Notes under the pieces: generated by a model
What the model was told of the DNA's origin: nothing
What the model saw: the letters and a program-made list of their open reading frames with translations, nothing else
The model's database searches: none
Part shown: positions 1 through 33,479 of the stretch, one piece after another
Layout: every line of letters begins with the position of its first letter
How positions within the stretch are numbered: the first letter of the stretch is position 1
Program-made: the position numbers and the translations under genes
Assembly (NCBI RefSeq): GCF_944390845.1
Contig: NZ_CALXRM010000033.1
Span: 1-33,479 of the forward strand
DNA: 33,479 bases
Source: an uncultured Brachyspira sp.
Lineage (GTDB): Bacteria; Spirochaetota; Brachyspiria; Brachyspirales; Brachyspiraceae
Direction: 5' to 3'

Positions 1-45
1 GTTAAATTAAAATCCATATTATTATTATACAATATATTAAAAAAA

Positions 46-74
46 TTGACAAACTTAAAAATTTTCAGTATATA
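46..74 (+). promoter_or_regulatory. Promoter-like sequence upstream of mscL
   Basis: TTGACA (46-51), a 17-base spacer and TATATA (69-74) make a near-consensus sigma-70 promoter pointing at mscL, whose start is about 115 bases further on. The spacer and flanks are nearly the same as a minus-strand sequence at 28529-28558 and close to the left end of the repeat at 28120-28431. It may therefore be the right end of another repeat copy lying mostly outside the window. The promoter shape is seen directly; activity is inferred. Confidence 0.55.
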
Positions 75-198
75 CTATTGTTTTATATTGATTTCAAGAT
101 TGATTATTATTTATTCAAATATATTTAAATAATGTTTACAAAAATATAAATTGTTTTATTATATTTAAATAAAATTAAATATTTATAGGTTATTTATT

Positions 199-678
199 AT
201 GTTAGAAGAATTTAAAAAATTTATTATGAGAGGAAATATTTTAGATATGGCTGTTGGTATAGTAATAGGTTCGGCCTTTACTAAAATAGCTAACTCTTTT
301 GTAAATGATATATTGATGCCTCCAATTGGTTTGATTTTAAGCGGTATAGATTTTTCTAATATATTTTTAGTGATTAAAAAAGGTGTTGTAAATGCAGGGC
401 CTTATCAATCTCTTGCAGCAGCAAAGGAAGCTGGAGCTATTGTTATAAGTTTTGGTGTTTTTGTTAATACTGTAATAAGTTTTTTTATTACTTCTGTGGC
501 TTTATTTTTAATTATAAAAGTTTTTAATAAAATGCAGGAAAAAATTATTAAAAAAGAAAAAGATGATAAAGAAGCTAAAGAAAAGACTTGCCCTTACTGT
601 TTTTCTACAATAAATATTAAAGCATTAAAATGTCCTAACTGTACTTCTGACTTGACAACTACTGATGATAAGTCATAA
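199..678 (+). CDS. mscL: Large-conductance mechanosensitive channel MscL with C-terminal zinc ribbon
   Basis: MscL forms a homopentameric inner-membrane pore that opens under membrane tension and releases solutes during hypo-osmotic shock. The N-terminus ([21 protein letters not shown]) is the family signature: amphipathic helix, then TM1 at about residues 14-41. TM2 lies at about 76-107, followed by a charged K/E helix at 110-130. Residues 131-148 then add CPYC...CPNC (Cys 131, 134, 145, 148), a four-cysteine zinc-ribbon pattern absent from E. coli MscL (136 aa, against 159 here). The start is preceded by AGG about nine bases upstream. The gene stands alone, with a promoter-like sequence at 46-74. 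The channel call is secure; zinc binding is inferred from cysteine spacing. Confidence 0.95.
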
Positions 679-990
679 ATTTTATTCACAATATACATAT
701 TTTATATAGCAAACTATATTTTTTATAATATCTTATCTAATTAGATATTTTTATAATTATGTAAACTATATCTATATTAAAATTATATTTATAATATAGT
801 ATTTGTAATTTAATGTTTGATAATAAATTAATTGTTGTTTTGTAAATATAATTTATGTAATGTAAAAGTTTTTTAATTTAATTTTAAATATTTCTATTAG
901 TAGTTAAAAATAAAAAAAATGTGGACTTCTATTTACTTATTGTGATTTTTGTATATATTATATAGTATAATATTAATTTAGGAGAAATGA
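679..990. other. AT-rich intergenic region between mscL and the symporter gene
   Basis: This 312-base stretch holds no credible gene. A short hairpin (AATATCT at 727-733 with AGATATT at 743-749, followed by T-rich sequence) could be a weak terminator for mscL. At its right end TATAAT (966-971) and AGGAGA (980-985) look like the -10 box and ribosome-binding site of the symporter gene. I see nothing else in it. Confidence 0.5.
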
Positions 991-2199
991 ATGGAAAAAA
1001 AATTTAAACTTGGATTAGTACCTAGACTAATCATCGGAATTCTGCTCGGTATATTCTTTGGACAGCAATTTATACCAGAAGTAATATCTAGATTAATCGT
1101 TACTCTTTCTGGAATTTTTAGTTCTTATTTAAGTTTCGTAATACCTTTGATGATTTTAGCTTATGTAACTATGGGTATAGCAGGTTTAAGAGAAGGTTCA
1201 GGTTTTTTATTGGCCGTAACATGTGCATTGGCTTATGCTTCAACTCTAATATCAGGTACGGCATCTTTTACAGTAGCTTATAATCTATTCCCTAGCTTTA
1301 TGAATTCGGAAGATATTCAAAAAATAGCTGAAACTGCAGGAAAGTCTTTAGAGCCTTTTCTCTCTTTGAAATTTCCGCCTATACTTGATACTTTATCGGC
1401 AGTTTTATTTGCATTCATATTAGGACTAGGTATTTCTACTTTAAGAGCAAGTGAAAATAAAATGGGAGATTATTTGTATAACTCTTTCGGTGAACTATCT
1501 AATATAATAGACAGAACTTTAAGAATTTCAATAATACCATTCCTGCCTCTTTATATTTGCGGTACTTTTGTAAATATGACTAAAAGCGGACAAACATTTG
1601 TAATATTGGGAATATTGTGGAAAGTATTCTTAGTTGTAATATTAATGCATTTCATATATTTAGTTATAGTATTCTTTGTTGCAGGAGCTATAGGAAAGAA
1701 AAGTCCGATATTTCTTATCAAAAATCAAATACGCGGATATATCACCGCTTTAGGTACTCAGTCATCAGCTGCCACTATACCTGTAAACTTGCAGTGTGCC
1801 GAAAAAGACGGAATATCTGAACAAATAAGAAATTTCGTAGTACCTCTTTGTGCTAATATACACATGGCAGGCTCTATGATAACAATTACAGCATGTGCTA
1901 CTGCTGTATGTTTAATGAATCAAATACCTATTTCTTATACTATAGTACTTCCTTTCATTCTTATACTTGGTATAGCTATGGTTGCCTCTCCAGGTGCTCC
2001 GGGCGGTTCCATAATGACAGCTTTGCCTTTCCTCTATATGGTAGGATTAGGTGCTCCAGACAGTCCTTTATGTGCTATAATGGTTGCTTTATACATTACT
2101 CAAGACTCATTTGGTACTGCATGTAATGTTTCCGGAGACAATGCTTTAGGTGTTATAGTAGATACTATATATAAGAAAAAAGTTATAAAATCTGCATAA
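991..2199 (+). CDS. Dicarboxylate/amino acid:cation symporter (DAACS family)
   Basis: This 402-aa polytopic inner-membrane protein belongs to the GltP/SstT/DctA family of Na+- or H+-coupled importers of acidic or small neutral amino acids and dicarboxylates. The substrate-site features are visible: the serine-rich re-entrant loop GTQSSAATIP (about 255-264), the second hairpin GAPGGSIMTAL (about 335-345), and the N-x-x-G-D motif NVSGD (379-383) in the last helix. The start has an AGGAGA ribosome-binding site five bases upstream. The gene is monocistronic and ends at a strong hairpin terminator. Substrate and coupling ion cannot be read from the sequence; the short, compact form would suit SstT-like as well as GltP-like transport. 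Confidence 0.9.
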   Translation: MEKKFKLGLVPRLIIGILLGIFFGQQFIPEVISRLIVTLSGIFSSYLSFVIPLMILAYVTMGIAGLREGSGFLLAVTCALAYASTLISGTASFTVAYNLFPSFMNSEDIQKIAETAGKSLEPFLSLKFPPILDTLSAVLFAFILGLGISTLRASENKMGDYLYNSFGELSNIIDRTLRISIIPFLPLYICGTFVNMTKSGQTFVILGILWKVFLVVILMHFIYLVIVFFVAGAIGKKSPIFLIKNQIRGYITALGTQSSAATIPVNLQCAEKDGISEQIRNFVVPLCANIHMAGSMITITACATAVCLMNQIPISYTIVLPFILILGIAMVASPGAPGGSIMTALPFLYMVGLGAPDSPLCAIMVALYITQDSFGTACNVSGDNALGVIVDTIYKKKVIKSA

Positions 2200-2232
2200 A
2201 ACTGACATATAATAAAATTTCTATATAATTAA

Positions 2233-2265
2233 GCCGTCTATAAAATATTTTATAGGCGGTTTTTT
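2233..2265 (+). terminator. Rho-independent terminator of the symporter gene
   Basis: The stem CCGTCTATAAAA pairs with TTTTATAGGCGG (one G-T wobble) around a 2-base loop and is followed by a run of six T. It also blocks leftward transcription coming from the promoter-like left end of the repeat at 2312-2340 only weakly, because the T-run is on the plus strand. Confidence 0.9.
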
Positions 2266-2311
2266 ATTATATTAATTAATTTTATTTGTAATATATTTTT
2301 ATAGAGTGTAG

Positions 2312-2340
2312 TATATACTTAAACAACTATATTTTGTCAA
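2312..2340 (-). promoter_or_regulatory. Outward promoter-like sequence, left end of element 1
   Basis: On the minus strand TTGACA (2340-2335), a 17-base spacer and TATATA (2317-2312) point left toward the 3' end of the symporter gene. If active it would make antisense RNA reaching the terminator hairpin. The match to the sigma-70 consensus is seen; transcription is inferred. Confidence 0.5.
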
Positions 2341-2644
2341 TTTTTAATTTTTTGTAAATGTAATTTTTGTTTATTAATAGTATAAAATATTATTAAGTTT
2401 TGTTTGAAATGTGAAGTAAAACCAAGATTTGTGTCAAAATGCAGTCTTTCGCGAAGCGTATCCGAGCCTGTCGGGGATATAGATTCTCGCCGAAGGCGGT
2501 TTGTGCCTTATACCAATACTTTACCTAAAGGTACTCCTTTCAGTCGCAGTACTTCCTTCGGCCGTAAAAGAACTGTGGGTGTTACGAAGTACGCAGAGCG
2601 GTGGGCAAAGCCCCAGATATCAAAATAAAAATATAAATTTATTT

Positions 2645-2673
2645 TTGACAAAATATAGTTGTCTAGGTATATA
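2645..2673 (+). promoter_or_regulatory. Outward promoter-like sequence, right end of element 1
   Basis: TTGACA (2645-2650), 17 bases and TATATA (2668-2673) point right, directly into the 3' end of the convergent minus-strand gene. If active, the product would be antisense RNA to that gene and perhaps to its upstream partner. Confidence 0.5.
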
Positions 2674-3540
2674 TTATTCTATTTCTAAATCTATAACTAT
2701 ATCTATTTCTGTGATAGAACATTTTAATTTTTTAGCAATTTCTTCTTTTGTTAAGCCTTCTTTGTATAGTTTTATTATATTAGCATTTTTGTCGGAATCT
2801 GTATCACTATCATCTATTGTTTTAGATGATTTCTTTTCATCTTTATCATAAATAGACATTTTAGTTTTAATAGTTTTATCTAATTTACTTCTTAATCTCT
2901 CTAAAGCTTCTTGTTTAGCTTTATCATCTATGGCTTTTATTGCTGTGTCTATATTATTCTTTTTAGTAACTTTCTTTTCATCTTTTTTTACTTCAGCAGT
3001 ATTTGTAGTTTCTTTATTAGAAGCAGATGCATTGGCTGTTTTAGATTCTTTTTTTTCAGCAGTAGTAGGTTTTACTGTTGTCTTTACATTTTCATCATCT
3101 ACTCTTATATCAAGTTTTTTCTTTTGAATATTATTAGCATCAATTACAACATTTTCATTTTTTTCTATTATTTGTTCTGTAGGTTGTAGTGTTTCAGCTT
3201 TATTTTCTATTATTACTTCTTCTTTTTTTATTTCTTCTTTCTTAACTTCTTTTACTTCTTCAGAATCTTTTTTTATATTATTATTTATTGCAACAGTATC
3301 TTGTACATTTAAATCTTTAGTTAATTTATTTGCTCTTGTAATAGCATCTTCCAATATAGATATTCTTGATAATGCTATATTGTTAAATTCTTTTACTAAA
3401 GCTTCAATTTCTTCTCTTGCTTTAGATACAGTTTCTTTTTCTAATCTTTCTCTAGCCTTTGAAACTATATATATATAGAATAGCGGTAGGGTAACAGCCA
3501 ATATAATTACATTAATTATTATACTAATAAAAATTTGCAT
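2674..3540 (-). CDS. Membrane-anchored coiled-coil protein with C-terminal helix-turn-helix-like tail (DUF6115-like)
   Basis: No firm family name can be given. The 288-aa protein has one N-terminal transmembrane segment (about 3-25) and then a basic/acidic helix likely to be a coiled coil (about 27-75). A long low-complexity Lys/Glu/Thr-rich region follows (about 80-245). The C-terminal 34 residues (IIKLYKEGLTKEEIAKKLKC...) have the look of a small helix-turn-helix. This arrangement resembles DUF6115-type proteins found beside flagellar genes in Firmicutes, an association made from memory. It lies 31 bases after the 122-aa gene and probably shares its transcript. No strong ribosome-binding site precedes the start. 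The stop codon touches the end of the repeat at 2312-2673. Confidence 0.8.
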   Translation of the reverse strand: MQIFISIIINVIILAVTLPLFYIYIVSKARERLEKETVSKAREEIEALVKEFNNIALSRISILEDAITRANKLTKDLNVQDTVAINNNIKKDSEEVKEVKKEEIKKEEVIIENKAETLQPTEQIIEKNENVVIDANNIQKKKLDIRVDDENVKTTVKPTTAEKKESKTANASASNKETTNTAEVKKDEKKVTKKNNIDTAIKAIDDKAKQEALERLRSKLDKTIKTKMSIYDKDEKKSSKTIDDSDTDSDKNANIIKLYKEGLTKEEIAKKLKCSITEIDIVIDLEIE

Positions 3541-3571
3541 ATTTAGAATTTCTTTATAATTTAATTAATAA

Positions 3572-3940
3572 TCAACCTAGAAGATCTATTTTAGAACCTT
3601 TAGTTTGTTCTGAAGCAGTAACTTCTTCTATTTCTATAGTATTTTTGTTTTCATTATTATCAATGTCAGCAGCAGTTCTTTTTTTATTTTTCTTTCTATA
3701 GGACATATAACCTTGATCTTTAGGTCTTTGTTCTTCATCTTTCTTTTCTTTAACCTTTGTTTCATCAGAGATATTTTCTGATTTCACAACAGTAGAGTCT
3801 TTTATATAAGAATCTCTATGTATATCTCTATCCTCGGACTGCATAGCAATGGTTTTAGCTGCCATTCTAGTATGTTCCATACGTCCTATATGCGATTGCT
3901 GCATATATAATTGTTGTAAATCCAAAGGTGATATAGGCAT
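3572..3940 (-). CDS. Small hydrophilic protein of unknown function, first gene of a pair
   Basis: This 122-aa protein is not recognised with confidence. The N-terminus (MPISPLDLQQLYMQQSHIGR) looks ordered and conserved-like, whereas residues from about 35 onward are charged, K/E/D-rich and probably disordered. It has no signal peptide or membrane segment. A GGAG ribosome-binding site lies about eight bases before the ATG, which supports the start. Its coupling to the membrane-anchored coiled-coil gene downstream suggests a shared process. A link to motility is a guess based on the partner's family resemblance, and the sequence itself does not prove it. Confidence 0.75.
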   Translation of the reverse strand: MPISPLDLQQLYMQQSHIGRMEHTRMAAKTIAMQSEDRDIHRDSYIKDSTVVKSENISDETKVKEKKDEEQRPKDQGYMSYRKKNKKRTAADIDNNENKNTIEIEEVTASEQTKGSKIDLLG

Positions 3941-4089
3941 TTTTAAATCTCCATATAATAATATGCCTTAAATTTTTATATCCTATACATCTAATATATA
4001 CATTTTTTACTATTATTGCAAGTAAAAAAATAATTTATCTATAATTTAAAACATTATAAAATTGTATTAATAAAATAAAATTATAATAT

Positions 4090-4800
4090 TTATTTATATA
4101 TTGAATAAGCATAACTTATAATTGCTGAGGCTGCTGAAACATTTAATGAATCAAAATCATTTGCAGCATTTATTATTATGCTTCCATCAGAATTCTTTTT
4201 TAATATATCTCTTACTCCGCTATGTTCATTTCCAAGTATTATGGCAGTAGGGGAGTTAAACTTAAAATCTTCAATAGAGGTTTCTCCTTTTTCGCTTGCA
4301 TAATATATCCAAAAACCTTTATCCTTCATAAAATCAATAACTCTGTTAAGATTGGTTTCTATGGATATAGGTAAATGATAAGCAGCACCTGCAGATATTT
4401 CATAAACTTTTTCATTTATAGGAGCAGAATTATCTTTAGGTATTATAATTCCAGCAACATCAAAGAAGTAAGCATTTCTAATGATAGCCCCTAAATTATG
4501 AACATCAGTTATAGAATCTAATATAAAAATTAATGGATTTTCTCTTCTTTCAAATGCTTTTTCTAAAAAACTTTCTAAACCTATTTCAGCATTTTCTTTA
4601 ATATCCGCAGCTATTGAATATACTTTGCCTACGATTTTTTCCATTTCATTTTTATCTACATTCTTTATTATTACTTTGTTTTTTTCAGCAATTTTTACAA
4701 TATCTTTTTCTCTTTTTGATATTGGGAATTTTATATATAAAGTTTCTACTAAATTTTTTGATATAGCTTCTACTATTGCATTTTTACTTGTTATAAACAT
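4090..4800 (-). CDS. rlmB: TrmH/RlmB-family 2'-O-ribose RNA methyltransferase
   Basis: This SPOUT-fold enzyme transfers methyl from S-adenosylmethionine to a ribose 2'-OH. RlmB modifies G2251 of 23S rRNA in E. coli. The 236-aa length fits. Residues 1-78 correspond to the small RNA-binding N-terminal domain. Knot motif 1 is DSITDVHNLGAIIRNA (95-110, with the catalytic-type N and R), motif 2 is LGNEHSGV (189-196) and motif 3 is SLNVSAASA (218-226). The usual IPM before motif 3 is replaced by INAANDF, a small departure. AGGA precedes the ATG. The gene stands alone, so the exact RNA target (RlmB as against other TrmH-like enzymes) is inferred. Confidence 0.85.
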   Translation of the reverse strand: MFITSKNAIVEAISKNLVETLYIKFPISKREKDIVKIAEKNKVIIKNVDKNEMEKIVGKVYSIAADIKENAEIGLESFLEKAFERRENPLIFILDSITDVHNLGAIIRNAYFFDVAGIIIPKDNSAPINEKVYEISAGAAYHLPISIETNLNRVIDFMKDKGFWIYYASEKGETSIEDFKFNSPTAIILGNEHSGVRDILKKNSDGSIIINAANDFDSLNVSAASAIISYAYSIYK

Positions 4801-4905
4801 AATTACTATTTCCTAAAATATTTTATATATACTAATATCATAATATATTTTAATTTATTTTTATTGCAAGAAATAAAACTTAATTTTGAAAATAAATAAT
4901 ATATT

Positions 4906-6783
4906 TTATTTTACTTTATCATATAAAGCATCAATTTTATTTTTATATGCTTCCATTACATTAGCTCTTTTTATTTTTAAAGATTGAGTAAGAAGTCCAT
5001 TTTCTATAGTGAATTCTTCATCAGTAATAATAAGTTTTGCTATTGCTTCATAAGGTCTAAATCCATTTTTATAATTAATAAGATTGTCTAATTCACTTCT
5101 TATTAATTTATAAACTTCTTTTGAAGAAACTAAAGATTTTTCATCATAAGTTATTTTTTCTTTATCAAAATGTTCTTTTATATTTTCTTTATTAATTACA
5201 ACTATAGCACCTGTTGAAGCTTTATCCTGTCCTACAAGCATAATCTGTGAAATATAAGGAGATTCCATAGCTTTATTTTCTATAGGCTGAGGTTCAACAT
5301 TTTCACCTGTAAGAAGTACAATAGTTTCTTTTGCTCTTCCTGTTAAAACTATTTCTCCTTCCTGAGTATATGTTCCCAAATCTCCAGAGTTGAAAAAGCC
5401 GTCAATTTTTGATTGAGCAGTTAATTGCGGATCTTTATAATATTCTTTAAATATGTTAGGCCCTTTTATATAACAAACTCCCATAACTCCATCTGGACAA
5501 ATATTTCCATTTTTATCTCTAACTTCTATTTTTACTTCTGGTATAGGAGCTCCGCATGTACCTCTATAATTTTTATATGGTGATCTTAATGTTACAACTG
5601 GTGAAGTTTCAGTTATTCCCCAACCAACAACTAAATTTATTCCAGTAGCTTCAACAAAATCCTCTATATACATAGGTAAAGCACCGCCGCCTGATATAGT
5701 AAGACGCATTTTACCGCCTGTTAATTCTACTATTTTGCTGTAAACCATTTTTTGTGCCATTTTATGGTATATAGGATCAAACATTCCAATGCTGTATTCC
5801 GCTTTTTTAGATTCTTTAGTTTCATTACCGAGCAAATAAACTAAATTATTTTGATATCTTACACTTCTAATATATCTTATTGATCTGTTTATTAAAAACT
5901 TAGCAAACTTTTGTGCTAATGGTTTTTTTCTGTCAATATTTTTCATTACAGTATTATATATATTAACCCATATAGCAGGTACTGAAATAAATATATCCGG
6001 TTTTTCTTCTGTAAAATCATTTTTTAAATATCTTTTATTTGTAATTGCAGTAAAACATCCTGTTATAGCAGTTACATAAGATATTGTTCTTTCATAAATA
6101 TGCCATATCGGAAGAATAGTTAAAAGTTTTTCCCCAGGCTGCAATTTTATTATATCTGGCAATACTCTAACATTATGAAGTATATTTCCATGTGTAAGTA
6201 TAACACCTTTAGGCTTACCTGTTGTTCCTGAAGTGTATATTATTGTAGCAATGCTTTCATTAGTTAATTTAGAAGCTTTATTTACAGCAAAATTTTCATC
6301 ATTTTGTAAATGTTCTTCACCTAGTTCTACAAACTTATCAAATGAATAAATATTTTTATCTGGGTCATGCATAGAACTATCTAAAAATATTATTAAAGAC
6401 AAATCATTATGATGTTTTTTTATTTTATCGAATACATATTTATTTTCTACAAGTACGGCTTCAGCTTCACTATGTTCTATTATGTAATTTAATTCATCAG
6501 AAGTAGAATCTATACCTCTAGGTACATCGGCAGAACCTAATGCTAAAAGAGCCATATCAGATATAAACCATTCTATTCTATTTTCAGAAAATATTGCTAC
6601 ATGTCTCTGTGCAAGTCCTTTTACTTCAAAAGCTTTAGCAACAGCATTTACTTTATCATATAATTTTTTGTATGTAATTGTAACTTTTTCATTATTGTTA
6701 TTTCTATATCTGTAAGCTGGACTTTGTGCCATGTTTTGTACTGTTTCAAAAAAAGCACTAGGTATAGAGGTATAATTTCTCAT
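4906..6783 (-). CDS. Long-chain fatty acid-CoA ligase (AMP-forming)
   Basis: This 625-aa soluble or membrane-associated enzyme activates fatty acids through an acyl-adenylate and then makes acyl-CoA. ANL-superfamily motifs are in order: P-loop YTSGTTGKPKGV (183-194), GWGITETSP (387-395), SGDLG (466-470), the hinge GRAKETIVLLTGENVEP (482-498), and a C-terminal LTQSLKIKR (about 598-606) holding the adenylation lysine. The full-length two-domain form matches FadD/ACSL-type enzymes of spirochaetes. GGAGA lies just upstream of the ATG. It is followed after 96 bases by no co-directional gene, and the glycosyltransferase precedes it. Chain-length preference cannot be seen. Confidence 0.92.
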   Translation of the reverse strand: MRNYTSIPSAFFETVQNMAQSPAYRYRNNNNEKVTITYKKLYDKVNAVAKAFEVKGLAQRHVAIFSENRIEWFISDMALLALGSADVPRGIDSTSDELNYIIEHSEAEAVLVENKYVFDKIKKHHNDLSLIIFLDSSMHDPDKNIYSFDKFVELGEEHLQNDENFAVNKASKLTNESIATIIYTSGTTGKPKGVILTHGNILHNVRVLPDIIKLQPGEKLLTILPIWHIYERTISYVTAITGCFTAITNKRYLKNDFTEEKPDIFISVPAIWVNIYNTVMKNIDRKKPLAQKFAKFLINRSIRYIRSVRYQNNLVYLLGNETKESKKAEYSIGMFDPIYHKMAQKMVYSKIVELTGGKMRLTISGGGALPMYIEDFVEATGINLVVGWGITETSPVVTLRSPYKNYRGTCGAPIPEVKIEVRDKNGNICPDGVMGVCYIKGPNIFKEYYKDPQLTAQSKIDGFFNSGDLGTYTQEGEIVLTGRAKETIVLLTGENVEPQPIENKAMESPYISQIMLVGQDKASTGAIVVINKENIKEHFDKEKITYDEKSLVSSKEVYKLIRSELDNLINYKNGFRPYEAIAKLIITDEEFTIENGLLTQSLKIKRANVMEAYKNKIDALYDKVK

Positions 6784-6879
6784 AAAATCTCCAATATATT
6801 TAAATGATAATATAATTAATTTTTACTATTTTCACAATCAATAAGTAGTTAATTATAACTATAATACATATTAAAAATA

Positions 6880-8007
6880 TTACAAGTGATTTTCAATGTA
6901 TTTTATAACGTTTTTACTGTATTCTGATACTGTAAAAATATTTAATATTGGTTTTGATACATTTAGAAGTTTATTTTTGATATTTATATCTCTATATACT
7001 AATAACATAGCATCGGTAATTTCATTAGTTATTTCCATATTACAGCATATAGAACAATCCTTCACGGCTTCATAAACCCCAGATTTATTTGATATTATTG
7101 AAATGCATGATGAGTATAATGCTTCTATAACCGTAAGTCCAAATGGTTCATTTACAGCAGGCATTACTAAAGCATAACTATTGTTCAATAATTCTTCTTT
7201 TTCTTCTTCAGATACAAATCCTTTGAAAATGATATTATTTTCAGCATTGATTTTTTGTACTAAATCTTTTAAATATTTTTCATGTCTGCCTTTTCCTGCT
7301 ATTATGAATTTTAAATCTTTATCATCAATCTTTTCTAACAATGATTTAAAAGCTAATATAGCATTCTCTATATTTTTTGGTTTTTCAATTCTTCCTATAT
7401 AAACAAAATATTTTCCAGTATTTGGACTAATTATTTCTTTTGTATTTGTAATGCATGGATATATGGTTTCAGATTTTCTATTATAAACCCTTTTTATTCC
7501 TTCTGCAGTTCTTAAACTATTGGACATTATATAATCTATTTTGCTTACACCCAATCTATCCAAATACATAGTATATCTTGCAACTATATCCCAAGTTTTT
7601 TGAAGTTTTTTATAGCTTTCATCATCATAGCCATAAAGTCTTACACTTGGTTCATGACAGTACCAAAAACTTTTAGGTAATTTTATATTATTTTTTTCAG
7701 CGTATTTGAATGCAAGCCCGTAAAATATTGTTGCTGGGAAATTGTGTATCAATATAGCATCATAGTCTTTTAACTCATTAGCTAACATTTTGGCTGTTTT
7801 GTTAAAAATAAACGGATTCAATGTTATATCAGTTTTGACTTGTTTAATATAGTCTTCAATATTTGCTCTTAATTTGTAAGTATAAATAGTTATATCTATA
7901 CCAATAGAATGACAGTATTTAGAAAATGAAAGTATAACATTTTCAGCACCGCCGTTATATCCAAAGGTTGGATGCAATATAGCTAATTTTTTTAATTTAT
8001 TATTCAT
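6880..8007 (-). CDS. GT4-family glycosyltransferase
   Basis: This 375-aa GT-B-fold retaining glycosyltransferase has the N-terminal donor-acceptor loop motif YNGGAEN (17-23), the inter-domain FVYIGRIEKPKN (about 201-212) that starts the nucleotide-sugar domain, and the E-x7-E motif EPFGLTVIE (287-295), which binds the nucleotide-sugar. There is no signal peptide or membrane span, so it probably works at the cytoplasmic membrane face on cell-envelope glycans or glycolipids. It lies alone upstream of the acyl-CoA ligase in the same direction, 96 bases apart, with no overlap. The sugar and acceptor are unknown. Confidence 0.88.
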   Translation of the reverse strand: MNNKLKKLAILHPTFGYNGGAENVILSFSKYCHSIGIDITIYTYKLRANIEDYIKQVKTDITLNPFIFNKTAKMLANELKDYDAILIHNFPATIFYGLAFKYAEKNNIKLPKSFWYCHEPSVRLYGYDDESYKKLQKTWDIVARYTMYLDRLGVSKIDYIMSNSLRTAEGIKRVYNRKSETIYPCITNTKEIISPNTGKYFVYIGRIEKPKNIENAILAFKSLLEKIDDKDLKFIIAGKGRHEKYLKDLVQKINAENNIIFKGFVSEEEKEELLNNSYALVMPAVNEPFGLTVIEALYSSCISIISNKSGVYEAVKDCSICCNMEITNEITDAMLLVYRDINIKNKLLNVSKPILNIFTVSEYSKNVIKYIENHL

Positions 8008-8140
8008 CTAATCTATGATAATTTATTTTTTATAATCTTACAAGCTATATAAATATTTATTTTTATTAGTTGATTTTTTTTATAAAATATTATAATATGT
8101 AAATACAGACACGTTATTTTATACATATAGGAGTTTAAAA

Positions 8141-9097
8141 ATGAGAAATATATTGATAGTTTTAAGTTTTTTGATTATATTTGTTTCATGCAGTAATTCA
8201 AATAATAGTACAGGGAGTAATATGGATAATACTATAATAACATCTACAAATAAAGATGGAAGTATAACATTTGAACAAAAGAATAGTCGTTATAATATAG
8301 AGTATATTCCAAATGTTGTTTATGCTAAAAAAGATAATACAGATTTAACTCTACAGATAATGATTCCAAGATTATTATTTGTAGATACTAATGCTAAATA
8401 TCCTTTAGTAGTTTATATACAGGGATCAGCATGGAGAAAACAAGATGTATATAAAAATTTAGTAGTTTTAGGAGATTTTGCAAGAAGGGGATATGTTGTT
8501 GCTATAGTTGAATACAGACCAAGCGATACAGCAGTTTTTCCTGCTCAGATAGAGGATACAAGAGATGCTATTAAATTTATGGTTGATAATGCTGATAAAT
8601 ATAATGCTGATACAAACAATTTATTTGTATGGGGAGATTCATCAGGCGGACATACTGCATTATTTACAGCAATACTATTAAATGAAAATGATAATACAAT
8701 ACCAAACATGAATGCAATTATATCTTATTATCCTCCTACAGATTTGCTTGAAATGAGAAATGATCCTTTAGGTTCAACTACTGGAGATGCAGAAAGTCCT
8801 GAAGGAATTTTAATTGGAAGAAAGAACGTTTATGATTTTCCAGAAGAAGCAAAAAAGATAAGTCCTTATTATGAGATTTCAAAAGCTAAAAATTTGCCTC
8901 CTATACTTTTAGCTCATGGTACAGGCGATAAATTAGTTCCTTTTAATCAAAGTAAAATTTTAGCTGACAAATTAAAAGAAGAGAATAGAGTATATGAATT
9001 TTATGCTATAAAAGATGCTGATCATAGTGATTGGCAGTTTTGGACTAAAGATATGTTTGATATTGTTGAAAATTTCATGAACAAATATAAAAAGTAA
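8141..9097 (+). CDS. Lipoprotein alpha/beta-hydrolase (esterase/acyl-peptidase-like, BD-FAE type)
   Basis: The protein is exported: a hydrophobic signal (4-15) ends at a spirochaete-style lipobox, FVSC, giving a lipidated Cys17. The mature part is an alpha/beta hydrolase. YIQGSAW (92-98) takes the place of the HGG oxyanion loop, GDSSGGH (165-171) carries nucleophile Ser167, and HGTGDKLVP (259-267) holds the acid Asp263. DADHSDW (292-298) holds His295. This set matches the BD-FAE/carboxylesterase-like family, whose members cut feruloyl or acetyl esters, but the substrate cannot be told here. AGGAG precedes the ATG by seven bases, and TATAAT at 8091-8096 is a likely -10 box. It ends at a shared terminator hairpin. 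Confidence 0.88.
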   Translation: MRNILIVLSFLIIFVSCSNSNNSTGSNMDNTIITSTNKDGSITFEQKNSRYNIEYIPNVVYAKKDNTDLTLQIMIPRLLFVDTNAKYPLVVYIQGSAWRKQDVYKNLVVLGDFARRGYVVAIVEYRPSDTAVFPAQIEDTRDAIKFMVDNADKYNADTNNLFVWGDSSGGHTALFTAILLNENDNTIPNMNAIISYYPPTDLLEMRNDPLGSTTGDAESPEGILIGRKNVYDFPEEAKKISPYYEISKAKNLPPILLAHGTGDKLVPFNQSKILADKLKEENRVYEFYAIKDADHSDWQFWTKDMFDIVENFMNKYKK

Positions 9098-9124
9098 AAA
9101 ATATTAAAGTAGAAAATTATTTTA

Positions 9125-9162
9125 GAAAAAAGTGCTGGTTTATTTTGTATCAGCACTTTTTT
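9125..9162. terminator. Bidirectional terminator between convergent genes
   Basis: AAAAAGTGCTG (9126-9136) pairs perfectly with CAGCACTTTTT across a 14-base loop. It is flanked by A-runs on the left and T-runs on the right, so it can stop both the esterase gene and the convergent HAD phosphatase gene. Confidence 0.9.
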
Positions 9163-9177
9163 GTTTATGGCATTAAT

Positions 9178-9795
9178 TTATATATTTGACCATTTTTCTA
9201 TTTTTATAACCCATGCATTAGTTTGATTAGCAGCTTTTAGTCCGACTTCACTGTCTTCAAATATAATGCTTTCATTTTCTTTTACATTAAAATGATTAAA
9301 ACATTTAAAAAATATTTCTGGGTCTGGCTTTTTCTTTTCAATATCATTTCCTGTCAAAACTAAATCAAATAATTTTTCAAGTTTGAATTCTTTCAATATT
9401 CCATAAACTCCATTAGGCGATGCAGTAGTGGCTAATGCAGTATATTTTCTATTATTTTTGTTGTTATTATCAAGCAATGTTTCCAATACAAATGGGTGAA
9501 CATTAACTAGATTAAGATTTTCCAAATATATTTCCTCTTTTCTAATATGTATTTTTTCTACAAGTTCATCAAATTCAGCCTTATTTTTATCAAGAATATT
9601 ATTTAATTTTAAAATATTGCTTGTGAATATTTTATAATGCAAGCCAAAACATTCATTATAATAATAGTCTTTATCCAGTTCTATATTAAATTCTTTTAAA
9701 GCATTGTAATAAGAATAATAATTTAGATATGCACTATCTATTAAAGTTCCGTCCATATCGAATATTAGTAATTTTATTTTTTCAGAGTTTAACAT
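9178..9795 (-). CDS. HAD-superfamily phosphatase (subfamily IA, beta-phosphoglucomutase-like)
   Basis: This cytoplasmic Mg2+-dependent phosphohydrolase or phosphomutase has motif I FDMDGTLIDS (nucleophile and acid/base aspartates), motif II ATTASPNG, motif III lysine in KKKPDPEIF, and motif IV IIFEDSEVGLKAA. An alpha-helical cap follows motif I, as in subfamily IA. The open frame runs back to an ATG at 9807, but only the internal ATG at 9795 has a GGA-type ribosome-binding site at the right distance, so I use that start (205 aa). Likely substrates are small sugar phosphates or phosphoglycolate; which one is not visible. It has no operon partner. Confidence 0.87.
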   Translation of the reverse strand: MLNSEKIKLLIFDMDGTLIDSAYLNYYSYYNALKEFNIELDKDYYYNECFGLHYKIFTSNILKLNNILDKNKAEFDELVEKIHIRKEEIYLENLNLVNVHPFVLETLLDNNNKNNRKYTALATTASPNGVYGILKEFKLEKLFDLVLTGNDIEKKKPDPEIFFKCFNHFNVKENESIIFEDSEVGLKAANQTNAWVIKIEKWSNI

Positions 9796-9926
9796 ATTTA
9801 TTTCCATTTGTGTTTATAATTTTGAATGATTATATCATATAAAAATAAAGAATTCCAATTTACATTAAAAATGATATAATAATTTTATAAAATAATCTAC
9901 AGATCAAAAATTATAAAAAAGATATT

Positions 9927-11513
9927 ATGAAAAATACTAAATCAAGAATAGAAAAAATTATAAACTTACTATCACAAGGACTTTATGAGAGAGAAGAAAT
10001 TGTAGCATTAACTTTTCTTAGTGCTATTGCAGGAAAGCCAGTATTTTTATACGGCCCTCCCGGAACTGCAAAAAGCTTCATAGCAAAAAGAGTTTCATCA
10101 GCATTTAAAGATTCAAAATATTTTGGATATTTGATGCAAAGGTTTAGTACTCCTGAGGATATATTCGGGCCTATTAGTTTAGAAGAATTAAAGAATGATA
10201 AATATGTAAGAAAAATAGAAGGATATTTACCTGACAGTGATTTTGTATTTTTAGATGAAATTTGGAAAAGTACTCCAGCTATACTTAATACACTTTTAAC
10301 TATAATAAATGAAAGAGTTTTTAAAAATGGTGCTGAAGAAATAAAAGTTCCATTAAAGGCATTGATTTCAGCAAGTAATGAAACACCTCCAGAAGGTCAA
10401 GGGCTTGAAGCTTTATACGATAGATTTATTATGCGTTTGTTTGTTAGTCCTATGAAGAATAAGGAAAATTTTGAGAAGATACTGCAAAATACAGACTCTA
10501 GTTCATATATAAGTATTGATGATGAATTAAAAATTTCTAATGATGAATGGGTAAAAATAAGAGAAGAAGCTAATAATATAAAACTCTCAAGAGCTGTTAT
10601 TGATATTATTCATCATATAAAACTTTCAATAGAAAAATTCAATGAAGATAACAAAGATATAGCAATATATGTATCCGATAGAAGATGGCAGCATATTTCT
10701 TATTTATTAAAAATAGCAGCATATTTAAACAATAAAAAAGAAGTAGATATTTATGAAACTCTTTTAATTTCTAATTGTTTATGGAGTTTAGATGAACATA
10801 TTAATGTAGTAAAAAAGATAGTAGAGAATGCCATTAGAACATCATACAATTTCAATAATAAAGATATTAATTCTTGGAGAGAAAGTTTAAATAATATTCA
10901 AAAAAATATTGATAATGAATTTTATAATTTAGAAAAAACTTATGATACAGAAAACATTGATGATAAGCCTTATATTACAGCAACTTTAAATATAAATATT
11001 GATGGATATGGTAATAAAGGCGAAACAATGATTTATATACCTATAAAACAGTTAGAGAAAAAAGGATATTTTTATCCATTAGACATATCAAGAAATCAGA
11101 CAAAGAAATTTAGATGCAATTTTAACGGCACAGAAAAATGCACTGTAGAAATCAATTCCTCTACTTCAGTTAACGGTTTTGTATCAAATAAATTATCAAG
11201 AAATTATGAATTATTAATTGATATAGAGCCAGATTATTATATGAAAAAAGTTTCTTCAAAAAAAGTAAAAGAGGAAACTAAAAAAACATATTTAAATCTT
11301 ATAGACTCTTTAATAACAAGCATTGAAAATATAATAACAAATTTAAAAAATGATTTTGATTCAAATAAATTATCATCAAAAAGTATATTTATATCAGAAG
11401 AAAATTTTAATATATTTATTGATATGTTTGATTCTTATATAAATAATCTTGAAAGTGAAAAATTGAATGCAGAAAGATTAAAAAGTGAAATAGAAAATCA
11501 TGAAACAATTTGA
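9927..11513 (+). CDS. ravA: RavA-like MoxR AAA+ ATPase
   Basis: This is a hexameric AAA+ ATPase of the MoxR group, RavA branch. The sequence shows Walker A GPPGTAKS (43-50), Walker B FVFLDE (106-111), sensor-1 SASNE (148-152), and the RavA-like run EIWKSTPAILNTLLTIINER (111-130) followed by LEALYDRFIMRL (160-171) with arginine-finger candidates. The C-terminal 200 residues would form the triple-helical/LARA-like region. The length (528 aa) compares with 498 in E. coli. The stop overlaps the viaA start by 14 bases (ATGAAACAATTTGA), so the pair is translationally coupled. In E. coli RavA-ViaA acts on respiratory complexes and alters aminoglycoside sensitivity; the role in a spirochaete is open. 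The ribosome-binding site is weak. Confidence 0.9.
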   Translation: MKNTKSRIEKIINLLSQGLYEREEIVALTFLSAIAGKPVFLYGPPGTAKSFIAKRVSSAFKDSKYFGYLMQRFSTPEDIFGPISLEELKNDKYVRKIEGYLPDSDFVFLDEIWKSTPAILNTLLTIINERVFKNGAEEIKVPLKALISASNETPPEGQGLEALYDRFIMRLFVSPMKNKENFEKILQNTDSSSYISIDDELKISNDEWVKIREEANNIKLSRAVIDIIHHIKLSIEKFNEDNKDIAIYVSDRRWQHISYLLKIAAYLNNKKEVDIYETLLISNCLWSLDEHINVVKKIVENAIRTSYNFNNKDINSWRESLNNIQKNIDNEFYNLEKTYDTENIDDKPYITATLNINIDGYGNKGETMIYIPIKQLEKKGYFYPLDISRNQTKKFRCNFNGTEKCTVEINSSTSVNGFVSNKLSRNYELLIDIEPDYYMKKVSSKKVKEETKKTYLNLIDSLITSIENIITNLKNDFDSNKLSSKSIFISEENFNIFIDMFDSYINNLESEKLNAERLKSEIENHETI

Positions 11514-12912
11514 TTATGATTCTTATATGAATGAAATAAAGAAAACAGAAACCATTGCCAGAGGAGTTTTTAATGGTTCTTTTAATAATTTACAAGACAG
11601 CAGATTAGAAGAAGAACTTGAAGTAAAAATAACAAAATGGAAAAAAGATTTAAACGAATTTATAAATAATAATAATCCTTATGAAGAAAATAAAACAGAA
11701 TTAGAAATATCAATAAAAAAATTAAAAGATAAAAAAAAGAAAATTACAAAAGAAGATATAAAAAATGATTTAGATAATATTAGTATTTTATCAAATAATA
11801 TTGATATTAATTTTTGGAATGATAAATTAAATAATATTGAGAATCTTGATGTAATAAAGAATAATATTATTTCTTTATGGGAAAAAACTTATAGTAAAAA
11901 AAATAATGAATGGCTTGTTAATACTGTTAAACAAAAGAGATATAAATTTATTTCTGATATAGAATCCTGGATTCATCTAATCAAAAAATTAAAATATATG
12001 TCAAATATCTTAAGAATAAAAACAGGAGTCTTATGGGATTTTAGAGTAGGTGAGCTTGAAGAAGAAGATATTTCTTTATTATACAGATGGGTAAACTTTA
12101 TTAATGAGTATAAAGACATAGATATTATATGTGATGCTATGGGACGCAGAATTGATGCTGATAAGGCTATAAAAAATGTTGAATTTAAAAATACTTATTC
12201 TCATACAAATAAAAAAATAAGCTCTAAAGAAGAAATTGTAGGTATATACTTTTCTAAGGATATTGAAAATGTTGTACCGGAAGAACTTTCACTTTTATGC
12301 AATGAGGATAGTGAAAAGTTATTCAAATTAAAATATATAGAAAACAGGCTTATGTGTTTTGATAAAAGTGCTTATGTATTCAATGAAAATGAACAAAATA
12401 TGGTTAGAGCTGGATATAAGGACGGTAAAGGCGACATGATTATATGTATAGATACGAGCGGTTCTATGAAGGGTATTAGCGAATATATTGCCAAGGCTAT
12501 AATGTTAAAAATGGTTATGCAGGCTTTATCCGAAAATAGAAATGCTTATTTAATTAACTTCAGCACAGAAATACATACTTGCCGATTCTCCAAAAACAAC
12601 GGAATTGAAGATTTAATAAAATTTTTAAAACTTAGTTATCATGGAGGATCTGATATATATAAGGCACTTTATGAAGCTAATAGAATAATGAATACTTCAA
12701 GTTTCAAAAATGCTGATGTTTTAGTATTATCCGACTTTATAATGGAAGATATGGCAGATAATTTAGTACAGATATGCAATAAGCAAAAAAATAATGGCAA
12801 TAAATTTTTTGCAGTATCTATAGGAAAATTTCCATTTGGTTATTCATATAAAAAAGTATTTAACAAACACTGGATATTTGATATAGATAATGGAATTAAA
12901 AAAATTTATTAG
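11500..12912 (+). CDS. viaA: ViaA-like von Willebrand factor A domain protein
   Basis: This 470-aa cytoplasmic partner of RavA has a helical, charged N-terminal half (1-300) and a C-terminal VWA domain starting at about 312. The metal-ion-dependent adhesion site is intact: DTSGS (318-322), then the GGSD loop (382-385) and VLSDF downstream. The stretch SGSMKG...AKAIMLKMVMQALSENRNAYLINFSTEI closely follows the ViaA pattern, and length matches E. coli ViaA (483 aa). It overlaps ravA by 14 bases. Its stop codon TAG shares two bases with the stop codon of the convergent YidC-sulfatase gene, with no terminator between them. Antisense overlap of the two 3' ends is therefore expected. Confidence 0.9.
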   Translation: MKQFDYDSYMNEIKKTETIARGVFNGSFNNLQDSRLEEELEVKITKWKKDLNEFINNNNPYEENKTELEISIKKLKDKKKKITKEDIKNDLDNISILSNNIDINFWNDKLNNIENLDVIKNNIISLWEKTYSKKNNEWLVNTVKQKRYKFISDIESWIHLIKKLKYMSNILRIKTGVLWDFRVGELEEEDISLLYRWVNFINEYKDIDIICDAMGRRIDADKAIKNVEFKNTYSHTNKKISSKEEIVGIYFSKDIENVVPEELSLLCNEDSEKLFKLKYIENRLMCFDKSAYVFNENEQNMVRAGYKDGKGDMIICIDTSGSMKGISEYIAKAIMLKMVMQALSENRNAYLINFSTEIHTCRFSKNNGIEDLIKFLKLSYHGGSDIYKALYEANRIMNTSSFKNADVLVLSDFIMEDMADNLVQICNKQKNNGNKFFAVSIGKFPFGYSYKKVFNKHWIFDIDNGIKKIY

Positions 12913-15701
12913 TTATTTACATTTACAATAGTCCAATTAGTTTTTTCAAATATATTATCCTTCACGATAAAATATCTATTGAAATTATATTTCATTTTAT
13001 AATTAGCATTTGGATCTCCTTTTCCTCCAGCTATTTCTATTGCCATAATACCATTAGTTTTCATATCATTTGTTATTAATTTACTTGTAAATGGATTAAT
13101 TGGATTTTCTAAATGTTTTGAAGCTAAATATGGAACATCAGCTATCGTCATAAATGTATTATTTGATACTATATTTCCTTTGGAATTTATGTCTTTAAAA
13201 TATAACATTGAATTAAATATTTTAAACATTCCCATTTCATTTTTATCAAACACTGATGGAGAAAAATATGCTGAATGATCTGAAACTATTATTATTTTAG
13301 TATTATCATATACTTTATTTTCTTTTAAAAAATTGAAGAAATTTGCTAATTCTTTAAAAGAAGCTACTGTAGAATAATAAGTTCTTGCAGAAAAGTCGCC
13401 TCCAAAATATTCTAAATCTTCATTCGGAACTTCTTCTATATTTATAGAAGGTATAAAATTAGAATTATAATTAAAAGGTTCATGTGTACTATCACTATGT
13501 ACAATATTGAAATAGTTTCCTGTTTCATTTATTTTAGTTAAATTTGTTAATGCTTGAAGTAATGCAAATTCTTGTATGGACTTACCAACTATAGTTAAAT
13601 TTCTGCCTGAATTAGGTATGAGCCAGTCATTTTTAGAATATAATTGTGCTCTCAAGAAAACAGGTATCATTCTAAATAATGCAAATCTTACAGCTCTGTT
13701 TTGATTATTTTCTTCAATATTTTTTTTATGAAAAGTAGTACTATTTGTATTAGAATCATTAAGCAAATTTTTTAATTCTTCTGCAATCATACTGTCATTT
13801 TGATTGTAGGCTTTTATATTTGTATAGCCTTTAAATATTGTTAAATCAGGAATCCAAGAAAAATTGGCAAAAGCAGGATCAAAGGTCATAGACTCATATC
13901 TATTATTAACAAATAATTGCGGCATCATAAGCAATGATTCATTATGCTTATCTTTTAATACATATTTTTCATTTAATTCAAATGGAGCGTATTCGTATCC
14001 TCCATATAAAGCTTGTATACTTCCTATAGTACCTGCTCCTAATGATGTTGTATTTGGATACCATATAAAACCATCAAATTCTTTTTTTATTTCTGGAAAT
14101 CTTTCAAGAACTATATTGCCAAATTCTGGATTTCCTCTGTCCAATATTATAATAAATATATTTGTTCCTGTTTTAGAGAAATTGAATATATTATAATCAT
14201 TATTTGAATTATTAATTGATGATATTTGCAATAATTTTTTCTGTTCTTTATTTATTTTTGTGAAATCAAATATAGATATAGCAAGTAAACTTATTGTTAT
14301 GATTATTAATATATTGAACAGAAAATTTATTAAGTTCTTTTTTATTATAATTACTGTAAGTGATAATATTACTAAAATTAATATAATATTTAATATGATT
14401 TGTTTAGCATTTGGTATTAACAAGTATTCTAATTCAAATTTAAAATTACTTGATATATATCCATAATCTATTACCATTATAAATGTATTAGCTAATGATA
14501 TTAGAGATATCAATATAAAAATAAAAGTTATATTATTTTTAAATTTTTCTGAAAACAAAAAGTATAGGAATATTGGATATACAAAAAATATACCTACATA
14601 TTTGAAAAACACAGTAAATATAATACTAAATGGATTTTCAAATTCCTGACCAGAAGATGCTATAAGAGATGTTAGTATAAATAAACCAGATAAAATTGTT
14701 ATAGTTATCAGTGATGATATGAATATTTTTAATCTTAGTTTGCTTTCTATTTTTAGAAAATCTAATATTTTCTTTTTGTTTAGAATTATTGCTAACACTA
14801 TAAGAGAAAGAATAAACCATATTAATAATAAATCTTTATAAGTTTTAACATGTATAATAAATGCTCTTAAAAATGTATATTGAACTGATTTATTTATTAC
14901 TGTATTTCTTAAAAAGTATAATATAGTCATTATAAATATTAAAACAGTGTATAAACAATATATTATTTTTGATACTAGAATAAATATTTTATTATTCGAT
15001 ACCTTATTTATTATACTTTTTATTTTTTCAATATTTATTAAAACTATATTTTTGAAAAATGAAAATGCACAGTTAATAGTCCAATATAGTAAGAGTATAG
15101 CAGGAGAATTATATAGAAATACTAAAAAGAATAAACTCATTAAAAATATTGGTATAGATTGTTTAAAAGTTAATTTTTTAGAATATACGAATGTAGAGGC
15201 TAATGAAAAAGCTGTCATTACAAATGGAAGTAAATTTATATAATAATTTCCAATATGAATTATTTTATCCGGATCGCCTAAACTTTTTATAAGCCAAAAA
15301 CTTTCGGTATTTGCTCCGCTCAAACTAGTAAAAAAATTATATCCGGCTAAGAAAAAAGGTATTTGTATTAATAATCCTAATACACCTCTGAAAGCATAAA
15401 TTGTTTTATATCCATTAATTCTTTGACATGTCCTTATTAATAGATAAGCCTGATCCCCTTTATATACTGCTTTAATATTATCTATCATAGGCTTCATTTT
15501 GCTTTGCATATCTCTTTCTTTCTGCTGCCATTTTTCTGCTATATTATATAAAGGAAGTGATAATATATTAATAATTAAACTTACCAAAATAACACTTACA
15601 GTATAGCTGCTTTGTGTTAATACTTTAAAATAATAGAATATTGTTTCTAATAAAAATTCTATTGGGTATATAGTTAAACTATATATAATATCACCAAACA
15701 T
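12909..15701 (-). CDS. YidC/Oxa1-like domain fused to a polytopic region and a sulfatase/LtaS-like domain
   Basis: This 930-aa protein joins three parts. Residues 1-220 follow the YidC/Oxa1/Alb3 plan: a first span, a cytoplasmic hairpin with charged WQQKERDMQSKMKPMI (58-73), and four further spans ending in LYWTINCAFSFFKNIVL. Residues 240-480 are about seven more membrane spans. Residues 510-930 are an extracytoplasmic alkaline-phosphatase/sulfatase-fold domain: IIILDRGN (Asp521), PNTTSLGAG (nucleophile candidate Thr551/552), HSDSTHEPF (His740) and VSDHS (Asp808-His809). These line up with the metal ligands of LtaS-type phosphoglycerol transferases. In the YidC part the groove arginine of Gram-positive YidC appears replaced by Asn45. 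GAGGT precedes the ATG. It may modify envelope polymers; an insertase role is uncertain. Confidence 0.85.
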   Translation of the reverse strand: MFGDIIYSLTIYPIEFLLETIFYYFKVLTQSSYTVSVILVSLIINILSLPLYNIAEKWQQKERDMQSKMKPMIDNIKAVYKGDQAYLLIRTCQRINGYKTIYAFRGVLGLLIQIPFFLAGYNFFTSLSGANTESFWLIKSLGDPDKIIHIGNYYINLLPFVMTAFSLASTFVYSKKLTFKQSIPIFLMSLFFLVFLYNSPAILLLYWTINCAFSFFKNIVLINIEKIKSIINKVSNNKIFILVSKIIYCLYTVLIFIMTILYFLRNTVINKSVQYTFLRAFIIHVKTYKDLLLIWFILSLIVLAIILNKKKILDFLKIESKLRLKIFISSLITITILSGLFILTSLIASSGQEFENPFSIIFTVFFKYVGIFFVYPIFLYFLFSEKFKNNITFIFILISLISLANTFIMVIDYGYISSNFKFELEYLLIPNAKQIILNIILILVILSLTVIIIKKNLINFLFNILIIITISLLAISIFDFTKINKEQKKLLQISSINNSNNDYNIFNFSKTGTNIFIIILDRGNPEFGNIVLERFPEIKKEFDGFIWYPNTTSLGAGTIGSIQALYGGYEYAPFELNEKYVLKDKHNESLLMMPQLFVNNRYESMTFDPAFANFSWIPDLTIFKGYTNIKAYNQNDSMIAEELKNLLNDSNTNSTTFHKKNIEENNQNRAVRFALFRMIPVFLRAQLYSKNDWLIPNSGRNLTIVGKSIQEFALLQALTNLTKINETGNYFNIVHSDSTHEPFNYNSNFIPSINIEEVPNEDLEYFGGDFSARTYYSTVASFKELANFFNFLKENKVYDNTKIIIVSDHSAYFSPSVFDKNEMGMFKIFNSMLYFKDINSKGNIVSNNTFMTIADVPYLASKHLENPINPFTSKLITNDMKTNGIMAIEIAGGKGDPNANYKMKYNFNRYFIVKDNIFEKTNWTIVNVNN

Positions 15702-15827
15702 TGTAATACCTCATAAAATAATTTTTATATTAATATATTAACAAGATTATTCCATATAAAATACAATTTAATCATTTAACATAGTAATTATTAGTATTAT
15801 TATGGTAAAACTAAATAAAGTCAAGTA

Positions 15828-16637
15828 TTATAAAGTTGTATATTTAAGAGTATAATATATCTTATTTGGTAAGAATATATTTATTAATTTTGATTCTTTT
15901 TGAATGCTTTCAGTTGTATATATATCTAAATATTGATGATTATCATTTAATATATTATTATTTTCTAAATACTTTTTTACTGATAATACTGTATGATATG
16001 CTGGATCTATTATGTTTTTTATAGAATTATTTGTTGACTTCAATACTTCTTTTATGTCATTAATTATTAGAGGGTAGTGAGTGCAGCCAAGAATTAAAGT
16101 ATCAGAATCAGAATCAATATTTTCTAAATAACATTGAAGCACTTCAAATCTATTATCATAACTATTCCAATCATTTTCAATCATAGGACATAATTCTTTA
16201 CAAGCTACCTGAGTGATTTTTATGTTTTTATTGTATTCATTTATTTTTTCTATATATGCTTTTGAATTAACTGTAAATTCTGTTGCCATTATTGATATAT
16301 TATTATTTTGTGTATTATTGACAGCATCTATTGCTCCATTAGATATCACTTCTATTATAGGAGTATTATATTTTTGTTTTAATATATCATAAGTTGAAGC
16401 AGCTATAGTATTGCAGGCTATTACTATTATTTTGCAATTTTGTTTAACTAAGAAGTCTACCATTTTTGAAGTTAATTCTATTATTTGTTTTTTAGGTTTA
16501 CTTCCATAAGGTATATTAGCATTATCTCCAAGATATATATAATTCTCATTAGGCAATAATTTTAATAATTGTTTTAATACAGTTATACCTCCAAATCCTG
16601 AATCAAAAACAGCTATTGGCATAGAATTAGTAAACAT
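15828..16637 (-). CDS. murI: Glutamate racemase
   Basis: MurI converts L- to D-glutamate for peptidoglycan stem peptides in the cytoplasm. The enzyme uses two catalytic cysteines, both present: VIACNT (Cys75 from the chosen start) and LGCTHYP (Cys185). The N-terminal AVFDSGFGG (Asp12, Ser13) and YLGDNANIPYG are family signatures. The frame extends back to an ATG at 16649, but GGAG sits six bases before the internal ATG at 16637 and not before the outer one, so the protein probably has 269 residues. It is monocistronic, 126 bases upstream of the start of the YidC-sulfatase gene in the same direction. Confidence 0.95.
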   Translation of the reverse strand: MFTNSMPIAVFDSGFGGITVLKQLLKLLPNENYIYLGDNANIPYGSKPKKQIIELTSKMVDFLVKQNCKIIVIACNTIAASTYDILKQKYNTPIIEVISNGAIDAVNNTQNNNISIMATEFTVNSKAYIEKINEYNKNIKITQVACKELCPMIENDWNSYDNRFEVLQCYLENIDSDSDTLILGCTHYPLIINDIKEVLKSTNNSIKNIIDPAYHTVLSVKKYLENNNILNDNHQYLDIYTTESIQKESKLINIFLPNKIYYTLKYTTL

Positions 16638-16732
16638 AATAAACTCCATAGTTGATTATTTTTATTATATTTACTATTTCCATAAAGTCAATGATATTGT
16701 GAAATAAAAGTTATATTTTGTAATAAATTTAC

Positions 16733-16760
16733 TTGTATTAAGTAAAAAATAGTGTATAAT
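16733..16760 (+). promoter_or_regulatory. Promoter of the oadGAB operon
   Basis: TTGTAT (16733-16738), a 16-base spacer and TATAAT (16755-16760) lie 37 bases before the oadG start codon. The open frame upstream of that start (GTG at 16752) would begin inside this -10 box, which argues against using it as the start. Confidence 0.65.
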
Positions 16761-16796
16761 GCAGTATTAAAAATTTACACAACAGGAGTATTTTTG

Positions 16797-17045
16797 ATGA
16801 ACAGTAGTATTATGGAAGCAATACAGATAATGCTAATAGGTATGGGCGTTGTTGTATTGTTCTTGATTATATTGGTTTTCTTTATGAAAGTCGTTAGTGC
16901 TGTTGTAGCTCAAGTAGATAAGATGATGCCGCCTGCTCAGGAAGAATCTAGTTCTTCTCCAGCACCAGTTCAAGCGGTAAGCAATGATAAAATGGTAGCT
17001 ATAGCAATTGCTTTAGCACATATTCATAGCAATAAGTCTAAATAA
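16797..17045 (+). CDS. oadG: Oxaloacetate decarboxylase gamma subunit (OadG-like)
   Basis: This small 82-aa membrane subunit assembles the alpha and beta subunits of the Na+-pumping oxaloacetate decarboxylase. It has one membrane span (about 10-32), the typical IGMGVVVLFLIILVFFMKVVS pattern, and then a Pro/Ala/Ser-rich linker and a short C-terminal helix. That C-terminus lacks an obvious zinc-ligand set as known in some OadG proteins, although two histidines (AHIHS) are present. AGGAG lies about eight bases before the ATG at 16797. It is the first gene of the gamma-alpha-beta operon, 38 bases before oadA. Confidence 0.87.
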   Translation: MNSSIMEAIQIMLIGMGVVVLFLIILVFFMKVVSAVVAQVDKMMPPAQEESSSSPAPVQAVSNDKMVAIAIALAHIHSNKSK

Positions 17046-17083
17046 TAGTAAGTTTTTTTTATAAAAAAAGGAGATATAAAAGA

Positions 17084-18886
17084 ATGGCTAAAAAAGAAGT
17101 AAAATTTATGCTAACAGCATTCAGAGACGGATTCCAGTCTGTTTATGGTGCTAGAGTATTATCTAAAGATTTTATGCCAGCAGTAGAAGCATTTGTTAAG
17201 GCTGGTGTTACATATTTTGAATCCGGCGGCGGAGCAACATTCCAAAGTGCATTCTTCTATAATAATGAGAATGCTTTTGATGTAATGGATACATTCAGAA
17301 AAACAGTAGGTCCTGATGTTAATTTACAAACTTTAGCAAGAGGTGTAAACGTAGTAGGTTTGGAATCTCAGCCTAGAGAAATGATTAAATTACATGCTGA
17401 TCTATTTAAAAAACATGGTATTACAACAATTAGAAACTTTGACGCTTTAAATGATGTTAATAACCTTATTTTCAGCGGTAAATGTATTAAAGATGCAGGA
17501 TTAAAACACCAAGTATGTGTTACTATGATGGCACTTCCTCCAGGATGTGAAGGTGCACATGATGCTGCATTCTATGGAAAAGTATTAACTCAAATTAAAG
17601 ATCAAGTAGATTTTGATTCAGTATGTTTCAAAGATGCTTCTGGTACAGCAACTCCTCAAGTTGTTTATGATACAATAAAAGAAGCTAGAAGAATATTAGG
17701 TAAAGATATACAAATACAAATGCACAGCCATGAAACAGCAGGTATAGGTGCAGTTCAGTATAGAGCAGCTTTAGATGCTGGTGCTGATTGTATAGACCTT
17801 TCAGCAGCTCCAGTATCAGGCGGTACTTGTCAAACAGACGTTATCGTTATGTGGCATGCTTTAAGAGGTACAGAATATAGTCTTAACATAGATATAGATA
17901 AAATCAGAGAAGCTGAAGAAGTATTCAAAGATTGTATGAAAGATTATTTCTTACCACCTGAAAGTAGAACAGTAGAGCCTATGATTCCATTTGCTCCAAT
18001 GCCTGGCGGTGCTTTAACAGCTAATACTCAAATGATGAGAGATATTAATGTAATGAATAGATTCCCAGAAGTTATTAGAGCTATGACTGAAGTAGTTAAA
18101 AAAGGCGGTTTTGGTACTTCTGTAACTCCAGTATCTCAATTCTATTTCCAACAAGCATTTAACAATGTAATGCAAGGTAATTGGAAGAAAATAGCTGATG
18201 GTTATGGTAAAATGGTATTAGGTTACTTTGGTAAAACTCCATCTACACCAGATCCAGAAATAGTAAAAATAGCTAGCGAACAATTAGGTTTACAGCCTAC
18301 TACTGAATTAGCTATGGATATAGATGATAAAAATCCTAAAAAAGGTAGAAAAGCTGCTGAACAAGCATTAAAAGATGCAGGTATTACAGATCTTTCAGAT
18401 GAAAATGTATTTATAGCTGCTGCTTGTAAAGAAAAAGGTATTCAATTCCTTAAAGGCGAAGCTAAACTTGGTATTAGAAAAAATGCTGGCGGTGCTTCTG
18501 AAGGCGTTAAAGCTACTAGCAATGAAGTTACTGTTACAGTTGGCGGTTCTAGCTATGGTGTAAAAATAGAAAATGGTAAAGCTATAGTTGATGGCGTAAG
18601 CTATGATTATACTATTAAAGATGGTATAGTTGCTGGTGCTGCTCAATCAGCTGCTCCTGCTTCAAGCGGTTCTGCTACTCCTATAACAGCTGGCTTACCT
18701 GGTACAGTATTAAAAATAGTTGCTCCTGTAGGTACACAAGTTAAAGATGGTTCTACTATTTTAGTTGTAGAAGCTATGAAAATGGAAGTAGAAATAAAAT
18801 CTTCAGCTAATGGAGTTGTAAAAGAAGTAAAAGTTAAACCTGGTGACGCGGTAGTTGCTGGTCAAGAATTGGCTATAGTAGGTTAA
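17084..18886 (+). CDS. oadA: Oxaloacetate decarboxylase alpha subunit (carboxyltransferase plus biotin carrier)
   Basis: This 600-aa cytoplasmic subunit moves the carboxyl group from oxaloacetate to biotin, giving pyruvate. The carboxyltransferase barrel shows FRDGFQS (13-19), FKDASG (182-187, active-site Lys183) and the metal-binding MHSHE (His214, His216). Residues about 300-500 are the PYC_OADA-type domain. An Ala/Ser/Pro hinge (about 515-530) leads to a biotinyl domain with EAMKM, where Lys566 is the biotin attachment site. AGGAG precedes the ATG. The gamma and beta neighbours make the Na+-pump assignment much more likely than a pyruvate carboxylase B subunit. GCT/GGT-rich codons and good ribosome-binding sites suggest strong expression. 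Confidence 0.95.
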   Translation: MAKKEVKFMLTAFRDGFQSVYGARVLSKDFMPAVEAFVKAGVTYFESGGGATFQSAFFYNNENAFDVMDTFRKTVGPDVNLQTLARGVNVVGLESQPREMIKLHADLFKKHGITTIRNFDALNDVNNLIFSGKCIKDAGLKHQVCVTMMALPPGCEGAHDAAFYGKVLTQIKDQVDFDSVCFKDASGTATPQVVYDTIKEARRILGKDIQIQMHSHETAGIGAVQYRAALDAGADCIDLSAAPVSGGTCQTDVIVMWHALRGTEYSLNIDIDKIREAEEVFKDCMKDYFLPPESRTVEPMIPFAPMPGGALTANTQMMRDINVMNRFPEVIRAMTEVVKKGGFGTSVTPVSQFYFQQAFNNVMQGNWKKIADGYGKMVLGYFGKTPSTPDPEIVKIASEQLGLQPTTELAMDIDDKNPKKGRKAAEQALKDAGITDLSDENVFIAAACKEKGIQFLKGEAKLGIRKNAGGASEGVKATSNEVTVTVGGSSYGVKIENGKAIVDGVSYDYTIKDGIVAGAAQSAAPASSGSATPITAGLPGTVLKIVAPVGTQVKDGSTILVVEAMKMEVEIKSSANGVVKEVKVKPGDAVVAGQELAIVG

Positions 18887-18913
18887 TAGCTGATTTTAAG
18901 GAGATAAAAAAGA

Positions 18914-20290
18914 ATGAGAAAAGTATTTTTAGTATTTGCACTTATCTTTATGACAGCATCAGTTGTGTTGCCACAAGAAAGTGCTGAGGAACCTATTAAT
19001 ATAAAAGATTCACTTATTTCTTTAGTAAGAAATACAGCTTTTGGCGGATTCTTCCCTAGAAGCGAACAAGAAATAGCTGCTGCTCAGGCTAAAGCTGAAA
19101 AAAGTAAACAAGAAAAATATCAAACTAAATTAAATGATATAAAAGTAAAATCTGCTCCTCTATGGCAGAATGCTATAATGATTTGTGTAGGTTTGCTTTT
19201 AGTATATCTTGCTATAGCTAAAGGATTTGAACCATTACTTCTTATTCCTATAGGTATGGGAGGAATTTTAGCTAATATTCCTATAGCAAATATTGCGGCT
19301 TTGCCTGTAGTAGAAATTATGAACGGTATACCTGTTACTATAAGCAGCGGCGGTTTTTTAGGTCAAATATACACTTTTGGTATTGAATCAGGTTTATTCC
19401 CATTATTCATATTTATTGGTGTTGGTGCTATGACAGACTTTGGTCCGCTTATTGCTAACCCTAAAACTGCTTTATTAGGTGCTGCTGCTCAAATAGGTAT
19501 ATTCGGTACTTTATTAGGTGCTATGATAATATCTACATACATACCGGTAATTTCTTTCACATTAAAAGATGCTGCTTCAATAGGTATTATCGGAGGTGCT
19601 GACGGTCCTACAGCTATATTTACAGCTTCAAGACTTTCTCCTCATTTATTGGGTGCTATTGCGGTTGCTGCTTATTCTTATATGGCTTTAGTTCCTATAA
19701 TACAGCCTCCTATTATGAAATGGCTTACTACTGAAAATGAAAGAAAAATTGAGATGAAACAGCTTCGTCCTGTTAGTAAAAGAGAAAAAATCATTTTCCC
19801 TCTTACTGTTATAATACTTGTTGCTTTATTATTGCCAGATGCTGCTCCATTAATTGGTGCTTTAATGTTTGGTAATTTAATTAAAGAATCTGGCGTTACT
19901 GAAAGACTTTCTAAAACTGCTCAAAATGAACTTATCAATATCGTTACAATAATGTTGGGATTATCTGTTGGCAGTAAATTAGCTGCTGATAAATTCTTAC
20001 GTTTTGAAACATTGGGTATATTGGTATTAGGTTTAATAGCATTTGCTATGGGTACAGCAGGCGGAGTACTTCTTGCTAAATTTATGAACTTATTCAGCAA
20101 AGACAAAATCAATCCTCTTATCGGAGCTGCTGGCGTATCTGCTGTTCCTATGGCTGCCAGAGTTGCTAACAAAATAGGACAGGAGGCTAATCCTCATAAC
20201 TTTTTACTTATGCATGCTATGGGTCCAAACGTTTCAGGAGTAATTGGTTCTGCAGTTGCTGCTGGTGTACTTTTGGCTATATTAGGTTAA
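18914..20290 (+). CDS. oadB: Na+-pumping oxaloacetate decarboxylase beta subunit with N-terminal extension
   Basis: OadB is the integral membrane subunit that decarboxylates carboxybiotin and pumps Na+ out. Family hallmarks are clear: [25 protein letters not shown] (about 99-123), [10 protein letters not shown] with Asp175, and [13 protein letters not shown] (224-236). The N-terminus is unusual. Residues 1-21 look like a signal peptide ([20 protein letters not shown]) and residues 48-82 are a charged Gln/Lys-rich stretch, whereas E. coli/Klebsiella-type OadB begins close to residue 33 of this protein. GGAG lies before the ATG. It follows oadA by 27 bases and ends at a strong terminator. Confidence 0.93.
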
Positions 20291-20310
20291 TAAGTATATT
20301 TAAATAAATA

Positions 20311-20343
20311 AAAGGAAGCTCAATTATTTGGGCTTCCTTTTTT
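20311..20343 (+). terminator. Terminator of the oadGAB operon
   Basis: AAAGGAAGC pairs with GCTTCCTTT across a short loop and is followed by a run of T. It lies 20 bases after the oadB stop. Confidence 0.9.
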
Positions 20344-20387
20344 ATTGAAAAATTTTTATTGAGTCTATTATTTATAATTTATTTTTA

Positions 20388-21347
20388 TTATAACTCTGTA
20401 CAGAAACCTTTATATTTCTCTATATATCCTACAGGATTATATGACATTTTTGCTTTTCTAAGTCCCAAATCTCCAACATCTTGTTCTCTATTAACGAATT
20501 TAAATCTTTCATAATCATTTATATAGTTTTTTAAATTCTCCAAAAACATTCTGTTTATAGCTTGATATGTGCCTTTATAATTTCTATCTCCTCTTTCTGA
20601 ATGAACTACTATAGTATCTCTCATACTTAAATCGGCTATGGTGTAAGCTACTATTTTGCTATCAATATAAATAGCTCCTCCAATGATATTATCTATAGTA
20701 TCCCAATTATCTAGCAAAGTTCTTATCATTATAGTATCAGCTTCGGCTCTAACTTCATGGGATAATAGTTTATTACTATCGAAAGCCTCACATTCTTCAG
20801 CATCATTGATTTGATATGAATCATTATTTTTCTTCTCGTCTTCTTCCCATTTAGCCTCAAACTCAAGTATATCCTGCACAATACTTTTATCTATTGATTT
20901 ATATTCAAATTCATTTTTTATGAATTGATTATATAAATTCTTTTTATTATGAAATTTTTTACCAGGTAAGGTAGCTAGTTCATTGAAATCGTATATATAT
21001 TCCCATTCATCTCTAGTTTCTTTTACCTTTATTTTTGTAGTCTTTTCCCAAAATAATGCAAGTTCTTTTGGAATTCTTATTATAGTTTCACCAGAAATTT
21101 CACAAGGGCTAAAATCATTACAAAAATTCGCATTGAACCAATCACCTACAGGTGCCCAATATATTGTGTAAGGAGATTTTTGTCTTATCCAAACTAATTT
21201 TTCAGTAAATGCCCATTCAAGCATATATATATCTTTTAATCCCAACAGATTCATAAATGTATAATCAGCAGACTGATGAGGTGTTATAGAGAAATATTTA
21301 TGATAAAGTTCCTGTTTTTCTAATGAAATAGGCTCAAAATTAAGCAT
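20388..21347 (-). CDS. DUF2156 / LPG-synthase C-terminal-like protein
   Basis: This 319-aa soluble protein matches the DUF2156 pattern, a double-GNAT fold related to the catalytic domain of phosphatidylglycerol lysyltransferase MprF. Seen features include FEPISLEKQELYHKYF near the start, an N-terminal Y-T-F-MNLLGL segment, KKNLYNQFIK in the middle, and the C-terminal GTYQAINRMFLENL...FVNREQDVGDLGLRKAKMSYNP, the family's best-preserved part. There are no membrane spans, so this is not a whole MprF. A TTG at 21389 begins the open frame, but AAAGGAT sits before the ATG at 21347, so I start there. The substrate is unknown. Confidence 0.85.
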   Translation of the reverse strand: MLNFEPISLEKQELYHKYFSITPHQSADYTFMNLLGLKDIYMLEWAFTEKLVWIRQKSPYTIYWAPVGDWFNANFCNDFSPCEISGETIIRIPKELALFWEKTTKIKVKETRDEWEYIYDFNELATLPGKKFHNKKNLYNQFIKNEFEYKSIDKSIVQDILEFEAKWEEDEKKNNDSYQINDAEECEAFDSNKLLSHEVRAEADTIMIRTLLDNWDTIDNIIGGAIYIDSKIVAYTIADLSMRDTIVVHSERGDRNYKGTYQAINRMFLENLKNYINDYERFKFVNREQDVGDLGLRKAKMSYNPVGYIEKYKGFCTEL

Positions 21348-21430
21348 ATATTTTTTATCCTTTAAAATTTTAAAATTATTAACGTTCAATTATATATTAA
21401 AATTAATTAATGTAAATGCTATATTAAAGC

Positions 21431-21985
21431 TTACAATACAGATTTACCCATTTCAAATGCTTTTGCTGCTTGTTCATTTCCTTTTATATCTCCAATGTTA
21501 AGTACTCCTCCAACTATTAAATATCCTAAATTTTTCCAGCCCAAATAATTTAATAAATATTGATAATATTCTATAACAGGTTTAGAATTATTTTCATCAT
21601 TTCCTTCTGCAGCCATTAACATAAAACATTCTTTGTATGGAGTTTTATAATTCGGGTCTATTTCTGTAACAGCAAATAATCTATCTATAACCATTTTTAA
21701 TTGAGAAGAGAAAGCCCAATAATACATAGGAGAAGCTAATACTACTATATCAGCTTCTTTATAATATGGGTATATTTTATCCATATCGTCTTTTTGAGAA
21801 CAAGGACTATCAGGATTTTTACCGCCTTTTAAACATCCTTTACAGCAATGTATATTCATTCTGTCTAAATCAAATTTTATTATTTCATTTTCATTTAGTT
21901 TTGCACCTTTAGTAAATTCTTCTATCAAAGCAGAAGTATTACCATTTAATCTAGGGCTTCCATTTAATATTAATATTTTTTTCAT
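21431..21985 (-). CDS. NADPH-dependent FMN reductase / flavodoxin-fold oxidoreductase
   Basis: This 184-aa cytoplasmic flavoprotein has the FMN phosphate loop GSPRLNGNTS (9-18) and a second FMN contact region, ASPMYYWAFSSQLKMVIDR. A cysteine group CCxxC...C (47-62) lies before QKDDM, the usual site of a Cys-rich segment in this family; iron-sulfur binding is possible but not shown. AGGAG precedes the ATG. It is divergent from an HxlR regulator, and the two start codons are 111 bases apart. A promoter, TTGATA (22043-22038), 17 bases, TATAAT (22020-22015), drives it. Stress-responsive quinone or nitro reduction is the usual role for such pairs; that is inference. Confidence 0.88.
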   Translation of the reverse strand: MKKILILNGSPRLNGNTSALIEEFTKGAKLNENEIIKFDLDRMNIHCCKGCLKGGKNPDSPCSQKDDMDKIYPYYKEADIVVLASPMYYWAFSSQLKMVIDRLFAVTEIDPNYKTPYKECFMLMAAEGNDENNSKPVIEYYQYLLNYLGWKNLGYLIVGGVLNIGDIKGNEQAAKAFEMGKSVL

Positions 21986-22014
21986 TTTTCACTCCTTTTA
22001 TTATTGATATTATA

Positions 22015-22087
22015 ATTATATTGCTATATATTATTATTATCAAGTACTAACAAAAATGTTATATACTAACTAAAAGTAAAGTATAAA
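22015..22087. promoter_or_regulatory. Divergent promoter region with candidate HxlR operator
   Basis: The leftward promoter TTGATA-17-TATAAT (22043 to 22015) serves the flavin reductase. A rightward -10 box TATAAA (22082-22087) with a weak TTATAT (22059-22064) serves hxlR. Between them is a perfect inverted repeat TAACA-AAAA-TGTTA (22048-22061) and a direct repeat TACTAAC (22045-22051 and 22064-22070, 19 bases apart, near two helical turns). Either could be the regulator's site. Confidence 0.55.
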
Positions 22088-22096
22088 AGGATTATT

Positions 22097-22429
22097 ATGA
22101 AAAAAGATGATTTAAAAGAAAAATATATGGAAGATACAGGTTTTGCATATACGATGTCTTTAATATCTGGTAAATATAAAATGATAATATTGTATATATT
22201 GTCAGAATTAAAAGTGGTAAGATATAATGAATTAAAAAGAATAATATCTAATATATCGCATAAAACATTAAGCTTATCATTAAAAGAATTAGAAAAAGAT
22301 GATTTAGTAAGCAGAAAAGAATATCCTCAAATACCGCCTAAAGTAGAGTATAGTTTATCTAAAAGAGGTAAATCTTTAATACCAATATTAGATGCTATAT
22401 GTGTTTGGGGCGAGAAAAATAGAAAATAG
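22097..22429 (+). CDS. HxlR-family winged-helix transcriptional regulator
   Basis: This 110-aa dimeric DNA-binding protein has the HxlR signature: YTMSLISGKYKMIILYIL (18-35), the recognition helix around NELKRIISNISHKTLSLSLKELEKDDLVSRKEY (45-76), and the wing ending VEYSLSKRGKSLIPIL (83-98). In redox-sensing members (YodB, HypR) a cysteine precedes the first helix. Here that position is Phe16 and the only cysteine is Cys102, near the C-terminus, so a thiol switch of that type is not supported. The gene is divergent from a flavin reductase it probably controls, along with itself. AGGAT precedes the ATG. Confidence 0.9.
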   Translation: MKKDDLKEKYMEDTGFAYTMSLISGKYKMIILYILSELKVVRYNELKRIISNISHKTLSLSLKELEKDDLVSRKEYPQIPPKVEYSLSKRGKSLIPILDAICVWGEKNRK

Positions 22430-22443
22430 TTAAAAGCAAAATA

Positions 22444-22504
22444 AAAAGCGAGTAAATAAAGTCACATGTGTGTCTACTATATCCGGACTTTATCTCGCTT
22501 TTAT
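22444..22504. terminator. Bidirectional terminator after hxlR
   Basis: AAAAAGCGAG...ATAAAGTC pairs with GACTTTAT.CTCGCTTTTT, leaving a three-base bulge and a roughly 22-base loop. A-runs and T-runs flank it, so it can serve both hxlR and the convergent SRPBCC gene. Confidence 0.8.
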
Positions 22505-22528
22505 ATATTGTTTTTGTATAAAAAAATC

Positions 22529-23056
22529 TTATTTATTATTATTTATAAAACTTCTTATTCTTCTAAATAAATCACCTTTACCATTTTCATCTATGAGTAC
22601 ATATTTTAGCATAAATCTTAAATATGGATGATATACATACATAGTTTCTTTAACAGTTAATCTTGTTCTATTATTCTCAGCATCTTCTAATATATAAGTC
22701 CATAAAGCAGTATATTCGTTCTCTGTTTTTACCATAGATATTTCACTGTTTTCAATTCTTCTTACTTCAATAAGCTCCTGATAAGTTCTTCTGTTTGAAT
22801 AAGTCTGCATTATTTTTAATTTATCTTGTCCTATTTTTTCAACACGCACTATAGAAATGTATTTTAGCCAAGCAGGGTAGTTTTCATAATCTATTAATAA
22901 ATGATATAATTCATTTCTAGGTATATTGAATACTTCTGTTTTTTCTTTTGTAAATGAAGGTGGTATTCTCTTTCCTATAAATGTTGGAAGAAAAATCATT
23001 ACTGCCATTAAAATTAAGGGTAAAATTATAAAAATTGGTATTAAATATATTAACAT
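22529..23056 (-). CDS. Membrane-anchored SRPBCC/START-like protein
   Basis: This 175-aa protein has one N-terminal membrane span (about 3-27) and then a SRPBCC (polyketide cyclase/START-like) domain. Visible signature elements are VFNIPRNELYHLLIDYENYPAWLKYISIVRVEK (42-74) and the later strands WTYILEDAENNRTRLTVKETMYV, a hydrophobic ligand-pocket fold. No catalytic residue is evident. The start codon directly follows the stop of the upstream permease gene, with no bases between, so the pair is co-translated. A lipid or envelope role is plausible given the partner, but unproven. Confidence 0.82.
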   Translation of the reverse strand: MLIYLIPIFIILPLILMAVMIFLPTFIGKRIPPSFTKEKTEVFNIPRNELYHLLIDYENYPAWLKYISIVRVEKIGQDKLKIMQTYSNRRTYQELIEVRRIENSEISMVKTENEYTALWTYILEDAENNRTRLTVKETMYVYHPYLRFMLKYVLIDENGKGDLFRRIRSFINNNK

Positions 23057-24373
23057 TTATTGTCCTTTTTTAGTTAAAGTATAAAATTTTGAACGATAGT
23101 ATTTATTAAAAAAGTTTTGTATTATTAAAAGAACTATACCGCAAAAAGGTACAGCAAATAATACACCTAAAAATCCAAATAATACACCGCCTATTATAGT
23201 ACTAAACATTACTGCAATAGGGTGTATTTGAACTGATTTTCCTAATATTTTAGGAGCCATTAATCCGGAATCTAATATTTGTATCAAACCATATATTATA
23301 CACATTTTCAAGGCTCCTTGCCACCATACAGGCTCTGTTATAATACCTGATAATAATGCTACTATAAAGGCTACAAATGGCCCTATAAACGGTATATAAT
23401 TGAGTAAGCCTCTTAATAACGCTAGTATAAATGCATATTTAGAATTGGTTACAGAAAGCAATATATAACTTATTATAAAAAATGATATAGCTAGTACTGT
23501 CATACCTCTTACATAGCTATTTATTATATAATTAGACTTTTTAATGATTTCATTAATAGATGTTTGCCATCTCATTGGTATAATTTTTATAATTTTATCT
23601 TTTATATTTTGAAAATCCAACATCAAATAAAATGTTACAAATGGAAGTATTACAAAATATGAGAATATTATACTAAATATAGATGTTATGCTTGAAATAT
23701 TCTGAAATCTAAAATCAATAAATTTCTTATAAATTAAAGTAACTATGCCATTAGTACCAAATAAAAAATCTTTTATTGTTGCAGCATCTATTGCCATATC
23801 TATATCAAAACTTTTTCCAACAGTTCTATTCAATTTTTCTGATATAGAAATCAATAAAGATGATATGGAATTGTATATTTTATCAACATATTCAGGAAGA
23901 CTTCTTGATATTACTTCCATTTCTTCTATTGTTCTTGGAAGAATAAATATAAAAAATATTATAGCTAATATTAAAAGTGGGATAAAAATTAATAATACAG
24001 CTATTATTCTAGGAATTTTATGCTGCATTTTAGTTATAAGAGGGTCGAATAAGTAGGCAATAAATATACCCCAAATAAATGGCACCACTAAATAACCCGC
24101 TTCTTTTATTACCCATAAAGTAAATAGACATACTATTAATAATATTGAAGCCTTAGCCCATATATATTTCCAAAAAGGTATTAAAGCCGATATTAATATT
24201 ATAAATAAAACTATAGGGTTGATTATTTCTCTAATTAAATAGCAAAAATAAAAAAATGCACAAGATATTATTAATACTAATAATATTTCCCCACCATTAA
24301 CCAATATTTTATTATGAGTTAATGAGTTTTCTTTATTTTTTTCCTTATTAAAAAAATTTTTTCCTATAACCAT
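23057..24373 (-). CDS. AI-2E family permease (PerM/TqsA/YdiK-like)
   Basis: This 438-aa integral membrane protein shows the family arrangement: paired N-terminal spans, a periplasmic helical region (about 140-220), and C-terminal spans with GLLNYIPFIGPFVAFIVALLSG and the closing DSGLMAPKILGKSVQIHPIAVMFSTIIGGVLFGFLGVLFAVP. That last stretch is the most diagnostic part. Members export or import diverse solutes, including Na+(Li+)/H+ antiport, so the family name is not evidence for AI-2 transport. It is the first gene of a two-gene operon with the SRPBCC gene, with abutting stop and start. Confidence 0.9.
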   Translation of the reverse strand: MVIGKNFFNKEKNKENSLTHNKILVNGGEILLVLIISCAFFYFCYLIREIINPIVLFIILISALIPFWKYIWAKASILLIVCLFTLWVIKEAGYLVVPFIWGIFIAYLFDPLITKMQHKIPRIIAVLLIFIPLLILAIIFFIFILPRTIEEMEVISRSLPEYVDKIYNSISSLLISISEKLNRTVGKSFDIDMAIDAATIKDFLFGTNGIVTLIYKKFIDFRFQNISSITSIFSIIFSYFVILPFVTFYLMLDFQNIKDKIIKIIPMRWQTSINEIIKKSNYIINSYVRGMTVLAISFFIISYILLSVTNSKYAFILALLRGLLNYIPFIGPFVAFIVALLSGIITEPVWWQGALKMCIIYGLIQILDSGLMAPKILGKSVQIHPIAVMFSTIIGGVLFGFLGVLFAVPFCGIVLLIIQNFFNKYYRSKFYTLTKKGQ

Positions 24374-24479
24374 AATATTAATTCTCTTTGTTTTTTAGTA
24401 TAATATAGCGTAAATGGTTTTTTTACAACATTTTTTATATAGAAAGTATAAAAAAATGTAATTTTTTTAAAAAAAGCAC

Positions 24480-24507
24480 TTGCTATTTTTTTGTTTGGTG
24501 TTATAAT
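24480..24507 (+). promoter_or_regulatory. Promoter of the tRNA-Ile/tRNA-Ala operon
   Basis: TTGCTA (24480-24485), a 16-base spacer and TATAAT (24502-24507) lie 27 bases before the tRNA-Ile 5' end. Both tRNA genes are downstream on the same strand before a terminator. Confidence 0.65.
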
Positions 24508-24533
24508 GCTATTCATATCGTTGATGATTAAAA

Positions 24534-24607
24534 GGGCCTGTAGCTCAGATGGCTAGAGCGTTCGACTGATAATCGAAAGGTCGGTGGTTCAATTCCTCCC
24601 AGGCCCA
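24534..24607 (+). tRNA. tRNA-Ile (anticodon GAU)
   Basis: The acceptor stem GGGCCTG pairs perfectly with CAGGCCC (24600-24606), with discriminator A. The anticodon stem-loop TTCGA-CTGATAA-TCGAA carries GAT at 24568-24570. The T arm is GGTGG-TTCAATT-CCTCC, so its third pair is a T-T mismatch. The CCA end is not encoded. It is 27 bases upstream of tRNA-Ala. Confidence 0.95.
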
Positions 24608-24634
24608 CACGCTCAGGTTCTTTAAGATACATAC

Positions 24635-24708
24635 GGGGGTTTAGCTCAGTTTGGGAGAGCGACTGCCTTGCACGCAGTAGGTCGTGGGTTCGATCCCCAT
24701 AACCTCCA
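24635..24708 (+). tRNA. tRNA-Ala (anticodon UGC)
   Basis: The acceptor stem GGGGGTT pairs with AACCTCC and includes the G3-U70 wobble (24637 with 24705), the identity element for alanyl-tRNA synthetase. The anticodon loop CTTGCAC holds TGC at 24669-24671. The T arm is GTGGG-TTCGATC-CCCAT. The discriminator is A and no CCA is encoded. Confidence 0.96.
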
Positions 24709-24719
24709 CATTAAGTTAT

Positions 24720-24763
24720 AAAAACTATCCTTTGAATTACCTCTAAGGGTAGTTTTTGTTTTA
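24720..24763 (+). terminator. Terminator of the tRNA operon
   Basis: AAAAACTATCC (24720-24730) pairs with GGGTAGTTTTT (24747-24757), with one wobble, and is followed by T-rich sequence. It lies 12 bases after tRNA-Ala. Confidence 0.85.
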
Positions 24764-24803
24764 TTAACTAATAATTTTATCACTCAATAGTGAGAGGTTA
24801 TTT

Positions 24804-25148
24804 ATGAAAAATATTATACTTGTATTTGTAATGATTATTTCTTTAATATCTATTCCTTGTAATTATTTATATTCTTTAACTCAAGATGAAGAAACTCTTT
24901 TAGATGCTGCTATTTTTGGTGATGAAGATGTTGTAGAAAAAATACTTGAGAAAAATATTAATGTTAATATACAAGATGATGTTGGAAATACTGCTCTTAT
25001 ATTAGCTTGTATGGAAGGGCATATTAAAGTAGTGGAGATTCTTGTAAAAGCTAATGCTGATAAATCTATCGTTAATAAATATGGAAATGATGCTTTATAC
25101 TATGCTAAACAAAACAATCACCCTGATATAGTTAAATTAATTCAATAA
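24804..25148 (+). CDS. Exported ankyrin-repeat protein
   Basis: This 114-aa protein starts with a hydrophobic signal peptide (about 1-24) and then carries ankyrin repeats: ETLLDAAIFGDEDVVEKILEKNINVNIQDDVGNTALILACMEGHIKVVEILVKANADKSIVNKYGNDALYYAKQNNHPDIVKLI. About two and a half repeats are present (about 30-114), with the G-NTAL-ACMEGH core being textbook. Ankyrin repeats bind proteins; the partner is unknown. The cysteine at 19 follows SIP and is a poor lipobox, so soluble periplasmic export is more likely than lipidation. GAGAGG precedes the ATG. It is monocistronic and ends at a hairpin overlapping its stop. Confidence 0.88.
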   Translation: MKNIILVFVMIISLISIPCNYLYSLTQDEETLLDAAIFGDEDVVEKILEKNINVNIQDDVGNTALILACMEGHIKVVEILVKANADKSIVNKYGNDALYYAKQNNHPDIVKLIQ

Positions 25149-25200
25149 GTAATTTTTTATTATTTATATAAATTCTATAAAAAATTACTTACTTTTTTTA
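25147..25200 (+). terminator. Terminator after the ankyrin-repeat gene
   Basis: A perfect 14-base inverted repeat, AAGTAATTTTTTAT (25147-25160) with ATAAAAAATTACTT (25177-25190), is followed by a T-run. It begins at the end of the stop codon. It also lies just after the 3' end of the convergent channel gene and may act for both. Confidence 0.75.
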
Positions 25201-25208
25201 TAAATAAT

Positions 25209-26969
25209 TTAATATATTAGTTCTTCATTTTCATCTTCTAAAACATAATTTGTTATTATTATGATTTCGTCTTTATTATCCAGCATTGTATCATAATTAG
25301 GGTTTAGAATTACATCATTATATCTTTTAACACCTATTAAAATAGTTTTCTTTTGTATAAAATATAAATATACATCTTTAAAACTTCTTGATTCATTAAA
25401 GTAATCAGCATAAGGCGACATTATTATATCTTTTCCATTTTTACTTAATAAACCGCAGAAAATATATAATATATTTGAACTTAATGAAGCCTGAGCCATA
25501 AGCATACCTATAAGTTTACCGCTTACTATGAAATCTCTTACATCATCTGAATATATTAAATTTCTTTTTTGTATTGAATTTAATAAAGATAATATAGCTA
25601 TATTTAAATTTTCTTTTCTGATTATTTGTCTTATTATTAATAGTACATTTATGCTTTTAACATCTGTTATATTATCTTCTGATATTAATACTATTTTGGT
25701 AGTATTTTCAGTTTTTAATTTTTCAAGTATGAATTTATATTTATTTTTTTCAGCCTTTATTGAATCATAACTTAACATTGTAATACTATGATTTTCTATA
25801 TATTCAGAAATTTCTTTTATTATTTCTACATATCCTTTTTCTTCACATATTAATAATATATTATTTTTGTATTTTATTATACTAGGTTTTATATTTGGAT
25901 ATTCTTTAACAGAATCATCATTATCATTTCTTGATAAAAATACTAATCTATTTTCTTTTTTTATAATATAATCATAATTAGGTATTAATAACTGACTTCT
26001 ATCTTCTTTAGTTATTCCGAGTAATATCATACCTTTATCTAAATATTTTAAAGCTGCATCTTTGAAACTATAATCTTCAAAATTATGTTCGTTTTCTATG
26101 CAAAATATATTGCCGTCATTTGAAAATAAATCCTCATAAACATTACTTAATCCTGTATATATAATACTTTGTGCTATAAGCTTATATAATATTTCATATT
26201 TATAAATAACATGAATAACGAAATTTTTATCCTCAATGGACTTAATAATTTCAATCGTATCCTCTTCATGTACAAGAACACATATATTTATTTTTTTATC
26301 TATTTCATCTTCTTCTATAATTTTTTTTAATGCTAGAAGTATATTCAAAGATTCAGTATCATCATTATTTATTATTGATATACTTGATGATTTTCCTATA
26401 TTCAGTAATTTTATATTTTCTATTCTGCTTGTAGTTCCTTCTCTTACTATTATGTTTGTATTTTTATATCCTTTGATAAAAGATACTCTTTTTCTTATAA
26501 CATCAACATTATGTTCAGATAATATTATTATAGTTTTTACTTTAGCCATAATAAATTCTTCAATTATAGTTAAAGCTTCTTCACCATAGCCTAAAATAAT
26601 AGCATGATTTTTTTCCATTATGAATGCATTACCTTTACTAAGATTATTAATTCTATCCTGTAAAGCTTTATTAATCATAGCTATAAGAGAACCCCAGCCG
26701 CATACACCAACGAATGTAACTAATAAAAATGTAATGACTATGCCTGTATTGCCTTCTACAGAAGATATATTTCCTGTATCTATGAATTGCATCAAACTAT
26801 CCCAAAATGCTTGCTTTGGAGGGTATTTGAATGCAACTATTATAAATATAGAAACTGTTAAAAGTAAAATTATTATTGCAAACACTAAAAGCATTAATTG
26901 ATAGAATAGCCCCTTGTTCAACATTCTGTCTATTCTATATTTTATATAATTAGATATATCTTTTATCAT
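25209..26969 (-). CDS. CASTOR/POLLUX-like ion channel with RCK (TrkA-N-like) domains
   Basis: This 586-aa membrane protein has two N-terminal spans (about 20-46 and 78-102 from the chosen start) with a pore-like segment FWDSLMQFIDTGNIS between them. A Rossmann-type regulator of K+ conductance follows, NHAIILGYGEEALTIIEEFI with GYGEEA as the nucleotide loop, and a second such domain starts near IKYKNNILLICEEKGYVEIIKEI. This matches bacterial homologues of plant CASTOR/POLLUX/DMI1 channels, which are Ca2+-gated cation channels. A TTG at 27011 begins the open frame, but GGAA precedes the ATG at 26969, so I start there. The ion passed cannot be read from sequence. Confidence 0.83.
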   Translation of the reverse strand: MIKDISNYIKYRIDRMLNKGLFYQLMLLVFAIIILLLTVSIFIIVAFKYPPKQAFWDSLMQFIDTGNISSVEGNTGIVITFLLVTFVGVCGWGSLIAMINKALQDRINNLSKGNAFIMEKNHAIILGYGEEALTIIEEFIMAKVKTIIILSEHNVDVIRKRVSFIKGYKNTNIIVREGTTSRIENIKLLNIGKSSSISIINNDDTESLNILLALKKIIEEDEIDKKINICVLVHEEDTIEIIKSIEDKNFVIHVIYKYEILYKLIAQSIIYTGLSNVYEDLFSNDGNIFCIENEHNFEDYSFKDAALKYLDKGMILLGITKEDRSQLLIPNYDYIIKKENRLVFLSRNDNDDSVKEYPNIKPSIIKYKNNILLICEEKGYVEIIKEISEYIENHSITMLSYDSIKAEKNKYKFILEKLKTENTTKIVLISEDNITDVKSINVLLIIRQIIRKENLNIAILSLLNSIQKRNLIYSDDVRDFIVSGKLIGMLMAQASLSSNILYIFCGLLSKNGKDIIMSPYADYFNESRSFKDVYLYFIQKKTILIGVKRYNDVILNPNYDTMLDNKDEIIIITNYVLEDENEELIY

Positions 26970-27207
26970 CTTACTATTCCATAAATAAACTATATTAAAG
27001 ATTATACTCAAGTAAATTAAAATTGCAAAATATTTTTTAATGTTTTACAGTTTATTGTAATAATATGGTATAATAGAGCATAGTAATAAATATTAAAATA
27101 TTCTATATGATAGTAAAATTATTACGAAAATGTTTTTATAATATTTTTAATAATTAATTTTCATATTGATTTTCATTTCAATAATATATAAATTAAGAGA
27201 GTAAAAC

Positions 27208-28079
27208 ATGAAAGAAAATAACAAATTATTTGATTATATAAGCGAAAGTGATAATATAAAAAGAATAAAAATATCTCATTCTATAAGAGGTAATTTTCAA
27301 AACTTTGGAGAAATGCCTCCTATAGATTTAGATATAGATTTGGACAAAGAATATAAAAATTATAAAAATGAACATCAAAATACTATAGATAATGTTATAA
27401 AGAAATTAAAAAATATAATACTATCAAAATTTAAAGAAAATAATATAACTAAAGATTATAAAATAGTTCTTTATGCAATAGCTCAAAATAGTATACTTGT
27501 TTCTATAGCTTATATATTAAAAAAATATGAATATGATTTTACTTTCTTGCCAAAACCTAAAGATTCAACATCTTGGGGATTAAAGATATAGAAATTGATT
27601 CTCCTGAATTAACAAGTTTTATAAAGAGTAAATCTAATATTATGAGAATAGATAATATTAATCACCCAATAGGAATAATATTATCTGGTCAATCTAATAT
27701 AGAAGGTGTAGAACAAGTTTATAAAGATGATAAGAATTTGATTATTAATAAAGGTTTCGATTATTCATACAGCAATATCATAACAATAACACATCAAATA
27801 ATATTAGAAGAACATTCTCATAAAAGTTTAGTTAATAAAAGATGTTATGATGTATTCACTAAAAAAATAGATGAAATTTTTAATGATATTCTTAAATATA
27901 GGAATTTAGAAGAAGTGCATATATTAAGTTCAATACCAGCTAATGGACTTTTATATGTAGGACAAAAAATGGCTGATGATAAATATGACCATTTAAACTT
28001 TTATATATATAATTACAGCAGCGACAATAATAGATACGAACTTGGTGCAATATTAAATAGTAATTTATTAGAATACTAA
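27208..28079 (+). pseudogene. Frameshifted SAVED-like cyclic-oligonucleotide sensor gene
   Basis: Two overlapping frames make one protein of about 290 residues. Frame A covers 27208-27591 (127 aa, stop TAG), and frame B continues to 28079. Adding one G in the run GGGG near 27574-27577 would join them as ...STSW-GIKDIEID.... The second half ends EEVHILSSIPANGLLYVGQK...FYIYN, which resembles the C-terminal half of SAVED domains, the CBASS ligand sensors. The first half has a matching YAIAQNSILVSIAYILKKYEYDFTFLPKP, fitting two CARF-like halves. No effector nuclease or nucleotidyltransferase lies nearby. The start has a purine-rich GAGAG site. The family call is by eye; the frame break may be real decay or a read error. 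Confidence 0.6.
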
Positions 28080-28108
28080 TTTATTTAATGTTTAGTATTC
28101 TAATAAAT
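28063..28108. repeat. Perfect 17-bp inverted repeat at the end of the SAVED-like gene
   Basis: ATTTATTAGAATACTAA (28063-28079) is the exact reverse complement of 28092-28108, with a 12-base loop. The left arm contains the stop codon. A third, partial arm with ATTTATTAG begins at 28111. No T-run follows directly, so a standard terminator is doubtful. It borders the composite repeat element to its right. Confidence 0.75.
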
Positions 28109-28119
28109 ATATTTATTAG

Positions 28120-28431
28120 TTTATACTAAAAATTTTTAACTTTGTCAATTTTTTGTTGTTCTTTTTCCCGCCGCATACGCTCTGCGGACTTCATCAAAGA
28201 ACCAAAAAGTGCAAATATAAAATTAGTATTAAATCATACTAATTATGTTTTACATGTAAGATAAATTACTAAATTTAAGTCGAAATGCAGCCTTTCGCGA
28301 AGCGTATCCGAGTTTATCGAGGATATAAGCTTCTTTGTGGCAACAAAAGAAGTGGGGTTTGGGGCAAAACCCCAAATATAAAACCAAAACATAAATTTAT
28401 TTTTGACAAAGTATAGTTGTTTAGGTATATA
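28120..28431. repeat. Second copy of the promoter-ended non-coding element (composite)
   Basis: The right end (28403-28431) is TTGACA-17-TATATA and matches the end of element 1 at 27 or more of 29 bases. The left end (28148 to 28120, minus strand) also reads TTGACA-17-TATAAA, but its spacer belongs to the other family found at 46-74. The interior shares 28279-28312 with 2433-2466 (32 of 34 bases). It contains hairpins CCGCA-TACGCTC-TGCGG (28171-28187), TTCTTTGT-ggca-ACAAAAGAA (about 28331-28352) and GGGGTTT-ggggc-AAAACCCC (28354-28373). It fills the gene-free stretch between the SAVED-like gene and the RND pump. An open frame at 28314-28508 on the minus strand lies inside the repeat and I do not call it. 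Confidence 0.7.
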
Positions 28432-28528
28432 TTAATCTGAAGAAATTTATTTTTTATATATAATAAAAAACTTTTTATAATTGCATAATAGAGTAGGTAT
28501 ACAATCATAAAAATTTTGAAAGCTAATT

Positions 28529-28558
28529 GATATATACTGAAAATTTTTAAGTTTGTAT
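28529..28558 (-). repeat. Solo promoter-like repeat end next to the RND gene
   Basis: Read on the minus strand this is TATACA, then a 17-base spacer identical to the one at 52-68, then TATATA. It is the same sequence as at 46-74 except that TTGACA has become TATACA. It lies just beyond the RND stop codon, facing left into the repeat element. It looks like a degenerate stand-alone element end. Confidence 0.6.
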
Positions 28559-28562
28559 AGTT

Positions 28563-31500
28563 TTAATTCTTATAATTTATTTTTATAAGTTTAAAATCTG
28601 CTGATATCATAAATAAACATGGTAAAAGTATCAATGTTAAAAGTGCAGCAAATAAAAGTCCGTAAGCCATAGCCATAACTATAGGTACTATCAAATCAGC
28701 ACGTCCTCCTATACCATAAACAGTTGGAAGAAGTCCGAATATTGTTGTAACTGTTGTTAAAAATATTGCTCTGAATCTGTCGCCTGCACCTTCAACTACT
28801 GCATTAAGTACATCTTCTTTTGTATGTATATTTCCTTGTTCAAGTATTCTATTTATCAAATCAACCATTATAATACCATTATTTACTACTACACCTGCAA
28901 GCCCAACTATACCAACAGCACCAACAAATGACATAGGCATTCTATGTGCAGCAAATCCTAGTATAACTCCTATTATTCCAAATGGTATTATACCCAAAAT
29001 CATGAAAGGCTGAACGAATTTATTAAATTGAAGAAGAAGTATTACATATATAGCAATGATAGCAATAACATATCCCCAAGCAATACCAATAATAGATCCT
29101 CTGGTTTCTTTTACCTCTCCTGCAAACTCTACACTTATATTAGGATAATCTTTTGATATTGAATTAAAATAATCCTGCATTGCATAAGTTGCTTGTATGG
29201 CAGTATTTTTTCCCTGTTCAATATCTGCAGTCATAGTTATTGATTTCTTTCCATTATAGTGTTTTATGCTTGATTGATTATTTGTAATATATATGTCTGC
29301 TATATCTTTTAATTGTATTAGTCTGTAATATGTATTTGGTATATATAGATTGTTAAGTACATTTGTATCATAAGTATATTTTTTATCTAATCTTACTCTG
29401 AAGTCCAATTTATTTTCAAACTGCTGAATGGAAGTAGCAACTACTCCTGCATAAGCAGCTCTCAATTCCCTTGCAGCATAAGCAACATTAACACCTAGTT
29501 CTGACATTCTATCATAATCAAATATTACTCTTAATTCTTCCTGTCCGATTTTGTCATCATCATCATAATTTATTATACCGTCCAAACTTAAAAGATGTTC
29601 TTTCATTTTATCTTTTACTTCTTTAACCATAGCAGTATCATTTCCTATTATTTTTATGTCTACTGCTTTACCAGGGTTTATTGGAAGTTTAGTATTAACT
29701 GTTATTAATTCTAATTCATCTTTTATTCCGCTTTTTTCTATTGCAAGATTTAAATCATCTACTATATCATAAGCTATTTTTTTTCTGTTATTGGCAGGAA
29801 CTAAATATATCATAGTACCGGCAAGATTATCCATTTCTTCAGATACTTCTACAGTGTTTTTATCTAATTGCTTTCCTAATAAACTGTATACCGCTATTAT
29901 ATCATTAGTATCTATTGTATCATAAATAATATTTTCTACCTGCTGAAGATATTTTTCTGTTTTGTATATAGAACTTCCAATACCTGTATCAATATTAACT
30001 ACTATAACATCAGCACTTGTATCATAAACTAAAGTAAACTTAGCAAATATTACTCTTGCTATTGCTAAAGTTATGAGCAATGTAACTACAAAAAATATAA
30101 ATACGATATATCTAAATTTTAATGTAAATCTTAAAAATTTAACGAAAGGTATTTTTAATTTATCGAATAATTTATCTTTATCAAAATCAAGCGGATTTTT
30201 GAAATTAAATCTCTTTCTTCTATGTTCTCCTGTAAGTTCTTCTTTAGTAATTAAGTTATTAGGCAAAATCAGAACAGCCTGAAATATACTTACAATCAAA
30301 GCAACAATTACAACTCTAGGATATTGATTTATTAATCTTCCCATAGTTCCAGTAACAAATATTATAGGAGCAAAAGATGCAACAGTTGTAAGCGTAGAAA
30401 CAAGCATAGGCATAAATACTTCACCTACAGCACTTTTAGTAGCATTAAGTCCTTTTATTCCTCTTTGATGATAATTAAAAATATTTTCTGAAACTACTAT
30501 TGAGTTGTCAACTATCATACCCAAAACCGTTATAATACCGCCTAAAGAAATTATATTAAATGTTATGCCAGAGTATGTCATATAAATAAGAGAAACAGAA
30601 ATAACTATAAGCATTCCAAGCGAAGTAAATATTGCACTTTTGAAATCCAAAAATATTATAAGTATTATAAATATGATTATGAATCCTGTTATAATATTTG
30701 AAGAAACGGCATTAAGCAAATCATTAATAGTTCTTGAGTTATCGGCCATAGGAACTATTTCTATATTATTTGGTATAGTTGCTTTGTTGTTTTCAAAATA
30801 TTTATTAACGTTGTCTATAGTTTTTAATATATCTGCATCTTCTTTTTTTATAATATTTATTGAATATCCATGCTGACTATTAACTCTCATATATACACTT
30901 TTATCAACAAATAATTCTTCAACTCTTGCTACATCTCCAATTCTTACTGGCTGACCATTGAATATAGAACGTATAATAACATTTGTAATAGATAATGGAT
31001 CTTGGAATTGACCTGTAGTTACAAGAAGTTTATTTTTTTCTTCTAAATCAGCATTTTCATCAGGCTTCATATTTCCGCTTGTAGAACGTATATTTCTTAA
31101 AGATAATGCCTGTATAATTTCTGTTAATGAAGTATAATATTCATTTAATTTATATGGATCTGCTAGTATTTGAATTTCCGGATCAGTTCTTCCATATACT
31201 TCAATATTTGCAACTCCGTCTACATATTTTAATTCTTTTTCAAATCTTTTGGATATATCGTAAAGTTCTTTTTCGCTTCCTTCCATTCCTTTTTTGAATC
31301 TTAAACCAAGATTGTATATAGGAAGTCTGTTGGCATTAGCTTCAAAAATTTTTATTTCTGAAACATCTTTTGATACATTAGGAGCATTCTGAAGACGTCT
31401 GAATATTTCATCTTTTACAGGTCTTGAATCTTTAAGGTTCATATCTATTCTTATAGTAAGAATTCCTGCATTTTCTATTATTATGGAATAAAATTCATCA

Positions 31501-31733
31501 ATGCCTGCTATAGTCTGCAGTTCATCTTCTATTGGAATCATAGCATATTGCTCAACGTCTTCTGGAGAAGCACCAGGATATATAACCTGAACTATCATAA
31601 CATCAAAGTTAGTTGATGGGAAAGCTTCTTTCTTTATATTAAGATAAGAGTATATTCCGACAGCTAAAGTAACCAAAATAATAACATTAACTAATAATCT
31701 GTTTTTTGCAAATAGTTCTATTATTCTATCCAT
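28563..31733 (-). CDS. RND-family efflux transporter, inner-membrane subunit
   Basis: This roughly 1056-aa resistance-nodulation-division pump has twelve spans and two large periplasmic loops. It is driven by ion exchange and exports hydrophobic or amphiphilic compounds through a TolC channel. Visible features include the N-terminal KEAFPSTNFDVMIVQVIYPGASPEDVEQ (periplasmic PN1 start) and GGIITVLGMIVDNSIVVSEN in TM4, with Asp409 at the AcrB Asp407 position and Asn410 at Asp408. Others are FAPIIFVTGTMGRL and GVVVNNGIIMVDLINRI in the second half. The frame opens at a TTG (31778) overlapping the tolC stop, but GGAA precedes the ATG at 31733. It follows tolC after 41 bases. No adaptor gene lies between. 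Confidence 0.92.
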   Translation of the reverse strand: MDRIIELFAKNRLLVNVIILVTLAVGIYSYLNIKKEAFPSTNFDVMIVQVIYPGASPEDVEQYAMIPIEDELQTIAGIDEFYSIIIENAGILTIRIDMNLKDSRPVKDEIFRRLQNAPNVSKDVSEIKIFEANANRLPIYNLGLRFKKGMEGSEKELYDISKRFEKELKYVDGVANIEVYGRTDPEIQILADPYKLNEYYTSLTEIIQALSLRNIRSTSGNMKPDENADLEEKNKLLVTTGQFQDPLSITNVIIRSIFNGQPVRIGDVARVEELFVDKSVYMRVNSQHGYSINIIKKEDADILKTIDNVNKYFENNKATIPNNIEIVPMADNSRTINDLLNAVSSNIITGFIIIFIILIIFLDFKSAIFTSLGMLIVISVSLIYMTYSGITFNIISLGGIITVLGMIVDNSIVVSENIFNYHQRGIKGLNATKSAVGEVFMPMLVSTLTTVASFAPIIFVTGTMGRLINQYPRVVIVALIVSIFQAVLILPNNLITKEELTGEHRRKRFNFKNPLDFDKDKLFDKLKIPFVKFLRFTLKFRYIVFIFFVVTLLITLAIARVIFAKFTLVYDTSADVIVVNIDTGIGSSIYKTEKYLQQVENIIYDTIDTNDIIAVYSLLGKQLDKNTVEVSEEMDNLAGTMIYLVPANNRKKIAYDIVDDLNLAIEKSGIKDELELITVNTKLPINPGKAVDIKIIGNDTAMVKEVKDKMKEHLLSLDGIINYDDDDKIGQEELRVIFDYDRMSELGVNVAYAARELRAAYAGVVATSIQQFENKLDFRVRLDKKYTYDTNVLNNLYIPNTYYRLIQLKDIADIYITNNQSSIKHYNGKKSITMTADIEQGKNTAIQATYAMQDYFNSISKDYPNISVEFAGEVKETRGSIIGIAWGYVIAIIAIYVILLLQFNKFVQPFMILGIIPFGIIGVILGFAAHRMPMSFVGAVGIVGLAGVVVNNGIIMVDLINRILEQGNIHTKEDVLNAVVEGAGDRFRAIFLTTVTTIFGLLPTVYGIGGRADLIVPIVMAMAYGLLFAALLTLILLPCLFMISADFKLIKINYKN

Positions 31734-31774
31734 ATTCAAATTCCAATTAAATATATAAATTTGTTTTAATATTA

Positions 31775-33280
31775 TCAATTACTTAGAAGTACTAGAGAAT
31801 TATAATCCATAACAGTACTTATTATCATATATTCCAAATTAAGAAGTTCTGCTCTTGCCTGTGCTAAATCAAGCCTTGCATTTATTATTTCATCTATAGG
31901 GAGTCGTCCTTGTCTGAATTTTGTATTCTGCGTTCTTATTCTTGATACTATTGCATTTACTTCTAATTTTTTATTCTCAAGCATTTTTTTGTATGCCTCA
32001 AACTCATCATAATAAGTGCCTATCTGTACATCAAAATCTCTATTAACTCTGTCAAAATCAGCAGTAACCGCATTCAAAGCTGCATAGGCATCTTCCATTT
32101 TAGCCTTAGCATCATGTCCGCCTATAGGGTAGGAGAACATAAGCCCTACAAAATAATCAACATTAGTCATACTAGAAAAAGATTTAAAATACCCGCTATC
32201 ATCTAAACTTGATAATGATACGCTTCCTACTATAGATAAATCAGGCAATGCATTATTTTTCATTATTGATAAAGCATATTCGCTTCTTAATTTTAATTGA
32301 TAAGCCATTTGACCTTGAGCACTTTCTAAAAATGGTACTATATCTATTTTAGCATTTATTGAAGTATCAAGTGTTTGAGTCCAATCATCTTCATTTGGTA
32401 TAATATTTTCTTCCGGTATAAAGAATTGAATATTTCTAATTATCTTTTTTAACATCAATTCTGATTTGTCTTTTGCTTCTATATATTTTAGTGTTTGTCT
32501 TTTTGCATTCTGATATGAGTCATTATCTATAACACCGCTTGTATATCTTTTATAAACTTGATTTTCAAATGTTCTAGCTTCTCTTATCATTTCATCATAC
32601 AAAGCTATTAATTTTCTTGCCATTATCCATTGATAATAAATTTTCTGATAAGATGTTAATACACTGTTATCATCTATTATTCTTTTTAATTTTGCTATAG
32701 TAAGCTGATATTCTGCATCTTTTATAGGGTATCTGTCCAATTTACCGAAAAAATCTCTCAATATAGGCTGTGCTATTTGTATTTTAATGCTTGGATAATA
32801 GTATTTAAAATTATTAGTACTTAAATTTGGAAGTTTTCCATTTATTGTGCCAAAAGGAGTATCAACTGGTAAAGAAATATCTCCTGTATTAAAGTCTCCG
32901 AAAAAACTATCATGCTTTATTTCTACAGACCATCTAGTTCCAGAGTATGGTACAAGTCCGCTGAATCCTGCACCTATTCTAAAACCATTATAATTAAAAT
33001 CTGATGTAGGAACAAAATTGTATTCATCAAAATGACTTTGCATTCCTATAGCACCAGCCTGCAAATCAAATTTAACATCTCCGGAACTTTTAGCCTTTGT
33101 TAAATTATTTGCAGCATTACTTTCCTGAGATGCTGTCAATTTCATCTCTGGTATCAATGCTTTTATTCTTTCCATATACTGAGTATAAGGTAATATGGCA
33201 GTTTCATTAGTTTGTGCGAAAATAAAAAAATTAAAAAGAACAGAATGCAAAACAATAATATATATCAATTTCCTAAACAC
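31775..33280 (-). CDS. TolC-family outer-membrane efflux protein
   Basis: This 501-aa protein has a signal peptide ending near FIFA-Q (cleavage about residue 22) and a mature part of two OEP repeats, with long amphipathic helices and short strands. The first repeat is about 40-240, with SSGDVKFDLQAGAIGMQ and the NFKYYYPSIKIQIAQPILRDFFGKLDRYPI stretch. The second has DLSIVGSVSLSSL, FSYPIGGHDAKAKMEDA and LDLAQARAELLNLEYMIIST. It forms the trimeric exit duct for the RND pump, whose gene follows after 41 bases. The start is GTG at 33280, with AGGTG seven bases upstream. A possible promoter, TTGATA (33338-33333), 16 bases, TAAAAT (33316-33311), lies upstream. Confidence 0.9.
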   Translation of the reverse strand: MFRKLIYIIVLHSVLFNFFIFAQTNETAILPYTQYMERIKALIPEMKLTASQESNAANNLTKAKSSGDVKFDLQAGAIGMQSHFDEYNFVPTSDFNYNGFRIGAGFSGLVPYSGTRWSVEIKHDSFFGDFNTGDISLPVDTPFGTINGKLPNLSTNNFKYYYPSIKIQIAQPILRDFFGKLDRYPIKDAEYQLTIAKLKRIIDDNSVLTSYQKIYYQWIMARKLIALYDEMIREARTFENQVYKRYTSGVIDNDSYQNAKRQTLKYIEAKDKSELMLKKIIRNIQFFIPEENIIPNEDDWTQTLDTSINAKIDIVPFLESAQGQMAYQLKLRSEYALSIMKNNALPDLSIVGSVSLSSLDDSGYFKSFSSMTNVDYFVGLMFSYPIGGHDAKAKMEDAYAALNAVTADFDRVNRDFDVQIGTYYDEFEAYKKMLENKKLEVNAIVSRIRTQNTKFRQGRLPIDEIINARLDLAQARAELLNLEYMIISTVMDYNSLVLLSN

Positions 33281-33310
33281 TTTCTAACACCTATTAAAAA
33301 TATTGTATAT

Positions 33311-33338
33311 ATTTTATTATTTTTGTTTTTTTTATCAA
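33311..33338 (-). promoter_or_regulatory. Possible promoter of the tolC-RND operon
   Basis: On the minus strand TTGATA (33338-33333), 16 bases and TAAAAT (33316-33311) lie about 31 bases before the GTG start of tolC. The match is moderate and the region is AT-rich, so chance is possible. Confidence 0.35.
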
Positions 33339-33479
33339 GTACAATAAAATTACTATTGTATGATAAACTACATTTTTTATTTTTTGTAAATTATCAGTAT
33401 AAAAAACTGCACAGGAGCCAGACATATTGCATTAAGTATTCCTTAGTTTTTTAAAGTATAACATAGGTGTATCATAATT

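Follow-up and report, generated by a model that had tools for sequence, protein, structure and literature searches.

In this work, we have used profile searches, predicted folds, conservation and gene neighbourhoods to characterise a 930-residue protein of an uncultured Brachyspira, encoded in the 33,479-nucleotide stretch of DNA analysed here (the window), in which a YidC/Oxa1-like membrane domain is joined to an extracytoplasmic enzyme domain. We propose that this fusion acts as a transferase outside the cytoplasmic membrane, placing phospho- or phosphono-amine groups on glycans or lipids of the surface, with the YidC domain as a conduit, a reading to which we give a probability of about 0.5. 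The original prediction, that a single chain combines YidC/Oxa1-like and sulfatase/LtaS-like parts, is confirmed by Pfam, by the predicted structure and by an intact ORF with its ATG at position 15701 and its stop at 12909 in the window sequence.

12909..15701, minus strand: fusion gene, 930 aa, YidC-like/alkaline-phosphatase-superfamily (one intact ORF and Pfam; orthologues are single-frame)
15709..15712, minus strand: GAGG, likely ribosome-binding site (from the sequence, 7 nt upstream of the ATG)

Residues 1-220 had been assigned an Oxa1-type fold, and the analysis of residues 1-222 bears this out. The Pfam 60KD_IMP profile (PF02096) matches residues 33-221 with 72.8 bits (cut-off 35), a profile of the YidC part finds 3wo6 among the PDB sequences at 3.7e-9, and the model of residues 1-222 superposes on Bacillus halodurans YidC (3wo7_A) with a Z of 18.1 and an rmsd of 3.0 Å over 208 residues. 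Against TIGR03592, the family of canonical bacterial YidC, the window protein scores 77.3 bits, below the cut-off of 84.3. A split relative (L068:10709-11374) scores 94 against the same cut-off.

15036..15701, minus strand: YidC/Oxa1-like domain, residues 1-222 (60KD_IMP profile, PDB profile match, model)
15567..15569, minus strand: codon of Asn45, which takes the position of the YidC groove Arg/Lys (aligned with the Arg of BhYidC2)

With the YidC/Oxa1/Alb3 insertases (PF02096, TIGR03592; PDB 3wo7, 6al2) the fusion shares the conserved core fold, including the cytoplasmic hairpin, the position of the polar groove residue and an aromatic where the E. coli protein has Y517. It differs from them in having no large periplasmic domain, in continuing into seven more helices and an enzyme, and in the groove residue itself, which is Asn, Ser, Thr or Gln in 64/64 aligned fusion members and never the canonical Arg or Lys. 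The same position is Lys in the canonical YidC of this genome and in that of Treponema. Asn is also found there in the canonical YidC of two Clostridia, and the loss of the Arg was rejected as a mark of the fusions only; because of these clostridial cases, and because R366 of E. coli YidC is dispensable in some contexts (PMC8920935), neither can this loss be used as a sign of lost insertase function. In E. coli YidC, an Asn in the groove combined with an aromatic, as with N45 and W207 here, keeps the groove hydrophilic (PMC8920935), and lipid scrambling in vitro has been found for E. coli YidC as well as other Oxa1 proteins (PMC10491306). Residues S41, D145, Y206-W207, N210 and K217 are invariant in the YidC-like part of the 64 members, and purifying selection within the protein is strongest here, this part having the lowest dN/dS of the three (about 0.05-0.10, versus about 0.2 for the enzyme part).

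What could an insertase fold do in such a protein? It might be a working insertase dedicated to its own enzyme or to a membrane-anchored partner, for efficient insertion. The full YidC fold, the strong selection and the polar groove residue with W207, which is compatible with insertase function, would agree with this, but a canonical YidC is also present in all genomes checked, the groove Arg/Lys is missing throughout, and it is not evident to us why a single family of enzymes, present in two phyla, would need an insertase of its own, so that we regard this role as rather unlikely. A little less probable is a structural or docking module that only keeps the enzyme, or a partner encoded by a PF04464 (glycerophosphotransferase-like) gene, at the membrane: the lost groove charge would fit, but the domain has the slowest evolution of the three parts, and its invariant residues exceed the needs of a passive anchor. 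A purely structural YidC domain, one of the options raised originally, is likewise disfavoured by the polar groove residue that has been kept, while the envelope-polymer-modifying enzyme of the other option finds support in the profiles and folds, in residue conservation and in the neighbouring genes.

The YidC-like domain is followed by a further membrane block, expected at residues 240-480 and found, as seven helices, between residues 239 and 499, five of them within 320-499.

14205..14987, minus strand: second membrane block, residues 239-499, seven helices (model of 1-500, pLDDT 85)

Its loop charges agree with a cytoplasmic start and an external end. A fold search with residues 1-500 gave high Z values for YidC only, with no clear match to residues 239-499 within that model; an alignment with PbgA (6xlp) spans residues 317-930, but with an rmsd of 13.3.

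The remainder of the protein belongs, as had been anticipated, to an extracytoplasmic domain of the alkaline phosphatase superfamily.

12927..14171, minus strand: extracytoplasmic alkaline-phosphatase-superfamily domain, residues 511-925 (up to 930) (Pfam, fold, Foldseek)
14139..14141, minus strand: Asp521, predicted metal ligand (invariant, 64/64)
14028..14030, minus strand: Thr558, predicted nucleophile (invariant, 64/64)
13482..13484, minus strand: His740, predicted phosphate-binding His (invariant, 64/64)
13275..13280, minus strand: Asp808-His809, predicted metal ligands (invariant, 64/64; aligned with the DHG of PDB sulfatases)

Pfam Sulfatase matches residues 528-815 with 30.3 bits (cut-off 25), and the model of residues 511-930 superposes on LtaS, LtaP, YejM and sulfatases with Z values of about 20-22 (20.9 for LtaP 4uop_A, 20.1 for LtaS 2w5q); the top Foldseek match is MCR-1. 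Many sulfatases and phosphonate monoester hydrolases were also obtained in the fold search with similar Z. A phmmer search of the PDB sequences with the full protein found no match, whereas profiles of the domains did, and in NCBIfam the window protein reached no LtaS family. Of the candidate ligands proposed earlier, Asp521, His740 and Asp808-His809 stood, while Thr551/552 gave way to Thr558, which is invariant in three alignments (21/21, 42/42 and 64/64). Judged by conservation, a Thr nucleophile and a single-metal set (D521, T558, D808, H809) are kept in 64/64 members, the only conserved His residues among them are H740 and H809, and the C/S-x-P-x-R sulfatase signature occurs in 0/64. The Thr/Asp/Asp/His set with His740 is well supported, at the sequence level, as that expected for one-metal transferases of the LtaS/EptA type; this residue set, the two His and the missing signature place the domain in that predicted class, not among two-metal phosphatases or formylglycine sulfatases.

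The gene neighbourhood relates the family to surface tailoring. A PF04464 gene is present in 61/65 genomes with the fusion versus 19/231 others (p = 4e-41), and near the fusion gene there are 23 copies in 18/20 loci, 18 of them within 100 bp. The only PF04464 gene of the Brachyspira genome studied here adjoins a fusion paralogue, and in another genome (G003) the orthologue of the window copy likewise adjoins one. Genes for CDP-choline/ethanolamine or aminoethylphosphonate (AEP) activation are often linked to the fusion gene: EutH and nucleotidyltransferase-choline kinase fusions lie beside the family in the Brachyspira genome, and PEP mutase (TIGR02320), phosphonopyruvate decarboxylase (TIGR03297), PhnW (TIGR03301) and PntC-like fusions were found in 25/80 scanned loci from two phyla. 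Since the neighbouring genes vary, more than one substrate is likely. No PEP mutase and no match to LicD (PF04991) was found in the Brachyspira genome, and its CDP-amine route must therefore do without the usual transferase. A Lic/Pnt-like surface-tailoring pathway is well supported for the family. Genes that activate amines or phosphonates share a locus with the fusion gene elsewhere in the family and not in the window, where the fusion gene has a MoxR/VWA pair on one side, murI on the other and no gene of the pathway next to it, an isolation that we count against the transferase model.

Could the enzyme instead be an LtaS-like polymerase that uses phosphatidylglycerol to make poly(glycerol phosphate) or a similar chain of the teichoic acid type, the PF04464 protein being a TagB/TagF-like primase or polymerase of the pathway? 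The LtaS/LtaP fold match points this way, as does the naming of PF04464 after CDP-glycerol glycerophosphotransferases, and a cytosolic PF04464 enzyme alone might build a glycerol-phosphate polymer, which also counts against the transferase model. However, the activation genes nearby are choline/ethanolamine kinases and genes of AEP synthesis, and the protein falls outside the LtaS families of NCBIfam, so that we consider a polymerase improbable. Less probable again is a hydrolase that would trim or recycle groups on the surface as a phosphodiesterase or a sulfatase. The Pfam family name and the sulfatase and phosphonate monoester hydrolase folds at similar Z speak for it, but the sulfatase signature is missing, two conserved His leave no second metal site of the kind found in two-metal hydrolases, and the linked genes are biosynthetic, not degradative.

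Returning to the transferase that we favour, we infer its donor and acceptor, the sequence of its steps and the use of the YidC-like domain as a conduit as follows. The membrane-bound protein would work on the outer side of the cytoplasmic membrane. Catalysis in its C-terminal domain would depend on one metal ion (Asp521, Thr558, Asp808, His809) and pass through a covalent phospho-Thr558 intermediate, and the group moved would be phosphocholine or phosphoethanolamine in this organism but aminoethylphosphonate in many relatives. A lipid-linked donor would supply this group, and a glycan or glycolipid of the surface would receive it. The PF04464 enzyme, itself anchored in the membrane, would previously transfer the group from its CDP- or CMP-activated form to the lipid, or to a growing polymer. 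The YidC-like domain, its polar groove open to lipid, may bring the head group of the lipid-linked donor or acceptor through the membrane to the catalytic site in a scramblase-like manner; we base this on the lipid scrambling by Oxa1 proteins (PMC10491306) and on the hydrophilic groove given by the N45/W207 combination (PMC8920935). More tentatively, a branch of the Oxa1/YidC superfamily may have given up protein insertion, become a dedicated transmembrane carrier of lipid-linked phospho- or phosphono-amines and been joined to the enzyme for which these are substrates.

The resemblance to known systems is partial. In EptA/MCR, LtaS/LtaP and PbgA/YejM, as in the fusion, a set of membrane helices leads into an alkaline-phosphatase-superfamily domain on the outside, with a Thr nucleophile and a one-metal ligand set in common, although sequence identity is low (8-15%) and the fusion adds an N-terminal YidC fold, apparently two extra spans, and a link to CDP-amine and PF04464 genes. 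The first ligand is Glu in LtaS and EptA and an Asp (Asp521) in the fusion. EptA and LtaS obtain their group from phosphatidylethanolamine or phosphatidylglycerol and need no CDP-amine partner, a further point against our model. Beside the fusion gene are the choline/ethanolamine kinase and cytidylyltransferase genes of the Lic (phosphocholine) pathway and the PEP mutase, decarboxylase, PhnW and PntC genes of the Pnt (phosphonate) pathway; with LicD missing from the Brachyspira genome, the candidates for the transfer step are the PF04464 gene and the YidC-enzyme fusion. Spirochaete surface chemistry is poorly known. The final steps of bacterial phosphonate tailoring have been described as unknown, in a paper on Lic/Pnt tailoring whose text names neither the PF04464 gene nor the YidC-enzyme fusion (Rice et al. 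2019, PMC6697681). The linkage to choline, ethanolamine and aminoethylphosphonate activation offers concrete candidate enzymes for surface tailoring and, if the more tentative carrier reading is true, the carrier-enzyme fusion would be the transfer step of phosphonate/phosphocholine tailoring in spirochaetes and gut Clostridia. The fusion also provides a natural case for asking whether lipid-linked substrates, instead of proteins, can be handled by an insertase fold, as raised by the scrambling work (PMC10491306).

The arrangement had been called unfamiliar, with rarity implied; instead, a survey of spirochaete and other genomes revealed a widespread family in two phyla, its architecture of about 900 residues being present in 65/296 sampled Spirochaetota genomes and in 8/291 genomes of one Clostridia-type class. 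The carriers are intestinal spirochaetes and some gut Clostridia. The Brachyspira genome itself has a second full-length fusion copy, in addition to its canonical YidC. The rumen commensal Treponema bryantii likewise carries two copies. We found no published description of a YidC-sulfatase or YidC-phosphoethanolamine-transferase fusion in the open-licence literature, which argues only weakly that none exists. Searches of plasmids and phages gave no relative of the full protein, and an origin from them is thus unsupported; one of the searches for relatives covered the spirochaete phylum only. The YidC domains of the fusions form one clade, and the fusion arose once. Genes apparently split in three genomes (G173, G103, G591), which may be frameshifts, decay or assembly errors, were left out. 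That two adjacent genes were merged through sequencing or assembly error is refuted, and the single frame originally predicted upheld, by independent assemblies from dozens of species in both phyla, complete chromosomes included, which all encode this architecture in one frame.

The fusion gene is a 930-aa open reading frame at 12909-15701, where the original prediction had placed it without a strand; it lies on the minus strand, and the plus strand of this interval carries many stops. Its ends are marked by two features:

15701, minus strand: ATG start codon of the fusion gene, preceded by GAGG
11500-12912, convergent with the fusion gene: VWA-protein gene; the stop codons of both genes overlap

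The same genome also codes for a second full-length copy (892 aa, 44% identical), for the enzyme part of a third at a contig end, and, on a separate contig, for a canonical YidC of 620 aa with 24% identity to the fused domain. In this genome and four relatives the fusion gene is found between a MoxR/VWA pair and murI, while 7 of 9 other Brachyspira genomes that were examined have the VWA gene directly beside murI, with no fusion gene between. Since the site is occupied in some Brachyspira genomes and VWA and murI are direct neighbours in others, the window copy is an accessory single gene that is present or absent at a conserved site.

Both halves of the fusion are of known kinds. Pfam profiles place 60KD_IMP at residues 33-221 (72.8 bits, cut-off 35) and Sulfatase at residues 528-815 (30.3 bits, cut-off 25), as the predicted joining of YidC/Oxa1 and sulfatase/LtaS-like parts implied. 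A whole-chain AlphaFold2 model, built on an alignment of 21 relatives, had a mean pLDDT of 77 (values over 80 for most of the enzyme domain), and a second model of residues 1-500 (41 diverse relatives) reached pLDDT 85.3 and pTM 0.77. The predicted fold of residues 1-222 matches the YidC proteins of Bacillus halodurans (3wo7_A; Z 18.1, rmsd 3.0 Å, 208 residues) and E. coli (6al2_A; Z 17.6), which supports the Oxa1-like fold proposed for residues 1-220. For residues 511-930 the fold matches are sulfatases, phosphonate monoester hydrolases, LtaP (4uop, Z 20.9), YejM and LtaS (2w5q, Z 20.1), and the top Foldseek match of the whole chain is MCR-1. Between the two parts the model has:

Residues 239-263, 276-309, 320-349, 357-382, 385-407, 432-454 and 458-499: seven predicted helices

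Given the known topology of YidC, whose core ends on the cytoplasmic side, seven spans would put the enzyme domain outside, and the loop charges are mostly consistent with this.

No variation is seen at D521, T558, H740, D808 or H809 in sets of 21 Brachyspira, 42 spirochaete and 64 two-phylum sequences. Asp521, His740 and Asp808-His809 had thus been correctly picked out beforehand; the proposed Thr551/552 is not conserved, and the invariant threonine is Thr558. The C/S-x-P-x-R sulfatase signature is present in none of the 64 members, and His740 and His809 are the only conserved histidines in these sequences, so the family lacks the second metal site that two-metal phosphatases have. LtaS and EptA are one-metal, Thr-nucleophile transferases, and the residue set of the fusion enzyme domain appears to be of this type.

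Relatives occur in 15 of 26 genomes of the genus Brachyspira, up to several per genome, and a strong match was obtained in 65 of 296 Spirochaetota genomes (80 raw matches at 1e-5; the 15 weak ones among them, read as generic sulfatases, were left out). The relatives obtained in a scan of genome contigs number at least 534, and the top 80 belong to Spirochaetota and Bacillota (Lachnospiraceae, Oscillospiraceae, Mogibacterium, Hespellia and others); the survey suggested originally thus finds the same domain order in both phyla. YidC-like sequence is in the same ORF in 78 of these best 80 loci, a few of them having the YidC-like tail alone, where a contig ends or the frame is broken. The fusion is also present in 8 of 291 genomes of the class of one Lachnospiraceae genome. 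In one genome (G173, L068:9498-19901) the YidC-like and TM-plus-enzyme parts are separate adjacent ORFs (221+664 aa and 367+578 aa; a third pair is decayed) with PF04464 genes, described below, between the parts; these could be natural splits or frameshifts. A divergent subfamily (L062:1826-4690, L073:15347-18274; 954-975 aa, 22% identity to the window protein) occupies the same loci as ordinary members and has a weak LtaS-family match (NF053595). In another genome (G146, L055:8480-12720), a small cassette, which encodes among others an ABC-type ATPase and three homologous proteins of ~290 aa, lies between two fusion copies whose YidC-like domains are identical.

Fused YidC domains cluster in a single branch (100/100 support) apart from five canonical YidC proteins, whose branches are few and long, and the distance matrices of the YidC-like and enzyme domains correlate (r = 0.73; no permutation above 0.18). 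This is the pattern expected from a single fusion event followed by joint descent of both domains.

A gene of ~418 aa, matching PF04464 (CDP-glycerol:poly(glycerophosphate) glycerophosphotransferase) and starting with an N-terminal hydrophobic segment, occurs 23 times in 18 of 20 spirochaete loci; in 18 cases it is within 100 bp of the fusion gene. PF04464 is present in 61 of 65 fusion genomes versus 19 of 231 without the fusion (Fisher p = 4e-41, uncorrected for kinship). One genome (G003) has a 67%-identical copy of the window protein 35 bp from a PF04464 gene, and the sole PF04464 gene of the window's own genome adjoins its third fusion copy, at a locus that also has:

L076:5400-9518 (contig C39): EutH, and in tandem two fusions of a nucleotidyltransferase to a choline/ethanolamine kinase (485 and 486 aa)

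These kinases have a LicC-LicA-type arrangement within one chain; neither LicD nor PEP mutase was found in this genome. At other loci, in Brachyspira, Treponema and Clostridia, genes near the fusion include those for PEP mutase (TIGR02320), phosphonopyruvate decarboxylase (TIGR03297), aminoethylphosphonate (AEP) transaminase (TIGR03301) and nucleotidyltransferase-aminotransferase fusions; the commonest others are glycosyltransferases and sugar-nucleotide enzymes. A recurrent neighbour of the family is a protein of 600-660 aa that joins a nucleotidyltransferase to a class I/II (HisC/CobD-like) aminotransferase (L060:5360-7351, L137:7872-9671, L175:727-2529 and others); it is distinct from the PhnW-type PntC fusion and may serve both to produce and to activate phosphoethanolamine or aminopropanol phosphate. 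The N-terminal segment of the PF04464 partners carries the motif YIDPGTGSMLFSILIG, a recognisable subfamily mark (L066:10123-11388 and homologues), and the partner in a Hespellia MAG (L162:5913-8078) has 721 aa, ~300 residues more than usual.

We propose that an amine or phosphonate would be imported or synthesised and activated with CTP, that the PF04464 enzyme would transfer the activated group to a lipid or polymer, that the loaded group would cross the membrane with the YidC-like domain as conduit, and that the Thr558 enzyme would hand it to a surface glycan. Family assignments and linkage are the grounds for the putative activation and transferase steps; the conduit is a tentative hypothesis, to which we give a probability of about 0.3. 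PntC of Treponema denticola makes CMP-AEP, the later steps being described as unknown (PMC6697681), and in proteoliposomes E. coli YidC acts as a lipid scramblase (PMC10491306). Within the papers searchable for this work, we found no description of the fusion, its spread or its linkage.

The YidC part is the most constrained of the three, with dN/dS among syntenic Brachyspira orthologues of 0.05-0.10, against 0.15-0.19 in the middle part and 0.19-0.22 in the enzyme. Asn45 aligns with the BhYidC2 groove Arg, and all 64 fusions have N, S, T or Q at this position. Canonical YidC has K there in the window's own genome and in Treponema bryantii but Asn in two Clostridia, so the loss of the groove Arg/Lys is not peculiar to the fusions. 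The groove probably stays hydrophilic, since all 64 fusions have W207 at the place of E. coli Y517 (placed by eye) and the E. coli groove Arg is dispensable if residue 517 is hydrophilic or aromatic (PMC8920935). The Asn of the two canonical clostridial proteins (L178, L179) is itself at a site for which a strictly positive charge has been described across all homologues.
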